Shown here in pieces: positions 1 to 64,000 of a stretch of DNA of 64,000 bases (positions are counted from its first letter, which is position 1; each line of letters opens with the position of its first letter). Under the pieces are notes generated by a model. It saw nothing but the letters and a program-made list of their open reading frames with translations. It was not told the origin of the DNA and did no database searches. A program made the translations under genes and the position numbers. The stretch covers positions 1,240,001 through 1,304,000 of the forward strand of contig NZ_OY782507.1 in assembly GCF_963677725.1 (NCBI RefSeq). The letters are read 5' to 3'. The DNA is from an uncultured Cohaesibacter sp. (GTDB taxonomy: Bacteria; Pseudomonadota; Alphaproteobacteria; Rhizobiales; Cohaesibacteraceae).

Positions 1-6
1 GCCAGC

Positions 7-1521
7 ATGACGGACAAAACAACGCAGCCAGACGAGCAATCCTCCGATGGCACGGATACCGCGCAGTCCAAACAACAAGAGACTGGCAAAGAAGAGTCTG
101 GCAAAAAAGAGGTCGGAAAATTCGTAACCGGACCAATCTTTCGTCATGTGGTGACAATGACGAGCGCAGGCTCGGTTGGACTGCTGGCGGTGTTTGCGGT
201 CGATTTTGCCAACCTCTTTTATATTTCGCTTCTGGGCCATACGGAACTGGCGGCAGCGATCGGCTACTCTGCCACTTTGATGTTCTTCAACACATCAGTC
301 GGCATCGGTTTGGCGATCAGCGGTTCGGCAATTGTAGCAAGGGCGCTGGGCGCAGGCGACAAGGATCTGGCAGGTCGACGGGCGGGCAGCGCCTTGGTCA
401 CCGTTGGCGCAGTCATGAGCGTCATTGCAGCTTCAGTCTTTTCTTTCATCCCTCATCTTCTGACCCTGCTTGGGGCCACCGGAGAAGCCCATCTGGTGGC
501 CGTCGACTTCCTGTCGATTGTCATCCCGTCACTGCCTTTGCTCGGCGTTGCAATGATGCTGGGCGGCATTCTGAGGGCCAATGGTGACGCCAAGGGCTCG
601 ATGATCGTGACGCTGTCAGGTGGTGTGGCTTCGGCCATTCTCGACCCGATCTTCATATTCGGCCTCAATATGGGGGTCACGGGCGCAGCGGTAGCCTCTG
701 TCCTGTCACGGATGGTAATGATTGCCGCCGGTGTCCACAGGACCTTCTTCATGCATCGACTGGTCCTGTTGCCGAAAAATATCTCCGAACTGGTGAGCCA
801 CTGGCGCGTCCTGTTTCCAATTGCCATTCCAGCCATCGCCACCAATGTGGCAACACCTGTCGGGAATGCTTATGTGACAATGGCGATTGCCCGTCATGGG
901 GATGCTGCGGTTGCCGGATGGGCGATTGTTGGCCGTATCATTCCGATTGCCTACACGGCCCTCTTCGCCCTGTCAGGATCCGTGGGGCCGATTTTCAGCC
1001 AGAATCTCGGGGCCGAGCGGTTTGATCGGGTGCGTGCGACCCTCAAAGCCAGCATGACCTTCATTCTGATCTATTCGGTCTGCATCTGGCTGTTGCTGTT
1101 TTCGGCGCAGAACCTGATTGTTACCTGGTTCAATGCGCAGGGAGATACCGAGAATTTCGTGCGCTTTTTCTGCAACTGGGTTGCGGCGAGCGGCATTTTC
1201 ATGGGCTTTCTGTTTGTCTCCAACGCCGCCTTCAACAATCTGGGTTATCCGACCTATTCAACCTTTTACAATTGGGGCAAGGCAACGATTGGCACCATTC
1301 CACCGGTCATGCTGGGCACCTATCTGGCGGGTGCGGAGGGTGCCATACTCGGACAGGCCGTGGGCACCCTCGTCTTTGGCACACTGGCGATCGTGACCTG
1401 TTTCAGAGTGATCCATCGTCGCGAGGAGCAAGCCCCCCAAGCCGGAGCTGAGGCTGCCGCTGACGCTGCGATTTGGCGACGGGCGCTTTCGGGACTGTCT
1501 TCGGGCAAAGCCAACATGTAG
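7..1521 (+). CDS. MATE family multidrug/toxin efflux transporter
   Basis: A 504-residue inner-membrane protein. Residues 1 to about 45 are a hydrophilic, Lys/Glu/Gln-rich cytoplasmic tail; the rest is a run of roughly twelve hydrophobic segments with the MATE pattern (a polar MSD-type N-terminal half, then a second homologous half with a conserved GR-I-P region near residue 310). MATE proteins export cationic drugs and metabolites in exchange for Na+ or H+; the substrate cannot be read from the sequence. The start lies 6 bases from the window edge, so the ribosome-binding site is outside view. It is followed by a 127-base gap and the DUF2093 gene on the same strand. The family call is firm; the long charged N-terminal tail is the only unusual point. 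Confidence 0.9.
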   Translation: MTDKTTQPDEQSSDGTDTAQSKQQETGKEESGKKEVGKFVTGPIFRHVVTMTSAGSVGLLAVFAVDFANLFYISLLGHTELAAAIGYSATLMFFNTSVGIGLAISGSAIVARALGAGDKDLAGRRAGSALVTVGAVMSVIAASVFSFIPHLLTLLGATGEAHLVAVDFLSIVIPSLPLLGVAMMLGGILRANGDAKGSMIVTLSGGVASAILDPIFIFGLNMGVTGAAVASVLSRMVMIAAGVHRTFFMHRLVLLPKNISELVSHWRVLFPIAIPAIATNVATPVGNAYVTMAIARHGDAAVAGWAIVGRIIPIAYTALFALSGSVGPIFSQNLGAERFDRVRATLKASMTFILIYSVCIWLLLFSAQNLIVTWFNAQGDTENFVRFFCNWVAASGIFMGFLFVSNAAFNNLGYPTYSTFYNWGKATIGTIPPVMLGTYLAGAEGAILGQAVGTLVFGTLAIVTCFRVIHRREEQAPQAGAEAAADAAIWRRALSGLSSGKANM

Positions 1522-1648
1522 GTTTGATTTCTCATTCAAACCCTTGCCAACAGGCCCCTCACTCGCTAGAGCAGGTCTGTGATATGCCTCTGGGTCCATC
1601 AAGACCCTTGGATCCGACAAATTCAGTTTCGACAGGACGTAAAAGACC

Positions 1649-1861
1649 ATGATTTCCCTTACCGGCGCAGGCAAAGAAGCAAAAATCCGCTATCTCGACG
1701 GCGATTATCAGGTTCTTTCGGGCGGCACCTTTGTGACCTGCGCCATCACCGGGCGCGCCATCGCGCTGGAAGATCTTAAATATTGGTCGGTCAAGCGACA
1801 GGAAGCTTACATCGATGCTGCCGCTTCCTATGAAGCGGAGAAGCGTGCCGGGGATGCCTGA
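1649..1861 (+). CDS. DUF2093 domain-containing small protein
   Basis: A 70-residue protein matching the DUF2093 family of alphaproteobacteria, recognised from the pattern I-R-Y-L-D-G-D-Y-x-V-L-x-G-x-F-V-x-C-A-I-T-G followed by I-x-L-x-D-L-K-Y-W-S. The two conserved Cys/Gly-rich strands suggest a small beta-rich domain, but no function is known for the family. An AGGACG motif stands 10 bases before the ATG. Its 3' end faces the end of lpxK on the other strand with only 30 bases between. In related genomes this family often sits beside lpxK, which fits the placement here (family knowledge, not shown by this window alone). Confidence 0.85.
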   Translation: MISLTGAGKEAKIRYLDGDYQVLSGGTFVTCAITGRAIALEDLKYWSVKRQEAYIDAAASYEAEKRAGDA

Positions 1862-1891
1862 CCCCCACCGCACCAAATGCTTGCGTGCGCT

Positions 1892-2911
1892 TTATCGGCG
1901 GGTATATTTTCGCTGAGCCTGTTCGAGCACGCGCCGGGGAAAACTTGCATCGTCAAATTGCATTTTCACATCGATGATATGGGTCTTGCGAGCCAAAGTG
2001 GCCGCAGCCTCACCAATGCCGATCAGCCGGACATGGTCCTTGGCTGTGGTGACGATGGTGAGATTTTGATCTTCCGCCTTGGCAAGAATTTCGTGGGCTT
2101 CCCCGTTGGTATAGGGGTGATGGTCGGCAAAATCCCGACTGTCGACAAGGTCCAGTTCCAGAGCTTCCACCGTGCGATAGAATTTGGCTGGTTGACCAAT
2201 GCCGCAAAAGGCGAAGACCCGTGTGCCACCGATCAGATGACAGCGGGCGGGTTTGATATAGGCATGGTTTGACGCCTTGCCCATTTGTGCTGCCAACTGC
2301 CGCAAGCGTGGGCCACGATCCCCTTCTCCGATCACCACAAACTGATCTGCGCGTCTTACCTGAGGCACAAGGGGGGCTCTCAATGGACCTGCGGGCATGA
2401 CAAAGCCATTGCCGATGCTCTGCTGGGCATCGACCACCACCAGATTGAGATCCTTATGCAAATAGGGATTCTGGAAACCATCATCCATGATGACGATGCT
2501 GCCTTCACGGGTCTCTGCCAAGGCTTCTGCGAGCTTGACGCCTTCAACGCGATCCTTGGCAACAATGGTTGGCGCAACGCGGGCCAGCAACAGCGCTTCA
2601 TCACCCACTTCCGCTGACACATGCTTGGTTGTGTCAACAAGCATAGGCCCCTCTTTGGAGCCACCAAAGCCGCGCGTGAGATAAATCGGCGACAGACCGA
2701 TTGAGACAGCGGTTTCCCCCAGAGCCAGCGCCATCGGTGTTTTGCCTGCACCGCCCGCAACCAGATTGCCAATGCAGATGACAGGCAGACGTGCCTTGTA
2801 GCGTGCCGGCTTATTGAAGCGGGACAGGGAAATACGGCCATAAATAAGGCTGGCAGGATAAAGCAGCCAAGCGAGCAGGCCGCGCTCGTTCCAGAAACGG
2901 GGCGCTTTCAA
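1892..2911 (-). CDS. lpxK: Tetraacyldisaccharide 4'-kinase LpxK
   Basis: A 339-residue inner-membrane-associated kinase that phosphorylates the 4' position of the lipid A disaccharide precursor using ATP. The N-terminus has a hydrophobic stretch (about residues 12-25), then the P-loop GNLVAGGAGKTP near residues 47-58, which is the LpxK signature, and the D-D-G-F-Q-N motif near residue 143. The start is a TTG preceded by AGAGGACCC at good spacing. It follows waaA on the same strand after a 43-base gap, so the two probably form one transcript for lipid A/Kdo assembly. Length and motifs are normal for the family. Confidence 0.95.
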   Translation of the reverse strand: MKAPRFWNERGLLAWLLYPASLIYGRISLSRFNKPARYKARLPVICIGNLVAGGAGKTPMALALGETAVSIGLSPIYLTRGFGGSKEGPMLVDTTKHVSAEVGDEALLLARVAPTIVAKDRVEGVKLAEALAETREGSIVIMDDGFQNPYLHKDLNLVVVDAQQSIGNGFVMPAGPLRAPLVPQVRRADQFVVIGEGDRGPRLRQLAAQMGKASNHAYIKPARCHLIGGTRVFAFCGIGQPAKFYRTVEALELDLVDSRDFADHHPYTNGEAHEILAKAEDQNLTIVTTAKDHVRLIGIGEAAATLARKTHIIDVKMQFDDASFPRRVLEQAQRKYTRR

Positions 2912-2954
2912 AGCCGGGTCCTCTTCTCAAGGTCAATAAGCAAATGCCGATAGA

Positions 2955-4283
2955 TTAAAACCGATTGCTGGCACTGTTGCCAGAGCGCAGCAATTCTGCG
3001 TTGATTTTGAGCGGATTGAGGAACGGCGTCAAGGCCATCACGGTACGATCCAGCGCTCCGGCAAAGGGATGGAGCGCCTGACGGGCAAGCTCTGAACGGC
3101 GATGGACCTCGGCCGGAGAGGCAAACATGCGCGAGAGGGCCTGAATGAGATCACGTTCGGCATAGAGGCATTCCGCGCCGCCAGCTTTGTCGAGGACATT
3201 GTAAATATCGGCAAAATTCTGGATGTTGGGGCCGTGCAGAATGGTGCAGCCAAGGCGGGCGGGTTCAATCGGATTCTGTCCACCATGGGGAATCAGCGAC
3301 CCGCCAAGAAAAGCGATGCGGGAAACCCGGTAGAGCAGACCCAATTCTCCTAGTGTATCGCAAAGATATATTGAGGTGTCTGGCTTTAATCCACGCTCCT
3401 GCGAGCGACGCTGGACGCGTTTGACGATACCGGACAACTCCTTTTCCAACTCTTCCCCACGCTCTGGGTGACGCGGCACCATAATGGTCAGCAGATTGGG
3501 TATCAAGGCAGCCATACGGCGGTGAGCCTGCGCTAGGACGCGCTCTTCACCGGGGTGAGTACTGGCGGCTACCCAGACCGGGCGGGTGCCGATGGCAGCG
3601 CGCAGCGCGCTCAGCTCCGCATCATCGGCGGCAGGCGGTGGGACGTCGAATTTCAGATTGCCCGTCACTTCCACATGGGACACACCAAGCTGGGCATAAC
3701 GCTGCCCGTCTTCCTCGCTCTGGGTCAGGCAGAGGGGCACATTGCCGAACATCTCCCTGACAGCGAACGGAAAGCGTGACCAGCGCGCAAAAGACCGTTC
3801 GGACATGCGGCCATTGACGACGATCAGCGGAATATCACGCCGATTGAGTTCGGACATGATGTTGGGCCACATCTCGGACTCGACAAACAAGGCGAGATCC
3901 GGTGACCAGTGATTGAGGAAGCGTCGCACGAAAGGCAGAGTGTCAAATGGCACAAATTGATGCAGAGCGCCTTTTGGCAACCGTCGGCCGGCGACTTGGG
4001 CCGAGGTGACCGTGGTGGTCGTCAGAAGGACATTGGTGCCCATCTCGACGATCTGTTCAATCAGTGGCAGAACGGCATTGGTTTCGCCAACGGAGGCGGC
4101 ATGGACCCAGACCAAGGGTCCCTGCGGTCTCTCTTGTCCGGCCTTGCCATAACGCTCAGCGCTCCGAGCCCGGACTTCCTTGCCGCGGGTGCTGCGAATG
4201 GCAACCAGCAAAGGTGTCAAAGGCGTGACGGCATACCCTACGGCGCGGTATGCTGAAAGGGCAATGCGTCCTGACCAGTCCAT
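2955..4283 (-). CDS. waaA: 3-deoxy-D-manno-octulosonic acid transferase (Kdo transferase)
   Basis: A 442-residue GT30 glycosyltransferase that adds Kdo from CMP-Kdo to lipid IVA. Seen: the N-terminal acceptor half with V-H-A-A-S-V-G-E, whose Glu is the catalytic base in the family, and the C-terminal GT-B half with G-G-S-L-I-P-H-G-G-Q-N-P-I-E-P-A, the CMP-Kdo binding signature. The ATG at 4283 is preferred over a TTG one codon earlier. lpxK follows 43 bases downstream. About 340 bases without a gene separate it from the acyltransferase gene upstream, so it may have its own promoter. Confidence 0.95.
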   Translation of the reverse strand: MDWSGRIALSAYRAVGYAVTPLTPLLVAIRSTRGKEVRARSAERYGKAGQERPQGPLVWVHAASVGETNAVLPLIEQIVEMGTNVLLTTTTVTSAQVAGRRLPKGALHQFVPFDTLPFVRRFLNHWSPDLALFVESEMWPNIMSELNRRDIPLIVVNGRMSERSFARWSRFPFAVREMFGNVPLCLTQSEEDGQRYAQLGVSHVEVTGNLKFDVPPPAADDAELSALRAAIGTRPVWVAASTHPGEERVLAQAHRRMAALIPNLLTIMVPRHPERGEELEKELSGIVKRVQRRSQERGLKPDTSIYLCDTLGELGLLYRVSRIAFLGGSLIPHGGQNPIEPARLGCTILHGPNIQNFADIYNVLDKAGGAECLYAERDLIQALSRMFASPAEVHRRSELARQALHPFAGALDRTVMALTPFLNPLKINAELLRSGNSASNRF

Positions 4284-4286
4284 CAA

Positions 4287-4625
4287 ATGTCCGTTCTACA
4301 GTCTGTGATTCTATTCATTCTGGCTCGTTGTTAACGATCAATCATGGCAAATGCTGGAAGCCACAATGCCGCGCAAGAATGAATACCGCTTTTGCACTGA
4401 TTGTTCAGGCCTATAGCGTATTTAGTACAACTTCGCACAAAAGGCAGGTCTCTCAAATGGGCTGAGTGTTGGGTGATTGATAGCCCATTATTGAAGGATA
4501 TGTCCACAGTCAGACGCCTCGCCTTCTCATCTGTGATCTTTCCTTGCTTTGGCAGCAGCCAAGCGCATCAGTGCAGATTTGTGGAGACAACTATCCTATG
4601 AAGGATGGTCCAGATGCAAGCGGTT
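4287..4625. other. Intergenic region without a recognisable gene
   Basis: About 340 bases between the DUF374 acyltransferase and waaA, both on the minus strand. It contains no reading frame with coding character and no clear terminator. It is more AT-rich than its surroundings and presumably carries the waaA-lpxK promoter, which I could not place with confidence. Confidence 0.5.
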
Positions 4626-5357
4626 TCAACGATGACGGGGGGCACATTTGGCGTAAGCCTCATCCGTGACCGCATTTAGCCCCGCTTCAACCGCTTTGCG
4701 CAGGCGTTCCATTTCAGCTTCATCGGCATCCCGGTCAACATAGATCGGCTGCCCCACCTTCAACGAAGCCCGACTGAAAGGCAGATTGATGACCGCGCGG
4801 TCCCAGCTGTTCAGCTCAATATATCGCGACGAGGCATAGGCAACCGGGACAATTGGTCGGCCAGACAATTTTGCCAAGGAAATCACACCCATGCCGCATT
4901 CGCGGGCGCCTGTCTTGGGAACGTTGACCGTCATCACCACGCTCAACCCTTCTCCAAGCGTCGAAATCAGGCTTTTGAGCGCATGAATGCCGCCTTTGGA
5001 GAGGGTTTTGGCCCGATTGCGTCCGCCTGAGCCGCGCACCACTTCAACACCAAGGCTTCGCGCTGCAACGGAATTCAGGTGCCCGTCGCCGGAGCGGGAA
5101 ACCAGAGCACGGACATGAAAATCTTCCCGTCTCATAAATGGCACCATCAGATGTTGACCGTGCCAGAGCGCGACAATTACCGGAAAATCATCCTTGATCC
5201 CGTCATATTGCCTTGCCGGATTCTCAACCATCCGTGACGTGGCATGTACGAAACGCAGCCAATAGGCAATCGCCAATCCGCCAATCGTCAGGACGGTCTT
5301 GGAACGGGTTAATTTCTTCAGTCCGGACACGGTTTGGTTTGACTCCCAAAGGGACAA
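4626..5357 (-). CDS. Lysophospholipid acyltransferase family protein (DUF374)
   Basis: A 243-residue membrane-associated acyltransferase of the DUF374/LPLAT type. One hydrophobic helix lies near residues 22-40. The motif A-L-W-H-G-Q-H-L-M-V-P-F (about residues 63-74) corresponds to the acyl-acceptor H-x4-D-like block of this subfamily, and S-R-S-G-D-G-H near residue 87 is also characteristic. An in-frame stop lies seven codons before the chosen TTG, so a TTG (or CTG) start is forced; a GAGGGG sequence lies upstream. Between DUF4170 and waaA, it is probably involved in envelope lipid or lipid A acylation (inference from context). Confidence 0.85.
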   Translation of the reverse strand: MSLWESNQTVSGLKKLTRSKTVLTIGGLAIAYWLRFVHATSRMVENPARQYDGIKDDFPVIVALWHGQHLMVPFMRREDFHVRALVSRSGDGHLNSVAARSLGVEVVRGSGGRNRAKTLSKGGIHALKSLISTLGEGLSVVMTVNVPKTGARECGMGVISLAKLSGRPIVPVAYASSRYIELNSWDRAVINLPFSRASLKVGQPIYVDRDADEAEMERLRKAVEAGLNAVTDEAYAKCAPRHR

Positions 5358-5539
5358 CAGCCGCAGAACCCCTCAAGGTTTGGCGGCTGTGGTATGTTTG
5401 GCGATAGCTGCGGCTTTCATATAGGACTATTTGCCCACAAATGAAAGAGCGACCCAGAGGTGTGGGTATCCTGACAGACAGGTGTGAGTGTGATCACACC
5501 ATGCGATTGCAGGGGCTTGGTGCCTGTTTGTCTATGGCC

Positions 5540-5776
5540 CTATTTGGGCGCTTCAGGATCCATCAAACGATGCATATGAACGACAAAATACCGCATATGG
5601 GCATTATCCACCGTGCTCTGAGCCTTTGATTTCCAGACATCATAGGCGGCAGCATAATTTGGATAAATTCCTACAATATCAAGCTTGTCCAGATCTTTGA
5701 ATTCAAGGCCGTCAAGGCTGCTCAATTCACCACCAAATACAAGATGCAGGAGCTGTTTTTGCTCTTCTTGCGCCAT
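5540..5776 (-). CDS. DUF4170 domain-containing protein
   Basis: A 78-residue protein of the DUF4170 family: L-H-L-V-F-G-G-E-L, then V-G-I-Y-P-N-Y-x-x-A-Y-x-V-W-K-S-K-A-Q, then A-x-M-R-Y-F-V-V-H-x-H-R-L-M-D-P, ending shortly after. The fold is predicted as a small alpha/beta domain; no activity is known. The start has GGAGAGAGACG directly upstream. It sits between the CysQ-like gene and the DUF374 acyltransferase on the same strand, an order common in Hyphomicrobiales, so a role linked to envelope synthesis is a reasonable guess only. Confidence 0.85.
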   Translation of the reverse strand: MAQEEQKQLLHLVFGGELSSLDGLEFKDLDKLDIVGIYPNYAAAYDVWKSKAQSTVDNAHMRYFVVHMHRLMDPEAPK

Positions 5777-5921
5777 CGTCTCTCTCCGCTAATGTTCATG
5801 AACCGTCGGGGTACTTGTTCTGTAACGGCAAAATGCTTGAAGAGCCAGTGCAGGAAGCAGGATTTTCAGCACAAAGGTGGCTTCTGCTTCGAAAGTTGAC
5901 CCTAATGGTTCCCTAGACGAC

Positions 5922-6734
5922 TTATCGGCGCGCGGGAAAGCTCAATCGCGCCATCATTGGTTGAACCAGCTCACTCAAATGCGCGTTGGCCGCATAGAGA
6001 CTGGCATGACGTGTCTGGGGCTGATTATAGAGCAAGTGACTGCCATTCTTGTCTCGCAACTGGCCATTTGCCTCTTCAACAATCAGATCTGCGGCAGCAA
6101 GGTCCCAGTCATTGGCATGTTCACGGGCAAGCGCCAGATCGAGGGCACCGGTGGTGACCATGACAATGCGATAGGCGAGCGAGCGGATATAATCTTGGCA
6201 TACGACACCGGCACGGGCCAGCGGTCCCTTGCGGATGGCACTGCCCGGTCCTGCGGCGCGCGCGCCCTGAAGCTTTTTGCGATCCGGGCAGATCAACGGT
6301 TCTCCGTTCAGCGTCGCGCCACCATTGAGGTGAGCGCAGTACATTTCATCGCGGACAGGTGCGAACAATGCGGCGGCGACCGGGCGGCCCCGCTCAACCA
6401 CTGCCAGCGAAATGGTCCATTCGGTGCCAGCATCAATGAAGGCACGGGTGCCATCGATTGGATCGATCACAAAGACCCTTGCCTTTTGCAGGCGGCTCTT
6501 GTCGTCTTCGCTTTCCTCAGACAACCAGCCATAATCGGGACGAGAAGCCATGAGGGTTTCATTGAGATATTTGTCGACAGCAAGGTCGGCTTCGGTCACC
6601 GGGCTGCTGTTGCCCTTGGTCCAGACTTGCGGATCCGACTTGAAATAGCCAAGCGCAACGGCTCCGGCTTCTCTTGCGGCCTTCTCGAGCAGGGCGAGAT
6701 CGGTGCGATCTTGCTTGGTTGGCTTAATGGTCAC
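5922..6734 (-). CDS. cysQ: 3'(2'),5'-bisphosphate nucleotidase CysQ-like / inositol monophosphatase family
   Basis: A 270-residue Mg2+-dependent phosphatase. The metal-binding motifs of the family are present: E-E-S-E-D near residue 77, D-P-I-D-G-T-R-A-F (about residues 92-100), and W-D-L-A-A-A-D-L-I-V-E-E-A-N-G near residue 205. CysQ removes the 3' phosphate from PAP/PAPS in sulfur metabolism; some relatives act on inositol phosphates, so the exact substrate is uncertain. I place the start at a GTG with GGGAAAGG eight bases upstream; reading further upstream adds residues with no family match. It is followed by DUF4170 on the same strand. Confidence 0.85.
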   Translation of the reverse strand: MTIKPTKQDRTDLALLEKAAREAGAVALGYFKSDPQVWTKGNSSPVTEADLAVDKYLNETLMASRPDYGWLSEESEDDKSRLQKARVFVIDPIDGTRAFIDAGTEWTISLAVVERGRPVAAALFAPVRDEMYCAHLNGGATLNGEPLICPDRKKLQGARAAGPGSAIRKGPLARAGVVCQDYIRSLAYRIVMVTTGALDLALAREHANDWDLAAADLIVEEANGQLRDKNGSHLLYNQPQTRHASLYAANAHLSELVQPMMARLSFPARR

Positions 6735-6827
6735 AGGGGGACACCTTTCCCAAAGTCTGATTGGTCTCAAAGACCTGATTTGCGAACCTGGCGGATGCGC
6801 GGGAAAGCGCGCACGTTGCGTCGATTG

Positions 6828-8198
6828 TTATCGACCGGCAACCGTCATGGCTTCGATCAGGACAGATGGCGCGCTGACAGCACTTTCGAATTTCAAATCA
6901 TCGGCAGGTATCATACGGCCGAACATGTCGATCAGATTGCCTGCAATGGTGATTTCGGAAATGGATTCAGCCAGTTGCCCGTCGCGAATGCGGAAGCCAG
7001 AAGCCCCGCGCGAATAGTCGCCAGTGACACCATTGACCCCATGGCCGATAAGATCGGTGACGAAGACGCCATTCTTGACGCCAGCAATCAGGTCTTCCTG
7101 GCTTTGGCTGCCCGGTTGCAGTGTCAGGTTGGTGGTGGACGGGTATGGGTTGGCGCCGGATCGACCTGCCCGGCCATTGCTTTTCATACCCAGTTCAGCG
7201 GCGGAGGCACTATCCAGAATCCATTGGTTCAGATAGCCATCAGCCACCAGATCCAGAGGCAGACACTCGGCCCCTTCCCCATCAAAAGGACGAGACCCCA
7301 GACCGCGCCGCATGGATGGATCGTCGGTAATGCTGAGCCCTTCGGGAAAGATGCGGCGACCAAGCTTGTCGCGCAAAAAGGACGTGTGGCGGGCAACCGC
7401 TGCCCCATTGATGGCACCGGCCAGATGGCCAAGCAGTGTGCCAGCGACACGCGGCTCGAAAATCACATCATAGGTGCCCGTTTCGACCTTGGAGGGATTA
7501 ACCCGGGCGACAGCGCGCTCACCTGCGCGGCGGCCCACATGGGCGGGAGATTTCAGATCGTCACGATAGACAGCAGTGGAGAAGGAATAATCCCGCTCCA
7601 TATGGGTGCCGATTCCGGCAATGGCGGTGGTGGAGAAGGAAATGCGAGACGACATATAGGAGCCGACGAAGCCGTGCGAAGTCGCCAGCACCATGCCGCC
7701 GAGAAAATGCCCGGCACTGGCACCACCTGATTTGCTAACGCCTTGTTCGGCGAGAGCTGCCTCTTCGGCACCTTGCGCCATGGCGGCCAATTCGTCGGTG
7801 CTGGGGATTGTCAGGTCAACCGGGTCGAGCTGTTCCAAACGTTCGGCGATCAACTCCGAAGACAAAAGCGTATCGCGGGTTGCCAGTCGGGCAAAGGGAT
7901 CGGGCGGCGACAGGCGGGCCATGGCCACGGCCCGCTCAGCAAGATTTTTCAAAATATCCGGGTCAGTGGTCGTATTGGTCGAGATCGACGCCTTGCAGCC
8001 ATCAATGAAGACGCGAAGGGCCATCGAGTCGTTTTCGGAATGCTCATTCTCTTCCAACTTGCCATCCCGATAGCCGACAGAACTGGAGGCTGAGCGCGCG
8101 GCCACAGCATCAGCGGAATCGGCTCCGGCCTTGAGCGCGGCGTCTACAAGATGCTGCGCCCGGTCAAGGATGATGGATTGATCAAATAAATCGGACAT
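6828..8198 (-). CDS. pmbA: TldD/PmbA family protein (PmbA-like)
   Basis: A 456-residue member of the TldD/PmbA metalloprotease family. PmbA/TldE pairs with TldD to process small peptides; the PmbA partner lacks the HExxxH zinc site, as here. Characteristic blocks are the early G-A-D-S-A-D-A-V-A-A-R-S (residues 19-30), Y-R-D-G-K-L-E-E-N-E-H-S-E, the central V-I-F-E-P-R-V-A-G-T-L-L-G-H, and near the end T-N-L-T-L-Q-P-G and G-D-Y-S-R-G-A-S-G-F. The ATG at 8198 opens the conserved sequence; an extra 48 in-frame codons upstream do not resemble the family. No tldD partner lies in this window. Confidence 0.9.
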   Translation of the reverse strand: MSDLFDQSIILDRAQHLVDAALKAGADSADAVAARSASSSVGYRDGKLEENEHSENDSMALRVFIDGCKASISTNTTTDPDILKNLAERAVAMARLSPPDPFARLATRDTLLSSELIAERLEQLDPVDLTIPSTDELAAMAQGAEEAALAEQGVSKSGGASAGHFLGGMVLATSHGFVGSYMSSRISFSTTAIAGIGTHMERDYSFSTAVYRDDLKSPAHVGRRAGERAVARVNPSKVETGTYDVIFEPRVAGTLLGHLAGAINGAAVARHTSFLRDKLGRRIFPEGLSITDDPSMRRGLGSRPFDGEGAECLPLDLVADGYLNQWILDSASAAELGMKSNGRAGRSGANPYPSTTNLTLQPGSQSQEDLIAGVKNGVFVTDLIGHGVNGVTGDYSRGASGFRIRDGQLAESISEITIAGNLIDMFGRMIPADDLKFESAVSAPSVLIEAMTVAGR

Positions 8199-8588
8199 AT
8201 CGCTTCTAACATTCTTAAACAGAGTCAGTCCGGCAATAAGGCAGCAAGGCTGCGCCTTCTTTACCGGATCGGCTGCATGCATGGTCAGATCAGCCCGGAC
8301 TGTCCCGACTTGACCCGAATGACGGGCACCATGCAGTGGCATTCACATAGACTTACACTTAGGTCCTGTTGCCCATGGGGGCAAGCAAAAAGGCATGAAA
8401 CCTTCGCTTGTGGGCAACCGGTGAGTGGTTAGCAAAAGGTGAAGGCATTGCACTGGTAACCAATCTCTAACCCTATAATATATCACGCTTTTTTAACCCT
8501 GCTGCTTAAGAGAATAGCGAAACCTGCCTGCTAGAGTGAGCTTATTGAGAATGAAGCACCCGAAAATGGGGCTCGCAGGAGAAGGCAC
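8199..8588. other. Divergent intergenic region
   Basis: About 390 bases between the starts of pmbA (minus) and the DUF6101 gene (plus). It must hold promoters for both, but I see no convincing operator or RNA structure. An AT-rich stretch near 8475-8500 is the most promoter-like part. Confidence 0.4.
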
Positions 8589-9236
8589 GTGAGGCGTCCA
8601 GACAATCATAAATACACGGAAGCCATTTCCTATCAGGTTGAGGGGTCGACTCGGATCGACCCCCACAATCTCAAGAAATATTTCCAGAGTTCAGAGATCC
8701 GGCAAAAGGCAGCCAAGCTTACCGGCTTGTCCGAGACCATCCTGTTTGGCGAGAGCTGCTCGGGCATGGTTCAGATCAAGGGCGAGCATGTGCTTGTGGA
8801 ATGCGCTTTGACGAGCGGCTTGCCTCTCATCGTTCGGGTGCCAATGGGCTATTATCAGGGCATTGGTGCACGATTCGTGGTTGGCAACAGGGAAGGCAAT
8901 CCGCTGGTCTGCATCCTTGAACTGGTGCATAAGGATACCAACCTATCCGTTCCGGTGGCGGTCTCGACCGATCTTGAAGATATTGCCATTGATTGGCAGA
9001 GCTGGTCCCGTCGCTATGACTTGACCATGCTGCATCAGCCCTTAGGGGCAGGCGATTATGTTCCCGCAGAAGCCAATGGCCAGGCCCTGTCCGGGCTGGA
9101 AGTGGCAAAATATCTGCCTCGTCGGCCGCATGCGCAGTTCTGTGCTCGCCGCCCGCGCTTCCTTGCCCGTCGCAAGACAGGCCTTGGTGGCCAAATGCCC
9201 GCCCTCAAGGGCCGCGAAATCATCGCCCGCGACTAG
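8589..9236 (+). CDS. DUF6101 family protein
   Basis: A 215-residue soluble protein with a GTG start and a GCAGGAGAAGG ribosome-binding site. The pattern, I-x-P-x-N-L-x-x-Y near the start, V-R-V-P-M-x-x-Y-x-G-I-G-A-R-F, H-K-D-x-x-L-S-V-P-V and W-Q-S-W-S-R-R-Y-D-L-P/T-x-L, matches DUF6101 proteins of Hyphomicrobiales. The tail (after residue 180) is rich in Arg and Lys. No catalytic motif or membrane segment is visible. The function is unknown; the gene appears to be transcribed alone, ending 65 bases before the convergent patatin gene. Confidence 0.75.
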   Translation: MRRPDNHKYTEAISYQVEGSTRIDPHNLKKYFQSSEIRQKAAKLTGLSETILFGESCSGMVQIKGEHVLVECALTSGLPLIVRVPMGYYQGIGARFVVGNREGNPLVCILELVHKDTNLSVPVAVSTDLEDIAIDWQSWSRRYDLTMLHQPLGAGDYVPAEANGQALSGLEVAKYLPRRPHAQFCARRPRFLARRKTGLGGQMPALKGREIIARD

Positions 9237-9301
9237 TCGGGCGATTCACTCTTTATTTCTCGTTACCCAACTTTCCTTTGGCCTGTTTTCAGCTGACCGC
9301 A

Positions 9302-10147
9302 TTAATCGCTCAGCAAGGCGTCAAGCGCATGTTTGACGTCATCCTTGGTCTGTTCGCTTGCCTTCAGGATGGCGTCGGCTTTGAGGAAATCCAGAGGACG
9401 GAAGGCTCCGATGCGTGGATGGACAAGCAGATCCACCCTATCATGGCTCATTTTCTCCCGCTGGATGGTCTGCATCAGGATTTGTGATGCCCCAAAGCCC
9501 ATTTCGAACGCGCCCAATTTGCCCCCTTCGGGTTGCTTTGGCAGGCCAATCACATCCACTGCGATAACGATATCGGCCAGGGCGCGAACATGATCGACCG
9601 GCATTGGATTGACGCAACCGCCATCGACCAACAACACATCATTGAGGGTGACAGGGCGGAAAATGGCTGGGATCGCCATGGATGCAGCAAGCGCTGGCAT
9701 GACCTCGCCTTCCTTCAACACCACTTCTTCACCGGAAAAGTAATTTGTTGCCGACAGGCTGGCGGGGAAGAGCATCTCTTCAAAGCGGCGCTTGATATTT
9801 CCCGGAAAGAAGGCTTCGGCGATCCATTCGGGATCGAACTGGACCCAAGCACCGACCGGTGCGGAATTTGACCAGAAATCAGAGAAGCTTCTTGGGCGAT
9901 TTTGCCAGACGCGGGATAAAACGTGCGTGCGGTTGCTAAAGACTTTCAAGCAATAGTCACGCAGCTCAGCGCCACTGATGCCGGATGCGTAGCAAGCGGC
10001 GGCAATGGCACCGATGGATGCGCCAGACACGGCAACAGGCGTTACACCCAGCTCATCAAGCGCTTCCATCACCCAGATATGGGACAGGCCGCGCGCCCCG
10101 CCGCCACCAAATGCAATGGCTACCGTCTTGTCGCTCATGGCTTTCAT
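9302..10147 (-). CDS. Patatin-like phospholipase family protein
   Basis: A 281-residue lipid acyl hydrolase of the patatin/RssA type. The oxyanion-hole glycine loop G-G-G-G-A-R-G is at about residues 14-20, the nucleophile elbow G-A-S-I-G at about 41-45, and the catalytic Asp in V-D-G-G near residue 173, so the Ser-Asp dyad is complete. No signal peptide is present, so it probably acts on membrane lipids from the cytoplasm. The start may be the ATG at 10147 or the one three codons later; neither has a strong ribosome-binding site. It is divergent from the ligase gene. Confidence 0.88.
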   Translation of the reverse strand: MKAMSDKTVAIAFGGGGARGLSHIWVMEALDELGVTPVAVSGASIGAIAAACYASGISGAELRDYCLKVFSNRTHVLSRVWQNRPRSFSDFWSNSAPVGAWVQFDPEWIAEAFFPGNIKRRFEEMLFPASLSATNYFSGEEVVLKEGEVMPALAASMAIPAIFRPVTLNDVLLVDGGCVNPMPVDHVRALADIVIAVDVIGLPKQPEGGKLGAFEMGFGASQILMQTIQREKMSHDRVDLLVHPRIGAFRPLDFLKADAILKASEQTKDDVKHALDALLSD

Positions 10148-10359
10148 CTTTCATATTGATATCGATTGAGGCGTGGAATGTTCCATCTTGTGCCGCAATG
10201 ACAATCGACATTGCTTCATTGCGCCTCATTAAAGCGGCAAGGATGAGGCCATGCCAAGTCTGACTTATCATTTAGGCAGAATTGACTTTCTTGCAATCCC
10301 CCCGATAGGGTCCGTTTGCATTGACCTCTTTGCCTTTGCCTTGCAACAGGAGCCCCACT

Positions 10360-11601
10360 TTGCTTAACGGCCCACGGAGCAACGCCCCCTTTCGACATGC
10401 CGATGAAGGCATGATTCGGCTTGCCAGCGGGCGGGCGGACCTTGCACGGGATATTGCGAAATTGTGCCAATGCCTTGAATCGGGAAACTCGATTCTTGCC
10501 GGTCACGACGGTTATCAGGATATGGGCAAGCCGCAAGCGAGCGGTGAGCAGATGCTTTTTTGCCAGAGTTCAGGGTCGAGCGGCAAGGCCAAAACAATCC
10601 GCCGGACGGCTGCGTCTTGGGTGCGATCCTTTCGCATGACCCGCTCTCTCTTTGGCCTCACAGACAGTGATCGCTATGCGGTCCTGGGAGCGCTTAGCCA
10701 TTCTCTGACCCTTTATGGCATCCTTGAAGGGGTAGAAATTGGTGGCGGTGTGGATGTGCTGACCGGTTTGACGCCACGCCATCAGGCGCGTGCCATGGCA
10801 GAAGCGGCAAGCGCTGTGCTTTATGCCACCCCATCGCAATTGCGGCTGTTGCTTGAAGGGGCACGAGCCGCCCAACTCTCTCTGCCCGCCATCAAACTGA
10901 TCTGGAGCGGTGGCGGCAAGCTTGACCGCGATTGCCGGGCCGGGCTGGAGGCACTTTGCCCCAATGCACAGATGCTGGAATTTTATGGTGCCTCGGAAAC
11001 CAGCCTGATCACCCTTTCTGACAAGGACACCCCGGAAGGCTCCGTTGGCAAGGCCTATCCCGGTGCCGAGCTTGAAATCAGGGATACTGACGGAGCCGTG
11101 CTGACCGCGCCCGGGCAAGTGGGTGAGATATGGGTCAGGAGCCCTTATTTGTTTGACGGCTATGAAGTGGGGGCGAGCGCCGACACCGTCTGGCAGGATG
11201 ATTTTCTAACGGTTGGCGAAATGGGGTCGCTTGATGAACAGGGCTTTCTGTTTTTGAAGGGTCGCAAAAACCGGATGGTGACGGTGGCCGATCAGAATGT
11301 CTTTCTGGAAGATGTCGAGGCAGCTTTGCAAACGGATCCGTCCGTTCGGGTGTCTGCCGCGCTCGCGGTGCCGGACGCCCATCGCGGCCATGTGGTGATG
11401 GCGATTGTTGAGTGTTGTGATGATGCAAGCAACGCCCTTGCCAAGCATTTGCAAGATCACTGTCGCGCGGTGCTTGGATCGCTGGCCACACCAAAAGCTG
11501 TCTTTTTCATCGACAAGCTGCCACAGCTCCCCGCGGGCAAGCCGGATTTGATCGCCTTGCAGCAATGGCTCAAGGCGGCTTTGGCAGAGGGGAACCAATG
11601 A
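10360..11601 (+). CDS. AMP-binding (acyl-CoA synthetase-like) protein
   Basis: A 413-residue adenylate-forming enzyme (ANL superfamily). Seen: the phosphate-binding loop Q-S-S-G-S-S-G-K-A-K, the aromatic motif Y-G-A-S-E-T-S, a G-x-x-W-x-R-S-P block and a C-terminal K-G-R-K-N-R-M segment; the C-terminal domain continues to a P-A-G-K-P-D motif holding the usual catalytic Lys. It is about 100 residues shorter than typical fatty-acyl ligases because the N-terminal subdomain is reduced. The TTG start at 10360 follows AGGAG by seven bases. The stop overlaps the thiolase start (ATGA), indicating translational coupling. The substrate is unknown; a carboxylic acid or fatty acid is inferred. Confidence 0.8.
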   Translation: MLNGPRSNAPFRHADEGMIRLASGRADLARDIAKLCQCLESGNSILAGHDGYQDMGKPQASGEQMLFCQSSGSSGKAKTIRRTAASWVRSFRMTRSLFGLTDSDRYAVLGALSHSLTLYGILEGVEIGGGVDVLTGLTPRHQARAMAEAASAVLYATPSQLRLLLEGARAAQLSLPAIKLIWSGGGKLDRDCRAGLEALCPNAQMLEFYGASETSLITLSDKDTPEGSVGKAYPGAELEIRDTDGAVLTAPGQVGEIWVRSPYLFDGYEVGASADTVWQDDFLTVGEMGSLDEQGFLFLKGRKNRMVTVADQNVFLEDVEAALQTDPSVRVSAALAVPDAHRGHVVMAIVECCDDASNALAKHLQDHCRAVLGSLATPKAVFFIDKLPQLPAGKPDLIALQQWLKAALAEGNQ

Positions 11602-12707
11602 GCAAAAGTTATCTGCTTGCCGCCCGGCGCAGTGCTGTCTCTCCGCGCCATGGAGCCTTTGCCGATTTATTGCCCCATCAACTTACAGCGCCTGTGGTCA
11701 AAGCGGTGCTGGCAGATGCGGGCCTCAAGAGCACAGATGTGGGCGAGATCATTGTCTCCAATGCGCTCGGAGCTGGTGGCAATCAAGCGCGTCTGGTCGC
11801 GTTGTCCAGCGGATTGCCGGAACGGATTGGCGGCCTTAGCATTGATCGGCAATGCTGCGGCGGGCTTGACGCCTTGTTGCTGGCGGATGCGATGATCCGC
11901 TCCGGCCAGCATGATATTGTGCTGGCTGGTGGGGTGGAGAGTTATTCCCGCCGTCCCCTGCGGTCCCACACCTTTGCGGATGGGTCAGAGCCGCAGGCCT
12001 ATGATCAGGCTCCCTTCACCCCATGGCCGGAGCGGGATCCGGGTATGGCGGATGCAGCAGAGCGGCTGGCCGAGCGGCTGGGCATTTCCCGCGCCGAGCA
12101 AGATGCATGGGCAATCCAAAGCCATGCCAAGGCGCTGGCAACATCGGAGATTGCCGCGCGCGAGATCGTGCCGATTGCCGGTCTTGAGCATGATCCCTTC
12201 GGGCGCAAACTGAGCCAGCGGCTATGTGACCGCTCACCGGTCATTGCGGGCAGCATTACCAGCGCAAATATGTGCGTTGCGGCTGATGCGGCGGCCTTTA
12301 TTGTGCTCGTCTCCGAACGGGTCGCCCGCACGATTTCTCATCCACTGCCTGAACTGGTGGCCGGCGCGACGCTCGGCGGCGAGCCAGACATGCCCGGCCT
12401 TGGTCCGGTGGCGGCGATTAAGGACAGTCTTGCCAAGGCGGGGCTTGTCGCAAGTGACTTGACCATCGCCGAAATCATGGAAGCCTTTGCGGTGCAGGCC
12501 ATTGCCTGCCAGCGCGAAGCGGGCATTGATCCCGCCATTGTCAATCCTTGCGGTGGGTCGCTGGCGCGCGGTCATCCGATCGGGGCTTCGGGTGCTGTTC
12601 TGGCTGTGCGGCTGTTTCATCTTTTGCACAAGCAAGGCGGCATAGGGTTGGCGGCCATTGCTGCGGCCGGAGGGTTGGGCACGGCTGTGATTGTCAGACA
12701 GGTCTGA
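11598..12707 (+). CDS. Thiolase family protein lacking second catalytic Cys
   Basis: A 369-residue thiolase-fold protein, slightly shorter than the usual ~390. The nucleophile Cys is present in D-R-Q-C-C-G-G-L (Cys86) and the His of G-H-P-I-G-A-S-G (about residue 326) is kept. However, the N-E-A-F-A motif reads M-E-A-F-A (about residue 294) and the second catalytic Cys of C-I-G-G-G is Ala (A-I-A-A-A-G-G, about residue 355). Normal biosynthetic and degradative thiolases need both. It starts inside the ATGA overlap with the ligase gene, so the two proteins are made together. It may be an acyl-transfer or condensing enzyme with altered chemistry; the exact role is unknown. Confidence 0.8.
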   Translation: MSKSYLLAARRSAVSPRHGAFADLLPHQLTAPVVKAVLADAGLKSTDVGEIIVSNALGAGGNQARLVALSSGLPERIGGLSIDRQCCGGLDALLLADAMIRSGQHDIVLAGGVESYSRRPLRSHTFADGSEPQAYDQAPFTPWPERDPGMADAAERLAERLGISRAEQDAWAIQSHAKALATSEIAAREIVPIAGLEHDPFGRKLSQRLCDRSPVIAGSITSANMCVAADAAAFIVLVSERVARTISHPLPELVAGATLGGEPDMPGLGPVAAIKDSLAKAGLVASDLTIAEIMEAFAVQAIACQREAGIDPAIVNPCGGSLARGHPIGASGAVLAVRLFHLLHKQGGIGLAAIAAAGGLGTAVIVRQV

Positions 12708-12811
12708 TTTTCAAACGGGCCAGATTATCAAATGGGTCTGATTGTCAAATTGGCTTCGCGGGGCCTATAGTGGTGCCCAGTGAAAGCACCGACATATCGG
12801 GAATAGACATC

Positions 12812-13009
12812 ATGATAAAATTGACCGTACAGGAAATGGCCTGCGGTGGCTGCGTCAAATCCGTCAAGGAAGCCGTCACCGCGCTCGACGGATCGGCCGA
12901 CGTTAAAGTCGATCTGGAAACGGGCCTTGTGGAAGTCTCCAGTTCTGCCGAACCGGAAGCAATCCGGAGTGCAATCGAAGACGCTGGTTTCCCTGCTCAA
13001 CTGGCCTAA
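12812..13009 (+). CDS. Heavy-metal-associated (HMA) domain copper chaperone-like protein
   Basis: A 65-residue single HMA domain. The metal site M-x-C-x-x-C appears as M-A-C-G-G-C at residues 9-14, followed by the beta-alpha-beta pattern V-K-S-V-K-E-A-V-T-A-L-D-G and V-K-V-D-L-E-T-G-L-V-E-V. CopZ-like proteins of this size carry Cu(I) to P-type ATPases. No copper ATPase or CueR gene is in view, so the partner is not known. It lies 104 bases after the thiolase gene and is followed by a hairpin terminator. Confidence 0.9.
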   Translation: MIKLTVQEMACGGCVKSVKEAVTALDGSADVKVDLETGLVEVSSSAEPEAIRSAIEDAGFPAQLA

Positions 13010-13043
13010 TGCCCTTAGGGCATGTAGCTTGATAGATCAATGC

Positions 13044-13080
13044 AATGGCGTTTCCCACCGGAAGCGCCATTGATTTTTTT
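13044..13080 (+). terminator. Rho-independent terminator after the HMA gene
   Basis: An inverted repeat (AATGGCG at 13044 paired with CGCCATT ending at 13071) is followed by a run of T. It stands 35 bases after the HMA stop codon. Confidence 0.75.
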
Positions 13081-13220
13081 GGACAGAAACTGCGCAAAAA
13101 TCCTTGCATTCTGCGTCACTTTACCGGCTTCTTTGGTAAAGATTTCAATTTGCAAAGACTTTGTTTACCCTGTTTGCGCAACATGGCGTCGTAAGATGTT
13201 TTTAGAAAGGCGCCACCATC

Positions 13221-14708
13221 ATGATATCAGGACAAGCGGATGCCAATTCCGTCCGCATTGCAGTTGTCAGTTCTGACCCCGCCTTCCGCCGCATGATCAA
13301 CGACCAATTGTCGGGCATGCTGGAAGATCGGTTGATGCAGCCTTGTGACTTTCAGGTTTTCGACGATAAGGCACCAGCCACCTTTTTGATGGAGCCGAGT
13401 TGCGCCCTTGTCACATTCGAGGATGAGGAAGATCTTAAAAGCCTCTCGCGCCTTGCAAGCCGTCATCCCAATATGCTGTTGCTGGCACTGAGTGAAAATG
13501 GCTCGGTGTCGCGCGCGGTTGCTTCCATGCAGGCTGGCGCCCATGATTTTGTTGCCCGCCCGGTGACGGCTGCGGCATTGGCCACGCGATTGTCCGAATT
13601 GTTGGCCCAGCATCGCCCTGCCCCGCACCCGATACGGGTTGATGTGCCGGCCAGAGCGAATGCGGCTACAGCCACAGCCGATAAAAAGAGCGCGCCATCG
13701 CAAGATGTGAATGAAGCGATGCTCGACTTTGAAGGCTTCATCGGCAAATCCCCGGCCATGCAGGGGGTGTATGACCAGATCCTTCGGATTGCCGCTTCCA
13801 AAGCCCCTGTCTTTATCACCGGGGAATCAGGCACGGGCAAGGAAGTCTGCGCCCAGGCCTTGCACAGCCGCTCCAACAGGGGCAAAGGCCCCTTCATTGC
13901 CATCAATTGCTCGGCCATTCCGTCAGATCTTATGGAATCGGAATTGTTCGGCCATATGCGCGGCTCCTTTACCGGGGCGACCGAAGACCGCAAGGGCGCG
14001 GCAGAATTGGCCAATGGCGGCACCCTATTTCTGGATGAAATCGGGGAAATGCCCCATGACCTGCAAGCCAAGTTGCTACGCCTGATCCAGACCGGCACCC
14101 TGCGCCGCGTCGGTGGACGCGAAGAAATCTCGCTCGATATCCGTTTTGTCGCTGCCACCAACCGGGATCCGGTGGAAGAAGTGCGCGCGGGCCGTTTTCG
14201 CGAAGATCTCTTCTATCGCATGCATGTTCTGCCAATCAATCTGCCGCCGTTGCGCGAGCGCGTTGGGGACATCATGCCGCTGGCCCAGTCTTTCCTGACC
14301 CAATATGCGCAGGAAGAAGGCAAAGCCTTTGCCTTGTTCAGCACTGAAGCCGAGCAAATGCTCAAGGCCTATCGTTGGCCGGGCAATGTACGGCAACTGC
14401 AAAATATCATTCGCCGCCTTACCGTGATGTATGACGGCTTGATTGTCGAAGCGGATTTCCTGCCCGATCTGATGCATAGCGATGAGCAGTATGAGAGCGA
14501 ACTGGATCATGCCATTTCCAATTTGCGCCATATTGGCTCTGTGATGGCGGAGAGCATTGAACCTTTCTGGATGCAGGAAAAGCAGATCATCGAAGGGGCA
14601 CTCAGCCATTTCAACGGCAATATTTCACGCGCAGCGGCAGCGTTGGAGATCAGTCCTTCAACGATTTATCGCAAGCGGATGAGCTGGGCACAAAAGGAAG
14701 TCGGCTAG
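13221..14708 (+). CDS. Sigma-54-dependent transcriptional activator with degenerate receiver domain
   Basis: A 495-residue NtrC-type activator. Residues 10-130 resemble a receiver domain, but there is no Asp at the end of the third strand (the region reads A-L-V-T-F-E-D) and the conserved Lys is Arg (V-A-R-P-V), so normal phosphorylation is doubtful. A linker rich in Ala leads to the AAA+ domain with Walker A G-E-S-G-T-G-K-E (201-208), the sigma-54 contact loop G-S-F-T-G-A (248-253) and Walker B L-F-L-D-E-I-G-E. The C-terminal 40 residues form a Fis-type helix-turn-helix. No sensor kinase is adjacent. Target genes are not evident. Confidence 0.92.
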   Translation: MISGQADANSVRIAVVSSDPAFRRMINDQLSGMLEDRLMQPCDFQVFDDKAPATFLMEPSCALVTFEDEEDLKSLSRLASRHPNMLLLALSENGSVSRAVASMQAGAHDFVARPVTAAALATRLSELLAQHRPAPHPIRVDVPARANAATATADKKSAPSQDVNEAMLDFEGFIGKSPAMQGVYDQILRIAASKAPVFITGESGTGKEVCAQALHSRSNRGKGPFIAINCSAIPSDLMESELFGHMRGSFTGATEDRKGAAELANGGTLFLDEIGEMPHDLQAKLLRLIQTGTLRRVGGREEISLDIRFVAATNRDPVEEVRAGRFREDLFYRMHVLPINLPPLRERVGDIMPLAQSFLTQYAQEEGKAFALFSTEAEQMLKAYRWPGNVRQLQNIIRRLTVMYDGLIVEADFLPDLMHSDEQYESELDHAISNLRHIGSVMAESIEPFWMQEKQIIEGALSHFNGNISRAAAALEISPSTIYRKRMSWAQKEVG

Positions 14709-14823
14709 GCTTTTGCGGCCATCCCAGTCGCTTTCTTGTCGCCCTTGGACAAAGATAGCCTCTCGACAGACGCGTTTGTGCCGACTATGAGTGGGCTGAT
14801 CCAATGTCTGGAAGAGAGATGGC

Positions 14824-15090
14824 ATGATTTTTTGTATTCAGGGACGGGCGAGTGAAGCCCCCAAACCACCCCAAACAAAAGCACAACGTCGCAATTTCGT
14901 GGTCTGCATCGACAGCGATAATCCGCGCAAAGCACAAGAAGACGCAGAAAAGGCACTCGAAGCCATGCATTGCAGCTTCATCACCGTCACCCGCATTCTC
15001 GAAGTGCGCGGGGAGACGAGCGATCCGGCTTTGGCCGCGATTGTCGACCAAGCCCGCCGCAATGGCCTGGGAGTGGCGCTTTATCAATAA
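14824..15090 (+). CDS. Hypothetical 88-residue protein
   Basis: I do not recognise this family. The product is 88 residues, soluble, with a basic Pro/Lys-rich start, a beta-like stretch R-R-N-F-V-V-C-I-D, a helix rich in Lys/Glu/Ala, then S-F-I-T-V-T-R-I-L-E-V and a final helix. The alternation of strands and helices looks like a small ferredoxin-like (ACT-type) fold, which is only a guess. An AGAGAG sequence lies before the ATG. It sits between the sigma-54 activator and a GNAT gene on the same strand, 41 bases from the latter, so the last two may share a transcript. Confidence 0.6.
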   Translation: MIFCIQGRASEAPKPPQTKAQRRNFVVCIDSDNPRKAQEDAEKALEAMHCSFITVTRILEVRGETSDPALAAIVDQARRNGLGVALYQ

Positions 15091-15131
15091 GCCCTCCGTG
15101 CTTTCATTTGTGCGAACTGAAAGAAGTCTTC

Positions 15132-15626
15132 ATGAGCTACACCTTCATCCGCCCGGCCACCGATGAGGATGGCCCGGCGCTCAAGCCTCTGATCGCCGAT
15201 ATTTTTGCCGACTATGACAATTGTCACTTCGTGGATGAGGAAATGCCGGAATTGGCCCATCCTGCCAGCTATTATGCGGCACTGGGTGGACAGATGTGGG
15301 TGGCAGAATCCGATGGTGAACTGGTTGGCTCGCTGGCCGTTGGCGAAAGTCTGACGCCGGGCGTGTTCGAACTGTTCAAGGTCTATGTGTCAAAGAAGGC
15401 ACGCGGACAGGGGCTGGCCTGGTCGATGTATAATCTGGCCACCGATCTGGTGGACAGCCGGGAAGGCCATACGCTGAAATTGTGGACAGACACGCGATTT
15501 GTCGAAGGTCATAAATTCTATGAAAAGGTCGGCTTCAAGCGCGTTCCGGTGACCCGCTATCTCAATGATGCCTCCGATACATGGGAATATTGCTACCGGC
15601 TGGAAGCCAAAGACGGCGAGGCTTAA
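15132..15626 (+). CDS. GNAT family N-acetyltransferase
   Basis: A 164-residue GNAT. The acetyl-CoA binding motif appears as V-S-K-K-A-R-G-Q-G-L-A (R/Q-x-x-G-x-G/A form) at about residues 86-96, preceded by F-E-L-F-K-V-Y-V and followed by L-K-L-W-T-D-T-R-F-V-E-G-H-K-F-Y-E-K-V-G-F, the usual beta5-alpha4 signature. The substrate cannot be deduced. The ATG at 15132 begins the R-P-A-T-x-x-D opening typical of the family; earlier in-frame codons do not match. A strong terminator follows. Confidence 0.88.
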   Translation: MSYTFIRPATDEDGPALKPLIADIFADYDNCHFVDEEMPELAHPASYYAALGGQMWVAESDGELVGSLAVGESLTPGVFELFKVYVSKKARGQGLAWSMYNLATDLVDSREGHTLKLWTDTRFVEGHKFYEKVGFKRVPVTRYLNDASDTWEYCYRLEAKDGEA

Positions 15627-15647
15627 AGAAGTCCGATCCATGAAAAG

Positions 15648-15679
15648 GGGCGCGGACCATCCGGGTAGCGCCCTTTTTT
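15648..15679 (+). terminator. Rho-independent terminator after the GNAT gene
   Basis: The stem GGGCGC/GCGCCC with a 14-base loop is followed by six T, 21 bases after the stop codon. Confidence 0.8.
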
Positions 15680-15765
15680 CGTTGAGCAGGAACGTTAAGT
15701 GCGATCTGGCGAGGCTCATTTCAGAGTTCCCGGGCTGCTGGCCTGCTTGTTTGAACGAAGCAAAT

Positions 15766-15799
15766 AAAAAAAACTCCGCCATCCTTTCGAATGGCGGAG
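15766..15799 (-). terminator. Rho-independent terminator for the first EF-hand gene
   Basis: On the minus strand the stem CTCCGCCAT/ATGGCGGAG (9 perfect pairs) is followed by a run of eight T. It lies about 46 bases past the stop codon of the EF-hand gene. Confidence 0.88.
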
Positions 15800-15845
15800 C
15801 AGTCAATCCCATCAGATATAGGCAATGGACAGGCGGGTCATCTGA

Positions 15846-16382
15846 TCAGGATTTTGGAGCCTGTTTCGGGGCTGGCTGCTTTTGCATGAAACGGCCCCAT
15901 TTGCGCTCGCGGCGATCGGATTTGTCGATCTTGCCGTCATCATTGCGGTCCATGCGTTCAAACATGAAGCTGGCCGGTTCGCTGATTTCTTCCAAGGTCA
16001 CGGTGCCGCTGCCGTCACGGTCCATGCGCTGGAACGCGCGGACCATACGCTGCTGCGTCATGCGCATCCATTCGGCCTTGAATTCCTCAAGATCCACCGC
16101 ACCGTCGCCGTTGGTGTCATTGTCCTTGATTTTCTTGGTCAGACCGGTATCCAACTCATCTTTGGTCAGGGCACGGTCACCGTTGGTGTCAAATTCCCGG
16201 AACATCTTCATCGGGCCTTTCATACCGCCGCGCATGCCTTTCTTGTGCCAACCGTGATGGCCTTTATGGCCATGATCATCACCCCAGCCGCGGGCGGAAG
16301 CCGGATCTGCGGCAATCAGTGAGGTGGCGGACAGGCCGGTCATCAGGGCGAAAGCCAAGGCAATTTTCGAAGCGTTCTTCAT
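15846..16382 (-). CDS. Secreted EF-hand domain protein (paralogue 1)
   Basis: A 178-residue protein with a Sec signal peptide (K-N-A-S-K-I-A-L-A-F-A-L-M-T-G, cleavage near residue 25-30, A-S-A-R), a Gly/His/Lys-rich segment, and four EF-hand loops: D-T-N-G-D-R-A-L-T-K-D-E, D-T-N-G-D-G-A-V-D-L-E-E, D-R-D-G-S-G-T-V-T-L-E-E and D-R-N-D-D-G-K-I-D-K-S-D. The first three have the canonical Ca2+ ligands. It should be periplasmic or exported and bind Ca2+. The start is set by GAGAGGAAA eight bases upstream of the ATG. It resembles the next gene in signal, EF-hand spacing and upstream site. Confidence 0.9.
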   Translation of the reverse strand: MKNASKIALAFALMTGLSATSLIAADPASARGWGDDHGHKGHHGWHKKGMRGGMKGPMKMFREFDTNGDRALTKDELDTGLTKKIKDNDTNGDGAVDLEEFKAEWMRMTQQRMVRAFQRMDRDGSGTVTLEEISEPASFMFERMDRNDDGKIDKSDRRERKWGRFMQKQPAPKQAPKS

Positions 16383-16555
16383 ATCATTTCCTCTCAATGT
16401 ATGATGCCAATTCGGTTGGCACTTTCTCTGCTGTATGTTGTCTTCAAAGGCAGAAACTCATTGTGCTTGGGGCAGGCTTGCAAGCCATTGTCTCCCTTGC
16501 GCATGACCAACAGATAGGGACCAAATGCCGCGAAAAAATGCCGAAACTGCGCTAA

Positions 16556-16602
16556 TTTGTCACGCTCTGTAACCATCTTGCGGCTTGATACATTCGGTTA
16601 CA
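16556..16602 (-). promoter_or_regulatory. Candidate OmpR-type operator upstream of EF-hand gene 1
   Basis: On the minus strand this reads GGTTACA-GAGCG-TGACAAA, two imperfect half sites 11 bases apart as OmpR-family regulators prefer, with a further TGTAACC about 20 bases upstream that makes an inverted repeat. The same core occurs in front of the second EF-hand gene at nearly the same distance (about 170-205 bases from the start). The neighbouring response regulator is the obvious candidate to bind it (inference). Confidence 0.5.
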
Positions 16603-16675
16603 AAAAAGCAGATTTGTCATAAAAGCCGTTCTCCCAAGGCTTTAGACAGCACAGAACACGGCTGCCAGGACAAAC

Positions 16676-16707
16676 AAAAACCCCGCCGCCAGTGAAGGCG
16701 ACAGGGG
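16676..16707 (-). terminator. Terminator for the second EF-hand gene
   Basis: On the minus strand a GC-rich hairpin (CCCCTGTCGCC pairing imperfectly with GGCGGCGGGG) is followed by TTTTTG. It lies about 35 bases beyond the stop codon. Confidence 0.7.
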
Positions 16708-16740
16708 ATAAAATGAGAGATATTTACCGGATCAGTTGGG

Positions 16741-17412
16741 TCAGTTGGCCTGTGCCACTGGTGGGCGCTGTGGGCCCTGAGGACCAAACTGCTGGCCATA
16801 TCGAGGACCATTGGGACCCTGCTGCCAGTTACCCTGTTGCCAGTTGCCCTGTTGCCAGCGACCGCCACGCTTTCCACCGCGACGACCATAATCGCCATTC
16901 CAGCGGCCTCCACGATTGCCCATGCGCTGTTGCGGGCGATCGGCCTTGTCGATCTTGCCATCATTGTTGCGATCCATGCGGTCAAACATGAAGTTGGACT
17001 GCTGCTGCAATTCATCCAGCGTCACTTTGCCATCGCCATTGGGGTCGAGGCGCTGATAGGCGCGGACCATCATCCGTTCGGTCTGTTTGGCCCATTCGGT
17101 TTTGAATTCGTCAAGCGTGATGGCGTTGTCGCCGTCTTTGTCATTGTCGGTGATTTTCTGCTCCAGCGCAGTGGTCATTTCTTGCTTGGTCAGCGTGCCG
17201 TCCTTGTTGAGATCAAATTGCTGGATGCGCTGTTGCTGTCCCATGCCACGGCGTCCACCCTTGAAGCCACCACGAGGGCCCATGAAATTCTGACCCTGCT
17301 GCGGGCCGCGGTCGTTCCAACCACGTGCAGATGCTGTGTCAATAGACAGTGCCGTTGCGGATACTCCGCCGACCAAAGCGACTGCGAGTGTGATTTTGGT
17401 GAAGTTTTTCAT
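16741..17412 (-). CDS. Secreted EF-hand domain protein (paralogue 2)
   Basis: A 223-residue protein with a Sec signal peptide ending near A-S-A-R-G-W (about residue 30), the same border as paralogue 1. Four EF-hand loops follow: D-L-N-K-D-G-T-L-T-K-Q-E, D-K-D-G-D-N-A-I-T-L-D-E, D-P-N-G-D-G-K-V-T-L-D-E and D-R-N-N-D-G-K-I-D-K-A-D. The C-terminal 65 residues are Gly/Arg/Gln/Asn-rich with repeats of Q-Q-G-N-W, likely disordered. The start at 17412 is the first codon of the signal peptide; in-frame codons upstream show no family match. It probably buffers or senses Ca2+ outside the inner membrane. Confidence 0.9.
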   Translation of the reverse strand: MKNFTKITLAVALVGGVSATALSIDTASARGWNDRGPQQGQNFMGPRGGFKGGRRGMGQQQRIQQFDLNKDGTLTKQEMTTALEQKITDNDKDGDNAITLDEFKTEWAKQTERMMVRAYQRLDPNGDGKVTLDELQQQSNFMFDRMDRNNDGKIDKADRPQQRMGNRGGRWNGDYGRRGGKRGGRWQQGNWQQGNWQQGPNGPRYGQQFGPQGPQRPPVAQAN

Positions 17413-17616
17413 TGATCCATTCCTCTGTTCAAGGGGCCAATTCCTCATTGGCCTTGGGGCCATGCCAAAGGCCGGTTTGCTCATGATGACCTGCCCTGTA
17501 GCGGGCGGACGGGTGATGTCGGAGGGCCAATTGCCGTTTGGTGTTGGCGTTACTGCCCTGTCGATGAGCTGAAGATAGGAGGTGATTGTCGCAGAACTAT
17601 CGCGCCAGAATGCAAT

Positions 17617-17653
17617 TTTGTCGCGCTCTGTAACGGCTATTAGAACCGTTACA
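17617..17653 (-). promoter_or_regulatory. Candidate OmpR-type operator between EF-hand gene 2 and the response regulator
   Basis: It contains a perfect 8-base inverted repeat TGTAACGG-N9-CCGTTACA. On the minus strand it also reads CGTTACA-GAGCG-CGACAAA, nearly identical to the site before EF-hand gene 1. It lies in the divergent region between EF-hand gene 2 and the OmpR-type regulator, so it could serve both. Confidence 0.55.
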
Positions 17654-17820
17654 ATGGGATACAAATAACCGGCTTTTGCATTGAAAAAACCCGCTATTCT
17701 GGCTTTGCTGGAAAGGATTTCATGCTATTTGATGAAGCATGAGGCACTTGTTCATCGTGAGTGCTTATAACAGCGCGATGGGATCGCGCGGACAAGACAC
17801 GCAACAAGAAGGAGAGAGAC

Positions 17821-18588
17821 ATGGAGCAATCGGCGCATATTCTGGTGGTTGACGATCACCGCGACATTCGCGAACTCTTGTCGAAATATCTCTCCAAGAA
17901 CGGGTTTCGTGTCTCGGAAGCCGATGGGGGTGTGAAAATGCGGCAGGTCCTGAAGACCGCCTCCATTGACCTTATTGTGCTCGATGTCATGATGCCGGGT
18001 GAAGACGGGCTGACGCTGTGCCGATATGTGCGCGAGAATGAGAATATTCCGGTCATATTGCTGACAGCTCTGGGCGAGGAAACCGACCGGATTGTGGGGT
18101 TGGAAATCGGCGCGGACGATTATGTGCCCAAACCTTTCAGCCCGCGCGAATTGCTGGCCCGCATCAAATCGGTCTTGCGCCGAAGCCAATCGATGCCGCC
18201 CGAGGCGCAGCGCACGGACGAGCCGGAGCTGTTGCGCTTTGATGATTGGGTCTTGCATGTGCATCAGCGAGAGCTGGTCAGCCCGAAGGGTGTGACAGTT
18301 CCCCTCAGCGCGGCGGATTATCGCTTGCTGGTCACCTTCCTCAAGCGTCCGACCATGGTTTTGTCACGCGATCAATTGCTCGATTTGACCTCTGGTCGGA
18401 CCGCTCAGATCTTTGATCGCTCGATTGACAATCAGGTCTCCCGCCTGCGCAAGAAGATTGAAGAGGATCCCAAAGTGCCCAAGCTGATCAAGACCGTGCG
18501 CGGTGGCGGGTATGTTTTTACCGGCAAAGTGACCGGCAAGGTATCCGATGCCGATCTGCATGACATCGGCGAGGAGGACGGCCATTGA
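17821..18588 (+). CDS. OmpR-family response regulator
   Basis: A 255-residue two-component regulator. The receiver domain has the acidic pair Asp11-Asp12, phospho-acceptor Asp55 (L-I-V-L-D-V-M-M-P-G), Thr82 and Lys104 (V-P-K-P-F). The C-terminal winged helix (about residues 150-240) includes L-S-A-A-D-Y-R-L-L, R-S-I-D-N-Q-V-S-R-L-R-K-K-I and the end motif V-R-G-G-G-Y-V-F. An AAGAAGGAGAGAGAC ribosome-binding site precedes the ATG. Its stop overlaps the kinase start. It is divergent from the EF-hand pair, which it probably controls through the repeated GTTACA sites. Confidence 0.95.
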   Translation: MEQSAHILVVDDHRDIRELLSKYLSKNGFRVSEADGGVKMRQVLKTASIDLIVLDVMMPGEDGLTLCRYVRENENIPVILLTALGEETDRIVGLEIGADDYVPKPFSPRELLARIKSVLRRSQSMPPEAQRTDEPELLRFDDWVLHVHQRELVSPKGVTVPLSAADYRLLVTFLKRPTMVLSRDQLLDLTSGRTAQIFDRSIDNQVSRLRKKIEEDPKVPKLIKTVRGGGYVFTGKVTGKVSDADLHDIGEEDGH

Positions 18589-20138
18589 CCGACAAGCCCC
18601 AGCATAAGGCAAAATCCGGCGGCAAGCGCTCCTCATTGCCTTTTCGGCTCTGGCCGCAATCGCTGGCCGGACAGTTGGTGGCGGCCCTGATGATTGCCTT
18701 GGTGGTGGCACAATGCGTGACCATCCTGCTTTTTGCCTATGAACGTTCCAATATCGCGGTAACGACGACGCGTGGGCAGGTTCTTGACCGGACAGCGTCG
18801 GTCGTCCGGCTTTTGAATGAAACCGACGAGAGCCTGCATAAACGGGTCATTCGGGCGGCAGAAGGGCCGGATATTCTATTCCGCTTGCGGGACAAAACCA
18901 GTTTGCTGGTGCCACGCGCCGGGTCCAGGGAATCCCTTCTGGCGCGCCGTCTAGAAAGGCGCGCAGGGCTTGACGATGGCACGGTGCGGATCAGCGATCT
19001 TCCCGCCAGGCTGCGTTTTACCAAGCCAGTCAAGCGGCTTACTGATGACGATGACAGGTCGCGGGACGACGGTTGGCGTCAGAGAATGCGTCAAAGGATG
19101 GCGCAACGGGGTCGGGAAAACGACCGTGATTTTAGAAACTGGAAGCAAAGACATGGGGAACGCTTGCGCCAGCGTGGCTGGCGGGATCGTCGCCCGACGC
19201 TGGCGGCGCTCGACATGACCCTTGCGGTGCCTCTCAATAGTGGCAAATGGCTTCAAGTGCGCACAGGCTTGCCCAAACCACCGGAGAAATGGGGACGTCC
19301 ATTTCTGATTTCTCTGGCAACCACTGCCACATTCATTTTTCTCGTGGTGATTTTCACGGTTCGCAAGCTGACCGCGCCTTTGCGCGATCTGGAGAATGCC
19401 TCGCGCAAATTGGGCCGGGGCGAAACCATCGAACCATTGGCTGAAAAAGGGCCAAAGGAAGTCCGCGGCAGCATCATTGCCTTCAATGCGATGCAGGAGC
19501 GGTTGATGCGCTTTGTGCAGGACCGGACCCGGATGCTGGCGGCAGTCAGTCACGACTTGCGCACACCCATCACGACCTTGCGGCTGCGGGCGGAATTCAT
19601 TGACGACGAGGAAATGCGCGGCAAGGTGCTGGAGACGCTTGAAGAAATGCAGGCCATGACCGAGGCCGTGCTGGCCTTTGCCCGCGAGGATGCTACGTCG
19701 GAAGAAACCCGCGCGGTGGATATTGCTGCGATGTTGTCTTCGATGGTCGAGGATTATGAGGAGATGGGCAAGGATGTGCGTTTTGAAGGGCCTGACAGCC
19801 TGATCCATCCTTGCCGGGCGGTGAGCCTGAAACGTGCCTTGCGCAATCTCACGGAAAACGCCCTGCGCTATGCGGGGGATGCTTCGGTGAAATTGGCCAA
19901 AACCCCGAGCGGTTTGCGGATTGATGTGTGTGACCGGGGGCCTGGCATCCCGGAGGATAAACTTGATGAGGTCTTTTCACCCTTCTTCCGGGTCGAAGGA
20001 TCGCGCAATCTGGAAACGGGCGGCGTCGGGCTTGGTCTGTCCATCACCCGCACAATCATCCGCGGCCATGGCGGCGACATCACGCTGGCCAACCGGCCCG
20101 GCGGTGGCTTGAAAGCAACCATCCAATTGCCGCGCTGA
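18585..20138 (+). CDS. Two-component sensor histidine kinase
   Basis: A 517-residue inner-membrane kinase. Membrane helices lie at about residues 28-51 and 240-260; the periplasmic region between them has an unusually Arg-rich stretch (about 150-205). A HAMP linker (about 261-313) precedes the HisKA block with phospho-His323 in A-V-S-H-D-L-R-T-P. The ATPase domain has N-A-L-R-Y-A, D-R-G-P-G-I-P and G-V-G-L-G-L-S-I. The start is a TTG that overlaps the regulator's stop (TTGA) behind GAGGAGG, so the two are translationally coupled. The stimulus is not known; with the EF-hand genes alongside, Ca2+ or a cationic compound is plausible. Confidence 0.93.
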   Translation: MTDKPQHKAKSGGKRSSLPFRLWPQSLAGQLVAALMIALVVAQCVTILLFAYERSNIAVTTTRGQVLDRTASVVRLLNETDESLHKRVIRAAEGPDILFRLRDKTSLLVPRAGSRESLLARRLERRAGLDDGTVRISDLPARLRFTKPVKRLTDDDDRSRDDGWRQRMRQRMAQRGRENDRDFRNWKQRHGERLRQRGWRDRRPTLAALDMTLAVPLNSGKWLQVRTGLPKPPEKWGRPFLISLATTATFIFLVVIFTVRKLTAPLRDLENASRKLGRGETIEPLAEKGPKEVRGSIIAFNAMQERLMRFVQDRTRMLAAVSHDLRTPITTLRLRAEFIDDEEMRGKVLETLEEMQAMTEAVLAFAREDATSEETRAVDIAAMLSSMVEDYEEMGKDVRFEGPDSLIHPCRAVSLKRALRNLTENALRYAGDASVKLAKTPSGLRIDVCDRGPGIPEDKLDEVFSPFFRVEGSRNLETGGVGLGLSITRTIIRGHGGDITLANRPGGGLKATIQLPR

Positions 20139-20332
20139 TCTCTTCTGCATGACGGTTTGCACGGGTTTGACCGGTGGCAAGGGCGCGTTGTGCAAAGTTG
20201 GGCACGACGTCATATTTCTGTCATCTGTCTGAGTGCATAACCGGGCGTGAACCCAAAAGACCCGTTTTAAGCCGTGCCGCCATCGCCATTCGGGCGAGGC
20301 CCTGAAAGGCCGGTTGATCAAAGGACATATCG

Positions 20333-20857
20333 ATGACAGCACAGTTGCGTCTCGCCAAGGCCGAGCAGATTGCTCATATCCGGCCTCTTATTTTCTCCGC
20401 TTTCTCCCCTATTGCCGAGCGCATGAACCAGCCGATCCCCGAGGATGCCTGGTCCGATCTTGGCGACTATGCAGAGCAGCGCAATCTCTACATTCTCAAA
20501 GAAGAAGATAGTGACACTATTGTCGGGATGATTTGCTTTAGCGAAGGCAATGACCATCTTTATGTCGACACGCTGGCGATCCATCCGGATCATCAGGGAC
20601 GCCGACTGGGCAAAATGCTGTTGCAGGATGCGGAAATGATCGCAGAATCCCGAGGCCACCCCTATTTGCGCCTGCATACGCCGGAAGTCATGGAAGATCT
20701 GCTGCGCTTTTACACCCATCTGGGTTTCAGGGAAACCAAACGCGCCCTGCCCTCGCACGGTCGCGATACCATTCTGCGGGTGCATTTCGAAAAAGAAATT
20801 GCCCATAGCGAGCTGCGTGTCGATCCCGAATTCGAGCATGACCGTCAGCCGGCCTAG
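20333..20857 (+). CDS. GNAT family N-acetyltransferase
   Basis: A 174-residue acetyltransferase. The core D-T-L-A-I-H-P-D-H-Q-G-R-R-L-G-K-M-L-L (about residues 82-100) gives the acetyl-CoA loop Q-G-R-R-L-G, and L-R-L-H-T-P-E-V-M-E-D-L-L-R-F-Y-x-H-L-G-F follows as the second half of the domain. AAAGGAC precedes the ATG at a good distance. It lies 194 bases after the kinase gene, probably as a separate unit. The substrate is unknown. Confidence 0.88.
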   Translation: MTAQLRLAKAEQIAHIRPLIFSAFSPIAERMNQPIPEDAWSDLGDYAEQRNLYILKEEDSDTIVGMICFSEGNDHLYVDTLAIHPDHQGRRLGKMLLQDAEMIAESRGHPYLRLHTPEVMEDLLRFYTHLGFRETKRALPSHGRDTILRVHFEKEIAHSELRVDPEFEHDRQPA

Positions 20858-21105
20858 ACGGCTGATACAGGCCCCGTTATCCCCGCCAAGCTATCGCGCA
20901 TTTGCATTGCAGCAATGTCTAGACCTCTGCATCGAAGGCAGGGCTTGAGCCGCGCTCGCAAAAGTCTTAAGCAGGTCGTGAATTTTTATCAGGCCAACCT
21001 TTTTCCATTTCCTCCCGATGACCCCTTTGTGTCTAGGATGGCCTGCCTCTCGCGTGCCGGGGCAGAGCGCCCGCTTCCACGCCTTTTGTCAAGACAGGCT
21101 GATTT

Positions 21106-22371
21106 ATGCGCCAACCAAAATTGCTGACCACTCTTCGAACCTATAATCGCCATGCCTTTGTCGCGGATTGTTTGGCAGGCGTCACGGTGGCGATGGTGGC
21201 GATCCCGCTCAGTCTGGCGATCGCCATTGCGTCGGGTGCTGATCCGGGGAAAGGTCTGATCACGGCGATTGTTGGCGGTTTCTTCATTTCATTGCTTGGT
21301 GGCAGCCGGGTGCAGATTGGTGGGCCAACCGGGGCTTTCATCGTTGTCGTCTATGATGTGATTGCCAATCACGGCTATGACGGGCTTGTTCTGGCGAGTT
21401 TCATGGCGGGGATTATCTTGCTGATTGCCGGTTTCTTCCGGGTCGGACGGCTGATTGCCTTCATTCCCGATGCGGTGGTCAACGGCTTTACCATAGGCAT
21501 TGGCATCATTATCGGCTCAAGCCAGATCAAGGATTTCATGGGTCTGGATATCGGCTCGGTGCCTGCAGATTTTCTCGAAAAACTGCCTGTGCTGTGGAAT
21601 GGGCTCGACAGCTTCAATCTGGCCGCCTTTGTGATTGCCTTGGGCACCCTTTTGTTGATTGTCGGTCTGCGTCATGCTTTGCCGCGCTTTCCCGGCCTGA
21701 TCATTGCGGTGGCAGTCGGCTCGGCAATAGTGATGCTGTTGCAGTTGCCGGTGGATACGCTGGGTGGACGCTTTGGAGCGCTGCCCACTCAATTGCCGGT
21801 TCCCGCCTTCCCTGATCTGTCCTTTGATCGGATCATCGAGCTGTTTCCTTCGGCGCTGATCATTTGTTTTCTGGCCGGGGTCGAATCCTTGTTGTCGGCC
21901 ATGGTGGCAGACCGGATGATTGACGGCAATCATCGTCCCAATGCGGAATTGCTGGCGCAAGGCGCGGCCAATGTGGCCTCGTCCCTGTTTGGCGGCATGC
22001 CGGCCACCGGTGCCATTGCCCGCACAGCGACCAATGTGAAAGCAGGCGGCAAGACCCCGGTTGCCGGCCTTGTCCATTCGCTGGTGATCCTGCTGGCCAT
22101 GCTGTTTGCGGCTCCCTTGGCCGCCGGACTGGCAATGCCTGCGCTTGCCGCCCTGTTGATGTTGACCGCATGGAATATGTGCGAAGTCCACAAGTGGGGA
22201 GAATATTTGCGTGGTGACCGCACCGAGCTTGCACTGTTGCTGCTTACGCTTATTCTGACTGTTCTAGTGGATTTGACAGTCGCGATTGGTGTCGGCGTCT
22301 CGGTTGGCCTTGCCATTCGTCTGTCGCGCCGCAAATCCGTCGAAAGTGACTGGCACTTGCCGGAGCGTTGA
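21106..22371 (+). CDS. SulP family anion transporter without STAS domain
   Basis: A 421-residue polytopic membrane protein of the SLC26/SulP family (sulfate, bicarbonate or other anions). The early motif D-x-L-A-G-V-T-V-A-M-V-A-I-P-L-S-L-A-x-A-I-A-S-G and G-G-S-R-V-Q-I-G-G-P-T-G-A-F are the SulP signature. The protein ends right after the last membrane helix (V-S-V-G-L-A-I-R-L-S-R-R-K), so the usual ~120-residue cytoplasmic STAS domain is missing. The next gene starts seven bases after its stop, suggesting a common transcript with the nucleotide kinase-like gene. Confidence 0.9.
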   Translation: MRQPKLLTTLRTYNRHAFVADCLAGVTVAMVAIPLSLAIAIASGADPGKGLITAIVGGFFISLLGGSRVQIGGPTGAFIVVVYDVIANHGYDGLVLASFMAGIILLIAGFFRVGRLIAFIPDAVVNGFTIGIGIIIGSSQIKDFMGLDIGSVPADFLEKLPVLWNGLDSFNLAAFVIALGTLLLIVGLRHALPRFPGLIIAVAVGSAIVMLLQLPVDTLGGRFGALPTQLPVPAFPDLSFDRIIELFPSALIICFLAGVESLLSAMVADRMIDGNHRPNAELLAQGAANVASSLFGGMPATGAIARTATNVKAGGKTPVAGLVHSLVILLAMLFAAPLAAGLAMPALAALLMLTAWNMCEVHKWGEYLRGDRTELALLLLTLILTVLVDLTVAIGVGVSVGLAIRLSRRKSVESDWHLPER

Positions 22372-22377
22372 GTTGAC

Positions 22378-22962
22378 ATGGCAGTTTCCCGTTTGCCCCG
22401 CCTCGTCCTGACCGGACCGGAAAGCACAGGCAAAAGCACCCTTGCCCAAGCCTTGGCCGAGCATCTTGATGGCATTTTGGTGCCGGAATATTTGCGCGAC
22501 TATTTCCAAGTGCAAGGCAGTCTGACACTGGAAGATGCCATTCCGGTGGCTCAGGGCCAATGGGTGAACGAGGAGCGTGCCGCCGAAACGGCCCGAGCAG
22601 AAAACAAATTGCTGGTCTGCGATACCGATCTTGTCTCCTCACTTGTCTATAGCTGCCATTATTATGAAGACGAGATCAACACGCCTCTTTGGGCCTTGTG
22701 GGAGCAATGGTCGGAGCGCCACAAGAAGCGCCTCGCCAAGCCCCCTTACGCGCCCCGGCTCTATATTCTGTGTGGGCTTGACTGGCCGTGGGTTGATGAC
22801 GGTCAACGGGATGCACCGGATCTCAGGGGCCTCTTTCTCAAGCGTTTCAAGGCCGAGCTGGAAGCCCTGGGGCACGATTTCATTTGCGTGACCGGAACGC
22901 TCGACGAACGCTTGAGCTGCGTATTGGCCCATTTGGTACGCAATTATGCAAACAAGCGCTGA
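22378..22962 (+). CDS. NadR-like AAA family ATPase / nucleoside kinase
   Basis: A 194-residue P-loop protein. The Walker A motif G-P-E-S-T-G-K-S-T is at residues 13-21, and E-Y-L-R-D-Y near residue 40 and L-L-V-C-D-T-D (about 78-84) match the NadR ribosylnicotinamide kinase family (AAA_28). NadR-type domains phosphorylate nicotinamide riboside to NMN; without the adenylyltransferase half the exact substrate is uncertain. The ATG lies seven bases after the SulP stop, so it is probably co-transcribed. It ends before the groESL promoter. Confidence 0.82.
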   Translation: MAVSRLPRLVLTGPESTGKSTLAQALAEHLDGILVPEYLRDYFQVQGSLTLEDAIPVAQGQWVNEERAAETARAENKLLVCDTDLVSSLVYSCHYYEDEINTPLWALWEQWSERHKKRLAKPPYAPRLYILCGLDWPWVDDGQRDAPDLRGLFLKRFKAELEALGHDFICVTGTLDERLSCVLAHLVRNYANKR

Positions 22963-23197
22963 TCTTTTGAAAAACTTGCCTGAATTCCTCTGAAAACCAT
23001 GGCAGAGTCCTTGTCCCGCGCCCTCTAGCGACCATATAGAGACCACGTGGTGTTGCCAATAATCCGGACATGACGTCAGACAAACCGCACGCGTGAATGC
23101 AACCCGGAATACGGGTTTCTCCACACGACTGATCGGGCCAGCATGGTTCCTGCCTGTCAAATATGCGCCAAATGTCAAAAAATTTCGGCCCCAATTG

Positions 23198-23226
23198 TTG
23201 ACTTCTCCCGATGCCTTGCCTAAATG
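23198..23226 (+). promoter_or_regulatory. Predicted groESL promoter
   Basis: A -35 element TTGACT (23198-23203) and a -10-like TAAATG (23221-23226) are separated by 17 bases. The transcript would begin just before the CIRCE element. Confidence 0.6.
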
Positions 23227-23237
23227 AAAGACCGTCG

Positions 23238-23264
23238 TTAGCACTCGCCTATTAGGAGTGCTAA
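23238..23264 (+). promoter_or_regulatory. CIRCE element (HrcA operator)
   Basis: A perfect match to the CIRCE consensus: TTAGCACTC-N9-GAGTGCTAA. HrcA binds this inverted repeat and represses groESL until heat or protein-folding stress. It lies at about +6 from the predicted transcription start and 111 bases before groES. hrcA is not in the window. Confidence 0.97.
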
Positions 23265-23375
23265 TACACTTGTTGAACGAGGAGCAGATCGCTCGGATGC
23301 CGCTATAAATGGTAGGGGCATAGCATGCCCACCAGGGTCCGGGGACTGCATAACAGATTAGGGAACGTTTCAGAG

Positions 23376-23663
23376 ATGAAATTCCGTCCTCTGCATGACC
23401 GCGTCGTTGTACGCCGTTTGGAATCCGAAGAGAAAACCGCCGGTGGCATCATCATTCCTGATACCGCCAAAGAAAAGCCATCTGAAGGCGAAGTTGTTGC
23501 TGTAGGCAGCGGCGTTCGTGACGAAGCTGGCAAACTGGTTGCACTTGACGTGCAGGCTGGTGACCGTGTGCTGTTCAGCAAATGGGCTGGCACCGAAGTC
23601 AAGATCGACGGTGAAGATCTGCTGATCATGAAAGAGAACGACATTCTCGGCATCATGGGCTAA
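23376..23663 (+). CDS. groES: Co-chaperonin GroES
   Basis: The 95-residue co-chaperonin that caps GroEL. It opens with [14 protein letters not shown], has the mobile loop [18 protein letters not shown], and ends N-D-I-L-G-I-M-G. Length is standard. The ATG at 23376 is the family start; 17 in-frame codons before it do not belong. It is controlled by the CIRCE upstream and followed after 60 bases by groEL. Confidence 0.98.
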
Positions 23664-23705
23664 GGCCGGATCCGACGTCGTATCGCCTCAAATTCCAAGT
23701 TATAG

Positions 23706-25376
<1,671 letters not shown>

Positions 25377-25410
25377 TAAGCATCACCGTTCAGCACCTAG
25401 CTGAAATTGA

Positions 25411-25440
25411 GGGCAGTCCCATTTGGGGCTGCCCTTTTTT
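25411..25440 (+). terminator. groESL terminator
   Basis: A GGGCAG...CTGCCC hairpin is followed by six T, 35 bases after the groEL stop. Confidence 0.9.
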
Positions 25441-26035
25441 GTTTTGGTGCACTTATACAGTCTGGCTTATGCGCCCGACTGCGCACGGGGGCGGCAAGAG
25501 GGAATATCGGCTGCCCAAACTGACGGCTTGGTTATTGGCTGCTCTTTTAACGAGCGCCCTTGTATGTGCGGTACCGTGTTCTACAAACGTCAGCCCTTTC
25601 CGGGACCCAAGCCCCGTGGGACGCCGCGAAGGCACCCCTGAGGGCTTGCGTGATGACCGTCGCCTTTACAAGATCGCAGCAAAAAGCGCAGAATCCCAGA
25701 GAACCGCCAATTGCTTCCATTTCCGTTGCCAAGCGTTTTTAAATTTTGTCTATCAAGATACAAAAAACAAGCCAAGGTAGAATGCGCTTGAAGTAACAAA
25801 TTCTCAAAGTTGTCAGTTTTGTACAACAATAACAACCATAGGTATACTAAATCTAGGGTAAAATACTTAGCGAAATTTCTTATAAATCCTTATAATAGTA
25901 GAAACTCACTTGGATTTTTTCTGTCTAATTCACGAGAATTGAAAGTAAAAATACGCAATACCCAAGAAATTCATTTGTCAGTTTAATGATAATTTTACGG
26001 ATAAAGGACAAGATTTTGAAAATGACTGTTTAGAA
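25441..26035. other. Gene-free AT-rich region before the chemoreceptor
   Basis: About 600 bases with no convincing reading frame. The second half (about 25740-26030) is clearly more AT-rich than the surrounding genes and must contain the chemoreceptor promoter. I see no RNA gene. Confidence 0.5.
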
Positions 26036-27526
26036 ATGGTGCCACGTATGTTCAAACTATCTGGAAATCTTGATAAGGCTCGTCTTGACGCCATCGGTGA
26101 ATCCTGGGCGATGATCGAGTTTGATATTGCAGGAAATATCTTGCAAGCTAATGACAACTTCTGCAAGGCCCTCGGGTATTCACTCGAAGAAATCAAAGGC
26201 AAGCATCACAGTATGTTTGTTGCGGCCACTGTCGCAGAGAGCAGTGCCTATCGCGATTTCTGGAAAGGACTTGCGGATGGCAAAGCTCAAACGGGCGAAT
26301 TTCCACGCATCCACAAAAATGGCGATGTGATTTGGATCGAGGCCAGCTACAATGTTCTCAAAGATGGCTCGGGCAAACCAACGCGCGTGATCAAGATAGC
26401 TGCGGACATCACACAGAAAAAGCTCAATGCCCTGCGCACCGCTGGCCAGATCGCCGCGATCAACCGCTCGCAAGCGGTCATCGAGTTTGAAATGGATGGC
26501 ACCATCATTGATGCCAACGAAAATTTCTGCAACGCACTGGGTTACACACTCTCGGAAATTCAAGGCAAACATCACAGTCTGTTCATTGAGCCAGCCGAGG
26601 CGAAAAGCAGCGAATATCAGGATTTCTGGAAGCACTTGCAGTCTGGCCAGTATCATTCCGACGAGTTCAAGCGCATTGGCAAGGGCGGTAAGGAAGTCTG
26701 GATTATGGCGACCTACAACCCGATCCTGGATGACGAAGGTACGCCAATCCGGGTGATCAAGTTCGCAACCGACATTACCGACACTGTTGAACAGCGTTTA
26801 TACCGGATGAGCGTTCAGAAGGAAATCGACTCGGATCTTGATCTGGTGGCCAACGCAGTTGACGGCACCAATCAGCAGGCAGCAAGTGCAGCCAGCGCAG
26901 CGACACAGGCGTCCTCCAGCGTTCAGACCGTGGCCGCGGCCTCCGAAGAGCTGGTCTCCTCGATTGAGGAAATCAGCCGTCAGGTGTCCCAGGCCAGTAC
27001 TGTTTCCACGCAGGCAGTGCATGAAGCCAATGAATCCGAAAGCATCATGGCAGGTCTGTCAGAAAGCGCCCAGAGCATCGGCGAAGTCATCGAACTGATC
27101 GAAAATATCGCATCGCAAACCAACCTGCTGGCATTGAATGCCACCATTGAGGCTGCGCGTGCGGGGGAAGCCGGCAAGGGCTTTGCGGTCGTGGCCTCCG
27201 AGGTCAAGGAGCTTGCTTCGCAGACCACCAAAGCCACCGAACGGATTTCGTCCCAGATCAGCTCGGTGCAGTCGTCAACCGGCAATGCGGTAAGCGCCAT
27301 TCAGGAAATCAAGACGGTTATTCAGCAGGTCGCAACCATCTCTGAAAGCATCGCAGCTGCGGTGGAAGAGCAAGCCGCCGTGACCCGCGACATTTCCGAC
27401 AATATGCAGATGGCCTCCACGGGTGTGGAAACCATCTCCGAGAATATCAGGTCAATTTCCGATGCGACCTCACAGATGCAGGAATCGACCACAAAGGTTC
27501 GTGCCGCCTCCCAGAAACTGGCCTAA
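26036..27526 (+). CDS. Soluble methyl-accepting chemotaxis protein with two PAS domains
   Basis: A 496-residue chemoreceptor with no membrane segment. Two PAS domains (about residues 20-125 and 145-250) share blocks such as A-L-G-Y-S/T-L-E/S-E-I-K/Q-G-K-H-H-S and F-W-K-x-L, with K-I-A-A-D-I-T and K-F-A-T-D-I-T ends. The signalling tip E[30 protein letters not shown] is complete and coiled coils flank it. The layout matches BdlA/Aer2-like cytoplasmic receptors that sense redox or a bound cofactor. The start could be ATG 26036 or 26048; neither has a clear ribosome-binding site. A terminator follows. Confidence 0.92.
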
Positions 27527-27548
27527 GGCTACGCACGCGATTAAAGGC

Positions 27549-27582
27549 AAAAGGCCGTCTTCTTCAGAAGGCGGCCTTTTTC
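27549..27582 (+). terminator. Terminator after the chemoreceptor gene
   Basis: A stem AAAAGGCCGTCTTC/GAAGGCGGCCTTTT (one mismatch) with a short loop and T-run, 22 bases past the stop codon. Confidence 0.88.
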
Positions 27583-27626
27583 TATTGTTCGTTGGTCATG
27601 GCTACCATGCCATGAAGCATCAAACC

Positions 27627-27836
27627 TCAATAGTGGGGCGGCTTCTGATTGGCAGCTGGGCCAACATTGTCCTCAAGTTCGACAACGGCCTCTTCAAGGA
27701 ATTTCATCTTGCGGGTCAAGCGGTCAATCAGATCCCACTGACGCGAGACCATGTCAGACAATTCCTCAACCGTCTTCGTTTGATGGGCGAGCTGGATCTC
27801 AAGATCGACGACGCGCTCCTCCAATGGATGTGACAT
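27627..27836 (-). CDS. slyX: SlyX family protein
   Basis: A 69-residue coiled-coil protein. It opens with L-E-E-R-V-V-D-L-E-I-Q-L-A-H-Q-T-K-T-V-E-E-L-S and ends with P-P-H-Y, the usual SlyX finish. The function of SlyX is poorly defined. The ATG at 27836 follows AAGGAGAGAG; in-frame codons upstream do not match. It is convergent with the chemoreceptor. Confidence 0.88.
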   Translation of the reverse strand: MSHPLEERVVDLEIQLAHQTKTVEELSDMVSRQWDLIDRLTRKMKFLEEAVVELEDNVGPAANQKPPHY

Positions 27837-28069
27837 CCCTGCTCTCTCCTTGTTCATGCAGCTTTGCTCTGTCGTGATGGGATATCGCGCCCGCAAGGCT
27901 TTGTCGAGAGTGTTTGTCAACCGAACGCTTCTCGGTTCGACACTGTTTTGTCAAAGATCACCCTGTTGGCAGCCCAATAGTTCTTAATTTTTTCATGAAT
28001 TGACGCAGCGCAAGGAAAAAACTCCAAAAATCCGCAGATAGTCGGGAGCGTCAAGCTTGAGGAATAGAC

Positions 28070-28555
28070 ATGAGACTGGCCAAAGGCACTGATTATGCCT
28101 ACCGCATCCTGATGCTGGTGGCGAAGAATGATGACCGCAATCTGACAGTTGAAAGCGTCGCAAGCGCCTTGAATCTGTCACGTACCCATTGCATGAAAAT
28201 CATCGCAAAATTGTCGAATAGCGGCTTCCTGAAAACCACGCGCGGTCGCGGCGGTGGATTGGAGCTGGGCAATGAGCCTGCCAATATCCGCATGGGCGAT
28301 GTGGCCAAGGTGATGGAGGCGGATTTTGGCTTTGTCGAATGCCTGTGTCCGCGGTGCGATAACACCCCTCAGCCGGACTGTCCGATGTTTGGCGGCTGTG
28401 AAATGAGCCGCATCATGTCGAAGTCCGTCAAGCAGTTCGTTGCCAGCCTCAATGAACACAGCCTTGCGGATATTCTCGAACGATCAAAACACACGCCCAA
28501 TCTGGTGATGCGCGGATGTGAAACGGGTCGTGGTACGCCGCAAACATCGAGCTAG
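28070..28555 (+). CDS. Rrf2 family transcriptional regulator (NsrR-like) with extra cysteines
   Basis: A 161-residue winged-helix regulator. The start M-R-L-A-K-G-T-D-Y-A-Y-R-I-L and the G-R-G-G-G-L-E-L wing are typical of Rrf2. The cluster region has Cys91, Cys104 and Cys110; E-C at 90-91 and C-x5-C at 104-110 match the three Fe-S ligands of NsrR, the nitric oxide sensor. In addition Cys93 and Cys96 form a C-P-R-C insert between the first and second ligand. GAGGAATAG precedes the ATG. A truncated haemoglobin gene is 1.8 kb away, which fits an NO or Fe-S response role, but the targets are inferred. Confidence 0.85.
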   Translation: MRLAKGTDYAYRILMLVAKNDDRNLTVESVASALNLSRTHCMKIIAKLSNSGFLKTTRGRGGGLELGNEPANIRMGDVAKVMEADFGFVECLCPRCDNTPQPDCPMFGGCEMSRIMSKSVKQFVASLNEHSLADILERSKHTPNLVMRGCETGRGTPQTSS

Positions 28556-28702
28556 CAGCCGCAACAGATCGCCGTTCCCTGTCCTCGGATTGATCGAACC
28601 ATCCCAGCTACGGCCGGATCACGGAATGTCGTAGCGGATACAATCGGCTTGATATTAAAAGTTGTACTGCCTATTCTGGCACCCGACGTCATGGAGGGGT
28701 GA

Positions 28703-29167
28703 ATGCCGGATGATATTCGAGTCATGGATCGGGGTGCGCAGTTCTCATTTCTGGTGCGCCAAGCCATCACGCGCAGCGAGCGCCATGACATAAAAACCAT
28801 CGCCAAGCAGATGGGGCTGAGCTATCAAGCCTTTTATCAGCGTCTCAACAGCACAACGGCCTTCACTGCCGACGAAATCCGTCGGCTGATTGCCGTCTTC
28901 CCAGACCCTTCAATCGTCACCTATCTGTTGCGCGGCACCGCCTATATCGCGGCTGAGCGGATTGACGACGCAGAAAATGGGCCCGAAGAATCCCTTTATC
29001 AAGCGACGCATCGTGTGGTTCTGGAAGCGTCGGACGTATTACGCGAAATTGAGATTGCGCTGAAAGATCATCGGATTGACCATCGCGACACGGCAATCAT
29101 TGTCAAGGAAATAGAGGATGCGGAACGCAGCCTGATTTCCTTGCGAACCTTCATTATGAGCCGCTAG
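28703..29167 (+). CDS. Phage CII-like / helix-turn-helix regulatory protein
   Basis: A 154-residue protein. Residues 10-75 look like a lambda-repressor-type or CII-like DNA-binding domain: I-K-T-I-A-K-Q-M-G-L-S-Y-Q-A-F-Y-Q-R-L-N reads as a helix-turn-helix, followed by F-T-A-D-E-I-R-R-L-I-A-V-F-P-D-P. The second half is a long amphipathic helix (about 95-150) likely for oligomerisation. No phage genes are near, so it is a domesticated regulator. GGAGGGGTGA lies before the ATG. It stands 148 bases after the Rrf2 gene and 146 bases before the Cas6-like gene. The family assignment is moderate; targets are unknown. Confidence 0.65.
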   Translation: MPDDIRVMDRGAQFSFLVRQAITRSERHDIKTIAKQMGLSYQAFYQRLNSTTAFTADEIRRLIAVFPDPSIVTYLLRGTAYIAAERIDDAENGPEESLYQATHRVVLEASDVLREIEIALKDHRIDHRDTAIIVKEIEDAERSLISLRTFIMSR

Positions 29168-29202
29168 ACCCTGCATTCGGTAGGCAAGTTTCCATCAGCG
29201 CT

Positions 29203-29225
29203 TTAAAATCATCCTACTATTTTAA
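29203..29225. promoter_or_regulatory. Inverted repeat before the Cas6-like gene
   Basis: A perfect 7-base palindrome TTAAAAT-N9-ATTTTAA, about 90 bases before the Cas6-like start and 36 after the CII-like stop. The size fits a dimeric repressor site, possibly for the Rrf2 or CII-like regulator upstream. This is a suggestion from symmetry and position only. Confidence 0.35.
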
Positions 29226-29313
29226 TCGACGGTGGGGCGTCCAACTGTCATCTCTAGAGCATTAAAAACAGCATGCCGTGCCCCGGTGTGCCCCAGAGCC
29301 ACGGAGATGTGTG

Positions 29314-30342
29314 ATGCCATTTGACGCTCCCCATACCTATCACAACCGTCAAAGTGACAGTTCAGTCACCCATTTGACACCGTCGCCCATTGCCCCCTCT
29401 GGCGTCGAGCTTGATCATTTACTGGCCCATCCGCAGAGCGCGTGCGATCTGGAAAGTCTTGCAGCCGCAATCAATATTCAGGATCTGAGTTTTGAATGCG
29501 AAGGTGATGGCCAGTTGGCCCAGCATCCCGCCCTCCCCGCTGCTGTTCGGCAGGTGATCGGCTCGGAGCTGATGACCACGGCGTCTCGGGAAGCATTGGC
29601 GGGATTGCCTTGTCCCTGGGGACCAGCCTGCGGTCTGCATGTCTTCTTTAATCGCCAGACCAGAGAGCAAAAAATGGGAATGGCACCGCCTTGGTTGTTG
29701 CGCACGGAATGCACCGGCGCGAACAGCATGCGCATCACGTTGCGCCTGTTCGGTCTGGGACAGCTCTGGGCTAGCAATTTGGGCGAAGCGGCTCATCGGG
29801 CACTGGAGCGCGGCATCAATCTGGCGGGTGTTGAAGCGGCCTGCCAAGGGGTTCTGATCCGCTCAGTGGAGCGTCTTTGGACCGATCTGGGAACCCCGCC
29901 CCCTTATGCCAATCACGCTTTGGTGCATTTTACCACGCCCTTTCGCGGGGATGAATCATCTGAGGAAGCATTGAATGACATGACGGTCGGGCGCCGCTTT
30001 CTCACGGACCTCATAACCCGTGCAGACGAAGTGGCCCGCTGGCATGGTTTGTCGCTGGAGCTGGATCGAGCCTCACTGGAAGGTGCCATAGCGGCATGCG
30101 AAATAAATGAGGAAGCACTTGAAGTGAGCGAGTGGAACCGGGCAATCAGCCAGAGAGGTATGGCCCGCATTCCCATGCGCGGTCATGCGGGCCTATTGCA
30201 ATTGCGATTTGGGGCCAGTCCGTCATTAGATCTGTTGCGGCTTTTGCAGATCGGTGCGCTGCTTCATTGCGGCCAGGACCTTGCCTTTGGACTTGGGTGC
30301 TATGATCTGTTTCTGATGGGTGGTCAGGCTTATTCCTGTTGA
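29314..30342 (+). CDS. Orphan Cas6-superfamily (RAMP) protein
   Basis: A 342-residue protein resembling the PF10040 CRISPR Cas6 family. In order: a C-P-x4-C pair (Cys100, Cys106) before a P-P-W-L-L-R strand, I-T-L-R-L-F-G-L-G (141-149), the V-H-F-T-T-P-F block (204-210) followed by R-R-F-L-T-D-L-I-T-R-A-D-E-V-A-R-W-H-G, then W-N-R-A-I-S-Q-R and the closing I-G-A-L-L-H-C-G-Q-D-L-A-F-G-L-G-C-Y (313-330), the Gly-rich RAMP loop. The usual loop Lys is Gln321. No CRISPR repeats or other cas genes are in view. ATG 29314 follows ACGGAGATGTG. Its end overlaps the truncated haemoglobin end by 13 bases. It could cut or bind RNA; substrate unknown. Confidence 0.7.
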   Translation: MPFDAPHTYHNRQSDSSVTHLTPSPIAPSGVELDHLLAHPQSACDLESLAAAINIQDLSFECEGDGQLAQHPALPAAVRQVIGSELMTTASREALAGLPCPWGPACGLHVFFNRQTREQKMGMAPPWLLRTECTGANSMRITLRLFGLGQLWASNLGEAAHRALERGINLAGVEAACQGVLIRSVERLWTDLGTPPPYANHALVHFTTPFRGDESSEEALNDMTVGRRFLTDLITRADEVARWHGLSLELDRASLEGAIAACEINEEALEVSEWNRAISQRGMARIPMRGHAGLLQLRFGASPSLDLLRLLQIGALLHCGQDLAFGLGCYDLFLMGGQAYSC

Positions 30343-30884
30343 TCCTTGCGGCGGACAAAGGCGATGAAATCCTTTGACATGACACCATGATCGAAGGCAT
30401 CGGGCGGTGCAATACGGCCTTGCAGAAAGACGGCCATTTGCAGCGTACGGGCGATGGTTTCTGCACGGTTGATATAGAGATTGGCCGCGTCTTCAGGACA
30501 AAGCGCGCGAGCGGTTTCCCGAAATAAAGTGAGCCAATCAGCAAAATCTTCCGGCTCCAACCCTTCAAGCTTGGCATGAGAGGGGATCGGCTTGCCGCCA
30601 TATTCACGGGTCTGCATCAGCATGGAGCGCCAAAAGGCCTTCATCCGATCCAGATGTTCAGGCCAATCCATGCTCATGCCGCCTGCAAACAGCATGGAGA
30701 GACGAGGATGTTGACGAATTTTCTCGTAGAAGGCGTCGACGAGGTCAGACACTTGCTGCTCGGTGATGGAGTCATGAAGCGGTTTGCCAGCGCGCTGCAT
30801 TCTCGTCATCGGACGACCGACAAGCGTCTCCGTTTCACCGTTGCGATTATTATTGCTATCGCTGTTGCGGTCATCGTGCTGCAT
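30330..30884 (-). CDS. Group III truncated haemoglobin
   Basis: A 184-residue globin of the TrHb3 group. After a ~40-residue Asn/Asp-rich N-terminal tail, the globin core has V-D-A-F-Y-E-K-I-R-Q-H-P, W-P-E-H-L-D-R-M-K-A-F-W-R-S-M-L and P-S-H-A-K-L, whose His is the proximal haem ligand. Such globins bind O2 or NO. The ATG at 30884 has GGGAG eight bases upstream; a start seven codons earlier is possible. It follows the YdjC-like gene by 34 bases on the same strand, and so the pair is likely an operon. The NsrR-like gene nearby supports a nitrosative-stress role (inference). Confidence 0.88.
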   Translation of the reverse strand: MQHDDRNSDSNNNRNGETETLVGRPMTRMQRAGKPLHDSITEQQVSDLVDAFYEKIRQHPRLSMLFAGGMSMDWPEHLDRMKAFWRSMLMQTREYGGKPIPSHAKLEGLEPEDFADWLTLFRETARALCPEDAANLYINRAETIARTLQMAVFLQGRIAPPDAFDHGVMSKDFIAFVRRKDQQE

Positions 30885-30918
30885 ATCACTCGCTCCCACC
30901 GACATCTAGCGCCCTGTT

Positions 30919-31677
30919 TCAAGGGGCGAACCAGTCCATTTGCTCAAAGCGCCGGTCCGGGTCATCGTCAAAACGTTCAAGTCTCGTCCGGTCGCGTTCT
31001 TCGTTCAGAGCAGGCCGCACTGCATACCATATTTTGGTATCCTGTTGCCAGCTCGCTTTCTGCGGCAGCCGTTTGGCCTGTTTGACTTCAACCAGCATGC
31101 GCCGGTTCCAGGCCTGCGTCTGGTGCAAATCACTGTTCCAGAAAAGCCGCCTTTCCAGCCTTTCGCGCATGCCGTCGGGGCGTTGCAAGGAAGGCACGAC
31201 CATAGCCACCGAAGCAAGCTCAAAATGGCGCAGGCTCGCGGTCATGCCTTGTGCTGCCGGGCCAAACATCAAGATCGACTCTTCGAGCAGAATGAAAGCT
31301 GGCGACTGTCCCAAATGGGCAATGAAGCGTTTGATCTGGGTGCGAAACTCACCTTCCAGGACGCGCGCGTCAAGCCCTCCGAAGCGTGCTGCAGCAATCA
31401 GATCCTGTCGCCGTGGGAGCGCTCCATCCTTGATACGGTTGGCCGGAACAAAACCACTGCTAAGAGGTGAAAATGATCCGGTCAGGCTCAATTGCATGCC
31501 CAGGGCGACCTTTAAAGCAGGTTCACGACTGACTGTTCCCTGAAGCAACCGCGCGCTCTGCGGCCAAAGGTCCGATACAGGCAAACACGCCACCGCTCCA
31601 ACCACCTGCTGTTGCACCAATTGCAACACAGCCTCGTTGATGCCATCGGTCATCGCGAAGTCCAAAGCACACAGCAA
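30919..31677 (-). CDS. YdjC/HpnK (ChbG) family protein, probable pseudoenzyme
   Basis: A 252-residue protein aligned along its length with the ChbG/HpnK deacetylase family (D-F-A-M-T-D-G-I-N-E-A-V at the start, P-A-F-I...M-F-G-P-A in the middle, E-Q-M-D-W-F-A at the end). All metal and catalytic motifs are changed: A-D-D-F is A-L-D-F (residues 4-7), L-H-L is M-Q-L near 62, and the D-G-H-Q-H-V-H block is L-L-E-E-S-I-L (130-136). The frame is intact, so this is substitution, not frameshift. The TTG start follows AAAAGGA, with an in-frame stop six codons upstream. It is likely a binding or structural protein; it is followed by the truncated haemoglobin gene. Confidence 0.75.
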   Translation of the reverse strand: MLCALDFAMTDGINEAVLQLVQQQVVGAVACLPVSDLWPQSARLLQGTVSREPALKVALGMQLSLTGSFSPLSSGFVPANRIKDGALPRRQDLIAAARFGGLDARVLEGEFRTQIKRFIAHLGQSPAFILLEESILMFGPAAQGMTASLRHFELASVAMVVPSLQRPDGMRERLERRLFWNSDLHQTQAWNRRMLVEVKQAKRLPQKASWQQDTKIWYAVRPALNEERDRTRLERFDDDPDRRFEQMDWFAP

Positions 31678-32540
31678 GGCGGGGTCCTTTTCTTATCAAC
31701 CAGCACTGCGCCCCTGTGAATGAGGCGCAGGCAATTCGCTGCTTCTGATTTTCCAGAGTTACATATCAGATGGGTGTTTCTTTGTTGCCCTTTCAAGAGG
31801 CAGTTGATCACGCCCGTACAATTCCTGAGATTGCTTTGGATTGATTCGTCATCACGGCCATACAGGACCCTTTTCGCGCATTGATACAAGTGTCAATCTG
31901 TTCCTGGATGGGAAAATACGGTTGAAATCGTTAGAAAAAAATTCTTTCCACCGCAAAGACGGGCTCAATCTGTCGAAAAAATTGGACTTATTAATCAGAC
32001 CATTCTCAGGCGCCGTGCTTTCCTGATATTCGGCGGAATGCTTTTGATGCGCCGTTTTGTCAAGCAAGATACTGCGAAAATTGGTATTAGATTTTCGAAC
32101 CATTCAGGGTTTGATCATTTTACTCGTCAAGGCCAACATCTGCATTGCTTTCTTCTACAATATATTCGCACAAACAAAAAAACACCCCTTCATCACAACA
32201 AAATCGGCAATCTTGATGCCGTTTCCATCGACATCTGAGGTAAACCATATTTCAAATTTATTTTACCCCTCGATGAATCGTCTTATATTTGAAAAGAGTT
32301 TCTGAAATCAAATTTTACTAAAAATAAAAAATATTTTTCAAATATATTAAATTACATTACAGCAAAAAAATTATTTTATACTTATTTTTGATCAAAGTTC
32401 ATTAATATTAAATCCTAGACAAATGATAATTACGGAATAATCCTAATCCAATAAGGAAAAATATTTGGATTTTTTGCGTTTTTTGAAGATTAGTCGCTTT
32501 TACTATGGATCTTTGGACTAACGTAAAATATACTGGCACT
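31678..32540. other. AT-rich gene-free region
   Basis: About 860 bases with only short reading frames lacking ribosome-binding sites. The stretch from about 31900 to 32530 is much more AT-rich than the rest of the window, with poly-A and poly-T tracts. It could be a relic of foreign DNA or a nucleoid-protein binding region. No repeat, integrase or RNA gene is recognised. Confidence 0.55.
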
Positions 32541-32670
32541 AGGAAAAACAAAATCAGCTCGACTGGCATTTGTCCCCCAAATTGATGTCGGATCGGAGCG
32601 AAGTTTTTCCCTAGACGGTCCCCACATCAAACCGTCACGAGAGGTCGTCGGCAACGACGACCTCTTTTTT
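32541..32670 (+). ncRNA. Candidate small RNA with two 3' hairpins
   Basis: A -10-like TATACT at 32529-32534 is followed by about 130 bases without an open frame, then a hairpin GACGGT/ACCGTC (32614-32636) and immediately a strong terminator (32641-32670). There is no gene upstream on the plus strand for which this terminator could serve, so an independent short transcript is likely. I do not recognise the RNA family. Confidence 0.4.
32641..32670 (+). terminator. Strong orphan terminator
   Basis: A perfect 10-pair stem (GAGGTCGTCG/CGACGACCTC) with a GCAA tetraloop and six T. It ends the candidate small RNA. Confidence 0.9.
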
Positions 32671-32955
32671 AAACTGTTGCTTTCCCGCCACGCCGCGATG
32701 CCGATGCTAAGTCATTTCAAGGAAGTTTCTTGATTTAGCCGCAAAATCGCCATATGGTCTGACCATCATCAAGAGAAGGGCTGGCGCCCTCGCCAACCTG
32801 CCCAACCGCGGCAAGGTGGCACCTGTTACGGGATGTGGCGGCATCTTTGCAAACCGCGAAGATGGCGCAACGACGCGGATATTCCCATATCGTCGCCAGT
32901 CTTCCAAACCGTGTCAGGTGCACATAGCACTGTGACATGCAAGGAAGGAAGTAAA

Positions 32956-33315
32956 ATGTTTGAAGCAGCTGATTTCGACCGAGATCTTCATGCAGATTGT
33001 TTTTCCATCCCGGCAGAGGGGACTGGAAAACGGATGCCATCTCCCCTGAAAACACCAACCGACGCCAAAGCCTATGAAAACGCGGTGCGCACCATTTTGA
33101 CAGCGGGTTTCAAGGCGCGTGTGATGTCGTGGCGGTCAGCTTATGATCTGGGCGCGCAGAATAATCTCTCGCTTGAAGCGTTGCGGGAACGTGTCAGCCA
33201 GTGTGCTCGTTTGATTGACGCTGGTCTGGGCTGTGCAGTTGATGAAACCCTGTTTGCAGCTCTGGTCTTTCACTATGCGCCACAAGCACGAGCGATTTCC
33301 CGCCAGATGCGCTGA
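32956..33315 (+). CDS. Hypothetical protein
   Basis: A 119-residue soluble protein I do not recognise. The first 40 residues are acidic and polar; the remainder is helical with A-Y-E-N-A-V-R-T-I-L-T-A-G-F and L-S-L-E-A-L-R-E-R-V-S-Q-C-A-R-L-I-D-A-G-L-G, which looks like a small helix bundle. AAGGAAGGAAG gives a good ribosome-binding site. It lies between the candidate small RNA and the GH3 gene (convergent). Confidence 0.6.
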   Translation: MFEAADFDRDLHADCFSIPAEGTGKRMPSPLKTPTDAKAYENAVRTILTAGFKARVMSWRSAYDLGAQNNLSLEALRERVSQCARLIDAGLGCAVDETLFAALVFHYAPQARAISRQMR

Positions 33316-33410
33316 GGGCGCGCTGCTTAAGGAACGCCAATCAAGCCCATTGATTTTCGCATGTCTGAGTTCGGGCGGTCAACCGACCGCCCTCTTCGCT
33401 CACCCTGCCC

Positions 33411-34526
33411 TCAGGCAGAGCGGGAATGCTGGACTTTTTCCGCCGACTGGAAAATCCGACCTTCCTGAATGCGACCTTCCCGGATGGCCGAGCGGATCCA
33501 TTCCACGGCTTCGGCCGGATGATCGGGGTCTGGCTTGAGGCTGTTGGACAACAGCAGCAAATCATAGCCCGCTTCCACGGCCTTGAGCACAGCTTCGCGC
33601 GGTTTGGCGACCTTTCGGACCGCTCCCATGTCAAGATCATCGGTCATGGTCAGGCCCTTGAACCCCAAGCCTCGTTGCAGAACATCACGGATCAAGGCGC
33701 GTGAAAATGTGGTCAACTCGCCATTGTCCTGCTGAGAAATCCGCACATAGAGATGGCCGGTCATGATGATGTCGGCAAGCCCCTGTCGGACCAGCAAGGA
33801 GAAGGGTTTCAGCTCCTCCGGATCCCAACTGTCGCGAATGTCGACAAAGCCATTGTGGCTGTCCTTGTTGGACAGACCATGGCCGGGGAAATGCTTCAAC
33901 GCAGTGGTGATACCATAGCGGCGGTGGGCACGGATGAAGGCCGCAGCATAGGCGGTGACCGTGTCAGCATCTGCACTAAAAGCGCGCAAGTTACGCCCAA
34001 TCACAGGATTGTAAGTGCGATGGAGGTCTGCCACCGGGCCTAGATTGAGCGTGAAGCCGATATTGGCCAACTCGCGGGCTGCCACTGCATAAAGCTTCTC
34101 GGCTCCTGCCACATCTCTGGTCTGGGCGACACGCAAGGCAGACGGCAGGCGAGTGAAGCCCTGTTTCTCACGCAGACGCTGGACGGCCCCACCTTCGTGA
34201 TCGACGGCAATATGGATCGCCTTGGCATTGTGAAACAGGCTATTCAGCCCCTTCACATCACGGCCCGAGCCGATATTGCCAGAGAGATAGACGACCGAGG
34301 AGGCCCTGCCCTTTGCCACATGATTGGCAATGGTGCGGACAAATTTGCCTTTGGCACTTTTGCCTGAAAAGCCGATCATGATCAGCTGCCCAATTGCCCG
34401 ATCCAGATCAGCCGCATTGACAATATCTGCCTTTATCAAAACGGGTGCAGCCAGGGTGCCTGCTGCCAATTGCACGGCCCGACGTCGGGACAGCAAGGGA
34501 CGGGATTGCGAGGAAGGCTTTTGCAT
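33411..34526 (-). CDS. Glycoside hydrolase family 3 protein (beta-hexosaminidase-like), Tat-exported
   Basis: A 371-residue enzyme. The N-terminus has a twin-arginine signal S-R-R-R-A-V-Q-L-A-A-G followed by a hydrophobic stretch, so it is probably exported folded. The GH3 barrel has D-H-E-G-G-A-V-Q-R-L, the K-H-F-P-G-H-G motif (His general acid/base in NagZ types) and T-M-T-D-D-L-D-M-G-A with the nucleophile Asp. NagZ homologues remove N-acetylglucosamine from muropeptides in the cytoplasm, so a periplasmic version suggests cell-wall or chitin-fragment turnover instead. It lies 141 bases from the end of hisG, on the same strand. Confidence 0.87.
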   Translation of the reverse strand: MQKPSSQSRPLLSRRRAVQLAAGTLAAPVLIKADIVNAADLDRAIGQLIMIGFSGKSAKGKFVRTIANHVAKGRASSVVYLSGNIGSGRDVKGLNSLFHNAKAIHIAVDHEGGAVQRLREKQGFTRLPSALRVAQTRDVAGAEKLYAVAARELANIGFTLNLGPVADLHRTYNPVIGRNLRAFSADADTVTAYAAAFIRAHRRYGITTALKHFPGHGLSNKDSHNGFVDIRDSWDPEELKPFSLLVRQGLADIIMTGHLYVRISQQDNGELTTFSRALIRDVLQRGLGFKGLTMTDDLDMGAVRKVAKPREAVLKAVEAGYDLLLLSNSLKPDPDHPAEAVEWIRSAIREGRIQEGRIFQSAEKVQHSRSA

Positions 34527-34667
34527 GACTGGATCCGCTCTGTTTGCCGAAAACCGATTGGCGGAGGCAGCAGATCTCGCCTGTCAGACGCACCGTGATT
34601 CTACCGAGCCAATATGCTGTCCTTGAAGCCAGAGCTTTGAGTCCAAATCAAGGCTCCGCTCCAAAGC

Positions 34668-35648
34668 CTAATCATCAAGGCGTGCGATGAGATGATCAAA
34701 GAGCGGATTGGAGGCCTCAAAGATATAATCAAGGCTTTTGACCGACACCTCGGTCGCCCCCAAAGCACGCAGGCGTGCGGCGATAGGATAGACAGAGCCT
34801 TCAGGAGCATGCAGCGTCACCCCATGATCCCCATGGCCAAGCGGCGCATAGACATTGGCCGCGCCAAATTCATCACATATCTGCTGGCTTACAGAGGCGG
34901 CATCGAAATGGGCAGCGGTGATTTCGCGGCGGGAGCGGGCGGCTTCCTCGGCCTGAATCCGATCAAGAATTTCACTCAGAGCAAGGCGCGCCTCTTGGGA
35001 CCAGTCAGCAGTGAGGGACGCGACCAGATTGGCCTCGGAGCGCAGGATGACACCATCATCAAGGATCTTGAGATTGTTGGCTTCAAGGGTTGACCCCGTC
35101 GAGGTGATGTCAACAATCACGTCAGCAGAGCCTGCCGCAGGAGCGCCTTCGGTCGCGCCAAGGCTTTCGACGATCTTGTAGTCGACGATCCCATGGCTGG
35201 CAAAGAAACTGCGGGTCAGGTTGATATATTTGGTCGCAACCCGCAAGCGATGCCCATAGCGAGCGGGCATATCAATGGCGACGTCGCCAAGATCTTCCAT
35301 GGTGCGCACATCGATCCACGCCTTGGGCAGGGCAATCACCACATTGGCATGGCCAAAGCCGAGTTTGATCAACAGATCGATATAGCGCTCTGGCGTGGTC
35401 AGATGTTCGCGTATCAGATCCTCGCCAGTCACACCCAGATGGACAGAACCAGCTTTCAACTCCTTGGCAATTTCCGAGGCCGACAGGAAGGCAATCTCGA
35501 CATTATCAATGCCTTTGAGATGGCCGCGATAATTGCGAGCACCGCCGGGGCGCGCCACTTTCAGCCCTGCGCGGGCAAAGAAGGCGTTGGCATTTTCCTG
35601 CAGGCGGCCTTTGGAGGGCACGGCGATGATGAGAGGTGACTTGCTCAT
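34668..35648 (-). CDS. hisG: ATP phosphoribosyltransferase HisG (with C-terminal extension)
   Basis: A 326-residue enzyme for the first step of histidine synthesis (ATP + PRPP). The catalytic part (1 to about 225) includes A-V-P-S-K-G-R-L, the G-V-T-G-E-D-L block and the PRPP loop [12 protein letters not shown]. About 100 extra residues follow, ending G-V-T-L-H-A-P-E-G and [13 protein letters not shown], which resembles the ACT-like regulatory domain of long-form HisG. Short-form enzymes need HisZ; here a hisZ gene lies just upstream (11 bases), so both features occur together. Last gene of the hisS-hisZ-hisG operon. Confidence 0.93.
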
Positions 35649-35659
35649 GATAAATATCC

Positions 35660-36802
35660 CTAGCCCTGTGCTTTGGTCAGGCGGTCCAGCCAGATCACAA
35701 ACCCGATTGCCGGCAAGGCCTCGAGTGAAAGGTCGGCTTCAACGCGTGGGGCCAGAAGGCCCAACAGGCGATCATATCGGCCCCCCCCGGCAACCGGTCT
35801 GGCATCGCCTTCGAAATTCAGCTCATAATTGAAGCCGGAATAGTAATCGAGGCGGCGACCGAAATCGGCCTTGAAACAGATGGGTGCGTCGGAGGCAACG
35901 GATGCCTTGATCGCTTCGACCCGCTCGGCAAACTGGCTCAAGGCCACACCAAGGGGATTGCCCTCTGCCGTGTCGAAAGCCTGCAACTGGGCGAGACTGT
36001 CGTCCAGCGAGCCCGCAATGGCGAGATAGCGTGCGATGGTGTCGATCTTGCCTGCATCCCAGCCTGCATTGGCGGCCAGTTCGGCTTTTTCCATATAGCG
36101 TTCGGCAATGTCACCGACTGAGCGACCGCCGACAGCGGCAAGGCCCGCAATATCGAGCATTTCCTCGACCGCTTCGCGCACCGCTTGCGGGTCTTTTCCC
36201 TCAAGGATCCGAGCAAGACCTGCGGACGCCTCTTGGTCATCGGCTCCGCCCTGCGCCAGACGCTTGAGCATTTTGTCAAGCAGGGCGCGGTCGCCGAATG
36301 CGCCTTCAAGGCGACGTTGCCAAACGGTCGGGGTTTCCAGAGCGGTCAGCAAAGCCGAGAAGAGCGCATTGTCGCCAATGGTGACGATGGGTGTGCGGTC
36401 AGACAGGGTCTCGACGATTTTCAAGGCCCCGGCAAGGCTGTTGGCGTCAAAGCTGACACCGCCTTCAGGGTCGAACTGTTCAAGCCCTGCCTGCCAGCTT
36501 TCTCCGGGCTGATCATCGGCACGCTGACGAAAGACCGGACCGACGCAGGCATAATTGGCGGGCTGATCAATCGGGGCAGAGGAGAGATGATGAAGACAGG
36601 CAGGAATGGTGAATTCCGGCCGCAGAGCCATGGCTTCGCCATTGGCACCGGGGGCCACGTAAAGCCTGCGGCGGATGTCTTCTCCGATCAGATCGACAAA
36701 GACATCAGCATGAAACAGCACCGGCAGGTCAATTGCGGTGGCACCAGCGGCTGCAAATTGTTCGGTCAGCTCAGCCCGCATGGCATCTGTCAGATAGGTC
36801 AT
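35660..36802 (-). CDS. hisZ: ATP phosphoribosyltransferase regulatory subunit HisZ
   Basis: A 380-residue protein related to histidyl-tRNA synthetase but lacking the anticodon domain. It keeps class II synthetase-like blocks ([26 protein letters not shown]). HisZ binds HisG and is needed for its activity and histidine feedback. It sits between hisS and hisG with gaps of 57 and 11 bases, typical of an operon. Confidence 0.93.
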
Positions 36803-36859
36803 GTCATCTCCTTGCCCGGTTGCCCGGGATCTTGTTGGCCTCAGTAGCCCCGGTCGCCC

Positions 36860-38347
36860 TCAGTCAGCCTTTTTGGCAGCAGCGCGGTCGGCAGCCTGAT
36901 CGGCCAGCATTTTCTTGACGGTTTCCACCATATCGGCAGTGGCCACTTCGACCTGTGCCGGACGGCTTTCGCGCCAGGTGGCATTGTCCTCGATCTCGGC
37001 AGACAGGCGTTTGCCCTCTTCGAGATCCTTGATCTGGACGATGCCTTTTTCTTTTTCGTCAGAGCCCTGAATGATGGCCAGCGGACAGTCGCGCTTGTCA
37101 GCATATTTCAGCTGGTTGCCAAACTTCTTCCAGTTGCCCTGATACAGTTCGGCGCGCACACCGGCAGCGCGCAGGTCCTGGACCATTTTCATGTAATGAC
37201 CGAGGCTTTCGACGTCGCCATCCATGACGGTAACCAATACCGGGGCGACCATTGGGTCATTGCCCAATTTGCCGAGATTTTTCAGCGCGGTCATCAGACG
37301 GGAGACGCCGATGGAGAAGCCGGTTGCGGGCACATCTCGGCCAACAAAGCGCTTGACCAGACCGTCATAGCGGCCACCGCCACCGACGGAGCCAAACTGG
37401 ACGACTTCGCCCTTCTCGTTGGTCACATCAAACAGCAATTCGGCCTCATAGACAGGGCCGGTATAATATTCGAGACCACGGACGACGGATGGATCGATCA
37501 GGATCTGGTCCTTGCCATATCCGCAGGCGTCGAAAATCTGCTGCATGGTTTCAAGCTCGCGGGTGCCGTCATTGTCCATTTCCAGCGTGCCTTGGGTAAA
37601 GGCAATCACCTTCTCGACATTATCGGAGCTGAGGCCTGCGCCCTTGGTGAAGTCGCCGGATTCATCCTTGCGGCCTTCGCCGAGCAGAAGGCGAACGCCT
37701 TCGGGGCCGAATTTGTCCAGCTTGTCGACCGCGCGGAGCACCGTCAGGCGGGCTTCTGCATGATCTTCACCACCAAAGCCGATTTCCTCCATCACACCAT
37801 CAAGCACCTTGCGGTTGTTGACGCGGATGACATAGTTGCCGCGCTCAATGCCCAAGGCTTCCATGGTGTCGGCCATCATCATGCAGGCTTCGGCGTCGGT
37901 CTGCACGCCTGGTGCGCCAACGGTGTCGGCGTCAAACTGCATGAACTGGCGGAAGCGACCCGGCCCCGGCTTTTCATTGCGATAGACATAGCCAACGCGA
38001 TAGGTGCGATAGGGCAGCTGGATTTCGTTGATATTCTCCGCCACATGACGGGCCATCGGCGCAGTCAGATCGTAGCGCAGGCTCATCCACTGTTCGTCGT
38101 CATCCTGAACGGAGAAGACGCCCGCATTGGGACGGTCCGTGTCGGGCAAGAACTTGCCCAGACAATCGGTATATTCGAAGGTCGGCGTCTCAATCGGGTC
38201 AAAGCCATGATGCTCATAGACGGCCTTGATCTTTGCGAGCATGTCTTCGGTTGCGCGAATGTCTTCGGCAGTCCGGTCCACAAATCCGCGCGGAAGGCGG
38301 GCCTTGAGCTTATTGGGCTTTTTCTTGTTTGCCTTGTTCTGGGCCAT
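36860..38347 (-). CDS. hisS: Histidyl-tRNA synthetase
   Basis: A 495-residue class II aminoacyl-tRNA synthetase that charges tRNA-His. Seen: Lys-rich N-terminus, L-P-R-G-F, motif 1 region with E-T-P-T-F-E-Y-T, motif 2 [17 protein letters not shown], and the histidine-binding R-G-L-E-Y-Y-T-G and G-G-G-R-Y-D-G-L; the anticodon-binding domain follows. It heads the operon with hisZ and hisG, linking histidine supply with its use. Confidence 0.97.
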
Positions 38348-38579
38348 GATTGGACGTCACTTCGTTGGGGTTAAAAGACGGTCAGGTCGCCTTTATCGGA
38401 GCGGCAAAAGCCTGCCAGCCCCGCAAAGGCACCCTGTTCGGTCTCTTCCCTAGCCCATCACTCAAGGCGCGACAAGGTTTTAGCCAAGAACAAATGCCGC
38501 AAGGGGCCGATTTTCCCGCCCTTGTCGACAAGGACCGCACCTTTTTTGCGGTATCAGGAAAAGGTTGCGCAGACATGAC

Positions 38580-38607
38580 AAAGGCAGCCCCGTATGGCGC
38601 TGCCTTT
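38580..38607. terminator. Hairpin between the MscS gene and hisS
   Basis: A perfect 9-pair stem (AAAGGCAGC/GCTGCCTTT) with a 10-base loop, just past the MscS stop on the minus strand. The T-run is short (three), so termination may be weak. Confidence 0.45.
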
Positions 38608-38643
38608 CAAATCGTCAAGACGGTGAGGCACCCAAAAGAGCGA

Positions 38644-39471
38644 TCAGTCCTGGTGGACTTCGACTTTGCCGCCTTTTATGACTTCGACCTGATGGGGATA
38701 GGGAATGGAAATGCCCTTGGCATCAAAAGCTTCTTTGGTGGCCTTGAGGAAGGCAAATTTCAGCTCCCAATAATCCGATGCCGCACACCAGAGGCGAACT
38801 GTCAGATCGACCGACGAATCCCCCAGATTGGTCACCCGCACCCATGGGGCCGGGTCTTGATGAACGCGCTCATCGGCATTGGCCAGATCGAGAATGATCT
38901 GCATCGCCTTGTCAATGTCATCATCATAATCGATGCCGAAGACCATGTCGCAACGGCGGGTCTGATGGGCGGAATAATTGGTGACAATCGCGCCCCAAGC
39001 CTTGGAGTTGGGCATGATGATCTGGACATTGTCCGGCGTCACCATCTCTGTGACAAACAGATTGATATCCTTGACCGTACCAGAGGTGCCGCCAATATTG
39101 GCATAATCGCCCATTTTGTAAGGGCGGAAAACGATCAGCATGACACCGGAAGCGACATCGCTGAGCGTGCCTTGCAGGGCAAGACCGATGGCCAGAGACG
39201 CAGCACCCAGAACCGCGACAAGACTGGTCGCCTGAAAACCGAATAGCTGAAGAACGGCAATACAGACAAAGGCCAGAATGAGCCAGCGGACCAGAGACGA
39301 GGCGAAACTGACAAGGGTCTGGTCAAAGCGGCGGATGCGCGAGAGGCGATTGCGGACAAGGCGGCCACACAGACCGGCCACCAGATAGCCAACAATCAGA
39401 AAGATGATGGCCTTGGCCACATTGATAATCAGGGGTGCATAGACCCCAAGTTCCTTGATCAATTCATTCAT
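38644..39471 (-). CDS. MscS family small-conductance mechanosensitive channel
   Basis: A 275-residue channel. Three hydrophobic segments lie in the first 110 residues; the pore helix follows with G-A-A-S-L-A-I-G-L-A-L-Q-G-T-L-S-D-V-A-S-G, the MscS TM3 signature, then the beta domain F-R-P-Y-K-M-G-D-Y. MscS opens on membrane tension to release solutes after osmotic downshock. I use the ATG at 39471 (M-N-E-L); a GTG three codons upstream is an alternative. It is followed by a hairpin, then hisS. Confidence 0.92.
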   Translation of the reverse strand: MNELIKELGVYAPLIINVAKAIIFLIVGYLVAGLCGRLVRNRLSRIRRFDQTLVSFASSLVRWLILAFVCIAVLQLFGFQATSLVAVLGAASLAIGLALQGTLSDVASGVMLIVFRPYKMGDYANIGGTSGTVKDINLFVTEMVTPDNVQIIMPNSKAWGAIVTNYSAHQTRRCDMVFGIDYDDDIDKAMQIILDLANADERVHQDPAPWVRVTNLGDSSVDLTVRLWCAASDYWELKFAFLKATKEAFDAKGISIPYPHQVEVIKGGKVEVHQD

Positions 39472-39661
39472 ACGAAACACTGCTTAAGGTTTGAAAAGGC
39501 GCGACTTATGGTTTGAAAGGCGTTTTACTTTGCAAATCAGCCAGTCAAAAGCAAAGGCCATTGGCTGAAATAACAAGGTAAATTTCCTTACAGTCTTATA
39601 CCAAATGCAAAACAAAGCAAATGGTTGCCATATTTTTGCACCTCAAACCGGTATCAGCACA

Positions 39662-40312
39662 TCAGGCCGCATTGGGTCGTGTGAACTTGTCGCGTTCGGT
39701 CTCGACGACCGCGCGGCAATGGCAGCCTTCGATATGATCATTGACCAACCCCATGGCTTGCATGAATGCATAGATCGTGGTTGGGCCGACAAAGGACCAT
39801 CCGCGCTTTTTGAGATCCTTTGAGATGGCTTTGGAAATATCTGTCTGGCTGAGTTTGACCAGCTCTTCATAGATCGGGCGGTCCGGTCGATCCGACTGAC
39901 CGGGTTCATGGGCCCAGAAGTAAGCGGCAAGCGAGCCAAATTCGCGGCGCATGTCCTGCGCTCGCTTGGCGTTGTTGATGGTGCTTTCGATCTTTTTGCG
40001 ATGGCGGACAATGCCCGCATCCTGAAGACAGCGCTCGACATCGGCCTCGGTGAAGGCTGCCACTTTATCCATATCGAAATTGGCGAAGGCGGCGCGGAAA
40101 TTCTCACGCTTCTTGAGGATCGTGTACCAGCTCAGACCTGACTGAAACCCCTCCAGACAGATTTTCTCAAACAAAGTGCGATCATCGGCAACCGGGCGGC
40201 CCCATTCATCATCGTGATAGGCCTGATAGTCCGGTTTGCCACCCTGCCACCAGCAGCGCGCTCTGCCGTCTTCACCGATGATCAGCCCCTTTTCAGCCTG
40301 TTGGTCTGCCAT
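39662..40312 (-). CDS. tag: DNA-3-methyladenine glycosylase I
   Basis: A 216-residue base-excision enzyme that removes 3-methyladenine. It has the N-terminal R-C-W-W and Y-H-D-D-E-W-G motif, the helix-hairpin-helix region W-Y-T-I-L-K-K-R-E-N-F-R, and the C-terminal zinc-binding V-N-D-H-I-E-G-C-H-C-R. The ATG at 40312 follows GGGAGAAC; a frame six codons earlier is less likely. It follows the hypothetical membrane protein on the same strand by about 145 bases. Confidence 0.94.
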   Translation of the reverse strand: MADQQAEKGLIIGEDGRARCWWQGGKPDYQAYHDDEWGRPVADDRTLFEKICLEGFQSGLSWYTILKKRENFRAAFANFDMDKVAAFTEADVERCLQDAGIVRHRKKIESTINNAKRAQDMRREFGSLAAYFWAHEPGQSDRPDRPIYEELVKLSQTDISKAISKDLKKRGWSFVGPTTIYAFMQAMGLVNDHIEGCHCRAVVETERDKFTRPNAA

Positions 40313-40456
40313 TGCCGTTCTCCCGCTCAATCAGCGCATTCGTTCCTTTTTTGTTCTTATTGCGATTCCATGGCTGAGTCAATCAAACGAAATCCCGCCT
40401 CAATGGGAATCGAAGCGGGATGTGTTGATGCAACAGCTGGTGTTATTCTGATGCTT

Positions 40457-41251
40457 CTATTCTGACCGGGTTTTCGGGGCCTTGAGGGGTGGCACCTCAA
40501 TGGCTGTTGGTCTGGTTGCTTCATAGGCAGCGACCCATGCTTTGTCCGGCACCTTGGGACACGGGCGATAGACCTTGTCATAATCGACGAAGCGCGGGAA
40601 GAAGGTCAGATCTGAAGTGTCTGTCGGGTCGCTATTGAGGAACCCCAGTTCCTTGAAGGTGATCGCGATCAGTCCATCTTTGGTTTTGGCGGTCTCATCA
40701 TCCTTGAGCCATTGCCCCGTTTCCTGCCCACCGATAAAGGACAAGGTTCCCTTGCCATCGAAGCGGAACATGCGCATCGGTATGAGGGTATAGTTGGGTG
40801 ACGTGAAAGCATACACATAGCGCAGGCTGTTGGCGTTGCCGTCCGCATCCAGTGTCGCCTTGCTGGTGCCATTGGCCTCGTCCTGCTTTTCGCGCAGGCG
40901 CATGCCGGCAGCCCGCATCACAGCATGCGACATGGCGAGGCGTTCATAAAAACCATCGAGATCGCGGACCGCATCACTCACACGGTAGGCCAGGGATTTG
41001 TGCATCACATCATCAACCGGCCATGGGTGCGACCCATCGGGCAATGGCGGCCAATAATCGCGTGCACGCTGTTTTACATCCGCCAGATAGGCGCGATATT
41101 GCTCATTGGTGACCGGACCAAAACTACAGGCGTCCTGATCGGATTCCCGATAGACATAGGGCCATGCGATGTTGGCCAAATAAATGATCAGGACAATCGA
41201 CAAAAGGATGCGGGGGATAAGCGTTACCAAACGCTTGGCAGAAGGCGCCAT
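40457..41251 (-). CDS. Hypothetical membrane-anchored protein
   Basis: A 264-residue protein I do not recognise. One hydrophobic helix (about residues 10-30) near the N-terminus probably anchors it, with the rest outside the membrane. The body is rich in Asp, Tyr and Trp-Pro, with two Cys (about 42 and 242) that could form a disulfide. It has no domain I can name. It lies between CheZ and Tag genes. Confidence 0.65.
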   Translation of the reverse strand: MAPSAKRLVTLIPRILLSIVLIIYLANIAWPYVYRESDQDACSFGPVTNEQYRAYLADVKQRARDYWPPLPDGSHPWPVDDVMHKSLAYRVSDAVRDLDGFYERLAMSHAVMRAAGMRLREKQDEANGTSKATLDADGNANSLRYVYAFTSPNYTLIPMRMFRFDGKGTLSFIGGQETGQWLKDDETAKTKDGLIAITFKELGFLNSDPTDTSDLTFFPRFVDYDKVYRPCPKVPDKAWVAAYEATRPTAIEVPPLKAPKTRSE

Positions 41252-41358
41252 GTCAGTCTCCGGTAGTCAAACGGCACGTCCGGGCACGACCAGTGTGGTC
41301 TTGTCAGGGCAAGAGGAAGCTTGTTTCGCCTTGTTTCTTTCGGGGCGGAACAAACAAC

Positions 41359-41392
41359 AAAAAAAGCCCAAGGGCATTTCCCTAGGGCTTTT
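41359..41392 (-). terminator. Terminator after the cheZ gene
   Basis: On the minus strand, an AAAGCCC/GGGCTTT stem with an inner AGGG/CCCT pairing is followed by a run of T, 26 bases past the stop. Confidence 0.85.
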
Positions 41393-41417
41393 AGACCATT
41401 TTTTGCCGGTTGTGAAC

Positions 41418-42143
41418 TTAGTCGAACAGGGCGTCGATATCGTCCTGACTTGCCACGCCTTCTTCGCCACCCAAAGCCGGGCCATTGAGAAGCGCTTCGT
41501 CGCCGGTTTTAGCCAACGGATTGTCGACCTCGATTTCCTGGAAATGATCGATGCCACCCCAGATTTCCATCATGCTGACGATCCGTTCTTCGATAAAGCG
41601 CAGAACATTGACAACCTTGGTGATGCGCTGGCCGGTGAGATCCTGAAAGTTACAGGCCTCGAACATCGTGACGACGCTATCCTGAATTTCGTTGGTCCAA
41701 TGGTCTTCTTCGCCGGTCAAAACCTTGGACAATTTGTTGGCATTTTCGTCGATGACTTCGGCTGCGGCAAGAATCTGCTCGGTTGCCTGCTCGGTGCCGT
41801 GCACGATGGCATCGAGTTCGTCAGTGACCCGGTTCATCTCTGCTGAATGCAGACCATTCACATGCAATGTGGCGATTTCGCGCTTGGTTTCGGCGATGGC
41901 TTCATAGATTTCGTCCATCTCCTTTTTCAGCTTCAGCGCTTCCGACATCTCGTTGCGGTAAGTCTCGACCAGATTGGTGTTGAGTTCCTGCGCCGGTTCG
42001 ATGAGGGAGCGAAGAGCCGCCAGTTCCGCCATGATTTGGTTGTGCTGCTCGCCCGACAGCGCCGAATTGGCTGCTGTGGGATTTTGTGGCAAAGCATCGC
42101 CCAGAATTTGTTCGATTCGAAATGGTTTCGTAGCCAACGCCAT
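41418..42143 (-). CDS. cheZ: Protein phosphatase CheZ family protein
   Basis: A 241-residue helical protein of the CheZ type, which dephosphorylates CheY-P in chemotaxis. The active region A-C-N-F-Q-D-L-T-G-Q-R-I-T-K-V-V holds the catalytic Gln, and the C-terminal S-Q-D-D-I-D-A-L-F-D matches the CheY-binding tail. The chosen ATG follows GGGAG; another in-frame start 17 codons upstream has no ribosome-binding site. The only other chemotaxis gene in view is the soluble chemoreceptor 15 kb away. Confidence 0.85.
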   Translation of the reverse strand: MALATKPFRIEQILGDALPQNPTAANSALSGEQHNQIMAELAALRSLIEPAQELNTNLVETYRNEMSEALKLKKEMDEIYEAIAETKREIATLHVNGLHSAEMNRVTDELDAIVHGTEQATEQILAAAEVIDENANKLSKVLTGEEDHWTNEIQDSVVTMFEACNFQDLTGQRITKVVNVLRFIEERIVSMMEIWGGIDHFQEIEVDNPLAKTGDEALLNGPALGGEEGVASQDDIDALFD

Positions 42144-42194
42144 TTCCACATTACTCCCGCAAATCATTTTTCGCTTGTTCACCGCCTCCGTCAT

Positions 42195-42589
42195 CTGTCG
42201 TTTGACACAGGCACAAGATGTTCATCAAGGACAATCCTTCTTTCGCGGAAGTCTATCGTAGCTTTCGTTAAGATAGGGTTGTTGGAATATTGAAAAATGA
42301 GTTTTTCATCTGACTGTATTTGCAGTAGAAATCATGCCGTGCATTTCGTTTCCCACCATTGGATCAGATGCCCTTGAAAGCAACTGCCCGCGGGTACCGC
42401 TCAGGCGCATATGAATAGTCATGACCAGATCGCGCAGGAACGAGCGTTGGTTGCAATTTGATCAGGCCGGTGGCTGGCTTTTTTCCGGACTGTTGGCTAG
42501 TGTCTCTTTCAGCCCGAATAAATGGATCGCTTAAAGCTGGCCTTCCTTTCGGTGCGAAAGCTGCCGAAACTCAATAAGAATGGACCCCG
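42195..42589. other. Divergent intergenic region
   Basis: About 395 bases between the cheZ region and the DUF2927 gene, with no gene, clear operator or repeat. It must carry promoters in both directions. Confidence 0.4.
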
Positions 42590-43375
42590 ATGTCTCGATT
42601 GTTCGACAAGTTGCCGTTCCTCGTTGCCATGCTTGCAAAGGGTGCCAAGCGGATGGGGTTTGGCGTGCTCGTTGCGATGCTGGTGGTGGTGTCCGCTCCG
42701 GTCGCAACACCGAAAGCGGCCAATTATCAGGACGCGGATATCACAGACGGCTTTTACAAGACGGTTTTTGGCGCCGAGATCCGGTCTCTAAGCTGGGGGT
42801 CACAGACCAACCGGGTGAAGAAATATGTCAGCACGGTCAAGATCTGGATCGACAATCGCGCCCGTCTCAATCGCCTTAAAACGGTCCGGCACTTTGTCAC
42901 CACTCTGCCCAAGCAGATTTCGGGGCTGAAAGTGCGATTTGCCCGCACCCCCAAGGAAGCCAATTTCCGTATCTATATCGTCGATGCCAAAGATTATGAA
43001 GCGACTGTGCGCCATGAAGTGTTTGGCAATGCGGATATGGAGGTTCCCGGTCAGTGCATCGTGCGGGTCCTGTCACGCCGTTCGGGCATTCTGCGTTCGG
43101 ATGCTGTGATTGTTTCCGATCAGGGCCTGTCACTGTTTCGACGCTGCATGGTGGAAGAGATCCTGCAGGGGCTGGGTCCACTGAACGACGATGCCAGCCT
43201 CACCTATTCAGTGTTCAATGACACCAGTACCTATGATCATTTTACCCGCTTTGATCGACTGATCATGAATATGCTTTACAATCCAGCGGTTAAGCCGGGC
43301 ATGACTTTAAGGCAGGTTCGTCCGATGACCCCTCGCCTCTTGAAAGAAGCCAAACGGATCGTTGGTGGGCGCTGA
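42590..43375 (+). CDS. DUF2927 domain-containing protein
   Basis: A 261-residue exported protein. A positively charged start and a hydrophobic segment (about residues 22-38) form a signal or anchor. The remaining part matches DUF2927: a central I-W-I-D-N-R-A-R-L-N-R-L, then C-I-V-R-V, M-V-E-E-I-L-Q-G-L-G-P-L-N-D-D-A-S-L-T-Y-S-V-F-N-D and F-D-R-L-I-M-N-M-L-Y-N-P-A. The E-E and H/D patterns suggest a zincin-like metallopeptidase fold without the full HExxH. The function is unknown. Confidence 0.82.
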   Translation: MSRLFDKLPFLVAMLAKGAKRMGFGVLVAMLVVVSAPVATPKAANYQDADITDGFYKTVFGAEIRSLSWGSQTNRVKKYVSTVKIWIDNRARLNRLKTVRHFVTTLPKQISGLKVRFARTPKEANFRIYIVDAKDYEATVRHEVFGNADMEVPGQCIVRVLSRRSGILRSDAVIVSDQGLSLFRRCMVEEILQGLGPLNDDASLTYSVFNDTSTYDHFTRFDRLIMNMLYNPAVKPGMTLRQVRPMTPRLLKEAKRIVGGR

Positions 43376-43680
43376 GCATCTGCAGTCAAGCGTCGCTGGA
43401 TATTTCTGCTGGAGCCAAGACCGTTCCGCTTTGTCCTTTGGGGATTGTTGAAAGCAGTCTTGGTAAAGAAGTTTGGTAAATATTCCCTATCTTTACCCAT
43501 TCTTTACGCTGACTCCAATCAGGCAGTCGGGCAAGCTTTTGTTAACCTTTTCGTTTGGTTTCAGACTTACACTCAAAGCAATAATTCAGGAGCATCTTTT
43601 GTTGTCGCTCCATAAGTCAGCTATTCGCCCCGGTCAGTTTGTTCGCCGGATGACGTCGATAATGTGTTGTGAGTCTGTCG
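43376..43680. other. Intergenic region
   Basis: About 305 bases between the DUF2927 and L,D-transpeptidase genes, both plus strand. AT-rich segments near 43500-43590 are a likely promoter area; nothing else is recognisable. Confidence 0.4.
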
Positions 43681-44409
43681 ATGAAGCGTCTTGTTTATTC
43701 CCTTTGTGCTGTTGCACTTGGCACTGGCGGTTTGGTCTCGACCCCCGCTGATGCCACTTCTCTTCGCTATGCGCCACCACCGCCGGTGATGCTCAGTCCC
43801 GATCGGATTGAACCATGGATCATGCAATTGCGGCCCGGTCATGTGCGTGCTGTTCCAACGGATGCGCGGCCTAAGGTCAAGCGTCAACGCTATGCCTCGG
43901 TGCCGCCGCAAGGTCGGACACGGGCGCTTTCGGCCAAAAAGACCAAGCGCCGGGCGCCAACCATTGATCCGCGCTATTTGCCGACGGTGGTTGATTATCA
44001 AGGTCCGCATAAACCGGGCACAGTCATCGTCAATACCAACGAGCGTTATCTCTATCTTGTAGGGCGTGATGGCACCGCCCGTCGATATGGCGTGGGCGTC
44101 GGACGTCCGGGCTTTGAATGGGCAGGCACCCACAAGATTACCCGCAAGGCCGAATGGCCAACATGGCGACCGCCTGCAGAAATGCGCGCCCGGCAACCGG
44201 GTCTGCCTGTTTCGATGGAAGGTGGCCCTCGTAACCCGCTGGGTGCTCGCGCGCTCTATCTGGGTTCAACCCTCTATCGCATTCATGGCTCCAACGAACC
44301 ATGGTCGATTGGGCAAGCGGTCAGCTCCGGTTGCATCCGGATGCGCAATCAGGATGTCAAAGATCTCTATGAACGGGTCGGCGTCGGCACGAGGGTGGTT
44401 GTCCTTTAA
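43681..44409 (+). CDS. L,D-transpeptidase family protein (YkuD)
   Basis: A 242-residue periplasmic enzyme that forms 3-3 peptidoglycan cross-links or attaches proteins to the wall. A signal peptide covers about residues 1-25, then a basic Pro-rich region. The YkuD domain has V-I-V-N-T-N-E-R-Y-L-Y and the active site Y-R-I-H-G-S-N ... V-S-S-G-C-I-R-M with the catalytic Cys. The ATG at 43681 begins the signal peptide, and an ATG four codons earlier is less likely. A terminator follows. Confidence 0.92.
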   Translation: MKRLVYSLCAVALGTGGLVSTPADATSLRYAPPPPVMLSPDRIEPWIMQLRPGHVRAVPTDARPKVKRQRYASVPPQGRTRALSAKKTKRRAPTIDPRYLPTVVDYQGPHKPGTVIVNTNERYLYLVGRDGTARRYGVGVGRPGFEWAGTHKITRKAEWPTWRPPAEMRARQPGLPVSMEGGPRNPLGARALYLGSTLYRIHGSNEPWSIGQAVSSGCIRMRNQDVKDLYERVGVGTRVVVL

Positions 44410-44481
44410 AGACACCACCTGAAAGAAATCCAAAAATCAAAAAGAGTTGAGAGAGAGAGATCCGTATTGGATCTTAAAACT

Positions 44482-44508
44482 GGGCTTCCATTCGGAAGCC
44501 CTTTTTTT
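44482..44508 (+). terminator. Terminator after the L,D-transpeptidase gene
   Basis: A perfect GGGCTTCC/GGAAGCCC stem with an ATTC loop and seven T, about 70 bases past the stop. Confidence 0.92.
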
Positions 44509-44609
44509 GGCCTGTTCCCGATGCGACAAAAAGGGACGGAAGGACGACCCTAAAAGGCTACAAAAGCGCAAGCCCTCAGCATACCGGATTTGATGGAAAT
44601 GTGAGTGGA

Positions 44610-45899
44610 TCAGAGATCGAGCTCGATGAAGGACACAGAACGCAAGCGTTTGTCGTTATACATGCGAGCATCGGCTAGCGTCAGCAGGGAGGTCATGGAG
44701 CCATCCCCTTCAAAGAAATGCACCACGCCCATGGACAGTCCGATCCCCTCGAAGCCCTCTTGCATCAGTGCTTTTTCGATATCATCGATGTTACGACGCA
44801 AATCTTCAGATTCCAGCGATCCCGCGCGTGGGAAAACCTGAACAAATTCGTCGCCTCCCATCCGGAACACCCGGCTGTCCGGATCAATCCTGGACAAATG
44901 ATGCGCCACAAGCCACAAGGCACGATCGCCTTCTTCATGGCCCATCAAATCATTGATACGCTTGAAGCCGTCCACATCGATGAGCATCACGATGGAATTG
45001 CGCATGGTGTCTGGATCAAACATCGCCAGAGCCGGTGAATCCTCGATCTCATAGGCCATGTCATCAAGACATTCCTGCAAATAGGCTTCGCAGGCGCGCC
45101 GGTTGCCCTTGCCAGTCAACGCATCGGTGTTGGCCTCAGCAACAGCAACCCGTGCCACAGACTGGGCAGTCTCTGCCTGGAAGAAGGGGCCATAAAGGGT
45201 GCAGACTTCGCGCAACAGCGTCACGGTTTCGTTGACATTGTCCGGTTCAATATCATCAGCCAGCAGAGCAAATCCAACGCATTGATCATGCAAATTCTTC
45301 AGCGACACACCAATCAGATGGCGGATCCCCATGGCCTTGGCCAATTCGGGTCGGGCAAAACATTTCGAAATGGCACTGGTGGCGACGATCGAACCGCAAA
45401 AGTCCAGATCATCATTCTGCACGATGTTGGGAATGATATCCGTGCGGACCTTATCCCCGTCAAAGGACACATCGAATGTCACGACACTGATTTCCGGATC
45501 GACGGCACCAATTGCAACCCAACGAGAGCTAACAAACTTACGCAGAACCTGCATGGCAGCCAGACTAGGGCTAACGCCATCAACCATTTGCCGGGTGAAT
45601 TCGTCGCGCAATCTTTCGATGCGTTCCATCAACTGGTCATCTTGCCGGAAAATATAGGCCGTGTTGTCGCCAACCATGTGGCAGGACATCGACCAGCCTT
45701 CAGGGGCGATATCGGTCTTGGGTGCATGACATTCATTATGACTGCAGCAATCTTTGGCAAGCCGGCGATAACCAAGAACGTTGGTTTCGAGATCATCGGG
45801 CAAAGACAACATTGTCTGGTTGAGATACAAAACCTCACCAGCGGGCGACACGATCATGACACCGTCACTCATCCTATCGAAAATCGCGTATAGATCCAT
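44610..45899 (-). CDS. PAS-GGDEF domain diguanylate cyclase
   Basis: A 429-residue signalling protein. Residues 1-60 look like a PAS start (A-I-F-D-R-M-S-D-G-V-M-I-V-S-P-A-G-E-V), followed by a Cys/His cluster (C51, C52, C57, C73), a middle GAF-like region and the C-terminal GGDEF domain with F-R-M-G-G-D-E-F, so cyclic-di-GMP synthesis is expected. The RxxD inhibitory site is not canonical. No membrane helix is present. The ATG at 45899 follows GAGGTCC; upstream ATG and TTG starts are possible. Confidence 0.88.
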   Translation of the reverse strand: MDLYAIFDRMSDGVMIVSPAGEVLYLNQTMLSLPDDLETNVLGYRRLAKDCCSHNECHAPKTDIAPEGWSMSCHMVGDNTAYIFRQDDQLMERIERLRDEFTRQMVDGVSPSLAAMQVLRKFVSSRWVAIGAVDPEISVVTFDVSFDGDKVRTDIIPNIVQNDDLDFCGSIVATSAISKCFARPELAKAMGIRHLIGVSLKNLHDQCVGFALLADDIEPDNVNETVTLLREVCTLYGPFFQAETAQSVARVAVAEANTDALTGKGNRRACEAYLQECLDDMAYEIEDSPALAMFDPDTMRNSIVMLIDVDGFKRINDLMGHEEGDRALWLVAHHLSRIDPDSRVFRMGGDEFVQVFPRAGSLESEDLRRNIDDIEKALMQEGFEGIGLSMGVVHFFEGDGSMTSLLTLADARMYNDKRLRSVSFIELDL

Positions 45900-46341
45900 T
45901 TCTGGACCTCGCAATGTCGCCGTCATTCTGTCGACCCCCAATTGACATGCTTGACTTAAATATCGCGGATAATCGATAAAATCTCATTAAACAGGGGAAA
46001 TTAAACAAAGATGGCCGAAAAAATTTGCAACCTTTTTCCTTCCGAAGACTTGATATGCCAAGACTAACATTCCACCTGCTGTGCTGAAGACCCTCCAAAA
46101 CAGAGCGCTGTCTTTGCTTGCAACTGTGGATAACTACGTATTCGCCCCATATCGTGGCACCATGCTAAAGTTGGAAATAGTCATGCTGCCGCAGCGACAA
46201 TTTGCCGCCATAGCCAGAAAAATGACGATTTTGATGTTTGTCATTAATCTAAGCGTGTAATGGATGCGATATAGAAATGCCATGTTCAGGGTCGAGGATG
46301 GATTGGGACCTGAACGATAAACTCTTACAAAGGACCAAATC
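45900..46341. other. Divergent intergenic region
   Basis: About 440 bases between the GGDEF and cytochrome c genes. It must hold two promoters. The sequence is AT-rich near 45960-46020 and 46190-46260, but I see no defined operator. Confidence 0.4.
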
Positions 46342-46731
46342 ATGAAGCGTCTTGTTTCCGTTGCCGCAATTGCGGTACTTGCCATGACCGGTGCAGCCCT
46401 TGCTGAAGGCGATGCCAAAAAAGGCGAGAAAGTCTTCAAAAAGTGCAAAGCCTGCCATCAGGTTGGCGAGAAAGCCAAAAACAAGGTTGGCCCAGTGCTG
46501 AATGGCGTCGTTGGCCGCAAAATCGCATCGGTCGAAGATTTCAAATATTCCAAGGCCTTCAAGAAAAAAGCCGAAGAAGAAGCAGATTTTGTCTGGAACG
46601 AAGAGAATCTTTCGAACTATCTGACCAAGCCTAAGAAATTCATCAAAGGCAACAAAATGGCCTTTGCCGGTCTGAAAAAAGAAAAAGATCGCAACAATGT
46701 GATCGAATATCTCAAGACCTTTTCCGAATAA
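46342..46731 (+). CDS. Cytochrome c (class I, c2-like)
   Basis: A 129-residue periplasmic electron carrier. A Sec signal (residues 1-21, ending A-L-A) precedes the haem motif C-K-A-C-H (about residues 35-39), and the axial Met is in G-N-K-M-A-F-A-G. It is very Lys-rich, as are cytochromes that dock to oxidases. An AAAGGACC ribosome-binding site precedes the ATG. It carries its own terminator and is probably transcribed alone. Confidence 0.94.
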   Translation: MKRLVSVAAIAVLAMTGAALAEGDAKKGEKVFKKCKACHQVGEKAKNKVGPVLNGVVGRKIASVEDFKYSKAFKKKAEEEADFVWNEENLSNYLTKPKKFIKGNKMAFAGLKKEKDRNNVIEYLKTFSE

Positions 46732-46800
46732 GACGTCTCAGCGTCCGGCCTGAGCGCTGGCCCAATGGCCGCCAAGACCGGATCTGACCGAGCCATCAAG

Positions 46801-46835
46801 AACCCTCTGGTATTCCTGTGCCGGAGGGTTTTTCT
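46801..46835 (+). terminator. Terminator after the cytochrome c gene
   Basis: A stem AACCCTCTGG/CCGGAGGGTT with one G-U type pair and a T-run, 70 bases past the stop. Confidence 0.82.
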
Positions 46836-46852
46836 TTGGGTGACGTTCACGA

Positions 46853-47440
46853 TCAGGAAATGGACTTCAGAGTCAGGCGGGTGTGCAATTGACGCAAATC
46901 GTCCCAGCGCCAGCCTTTTTCGCGGAAAGCAATCCGGCCATGGGCGATTTCAACCCGCTTGCCCTGCTCCACACCGCCAATGGACCGGTAGAATTGCTCC
47001 GCCTTGTCGTTCCCTCCGATCATCCAGAGGCCGACTTTTGTGAAGCCCGCCTTGATCAAGTGCTCTAACAGCCCTGCCATCAAGCGCTTGCCAAGACCTG
47101 CGCGTTGGCAATCTGGATGAATATAGAGCGCGTAAATTTCCGCGTCTGCTTCGATTTCCGCCCCTTCCCGATCGCCTGTCCGCATGGGACCGGCAAGAGC
47201 ATAACCGACCAGTCGACCGTTTGTCTCCAGCAACAAGGCGATGAGACCGGATGTGTCATCGTCCAACCAGTCGTGCCAATGGGGTGCTTCGGCCTTGGCA
47301 TCAAGATTGGCGAGCGCACTGTCTGGCATCAGCCCCGCATAGCTATCCCGCCATGTGAGCACCTTGAGTTCCGCGATGGCCAATGCATCATTTGGGGTAG
47401 CGAGACGCATCTCGACGGATTGTGGGGACAGGTCTTTCAT
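46853..47440 (-). CDS. GNAT family N-acetyltransferase
   Basis: A 195-residue acetyltransferase. Seen: I-Y-A-L-Y-I-H-P-D-C-Q-R-A-G-L-G-K-R-L-M (about residues 107-126, the acetyl-CoA loop) and L-W-M-I-G-G-N-D-K-A-E-Q-F-Y-R-S-I-G-G. The chosen ATG begins a normal N-terminus; 50 codons of in-frame sequence upstream look non-coding. It is convergent with the cytochrome c gene. The substrate is unknown. Confidence 0.87.
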   Translation of the reverse strand: MKDLSPQSVEMRLATPNDALAIAELKVLTWRDSYAGLMPDSALANLDAKAEAPHWHDWLDDDTSGLIALLLETNGRLVGYALAGPMRTGDREGAEIEADAEIYALYIHPDCQRAGLGKRLMAGLLEHLIKAGFTKVGLWMIGGNDKAEQFYRSIGGVEQGKRVEIAHGRIAFREKGWRWDDLRQLHTRLTLKSIS

Positions 47441-47647
47441 GTGCTTTTCTGCTGAATTGACGATGGGAGGAGATGGGGGAATGAGAATGGGATCAGATGT
47501 TTCATGCAAGTTGGGTAGGCTGGAGAGACACTTATTTCTCCCCAGCCACACCCGGCCCCCTCGAAACTCGACGGTGCGTCGCCCATTCACGTTGCGACTA
47601 TCAGCACTCTGTCTCGTTCACATTGGACAAATAGGCCAGGTGCGCCA

Positions 47648-49084
47648 TCACCGGATCAGCAAAGATGGCAGCCACAGTACGGTTTCGGGCATGATCAAGC
47701 AGGCCCCCAAACCGATCAACTGTAGCATAATGAACAAGTGCAAGCTGACGGATCCAGTCTGAGTCTTTCTCTGGCCCGGCGCAAGTGTTTTTGTCGCCAT
47801 CTCGCCATTTTGCCTGGCATATGTCACCAAAGCTGTCATCAGGGACAACCACAATAGAGCGGCAAACCAGAGCTTCGCCTGAATGATTATCTCGTTCGCT
47901 GTCAGCAAGTTAGTCTGCTGAATCGAGGCGAAGTGGGTGCCGATACCTGCCCATTTGGGGGTCAACAGGCTGTTGAAATCCATATGGGTGAAAATCGGCA
48001 TCAGCAGCGGGATAACCATTGCGGCAAGGATCAACCAGTCAAAGACCAACCCCAGCAGCGACAAAGCGAACAAAAGAGCCAGCAAGGCAAGCCAAGGCTG
48101 TGGGCCGGTCTCTGCGGACACTAGCATCGAAGCGAACTGTTCCAGCCTCACGGCCCCTCCGAGGTCAAGAAAGATCAGGTGAAAACAGTAGGCAGCAATC
48201 AGGATTGCAGCGATAGACCCCGTGGTGATGGCGGCCCGGTTCATCACGTTCAACAGCAGGCCTGGCCCCAAACGCCCCTGAGCGAGCGCAAGCAGAATGA
48301 GGCCAAGGGAGAGAATGGCAAGTGTGGCAAAGAGCGAAACCTGATAATGGATCAATAGCACCAATGCCCCTCCCGCAAGGATCATTGGTGACAACAGGCT
48401 CATCATCAGCGCAAGGCGGGAGGGCCTTTCCGTCTTCGGCACGGCCTCCTGGGTCTGATCTGCGGCGTTGGGCAACCAATCGCGCTTGAGTTTCTGGTGG
48501 CTTGCTTCGACCCACATGCCCAGGATCCAGTTGACCAGATAAAGCGCGATCAAAATGAGCGAGATCGGCAACAAACCCAAGGTAAGGAATTCGGTCGGGA
48601 TTTCGAAAATGCGGGCCAGCACGATGCCGAGGACAGCGCCGGGTACAAACAGCATCATAAAGATGGAGCGGTTCGGTCCCTTAGGCTTTTTGGGTTTGGG
48701 GTGTGGTTTCCAGCTTTCATGTGCTCTTGACGACTTGATCGCTTCTCTATTTGCGGGCTGGAACTGCGCCTTGAGCAATTTGGAGAGTCCGGCCATCTGT
48801 CCTGTTTCAATCAACAGTTCGCAGAAAAAGAGCAGCAAGGGCAACGCAAGCAAAGCCGGATCGAGCAGGATCTGATTGAAGATCTGGGCGGGCAGTGTCT
48901 GATAATCAGCAAGATTGATGATGCCGGACATGTCTCCCAATAGAGCGAATAACAAGGTCGTTCCACCAAGAATAAAAGCGATTGGAAACCCGGTGAACAG
49001 CAGCAACAAAGCACAGACCAGTAGCAGATCCGGCGCATGCCCTTGCCAGACTGTCTGCAAACCTTGAAGAAAGGCGTCACTCAT
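47648..49084 (-). CDS. TRAP transporter large permease-like protein
   Basis: A 478-residue membrane protein related to DctM. The early G-F-P-I-A-F-I-L-G-G-T-T-L-L-F-A-L-L-G-D is the DctM signature, and several later segments match, but it is divergent: a charged loop rich in Lys and Pro (about residues 106-140) and reduced similarity in the C-terminal half. TRAP transporters import organic acids using a Na+ gradient. Its ATG overlaps the preceding small-subunit stop (ATGA). No periplasmic binding protein gene is adjacent. The neighbouring lut genes suggest lactate or a related acid. Confidence 0.78.
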   Translation of the reverse strand: MSDAFLQGLQTVWQGHAPDLLLVCALLLLFTGFPIAFILGGTTLLFALLGDMSGIINLADYQTLPAQIFNQILLDPALLALPLLLFFCELLIETGQMAGLSKLLKAQFQPANREAIKSSRAHESWKPHPKPKKPKGPNRSIFMMLFVPGAVLGIVLARIFEIPTEFLTLGLLPISLILIALYLVNWILGMWVEASHQKLKRDWLPNAADQTQEAVPKTERPSRLALMMSLLSPMILAGGALVLLIHYQVSLFATLAILSLGLILLALAQGRLGPGLLLNVMNRAAITTGSIAAILIAAYCFHLIFLDLGGAVRLEQFASMLVSAETGPQPWLALLALLFALSLLGLVFDWLILAAMVIPLLMPIFTHMDFNSLLTPKWAGIGTHFASIQQTNLLTANEIIIQAKLWFAALLWLSLMTALVTYARQNGEMATKTLAPGQRKTQTGSVSLHLFIMLQLIGLGACLIMPETVLWLPSLLIR

Positions 49085-50127
49085 GTGCCCATTTCTCCGG
49101 ACTTCAGACCGGCCCCCCACTTGTCTTGTGAAAGAGGGTTGGGGGCCACAGGTTTGGATTTGGCACTGGCAACCCTCAGCTCCAGATGGGCTGCTGATTG
49201 TTTGGCCAGATAGAGCGGACCGTAAAGGAAAATCAGCGACCGCAGGATAAGGCTAAGACCGGCCAATCCGAGCAGCGAGAATGCCAACGGGAACATGACA
49301 TAAAAGCCCCATTGAGGCACAGACAAGCCGGGCACCAAGGCATCAAGCGCCATGGTCACGGCACTTTGATCACGGGCCAGCGTGGCATGGAACCAGCCAG
49401 CTTTGGTCATCGCCCAACAGGTCGGCAGCAACAGGATGAGCGAGCCGAAAATGTCGATCCATGCCTGCATGCGCGGCGTATGTTTTTGCCGCATCAGGAG
49501 ATAGCGATGGTGGGCATTGCTGACGCAGGCTGCAGCCATTCCTCCGAGCATGATGATGGCGCTGAACCAGACAAACATCTGGATTTCCGGTCTGGCGGAG
49601 AGCATTGGTGCATCCCGCCATGACACCATATTGAGCGATGACTGATCGACAGGCTGGCTGGCATTGATTGCAAAATAGAGCGGCAAGATCAGCAATGGCA
49701 GATAGAAGAGCGCCGACAGACGCGCAGTGCCGGTGATCAGATTTTCCATATCGCCGCTGGCTTCATGGGCACTGAAACGCGCACCGCCGGGATGCTTGCG
49801 ACAACTGAGAATGAAAATCACGGCCGCAAGCAACAGCGCACTGGCCAACGCGGCGATGAGATGGAAAAGATTGTCAGGATCCATCGTAATGCCATAGGCC
49901 ACACCCAACCGATTGACCATGCTCTGCAAGCCAAGCGGATGGATGGCATAGGACACCGCTCCGATGAGAAAGGTGAGCAACAGGAAAACCGGCCGCGTCT
50001 TGCGCATGACGGCAACAAAAGCCAGCACTATAGCCAGAATGAAGGCAAAGGATACCAGATCAGAACGCAGGACAAAGCATGCCAATGCAGCCACTGTGGA
50101 ACAAAGGGCGCATATCAAGCCAGTCAT
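49081..50127 (-). CDS. TRAP transporter small permease-like protein with N-terminal membrane extension
   Basis: A 348-residue membrane protein. The C-terminal half (about 145-320) resembles DctQ (R-M-Q-A-W-I-D-I-F-G-S-L-I-L-L-L-P-T and four helices), while the N-terminal 120 residues are four additional hydrophobic helices not found in ordinary DctQ. It partners the large permease-like protein, whose gene overlaps its stop. It is divergent from the fadR-lut genes. The family assignment of the DctQ half is moderately strong. Confidence 0.7.
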   Translation of the reverse strand: MTGLICALCSTVAALACFVLRSDLVSFAFILAIVLAFVAVMRKTRPVFLLLTFLIGAVSYAIHPLGLQSMVNRLGVAYGITMDPDNLFHLIAALASALLLAAVIFILSCRKHPGGARFSAHEASGDMENLITGTARLSALFYLPLLILPLYFAINASQPVDQSSLNMVSWRDAPMLSARPEIQMFVWFSAIIMLGGMAAACVSNAHHRYLLMRQKHTPRMQAWIDIFGSLILLLPTCWAMTKAGWFHATLARDQSAVTMALDALVPGLSVPQWGFYVMFPLAFSLLGLAGLSLILRSLIFLYGPLYLAKQSAAHLELRVASAKSKPVAPNPLSQDKWGAGLKSGEMGT

Positions 50128-50724
50128 CTAAGCATCTCCCCTTTCGCTCTGAATGTCATTCATCATTTAAATGTCTAATCAGAGCGCCCCGCCGCGACAT
50201 CCGTATTGTTCGGAAAGCGTGCCAGACGCTCTCCCTTTGCAATAAATTGCGCAGTGCATGACCCCAAAATCGGATTCGCCCGATCTTCCCATGCCAATCG
50301 TTAAAATTGAGACATGCGCTGATTGCTCATTCATGGTGTGGTTGACTCCGGCAATGTCTCGACATCAAGTTTGACACAATTCGCACCGCTCCGGTTCATT
50401 CTAATCGGATTTGTGCAGCATTTTATTTAGACATTGTTAACGACGTTGCGTCTCAACGGCCTTGGACGACACCGCGACATCATCGTTGGAGTTAGAATGG
50501 CAAATGCAAAATACGCACAAATGTCAGTGGTTGATCGATTTCTAAAATATCGGTAAATTAATTTTACCAAATAGACGTTTCCGCTCTTTGAATTTCTCTA
50601 TCCTAAATGCAATAGTGGTTCTGAAACAAGACCTACTTTGTCTTGAATGAGAGCTGAAATCCTGGCCAAACCACCCGCTTTTCCACTTTTATGGCCACCA
50701 ACCCTGCCCTTGGATGCACCCAAA
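50128..50724. other. Divergent regulatory region between TRAP and lut genes
   Basis: About 600 bases without a gene between the TRAP small subunit and the FadR-type regulator. It is AT-rich around 50500-50620, contains the inverted repeat at 50552-50568, and must include the promoters for both directions. Confidence 0.5.
50552..50568. promoter_or_regulatory. Candidate GntR/FadR operator
   Basis: A 6-base palindrome GGTAAA-N5-TTTACC lies about 160 bases before the regulator start, in the divergent region. GntR-family operators typically show GGT...ACC symmetry. This could be the target of the neighbouring FadR-type protein controlling lutABC and the TRAP genes. Confidence 0.4.
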
Positions 50725-51513
50725 ATGATCTTCAGCGCCATCAATCAAAACAGAACATCGGATGCCGTGGTCAATCAATTGGAACGATTGATCCTGGAAG
50801 GCGTGCTGCGCCCGGGTGACAAGCTGCCACCTGAGCGTGATCTCGCCACCCAGCTCGACATTTCCCGACCGGTTTTAAGGGATGCTCTTAAGGATCTTGA
50901 ACAGCGCAACTTGCTGCGCTCTCGCCATGGGGGCGGGACCTATGTGGCCAATGTGGTGGGCACGGTCTTTACCGACGAGATCTTTGACCTGATCCGCCGC
51001 CACCCGAAAGCCCAGAGCGACTATTTCGAATTTCGCCGCGATATGGAGGGCATCATTGCCGAACATGCCGCCTTGCGTGCCACCGACGCGGACAAGCTGA
51101 TCCTGAGCCGGATCATGAAATCGATGCGCAGCTATCACGAGGAAGGCGATCTGCAAAAGGAGAGCGAGGCAGATTTTGAATTCCATCAGGCCATCGTGGA
51201 GGCCTCGCACAATATGCTGATGATGCATACGATGCGCTCTTGCTATCGGCTGCTGTCGGAAGGCCTTTTTTACAGCCGCATCCGGCTTTATGAGTGGCCC
51301 GGCGTGCAGGAAGCCTTGCTGGCCCAGCATGAACAGATCCACGAAGCCATTGTGACCAAGCAACCCAAGGAAGCACGGATCGCCGCCCAACGTCATATCG
51401 ACTATGTTGAGCATACCATCAACCGTACCCAGCAAGCGGGCAGCTGGGAAGAGATTTCCCGCATGCGCCTGTCGCAGCTGGCCGATCGAAATGGCGGCAA
51501 GCAGGGATCGTGA
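50725..51513 (+). CDS. FadR/GntR family transcriptional regulator
   Basis: A 262-residue regulator. The N-terminal winged helix has L-E-R-L-I-L-E-G-V-L-R-P-G-D-K-L-P-P-E-R-D-L-A and R-S-R-H-G-G-G-T-Y-V; the C-terminal FCD domain has E-F-R-R-D-M-E and H-Q-A-I-V-E-A-S-H-N and H-E-Q-I-H-E-A-I metal-ligand positions. PdhR/LldR-type members respond to organic acids. Its location directly before lutABC suggests lactate or pyruvate control. I chose the ATG at 50725; an ATG 26 codons earlier adds a Pro-rich tail without a ribosome-binding site. Confidence 0.9.
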   Translation: MIFSAINQNRTSDAVVNQLERLILEGVLRPGDKLPPERDLATQLDISRPVLRDALKDLEQRNLLRSRHGGGTYVANVVGTVFTDEIFDLIRRHPKAQSDYFEFRRDMEGIIAEHAALRATDADKLILSRIMKSMRSYHEEGDLQKESEADFEFHQAIVEASHNMLMMHTMRSCYRLLSEGLFYSRIRLYEWPGVQEALLAQHEQIHEAIVTKQPKEARIAAQRHIDYVEHTINRTQQAGSWEEISRMRLSQLADRNGGKQGS

Positions 51514-51608
51514 TGGATGATGGGTTTCTGGCACCAATGGCACTGCCCTGCCCAACTTCAGTTTTATCAATCAATAATGCAATTACCCAATGAACCGGAC
51601 CGGACAAG

Positions 51609-52430
51609 ATGGACCAAATCGAATTGAATCTGGAAGCTGAGGCTTCGAACGGCGAAGAGACGCAGGCCAAAGGCAAACGGGTCGGCCTGTTTGTCACCTG
51701 CCTCGTTGACCTCTTCCGCCCCACTGTCGGCTTTGCTGCGGTCAAGCTGATCGAAGAGGCGGGCTTCACCTTGGAGGTCCCGCGGGATCAGACCTGTTGC
51801 GGCCAGCCTGCCTATAATTCAGGCGACAAGCAGGATGCCAAAAAAGTGGCCAAGCAGGTTATCAAGGCCTTTGAGGATTATGATTATGTGGTCGCACCAT
51901 CGGGGTCCTGCACCGCAATGATCGTCAAACATTATCCGAGCCTGCTGGCTGATGAACCAAACTGGGCCGCACGGGCAGAGAGCCTATCGAGCAAAACCCA
52001 TGAATTGGTCAGTTTTCTGGTCGATGTGGCGGGCCTTGAGAGCGTTGCCTCACAGTTTGAAGGGGCTGTTACCTATCATGACAGCTGCTCAGGGCTGCGC
52101 GAGTTGAAGATCGAACAACAGCCGCGCAAGCTGCTCACTTCGATTGACGGCGTCGAGCTGAAGGAAATGCAGGATAGCGATGTCTGCTGCGGCTTTGGCG
52201 GCACCTTCTGTGTCAAATATCCCGATGTGTCCGATGCCATCGTCACCAAGAAAACCGGCAACGCAGAAAAAGCCGATGTGACGACCCTGTTGGCGGGCGA
52301 CCTTGGCTGCCTGATGAATATGGCGGGCAAGTTGAAACGGCAGGGGTCTGCCATCGAGGTGCGCCATGTGGCCGAAGTGCTGGCAGGCATGACCGACCAA
52401 CCAGCCATTGGCGAGAAGCCGGGACGTTGA
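51609..52430 (+). CDS. lutA: (Fe-S)-binding protein LutA
   Basis: A 273-residue member of the lactate oxidation complex LutABC. It has the two C-C-G motifs of the family: D-Q-T-C-C-G-Q-P-A-Y and D-V-C-C-G-F-G-G-T-F, with further Cys and a C-T/S-G-L-R type block. About 45 residues before the usual start are acidic and unrelated. In Bacillus, LutABC oxidises L-lactate to pyruvate. lutB follows 31 bases later. Confidence 0.93.
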   Translation: MDQIELNLEAEASNGEETQAKGKRVGLFVTCLVDLFRPTVGFAAVKLIEEAGFTLEVPRDQTCCGQPAYNSGDKQDAKKVAKQVIKAFEDYDYVVAPSGSCTAMIVKHYPSLLADEPNWAARAESLSSKTHELVSFLVDVAGLESVASQFEGAVTYHDSCSGLRELKIEQQPRKLLTSIDGVELKEMQDSDVCCGFGGTFCVKYPDVSDAIVTKKTGNAEKADVTTLLAGDLGCLMNMAGKLKRQGSAIEVRHVAEVLAGMTDQPAIGEKPGR

Positions 52431-52461
52431 CCCCTTTGGGGACCAGCCTTAGGGGAGCAAC

Positions 52462-53892
52462 ATGAAAATCACCTCACCGACCTTTAAAGAGAATGCCAGG
52501 GACGCGCTGGCCAACCAGACGCTGCAAAAGGCGCTGAAAAATATCGAAACCGGCTTCATCGGCAAGCGCCAGATGGCAGTTGACGCCCTGCCGGAATTTG
52601 AGGATTTGCGCGATGTGGGCAGAGATATCAAGACCCACACATTGAAGCATCTGGACCTTTATCTCGAAGAATATGAACAGAAAGTCACGGCCAGCGGCGG
52701 CCATGTTCATTGGGCGGAGACGGCAGACGATGCCTGCAAGATCGTCAAGCAGATTTGCCAATCCGTCAATGCCAAGACCATCACCAAGGGCAAGTCGATG
52801 ATTTCAGAGGAAATGCAGCTCAATGCATTTCTGGAAAAAGACGGTCTGAATGTCATCGAGACGGATCTGGGGGAATATATCATCCAGCTGCGCGGCGAGC
52901 ATCCCAGCCACATTATCGCTCCGGCTGTGCATGTGACCAAGGATCAGGTGGAAGAAGATTTCCGCCGGGTGCATACCCATCTGGCCGAGGATCGTGATCT
53001 GAGCGAGGCCACCGCAATGTTGGGGGAAGCGCGCGAGGTGCTACGCGAGCAATATTTCGCCGCCGATGTGGGCATCACCGGGGCCAATTTCCTGATAGCC
53101 GAGACCGGATCCTCGGTCATCGTGACCAATGAGGGCAATGGGGATCTGACCCAAACCCTGTCGCGGGTGCATGTGGTGTTGGCGTCGCTTGAAAAGATCG
53201 TTCCAACGATGAATGATGCGGAGCAGTTGCTGCGTCTGTTGGCCCGCTCGGCCACCGGGCAGGAACAGAGCGTCTATACCACCTTCTCCACCGGGCCACG
53301 GCGCGAGGAAGACCCGGACGGGCCGGAGGAATATCATGTGATCCTGCTCGATAATGGGCGTTCGTCCATGCTTGGCACCGAGTTTGAGGAAATGTTGCGC
53401 TGTATCCGCTGCGGGGCCTGCATGAATCACTGCCCGGTCTATCATGCGGTGGGTGGCCATGCTTATGGCTGGGTCTATCCCGGCCCGATGGGATCGGTGC
53501 TGACCCCTTCGCTGATCGGGGTCGACAAAGCGGGCCATCTGCCCAATGCGTCAACTTTTTGCGGTCGCTGCGAAAGTGTCTGCCCGATGCGGATTCCCTT
53601 GCCGAAAATGATGCGCCATTGGCGGGAGAAGGAATATGAGCGTCACCTCAATCCATCCACCCAGCGCTGGGGACTGAAAGGCTGGGCCTTCCTTGCCACT
53701 CGGCCCGCCTTGTATCACACCCTTATGGGGCTTGGGATGGGAATGATGAAGCATCTGGCACCGATGACCGGTCTGATGCAAAAGCTACCCATGACCGGAG
53801 CATGGACCAAGCATCGCGAGCTGCCAGCGCCAGAAGGCAGCACCTTCCAGCAAATGTGGGCAGCGGAACTAAAGAAGAGGAAAGCCTCATGA
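52462..53892 (+). CDS. lutB: Lactate utilization iron-sulfur protein LutB
   Basis: A 476-residue protein. Seen: the LutB N-terminal region, then two 4Fe-4S-type motifs, C-I-R-C-G-A-C-M-N-H-C-P (about residues 313-324) and C-G-R-C-E-S-V-C-P (about 364-372). GGGAGCAAC precedes the ATG. It works with LutA and LutC in lactate oxidation. The stop overlaps the lutC start (ATGA). Confidence 0.94.
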   Translation: MKITSPTFKENARDALANQTLQKALKNIETGFIGKRQMAVDALPEFEDLRDVGRDIKTHTLKHLDLYLEEYEQKVTASGGHVHWAETADDACKIVKQICQSVNAKTITKGKSMISEEMQLNAFLEKDGLNVIETDLGEYIIQLRGEHPSHIIAPAVHVTKDQVEEDFRRVHTHLAEDRDLSEATAMLGEAREVLREQYFAADVGITGANFLIAETGSSVIVTNEGNGDLTQTLSRVHVVLASLEKIVPTMNDAEQLLRLLARSATGQEQSVYTTFSTGPRREEDPDGPEEYHVILLDNGRSSMLGTEFEEMLRCIRCGACMNHCPVYHAVGGHAYGWVYPGPMGSVLTPSLIGVDKAGHLPNASTFCGRCESVCPMRIPLPKMMRHWREKEYERHLNPSTQRWGLKGWAFLATRPALYHTLMGLGMGMMKHLAPMTGLMQKLPMTGAWTKHRELPAPEGSTFQQMWAAELKKRKAS

Positions 53893-54581
53893 GCGCGTCA
53901 TCATCCGCCAAATCCGCCATTTTGAGCAAGGTTCGTCGGTCTCTGGGCTCGGCTGCCACTGATGAAAATCCGGAAACCCGCAAGGCTGCGGTTGCCGAGC
54001 GACTGGCAAAGCGTGAGCGGGGCATTCTGCCTGCCCGCGGGCAGATTGATCATCAGGCTCAGGTGCAGATGTTCCTCGATTATGCAGAGAAAGCCGCCTC
54101 GAGCGTGGCGCGCATTGCCAATTATGACGCCCTGCCCGCTGCCATTGGGGACTATCTGCGAAGCCGCAATCTGCCGCAGCAAATCCGAACCGGGACCGAT
54201 CCTCGGCTGGCCGCGGTCAATTGGTCCACAGAGCCACAGCTGGAGCGCAAGGCCGGCCCCTCTGATGGAACGGATCTGGTGGGCGTGACCCATGCCTTGG
54301 GCGGTGTGGCAGAGACCGGCACGGCGATTTTTCTATCGGGGCCGGACAATCCAACCACGCTCAATTTCCTGCCTGAGGATCATATCATCGTCGTTCATGC
54401 GGATGATATTGCCGGGGACTATGAGAGCGTCCAAGAGCGCCTGCGCGATGAACAGGGTGTGATGCAAATGCCGCGCGTCATCAACCGGGTGACCGGTCCG
54501 TCGCGTTCGGGCGACATTGAACAGACCATCCTATTGGGCGCGCACGGGCCGCGCTCGGTTCATGTCATCGTGGTTGGCTGA
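53889..54581 (+). CDS. lutC: Lactate utilization protein LutC
   Basis: A 230-residue protein of the LutC/YkgG family, ending with H-G-P-R-S-V-H-V-I-V-V-G, a family hallmark, and with G-V-A-E-T-G-T-A near residue 140. The ATG overlaps lutB's stop, showing translational coupling. LutC is the third subunit of the lactate-oxidising complex. It completes the operon after the FadR-type regulator. Confidence 0.94.
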   Translation: MSASSSAKSAILSKVRRSLGSAATDENPETRKAAVAERLAKRERGILPARGQIDHQAQVQMFLDYAEKAASSVARIANYDALPAAIGDYLRSRNLPQQIRTGTDPRLAAVNWSTEPQLERKAGPSDGTDLVGVTHALGGVAETGTAIFLSGPDNPTTLNFLPEDHIIVVHADDIAGDYESVQERLRDEQGVMQMPRVINRVTGPSRSGDIEQTILLGAHGPRSVHVIVVG

Positions 54582-54833
54582 GACCAAGTCAGCAATCTTT
54601 CGATAATGATCGACTGATTGCTGTCTCCCCCATCGTGGTGCCGCATCCCAATAGCCTGCGTCTACAGTTGTTCTTTTGCAAGTGATTGATCACTCGCTTG
54701 ACGCCTCTTTGGGGAACAGGCATGCTGTCATCTGGGATTGGTTCGTTTTCTCAATATCTTGCCAAGGATGGAATCCATCTTGCGCAGGACTAAAAACAGG
54801 CAAGACGGGTGTCAGACAACAGGGAGGCGCCAG

Positions 54834-55661
54834 ATGGGCAGTATGGCGAGCGGATATCTTGAGTTTCTCGAAGGGCTTTATGGCCGTGCCGCGATTGACC
54901 AGATCATGGAGGTTTCTGGCCTTGAGCGGGCCGAGATGGCAAAGGCCAGTGACGCCTTTGCGCCTGCCTTCCTCGACAGCCTTGCCAAAATGCGCGAACA
55001 GTCGCTGGCGGCTTTTGGCAGTGCTTCGCCGAAGACGGATCTGTCAAAGTTTTGGCCAGCGGAAATGAGCGAGCTGATGCAAGGCTTCCTGAAGGAAGCC
55101 AACAAGGCCGCTCAGTCTTTTGCTCAATCGTCCGGCAAAGGCAGCGATGCGTCCACCTTCCCCTTCTCCCTATATGCAGGGCAAATGGACAAGATGGAGA
55201 AGCTCAACACGGTCTTTATGGGGCAGATGGCACAAGCGCAATTGATGGACGATGTGGCGCGCAATACTGGCATTTCGACCGATCAGCTCAAAAGCCTGTT
55301 CCCGATGCTAACAACCTTTGGCCTGATGCCTTTGATGCCACAAATGGCATCTCCCTCGCTTTCGGATCCGTCTGGCTGGATGGATTATCTTGGCGCAATG
55401 GGCAGACGCAATTTCCGGCAAGCCAATCGCGAAATGGATGCAATGCCAAGCCCCCTGCATGCCGCTTTTGAAGGCTTGTTGGCGGGGCTTTATCCGAAAA
55501 GTGCGCCCGCTGCCCCTGCCCCGGAGGCAAAGACCGATAAGGCAAAAAAGATGCAGGATGCGGCGATGGAATTGCAGGCCAATTATCTTAAAGGCCTCAA
55601 CAGCCTGTTTGAGCAATATGCACCTGAGCGCGACAAGAAACCTGCATCAAGTAAGCCTTAA
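54834..55661 (+). CDS. Hypothetical Met/Gln-rich helical protein
   Basis: A 275-residue soluble protein. The N-terminal 90 residues (Y-L-E-F-L-E-G-L-Y-G-R-A-A-I-D-Q-I-M-E-V-S-G-L-E-R) may be DUF937-like. It is rich in Met, Gln, Ala and Lys, ends with a Pro/Ala linker (about 223-235) and a Lys-rich tail, and resembles a phasin-like or scaffolding protein in composition only. GGGAGGCGCCAG precedes the ATG. I do not recognise a definite family. Confidence 0.6.
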   Translation: MGSMASGYLEFLEGLYGRAAIDQIMEVSGLERAEMAKASDAFAPAFLDSLAKMREQSLAAFGSASPKTDLSKFWPAEMSELMQGFLKEANKAAQSFAQSSGKGSDASTFPFSLYAGQMDKMEKLNTVFMGQMAQAQLMDDVARNTGISTDQLKSLFPMLTTFGLMPLMPQMASPSLSDPSGWMDYLGAMGRRNFRQANREMDAMPSPLHAAFEGLLAGLYPKSAPAAPAPEAKTDKAKKMQDAAMELQANYLKGLNSLFEQYAPERDKKPASSKP

Positions 55662-55749
55662 ACCGGAAATCAGATCTGAGAGCCGCTTCATTGGTGAAGG
55701 CTTGGATAAAATGTCGCGCCAATGGCGGGCACTTGATCAAAAAAAATGA

Positions 55750-55764
55750 CCCGCCAATGGCGGG
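55750..55764 (-). terminator. Hairpin likely terminating the DUF1127 transcript
   Basis: CCCGCC-AAT-GGCGGG is followed on the minus strand by a run of T (55738-55746). It lies about 185 bases past the DUF1127 stop. A related 15-base sequence also occurs at 55716-55730. Confidence 0.55.
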
Positions 55765-55774
55765 CCAAGGGGGT

Positions 55775-55796
55775 GGGGATCTTCGACAAGATCCCC
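55775..55796. repeat. Perfect short hairpin
   Basis: GGGGATCTT-CGAC-AAGATCCCC forms a 9-pair stem with a 4-base loop, next to the hairpin above. It may stabilise the 3' end of the DUF1127 transcript. Confidence 0.6.
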
Positions 55797-55948
55797 GGCT
55801 GCTTAGCTTTTGATGTCGGACCCGGGAACATTGTCCCAACAGTCCGACAGTATAAAAAGTCCTTAGAGGCCCCCAACACGGTCGAAACCATGAGAACATG
55901 CGGTGCGGGGCGAGTCTGCCTCGAAGGACAAGACAGTGATGGGTTCAA

Positions 55949-56296
55949 TCAGCAAGCGCTGCTTGCAGATTTGCATACCCGCGTCGTGCGCGGTTCCATA
56001 TAGGGTTGCTCAGGCAGCGGGCGCGGCCAACGTGCCAGGGCTTCAAGCTCCATTGCCTTGATGCGACGCCGATCTTCGAACGGATCGATCAGGAATGGAT
56101 CCCGGTAAAAGGGGGTGACACGTGCGGACACGATGTCCCCGCGGGTCAAACCAATATCAGCTAGGGTTTTAGCATCGAGCTCTTCGAGATGAGCGAGCGC
56201 CCGACGATTGCGCGAGATGGTTGTAAGAGTGGATCCGAGGCGGCGGAGGCCGCGTGCCGCGGATGACAAGGCAGAAAAGAGGCCTGCAGTCAGCAT
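55949..56296 (-). CDS. DUF1127 domain-containing protein
   Basis: A 115-residue protein. The hallmark is R-R-A-L-A-H-L-E-E-L-D-A-K-T-L-A-D-I-G-L-T-R-G-D-I (about residues 29-53). Small DUF1127 proteins in alphaproteobacteria affect RNA turnover and phosphate or stress responses in some species (family knowledge). This one is longer than the ~50-residue form and has a Pro/Arg-rich tail with two Cys. GGAGATACCC precedes the ATG. It is divergent from the LysR gene. Confidence 0.85.
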   Translation of the reverse strand: MLTAGLFSALSSAARGLRRLGSTLTTISRNRRALAHLEELDAKTLADIGLTRGDIVSARVTPFYRDPFLIDPFEDRRRIKAMELEALARWPRPLPEQPYMEPRTTRVCKSASSAC

Positions 56297-56710
56297 GGGT
56301 ATCTCCGTTGTGTGTTGCGGTCGCAGACTGATGCCGTTGACCTGTTCAGATTCATGGACCGCTTTCTGATCCGACAGGATCGCTTTGAAAGCAGAACCGC
56401 CCCACCCTGATGGCCTCAATTGAGGGTTCATCAGAGCATAGACCACCGTTCCGAAACCAGCGTCAGCGAGCGCTGAAACTAAGAGGTTCGGTTAAGAGAA
56501 GGCTTCATATCCTCATCGGTGTTGCACTCAATATGAGCTTCTCGTTTCAATAAATCCAACGAATGTTTTTTATAGAATCCATCTATTTTTGTGATATGTT
56601 TTGATAAGAGAGATAAATGGCATCGATCAATCTGTTGGTTTGGGATTGTCTGGGCGAGTTCCTTTCGGGCCCGAGATGCCGTGGATGAACGAAAGAAATA
56701 AGGTATTGTC
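56297..56710. other. Divergent intergenic region
   Basis: About 414 bases between the DUF1127 and LysR genes. AT-rich around 56540-56620; LysR-type sites with T-N11-A spacing may be present but none is convincing. Confidence 0.4.
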
Positions 56711-57601
56711 ATGAATGCTTTGATGGATCTTGACCAGTTGCGCACCTTCATTGCCATTGCTGAAACAGGCAGCTTCACACGGGCTGCCGAACAGGTGAAC
56801 AAGACCCAGTCGGCCGTGTCGATGCAAATGCGTCGACTTGAGGAACGCATTGGGCAAACGATCTTTGTGCGGGACGGTCGTCAAAGCCGATTGACAGATT
56901 CCGGTGTACGCCTGCTCGATTATGCCCGTCGGATGCTGTCGCTGAATGCGGAGACGATCTCGGCCTTTTCATCCGATGTCATGTCAGGCAAGGTGCGCCT
57001 TGGACTGCCGGATGATTATGCCCCGCGCCTGTTGCCAACGGTGCTGGCGAGCTTTGCGACCACTCATCCAAATATCGAGATCGAGGTGGTCTGTGAGCAG
57101 AGTTCCTGCATCCATCGGCGGATTGAAGATGGGCGGCTGGATCTGGGCATTGTCACCCATGGTGACAGTCAAAAAGCACGCAATGGCCGAATTATTCGCT
57201 CCGAGCCATTGCTATGGGTTTCGTCAGCCCATCACTCGGTTCACTGCCAATCGACCATTCCATTGGCGTTGGGCACCAAAACCTGTTGTTGGAGAGCCAG
57301 TGCAACCGAGGCGCTTTCAAAGGCTGGCAAGGCCTATCGCATTGCCTATGTCAGTTCGACCGCGGCAGGCTCTTCGGGGGCTGTCATGGCGGGGCTGGCG
57401 GTTGCTGTTCTGCCGGAAAGTGCCTTGATTTCGGACATGCGGGTGCTGGGCTCGCGGGAAGGCTTCCCTGAACTGCCTTACTGCAATATCGCGCTCATTC
57501 GCTCTGACAATGCCAAAGACCGCATTCATACCGCTTTGGCAGCTCATATCGTTAATGCGCTCGACAATGTGTCGGGCAACGTATCTTTGGCGGCAGAGTA
57601 A
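56711..57601 (+). CDS. LysR family transcriptional regulator
   Basis: A 296-residue regulator. The N-terminal winged helix has L-R-T-F-I-A-I-A-E-T-G-S-F-T-R-A-A-E-Q-V and S-A-V-S-M-Q-M-R-R-L-E-E-R-I-G; the effector-binding domain follows with V-R-L-G-L-P-D-D-Y. Target genes are not shown; divergent DUF1127 or the convergent EamA gene are candidates. A strong bidirectional terminator follows. Confidence 0.93.
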   Translation: MNALMDLDQLRTFIAIAETGSFTRAAEQVNKTQSAVSMQMRRLEERIGQTIFVRDGRQSRLTDSGVRLLDYARRMLSLNAETISAFSSDVMSGKVRLGLPDDYAPRLLPTVLASFATTHPNIEIEVVCEQSSCIHRRIEDGRLDLGIVTHGDSQKARNGRIIRSEPLLWVSSAHHSVHCQSTIPLALGTKTCCWRASATEALSKAGKAYRIAYVSSTAAGSSGAVMAGLAVAVLPESALISDMRVLGSREGFPELPYCNIALIRSDNAKDRIHTALAAHIVNALDNVSGNVSLAAE

Positions 57602-57634
57602 ATCCGGGGCTGCGTACAGACATGAACCAGACAT

Positions 57635-57675
57635 AAAAAGGCCACCCTTTGCCATGGGCAAAGGGTGGCCTTTTG
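57635..57675. terminator. Bidirectional terminator between the LysR and EamA genes
   Basis: A long perfect stem (AAAAGGCCACCCTTTGCC against GGCAAAGGGTGGCCTTTT) with an ATG loop and T-runs on both strands. It lies between two convergent genes. Confidence 0.95.
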
Positions 57676-57704
57676 TTTGATCAAGCTGTTTGAAACCGGC
57701 TTGT

Positions 57705-58658
57705 TCAGGCGGCCTTTCTGTGCTGCATCACCAGCACATTGCCTGCGATGATCGCAACCAGACCGACCATGCCCGGCAGGGTCCATTGATAATTTTCAAA
57801 AATGGTCGACAGGGCCAACGCGACGAGCGGAAACAGAACGGTCAGATAGCCAGCGCGGGCCGGGCCAATATTGTTCAGCAGGGTCATATAGCCCCAGAAG
57901 GCGACCACCGAGGACATGATGACCAGCCAACTCATGGCGATCCAGTATTTGCCGCTCCAATCCATCATGAACGGAATGTCGAGGATCCGTGAGAGAAACA
58001 ACAGCCACAAAGAGCCGTAGAACATGCCCCAGGCATTGGCGCTGACCAGCGGCAGGTTGAGCTTCTTGTTGGCGACGGTCAGCATGTTGCCGGTGCAGAA
58101 GGAAAGCGTACCAGCAAGCCCCAGCCCCAGACCGATCAGAACGCCATCCTTGCCCGCATTGGCTTCGATTTCCGGCCAGAAAATCATGCCTATGCCGGAA
58201 AAGCCCAACAAGGCGCCAATGATCGCATTGCGGCTCGGGCGCTGGCCGAAAAGAATTGCCGCCAGCGCGATGTTGATCAGGCTTGCGGTGGAGAAGACCA
58301 CCGCCATCAGACCTGATGCCATATAACTGGCGGAATAATAAAACAGCACGAAGTTGCTGGAGAAAATGAACATGCCAAGGACCATGAAGCGCAAATGGAT
58401 ACGCCATGGGAAGCGCAAGGGATGGCGGGCAACCAGCGCCCAGACGAACGTCACCAAAGCCGCCAAGGAAAAGCGGTATAGTCCGGTGATCAGCGGCGGG
58501 ACGACATCAATCTGATTGGCCATGGCAATCCAGCTGGTGCCCCAGACCGCAAGCATCATCACATAGAGCCCCATGTCTTTTGGCGACATGACGCCAACCA
58601 AGGTCGTTGGCGTGGGCAGAGGGGATGGGCTTTTGTTGGCCAAGCTGGACTCTGGCAT
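57705..58658 (-). CDS. EamA family (DMT) transporter
   Basis: A 317-residue membrane protein with ten predicted helices in two EamA repeats. G-L-Y-R-F-S-L-A-A-L-V and G-A-L-L-G-F-S-G-I-G-M-I-F-W-P are typical of the first repeat. DMT exporters move amino acids or small metabolites, but the substrate is not predictable. The first 25 residues are a polar tail. It is convergent with LysR. Confidence 0.9.
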   Translation of the reverse strand: MPESSLANKSPSPLPTPTTLVGVMSPKDMGLYVMMLAVWGTSWIAMANQIDVVPPLITGLYRFSLAALVTFVWALVARHPLRFPWRIHLRFMVLGMFIFSSNFVLFYYSASYMASGLMAVVFSTASLINIALAAILFGQRPSRNAIIGALLGFSGIGMIFWPEIEANAGKDGVLIGLGLGLAGTLSFCTGNMLTVANKKLNLPLVSANAWGMFYGSLWLLFLSRILDIPFMMDWSGKYWIAMSWLVIMSSVVAFWGYMTLLNNIGPARAGYLTVLFPLVALALSTIFENYQWTLPGMVGLVAIIAGNVLVMQHRKAA

Positions 58659-58981
58659 CGGATCATTCCCGTTTCGGGCGCCGCGCAGGATGTGGCGGAC
58701 ATGACCCGGTTTGATAGAGCAACAGTCTAGCAGGACAGATTCATCACGACCAATGACTATTGCGGGAATATCAATCAGAATAATTGATTATTTTAGACCA
58801 AATGGACAGAAAGTTGATGACACCACCAGTAAGCAAAGCTGTTGGCCGGTCGCCCGATACCACACACCCAATGCCTCACACCCAATGCCTGGCACCCAAT
58901 GCGTGGAACCCGATGTATGGCGCCTGAGACGGCATATCGACCGACCAACGGACGTAATCGGTCGATATGATGCATATTGCC
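58659..58981. other. Intergenic region with tandem repeat
   Basis: About 320 bases between the YHS gene (minus, ends at 58982) and the EamA gene (minus, starts at 58658). It holds the 14-base tandem repeat and an imperfect CGACCGAC/CGGTCG inverted repeat near 58938-58964; promoter signals for the EamA gene are expected but not defined. Confidence 0.5.
58858..58914. repeat. 14-base tandem repeat, four units
   Basis: The unit is close to CCTGACACCCAATG, repeated four times at 14-base spacing, with the last copy reading ACCCGATG. It lies in the space between two minus-strand genes and is unlikely to be coding. Confidence 0.75.
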
Positions 58982-59449
58982 TTAGAGATCGCTTGGTTTG
59001 GTATCGACGATCTTTTCCCATTTGTCGTCGGCCTTTGCGATATAGCCGGGAATATCCTTTTCCCAGTCAGCCTGAATTTCATCCGACAGGTTCAGATAAA
59101 GCTCACCGTTGACGATCCTCCAGTTTTCCGGATCACCATCAAACTTGTAGCCCATGGCAGCGCCGAATGCGCAGAAACCGCCATATTGAGGCAAATATTT
59201 ATCGGGATTGGCATCGAAAGCCGCCTTGTGTTCTTCATTGGCAAAGCGGTAGGTCACATCCTTGTAAACGGAGGTGATTTTGTAGCTGCCTTCGGTTGGT
59301 TTGCCAATGGTGAAGTAGGCAACCGGATCATAGCCCTGCATCGCTAGGCCGGTGTTGGAGGTGTTGACATGGGGGCCTGCCGCAAGGGCGGAGGTGACCA
59401 AGGTCATGGAGAGAAGAGCGCTCGCTGCAATTTTGTTCAGAGTTTTCAC
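58982..59449 (-). CDS. YHS domain-containing exported protein
   Basis: A 155-residue protein with an N-terminal signal peptide (A-S-A-L-L-S-M-T-L-V-T-S-A-L-A-A) and a YHS domain: G-Y-D-P-V-A-Y-F near residue 40, Y-R-F-A-N-E-E-H-K-A-A-F-D-A-N-P-D-K-Y and Y-G-G-F-C-A-F-G. YHS domains often bind metals. The start is a GTG behind GAGGAAAATTACC; another GTG nine codons upstream has no ribosome-binding site. No operon partner is evident. Confidence 0.88.
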   Translation of the reverse strand: MKTLNKIAASALLSMTLVTSALAAGPHVNTSNTGLAMQGYDPVAYFTIGKPTEGSYKITSVYKDVTYRFANEEHKAAFDANPDKYLPQYGGFCAFGAAMGYKFDGDPENWRIVNGELYLNLSDEIQADWEKDIPGYIAKADDKWEKIVDTKPSDL

Positions 59450-60517
59450 GGTAATTTTCCTCAAGTCGGTCGGCACTACACCGCCAAAGTTTCAGATGAT
59501 GCCCACATGCCCTGCGTCGGGATTGCTGCGGGTGCGACCCATTTGGCCATTAAGACCGATCGGTTCAAATGAAGTCACCGTGAGGAAATTGTGAGCTGGT
59601 TCGCTCTGCTCTGCCTGCCACAAAGGAGACGGGTCAGCGTGCATGCGCCCCAGAAAGCCAGCTTCTGCGGCGTCATTGGTCTCTCACACAATTTTGTTGA
59701 GGCAAACGGTTTTTTGAAAGGCCTGAATCTGGCGCTGACAAAAAAAATGGTAGCCCAAGGAGCCAGACAAAATTCGCGGCCTACAAGCCACCCGACCTCA
59801 CAATCTATGAGCGAATCAATTGCACATCACCGCAGCGACGCACACCCCATCCCCAAAAATAGAGCAAGCCCAAATAAAGTATGACTTTATTCAATTTGCA
59901 GACCGATAAAAATAACAGAAAAAAGAAGCAAAAACTGGCGATTTGTACAAGTTATAGTGGTCACGCCAGTACATATCGCAAAAATACGAGTGCCTTTTTT
60001 CAATCACCTTTGAAACCAATTGCAACCATTGACCAGGTTTACGGAAAATTAATTATTTTACTCTTCAAAATCAACAAAATAACTTGACGAACCCATGTAT
60101 ATGTCGCGTATCATATAGTTACAAAAGGTCGCAAATTTAGCCGGACGTTCCAGAATTTACGCAATGACGTCCTGATTTTGGCCTGACCATTTCTCATTAA
60201 TGGGCACGGACAGCACGGCTAAGGTGACAATAATAAAATCTATAATGTTCAGGGATGCGTTCACGAGGGGTTAGGCGGGCTCGTTCTGCTTACGCAATCT
60301 CCCCCAAAGAAGAATTTTATGAAAGGGATACTGTCAGAAAGACCGTATCACTTCATTGGATGATCCCAGGGCGCTTTGACCTTCTTGCAGCAATGACTGC
60401 GACGACTGATCAGCGCCCCTGACCGCCTTGCTCGCGCCCTGATATATGTAAGATCCAACTGCGGCAGCTAACATTTTTTTTGCCGGTCGACCTAATCGGA
60501 ACAAGGGAGGCCCCACC
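59450..60517. other. Gene-free region of about 1.07 kb
   Basis: Only short frames without good ribosome-binding sites occur here. The middle (about 59880-60120) is AT-rich, with a TTGACG/TATCAT pair near 60084-60112 at 19-base spacing as a possible promoter. A 61-residue minus-strand frame (60334-60519) is a weak coding candidate. No RNA gene is recognised. Confidence 0.5.
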
Positions 60518-61537
60518 ATGAATTCAATACCAAAGACTGCCGCAGTTGCGCCCAGTCTTCCGCCGGATGCCGCCAAGTCAAGTCCGGTTCGCCATTCCAA
60601 TCTTCAACATGATCTGCCTTGGCACAAGGGCGAGCATCCCATGGAATCGTGGCACTTTGCCACCAATCTGCGGGGTGACGGCAGGCATTATAGCTTCCGT
60701 GTTCATCTGGTGATTGTCGAGACCCACGAGGAGGAGCCACAGGCTTCGATTGGCCTGTGTCTGGTTGACCAGGATACCGGCTGGATCCGGGAAAGCGAGA
60801 CCACAGTCCCCCTCAGCGACATCGTTATACGCAGTGACGTTCTGCAAATCTCGTCACGAGCGCTGGATATCCGCTGCAAGGACACAGAGATGTCGCTCTC
60901 GGCAGAGTTGCCTGACGCCTTTGTTGAATTGTCTGGCAAGGTCGGAACGCCGATCCTGATCAATAATGGTGAGGGCAGCATCAGTTTCTTTGGTGCCCAG
61001 CAATATAAATTTGCCTTCCCCGGCATTCAGGTCTCTGGTGCCGTTTCCATCATGGGCAAGCGCCAGACCGTAACCGGGGCAATGTGGTTCAATCGTCAAT
61101 GGGGAGAGCTGCCGCGACGCTTTCGGCTTGATCGCAATCTGGAGCATCGGCAATGGATCTGTCTTTATCCATCCCTGAGCAACGGTGTCAGCCTGAGTGC
61201 CAGTCAGGTGTGGGATTTCCGAACCAGCCGGGTCGAGACCAATTGCACGGTGGTGCTGCCTGACGGCACCCATGTGGTGGAGAAAATCCAGCCGCTGGAA
61301 TTGAGCGACTATGTGGACAGCCGCCGGTCCGACAGGCGCTATCCACGTCATGTGATCCTGTCCGATCCTGCATTGGAAACCTGCTTGCAAATCAGCCTGC
61401 CCTACCAAGAGCGCGAGGTCGTTTCCAAAATGGGTGGCATGATCAAGTTTGATGGCAAGATGGTCGTCGATGGCTTCATTTTCGGAGACCGGGTCACTGG
61501 TGACGGTTTCGTCGAAATGGTTGGCCGCTGGCGTTAG
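60518..61537 (+). CDS. CrtC/AttH lipocalin-like domain protein
   Basis: A 339-residue protein related to the carotenoid 1,2-hydratase/AttH lipocalin-like family. Seen: H-P-M-E-S-W-H-F-A-T-N-L, S-F-R-V-H-L-V, and M-G-K-R-Q-T-V-T-G-A-M-W-F-N-R-Q-W-G, where the usual D-R-E-W-G Asp is Asn. No signal peptide is evident. AAGGGAGGCCCC precedes the ATG. No carotenoid genes are near, so the function is uncertain; family members include esterase-like and hydratase-like proteins. Confidence 0.75.
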   Translation: MNSIPKTAAVAPSLPPDAAKSSPVRHSNLQHDLPWHKGEHPMESWHFATNLRGDGRHYSFRVHLVIVETHEEEPQASIGLCLVDQDTGWIRESETTVPLSDIVIRSDVLQISSRALDIRCKDTEMSLSAELPDAFVELSGKVGTPILINNGEGSISFFGAQQYKFAFPGIQVSGAVSIMGKRQTVTGAMWFNRQWGELPRRFRLDRNLEHRQWICLYPSLSNGVSLSASQVWDFRTSRVETNCTVVLPDGTHVVEKIQPLELSDYVDSRRSDRRYPRHVILSDPALETCLQISLPYQEREVVSKMGGMIKFDGKMVVDGFIFGDRVTGDGFVEMVGRWR

Positions 61538-61763
61538 CGGCTGTGATGAAGCATATTTCACATTGTCCCGCCATCGGGCCTTCTCCGGCGACGTTGGGGC
61601 GATGAAATAGGGTCATCCGGAATATGCACATATGGTGCAGTGAGCAGTATGACTATATAGGGCCGTCCCTTGTCGATCTGCCGCCCTTGTTGTCGCACTC
61701 AAAACAACAGGCGCGTTCGACGGGAACGTGTTTGGGTTCCATCAGACAGTCTTAAAAGGTTTC

Positions 61764-61796
61764 ATCCCCGAAAATGCGATATTTCGGGGATTTTTG
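61764..61796 (+). terminator. Terminator downstream of the lipocalin-like gene
   Basis: A perfect 10-pair stem ATCCCCGAAA/TTTCGGGGAT with an 8-base loop and T-run, about 227 bases past the stop codon; a separate short transcript could also end here. Confidence 0.9.
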
Positions 61797-61819
61797 CTGT
61801 CTGACAATGCGTCACCAAC

Positions 61820-63199
61820 TCAGTAGGCGAAGTCTTCAAAGACCCGGTTGATGTTGCCGCCCCATTCATTGTTGAAACGCATCAACAATTGGTCCGCCGG
61901 GGACAATCCCAGAGTGACCGTTTCTTCCAGAGCGGCGAGATACTGGGTTTCATCAAAGCCTGCCCCATTGAGACGATCGCGCGCAGCAAGACCCTTGCGG
62001 GCGATGGTGACCATTCCCTTGGCAAGTGACTGGACATTGGTGTCACGGAACTTGGTTCTGAGACCATCCTTTGCCACACCGATGCGCAGTGCGTCGCGCT
62101 CCTCGGCAGACCAATCTTTGACCAGATCCCAAGCCGCATCAAGACTTGACTGATGATAAAGCAGGCCGGTCCAGAGGGCTGGAAGAGCGCAAATGCGCCG
62201 CCATGGGCCACCATCAGCACCACGCATTTCGATATAGCGCTTAAGGCGCACTTCAGGGAATACGGTGGTCAGATGATCTTCCCAGTCCTGAAGCGTTGGC
62301 GCGGTGTCAGGCATGCCTTCTTTGCGTTTGCCGCCCAGATAGTCGCGGAACGTCATGCCGGTCATATCATAATAGGTGCCACCACGAGTGATGAAATACA
62401 TCGGCACATCAAGGACATAATCGACATATTGCTCATAGCCGAAGCCCTCTTCAAACAGGAAGGGCAGCATGCCGGTGCGGTCCGGGTCGGTATCTTGCCA
62501 GATCGCGGCACGCATGGATTGATAGCCGTTTTTGCGACCATCGAGGAAAGGCGAATTGGCAAACAGGGCGGTGGCAATCGGCTGGAGGGCCACGCCGACG
62601 CGCATTTTCTTTGCCATGTCCGCTTCGCTGGAAAAATCGAGATTGACCTGAATGGTGCAGGAGCGAAACATCATGTCGAGGCCGAGATTGCCCACCTTCG
62701 GCATATATTTCATCATGATTCCGTAACGGCTCTTCGGCATGACCGGAACCTCGTCGCGGTGCCATTTCGGAGAGACGCCAAGGCCAAGGAAGCCAATACC
62801 CAACGGGTCGGCAACCTCGCGCAGCTGCGCCAGATGGCTGTGTACTTCTCGGCAGGTCTGATGCAAATTGTCGAGCGGCGCGCCGGACAATTCAAACTGA
62901 CCACCCGGCTCAAGGGAGATCGCCCCACCCTCGATCGGGTCGACAAGGCCGATAATTTTGCCCTTGTCTTCGATACGCTTCCAGCCAAGCAGACCTTCCA
63001 TACCCAAGAGCAGGCGTTCGATCCCACGCTCGCCCTCATAGGGAACCGGCGTAAAGCTGTCCTTGTAGAAGGTAAATTTCTCATGCTCGGTGCCGATGCG
63101 CCACTGGTCCTTCGGCTTCTCGCCACTGGAAATGGTTTCGATCAGGGTTGCACGATCATCAAGGGTGATGGCGACGGCGTCATTGTCGGAAGCGGCCAT
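61820..63199 (-). CDS. gshA: Glutamate-cysteine ligase, plant-type
   Basis: A 459-residue enzyme for the first step of glutathione synthesis (ATP-dependent gamma-glutamylcysteine formation). It matches the alphaproteobacterial/plant-type family: the G-T-E-H-E-K-F motif (about residues 35-41), F-E-L-S-G-A-P, and R-S-C-T-I-Q-V-N-L-D-F-S-S-E. The ATG at 63199 follows AAGGAG, while 22 codons upstream do not match. Transcribed alone on this strand. Confidence 0.94.
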   Translation of the reverse strand: MAASDNDAVAITLDDRATLIETISSGEKPKDQWRIGTEHEKFTFYKDSFTPVPYEGERGIERLLLGMEGLLGWKRIEDKGKIIGLVDPIEGGAISLEPGGQFELSGAPLDNLHQTCREVHSHLAQLREVADPLGIGFLGLGVSPKWHRDEVPVMPKSRYGIMMKYMPKVGNLGLDMMFRSCTIQVNLDFSSEADMAKKMRVGVALQPIATALFANSPFLDGRKNGYQSMRAAIWQDTDPDRTGMLPFLFEEGFGYEQYVDYVLDVPMYFITRGGTYYDMTGMTFRDYLGGKRKEGMPDTAPTLQDWEDHLTTVFPEVRLKRYIEMRGADGGPWRRICALPALWTGLLYHQSSLDAAWDLVKDWSAEERDALRIGVAKDGLRTKFRDTNVQSLAKGMVTIARKGLAARDRLNGAGFDETQYLAALEETVTLGLSPADQLLMRFNNEWGGNINRVFEDFAY

Positions 63200-63448
63200 G
63201 AAACAGGCTCCTTGCAGATTGGCAGGGCGCGACGGGGCTCGAACCTCACAGTCGCGTTCTGTCAAATTAGGGATTCACCCGGCGGGTTACAATGGGTTGG
63301 TTTTGATATCCGCAAAATGAACCCACAACACAATCAAAGAATTGTGACTTTTGGGAATCCCTTGCGAACATGGTTGGTTTTACCCAGCTTCCTTTGTCCT
63401 GACCGGCGGGCCGAAACCTTTGTCGCCCTGATAGTCAATCAAAAGAGG

Positions 63449-64000
63449 TCAGGTAGCAGCAGGCTTGACCTGCTTGTCTGCGTCCCTTTTTTCAGCGCGT
63501 TGAGCCTGCTGCTCGCGATAGATGATATACAGCCCGGACGCAACTGTGACCAGGATGCCAAAGGCGGCAAGTTGGTTGGGCAGGTCGGAAAAGACGACCC
63601 AACCGATCAGGGTCGCAAAGGGGATTTCAAGATACTGCATCGGCGCGAGCGTGGCAGAGGGTGCAAATCGGATCGCCGCTGACATCAACAAATGACCCAC
63701 AGAGCCAATGATGCCTGCCATGATCAGAAAGGGCCAATCCTGAGCCGTTGGTTCAACCAGATCCCAGAGCGGCCAAGCTTTGCCATTAAGGAGCAGCAAG
63801 GGAACCGCAACGAGCATAAGCGCCATGGCACCGGACACGGCCTGAATGGAAATCGGATCAACCTCGCGGCTCATCTGGCGGGTCGAGAGCATAAAGATCA
63901 CGAACGTGAAGGCCACGCCGACCGGCCAGAGGGCATTGAGGCCAACCGCAACAAAGTTGGGCTGAACCACCAGCAAGGTGCCAATGAAGCCAACAATCGC
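63449..64000 (-). CDS. EamA family (DMT) transporter, N-terminal part outside window
   Basis: The last ~183 codons of a DMT transporter, open to the window edge. It has the second EamA repeat with G-H-L-L-M-S-A-A-I-R-F-A-P-S-A-T-L-A-P-M-Q-Y-L-E-I-P-F-A and ends with a Lys-rich cytoplasmic tail. The reading frame begins with the codon at 64000. The substrate is unknown. Confidence 0.88.
   Translation of the reverse strand, partial: AIVGFIGTLLVVQPNFVAVGLNALWPVGVAFTFVIFMLSTRQMSREVDPISIQAVSGAMALMLVAVPLLLLNGKAWPLWDLVEPTAQDWPFLIMAGIIGSVGHLLMSAAIRFAPSATLAPMQYLEIPFATLIGWVVFSDLPNQLAAFGILVTVASGLYIIYREQQAQRAEKRDADKQVKPAAT

Follow-up and report, generated by a model that had tools for sequence, protein, structure and literature searches.

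A Cas6-type gene kept outside CRISPR loci in Cohaesibacter together with a CII-like regulator: a candidate for exaptation

Introduction

Cas6 is the dedicated crRNA maturase of CRISPR systems. The closest described counterparts of the protein analysed here are the Cas6 proteins of type III systems with an RT-Cas1 fusion, represented by the CRISPR locus of the same genome, by MMB-1 (PDB code 6dd5) and by Thiomicrospira (PDB codes 7kft and 7kfu), with which it shares profile similarity over the full length, the Gly-rich loop, Arg79 and a set of polar residues. Unlike these proteins, the one described here, which we refer to as the orphan, is encoded outside a CRISPR locus, belongs to a clade of its own, has a glutamine instead of a glycine after Arg79, and has a CII-like regulator as partner.

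Cas genes that lack a companion array have been surveyed as isolated or orphan cas loci (PMC5294841). That survey counts loci comprising three or more cas genes, and the term cas6 is absent from its text, whereas the present case concerns a single gene that selection maintains across a genus. In Streptomyces, a cas5-cas6-cas7-cas8 module without array or Cas3 has been taken as a case of exaptation (PMC8730458). The Streptomyces module and the orphan have in common a Cas6 outside an ordinary CRISPR system, but the former is a multi-gene effector beside a STAND NTPase gene, and the latter is a Cas6 alone with a transcription regulator. We found no account of a Cas6 family that consists of a single gene and is independent of CRISPR in the portions of the open-licence PubMed Central literature that were consulted.

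The orphan lies in a window of 64 kb, by which we mean the whole stretch of DNA that was analysed (C1:1240001-1304000), in a 4.6-Mb genome assembled as a single contig. The source organism is a member of the marine genus Cohaesibacter, which is not known to be pathogenic and for which 18 genomes were compared.

Results and Discussion

Family placement and fold

The features of the locus are collected in Table 1.

Table 1. Position of the orphan, its neighbours and upstream elements in the window, and of the CRISPR-type Cas6 gene of the same genome (contig coordinates, C1).
Feature	Position	Strand	Remarks
Rrf2-family regulator	28070..28555	+	PF02082, 94.5 bits
CII-like regulator gene, 154 aa	28703..29167	+	PF06892 (Phage_CP76), 56.8 bits; cut-off 26
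TTAAAATC-N9-TTTTAATCGAC motif, candidate operator/promoter element	29203..29230	+	precedes the orphan
Leader, motif to start codon	29231..29313	+	Shine-Dalgarno GGAGATG; folding potential weakly supported
Orphan Cas6-type gene	29314..30342	+	342 aa open frame; start ATG
Globin-like gene	30330..30905	-	Protoglobin, 23.6 bits, just under cut-off 25
CRISPR-type Cas6 of own genome	C1:534900-535856		Pfam score over cut-off; beside RT-Cas1

An earlier note on this DNA had described the product as an orphan RAMP protein of Cas6 type carrying the sequence blocks of Pfam family PF10040. The blocks are present (Cys100 and Cys106, the HFTTPF strand at residues 205–210, and the Gly-rich loop from Gly320 to Gly328), but the window copy does not reach the Pfam cut-off: the match spans the whole profile with 17 bits compared with a curated cut-off of 25 (E 0.01), and a six-frame search gives 19.3 bits, which is still below it. 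A search of the orphan protein against the NCBIfam profiles returned no match. For the 14 copies found in the genus, the PF10040 cut-off is passed by five, while all 13 intact copies match the profile at E ≤ 0.1, and four PADLOC Cas6 models match the same 13 copies at E ≤ 0.001, with an E-value of 3e-18 over nearly the full length of the window copy. Alignment with hhalign of an orphan profile and a profile of seven CRISPR-type Cas6 proteins gives a probability of 100 and an E-value of 3e-40 over 289 columns, and the best PDB sequence match is 6dd5 (E 0.009). On sequence grounds, we therefore regard the orphan firmly as a real gene of Cas6 type, despite a Pfam score below the cut-off, and this part of the earlier note can be upheld.

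A structure model of the orphan was built from four sequences and is of low confidence, with a mean pLDDT of 45. When the model was used as query in Foldseek, the 14 best PDB matches were all Cas6 (E 1.5e-7 to 1.2e-3), at TM-scores of 0.27–0.33 relative to the query length and rmsd values that are mostly 14–16 Å. Because of the low confidence of the model and the low TM-scores, a Cas6 fold is indicated rather than demonstrated; a prediction without a RAMP fold, which in the earlier note would have counted against the assignment, is at any rate not what was obtained.

Relatives of the orphan were sought in 61 related genomes, in 397, 385 and 398 genomes at the level of order, class and phylum, respectively, and in plasmids, phages and viral contigs. 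Outside the orphan clade, 12 relatives were retained and 10 weaker matches from the phylum search were set aside. Ten of the 12 are located in CRISPR loci: the copies in G000 (the genome of the window), G006, G009, G047, G222, G320, G812 and G951 adjoin RT-Cas1, the copy in G427 sits between repeats, and that of an Azospirillum plasmid adjoins cas1 and cas2. The remaining two are found at a contig end (G172) and as a fragment (G1001). The plasmid search matched two records, the cas locus of Azospirillum and a Tistrella plasmid, both of which are CRISPR-type, and the phage collection and viral contigs contain no relative of the orphan. In a tree of 25 proteins, composed of 13 of the 14 orphans (the interrupted G006 copy was omitted) and 12 Cas6 proteins (the G009, G812 and G951 copies and six of the 10 phylum matches were not included), all 13 orphans group together in a single clade (support 100/100). 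With four more distant Cas6 proteins from the phylum search as outgroup, this clade nests inside the other Cas6, a placement to be read in light of the long branches among the Cas6 rows, about which the tool gives a warning.

The CRISPR locus of the same genome and CRISPR genes in orphan carriers

The statement in the earlier note that no CRISPR accompanies the gene holds for the window but not for the genome. Neither an array nor another cas gene was seen near the orphan in the repeat scan of the window or in the 13 flanks from other genomes. The direct-repeat scan of the 64 kb revealed no CRISPR-like family among the five that are listed out of eight, searches of the whole genome with Cas1, Cas10 palm and RAMP family profiles pointed to no place inside the window, and cas queries taken from the CRISPR locus of the same genome did not uncover further cas sequences in any of the 13 flanks. 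That locus, of type III, is situated at C1:534900-551175, about 733 kb from the orphan, and comprises Cas6, an RT-Cas1 fusion, RAMP genes, Cas10, CorA-like and DHH-family proteins, and a pair of arrays that have 13 and 15 repeats at intervals of about 70 nt. The CorA-like and DHH-family proteins, assigned as accessory by PADLOC, adjoin one of the arrays (C1:548135-551175; L003:12136-15173). The Cas6 of this locus and the orphan are about 27–29% identical; the CRISPR system has a maturase of its own, and the orphan is a separate gene.

In the related genomes, the families searched were Cas1, Cas10 palm, RAMP and Cas6, with arrays considered at the loci that were read. As to INDEPENDENCE from CRISPR, Cas1 was detected in G000, G004, G006, G012 and G014, five of the 14 orphan carriers, and the genome search did not find it in the other nine. 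Matches to the RAMP family came from three of the 18 Cohaesibacter genomes (G000, G006 and G009), two of which carry the orphan; in 12 of the 14 carriers, the search for the type III RAMP family gave no match. Within the genus, G000 and G009 are the only genomes in which the Cas10 palm profile exceeds its cut-off, while matches in most genus genomes remain under it; as it also matches Escherichia coli in the control set, the profile is not specific. Two genomes are of particular relevance to the relation between the orphan and type III systems, namely G006, where the type III locus has its own Cas6 and the orphan copy is interrupted, and G009, where a type III locus is present and the orphan is absent.

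These distributions bear on the possibility that the orphan acts in trans as a crRNA maturase, serving either the type III arrays of the genome that encodes it or those brought in by plasmids or phages. The occurrence of Cas1 in five carriers and the retention of residues of CRISPR-type Cas6 (see below) would be in line with such a role, but Cas1 and the RAMP family went undetected in most of the carriers, the type III loci of the source genome and of G006 are already equipped with a Cas6, and the G009 locus occurs in a genome without the orphan. We consider a trans-acting maturase unlikely. For the same reasons, that is, the placement of the locus Cas6 beside RT-Cas1 and the nine carriers in which Cas1 was not found, a CRISPR locus elsewhere in the genome that clearly uses the orphan, which the earlier note had named as the finding that would speak against it, has not emerged.

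A constant two-gene unit and its neighbours

The orphan is present in 14 of the 18 Cohaesibacter genomes; no copy turned up in G005 (64% complete), G009, G011 and G017. A comparison of neighbouring genes across genomes, as proposed in the earlier note, identifies the CII-like regulator gene as the constant partner: it was found in exactly the 14 genomes with the orphan, and not in the four others. In addition to its Pfam assignment, this gene matches PHROG 101 (CII-like transcriptional activator) with an E-value of 9e-14. At all 13 other orphan loci, the gene order is SlyX, Rrf2, CII-like gene, orphan, YdjC-like gene, GH3, hisG.

An orthologue of the Rrf2 gene occupies the same place in G011 and G017, both of which lack the pair, and the Rrf2 gene is thus an older neighbour than the CII-orphan pair. 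In these two genomes (L148 and L149), Rrf2 is followed directly by a convergent globin gene, with neither the CII-like gene nor the orphan in between, which implies either a joint insertion of these two genes or their clean loss. The convergent, adjacent arrangement of the Rrf2 and globin-like genes in G011 and G017 may represent an old functional pair in its own right.

In the window, the globin-like gene shares 13 bases with the 3' end of the orphan, and the earlier note took it as a hint to the role of the orphan. Of the 13 other orphan loci, four have a similar globin, as do G011 and G017, and nothing similar to the window globin is present at the locus in the remaining nine. With so few of the loci sharing it, and with the Rrf2-globin arrangement existing without the orphan in two genomes, a partnership with the globin as a general feature was rejected, and the hint is not supported.

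The phage affiliation of the partner raises the possibility of an anti-phage or anti-plasmid device, where the CII-like regulator would sense or mimic prophage regulation and release the RNase on RNA from mobile elements. That the CII-orphan pair behaves as a unit would agree with this proposal, but its constant position between core genes and its confinement to a single clade do not, nor does the lack of relatives in the phage collection and viral contigs, the plasmid matches being CRISPR-type. A device of this kind appears somewhat less probable still than a trans-acting maturase.

Functional residues

Nine orphans and eight CRISPR-type Cas6 proteins were aligned jointly (17 rows), and Arg79 is the only charged residue that is invariant in all rows. 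The residue counts given here refer to nine of the 13 intact orphans and to seven of the eight CRISPR-type proteins, the partial G009 copy having been dropped and the G172 copy at a contig end included; columns were regarded as conserved when at least six of the seven complete CRISPR-type proteins agree. Besides Arg79, the residues Arg236, Trp243, His244, Trp274, Arg276 and His318 are kept in all nine orphans, and Arg242 in seven of them. In the Gly-rich loop, Gly320, Gly326 and Gly328 are present in all nine orphans and all seven CRISPR-type proteins. Gly80, adjacent to Arg79, is replaced by glutamine in all nine orphans, a substitution that could impair catalysis.

For the Cas6-RT-Cas1 protein of Thiomicrospira, repeat cleavage is reported to fall from 97% to 12% when Arg37, an active-site residue of the Cas6 part, is mutated (PMC8102632). 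Arg79 of the orphan aligns with the arginine of an LRGxFG motif in more distant Cas6 proteins, located about 34–37 residues from their N-termini, and because of this alignment, it is regarded as the probable equivalent of Arg37. The PDB sequence alignments to Cas6 chains, including Thiomicrospira, covered only the C-terminal part and not the Arg79 region, and the assignment of Arg79 as active-site arginine is consequently a probable one, made from motif position. Another substitution, of lysine by glutamine in the loop, had been read in the earlier note as a sign of altered activity; this was rejected, as the position varies in the CRISPR-type rows as well (Ala, Ser, Lys, Gln, Gln, Ser and Arg).

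The upstream motif and the leader

The motif upstream of the orphan recurs in 13 of the 14 carriers with three mismatches or fewer (in 12 of them with two or fewer), and in the fourteenth carrier a diverged form aligns. Elsewhere in the 18 genomes there are eight sites, all at three mismatches, compared with 13 for a reversed control; effectively, each genome has a single site. A TATAG-like box was read by eye in most leaders, approximately 22 nt after the motif, although it was not listed by a consensus promoter scan. The position of this box makes it plausible that the region is a promoter with an overlapping operator. The nearest candidate for a regulator binding the motif would be the CII-like protein encoded just upstream. 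CII of phage 186 is described as a transcriptional activator (PMC7708051). A separate inverted repeat, CAACCATA-N7-TATGGTTG, was observed by eye before the CII-like gene in several relatives (the Rrf2-CII gap in L025-L028), and is not evident in the window.

When the 14 leaders were folded, the Shine-Dalgarno sites were paired in most of them. Compared with shuffled sequences, the leaders have a mean z of -1.7 (two control gaps: -1.3 and -0.1); the leader of the window itself is less stable than its shuffles, with z about +1. RNAalifold on nine of the 14 leaders gave nine pairs, in two of which both partners change, while the covariation term was close to zero. A leader hairpin enclosing the Shine-Dalgarno site was set aside as weak on account of the shuffles, the control gaps and the stability of the window's own leader; given the TATAG-like box, part of the supposed stem could be promoter and not RNA.

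The replacement of Gly80 beside Arg79 and the paired Shine-Dalgarno sites could together suggest that catalysis has been lost and that the orphan is solely an RNA-binding regulator, acting for example on its own leader. However, the orphan retains every conserved polar residue of CRISPR-type Cas6, and the leader folds are weakly supported, that of the window copy being less stable than its shuffles. Loss of catalysis appears improbable, slightly more so than an anti-element device.

Selection and the most likely role

The reading frame is open in 13 of the 14 orphan copies; in G006 (L035), a TAG stop replaces the codon for Trp243, which is conserved in the other copies. Values of dN/dS for the orphan are 0.05–0.18 in eight overlapping pairs that share members and in which dS exceeds 1 in three cases. 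These values are above those of the CII-like gene in all eight pairs and above those of Rrf2 in seven, but far under 1. That the orphan is a decaying and functionless remnant of a lost CRISPR locus, for which the interrupted G006 copy might be quoted, can hardly be reconciled with purifying selection on a gene intact in all other carriers, with the conservation of its upstream motif and partner gene, and with the outcome of the queries from the genome's own CRISPR locus, which detected no further cas sequences in the 13 flanks.

Selection on the orphan even where CRISPR genes were undetected suggests that a CRISPR enzyme has been taken over for another RNA-handling job. The interpretation we favour, with a probability of roughly 0.6, is that of an exapted Cas6 that works outside CRISPR on cellular RNA. 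Such a protein would bind cellular RNA, and probably cut it.

A more detailed and tentative version of the exapted Cas6, to which we would give slightly less than even odds, is a domesticated, chromosomal, CRISPR-independent RNA processor or regulator that is part of a vertically inherited CII-Cas6 switch in most sampled Cohaesibacter, with a phage-type activator driving an RNase on a cellular hairpin. On the favoured interpretation, an ancestral Cohaesibacter would have gained, by acquisition or duplication, a Cas6 of the type III/RT-Cas1 kind, which would then have been fixed as a two-gene unit with the CII-like regulator between the Rrf2 regulator and the globin gene. The CII-like protein would switch the orphan on via the upstream motif, the two RRM domains of the orphan would bind a specific, structured cellular RNA, and a metal-free cut at the Arg79 site would process or switch off the bound transcript. 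The orphan's own mRNA leader would be one, weakly supported, candidate for this target. If the exaptation is confirmed, it would extend to a single RAMP nuclease what is already described for CRISPR modules of several genes, and the orphan would be a natural RNase acting on a target outside CRISPR.

Further features of the window

The search of the window against Rfam gave one match, outside the orphan locus, to the SAM-I/IV riboswitch (RF01725; positions 32761-32866, plus strand) at 55.5 bits with a gathering threshold of 41.1. Downstream of the riboswitch lies a small open reading frame at about 32953-33315 on the plus strand, which has no Pfam match and is found at the same place in all 13 other Cohaesibacter loci.
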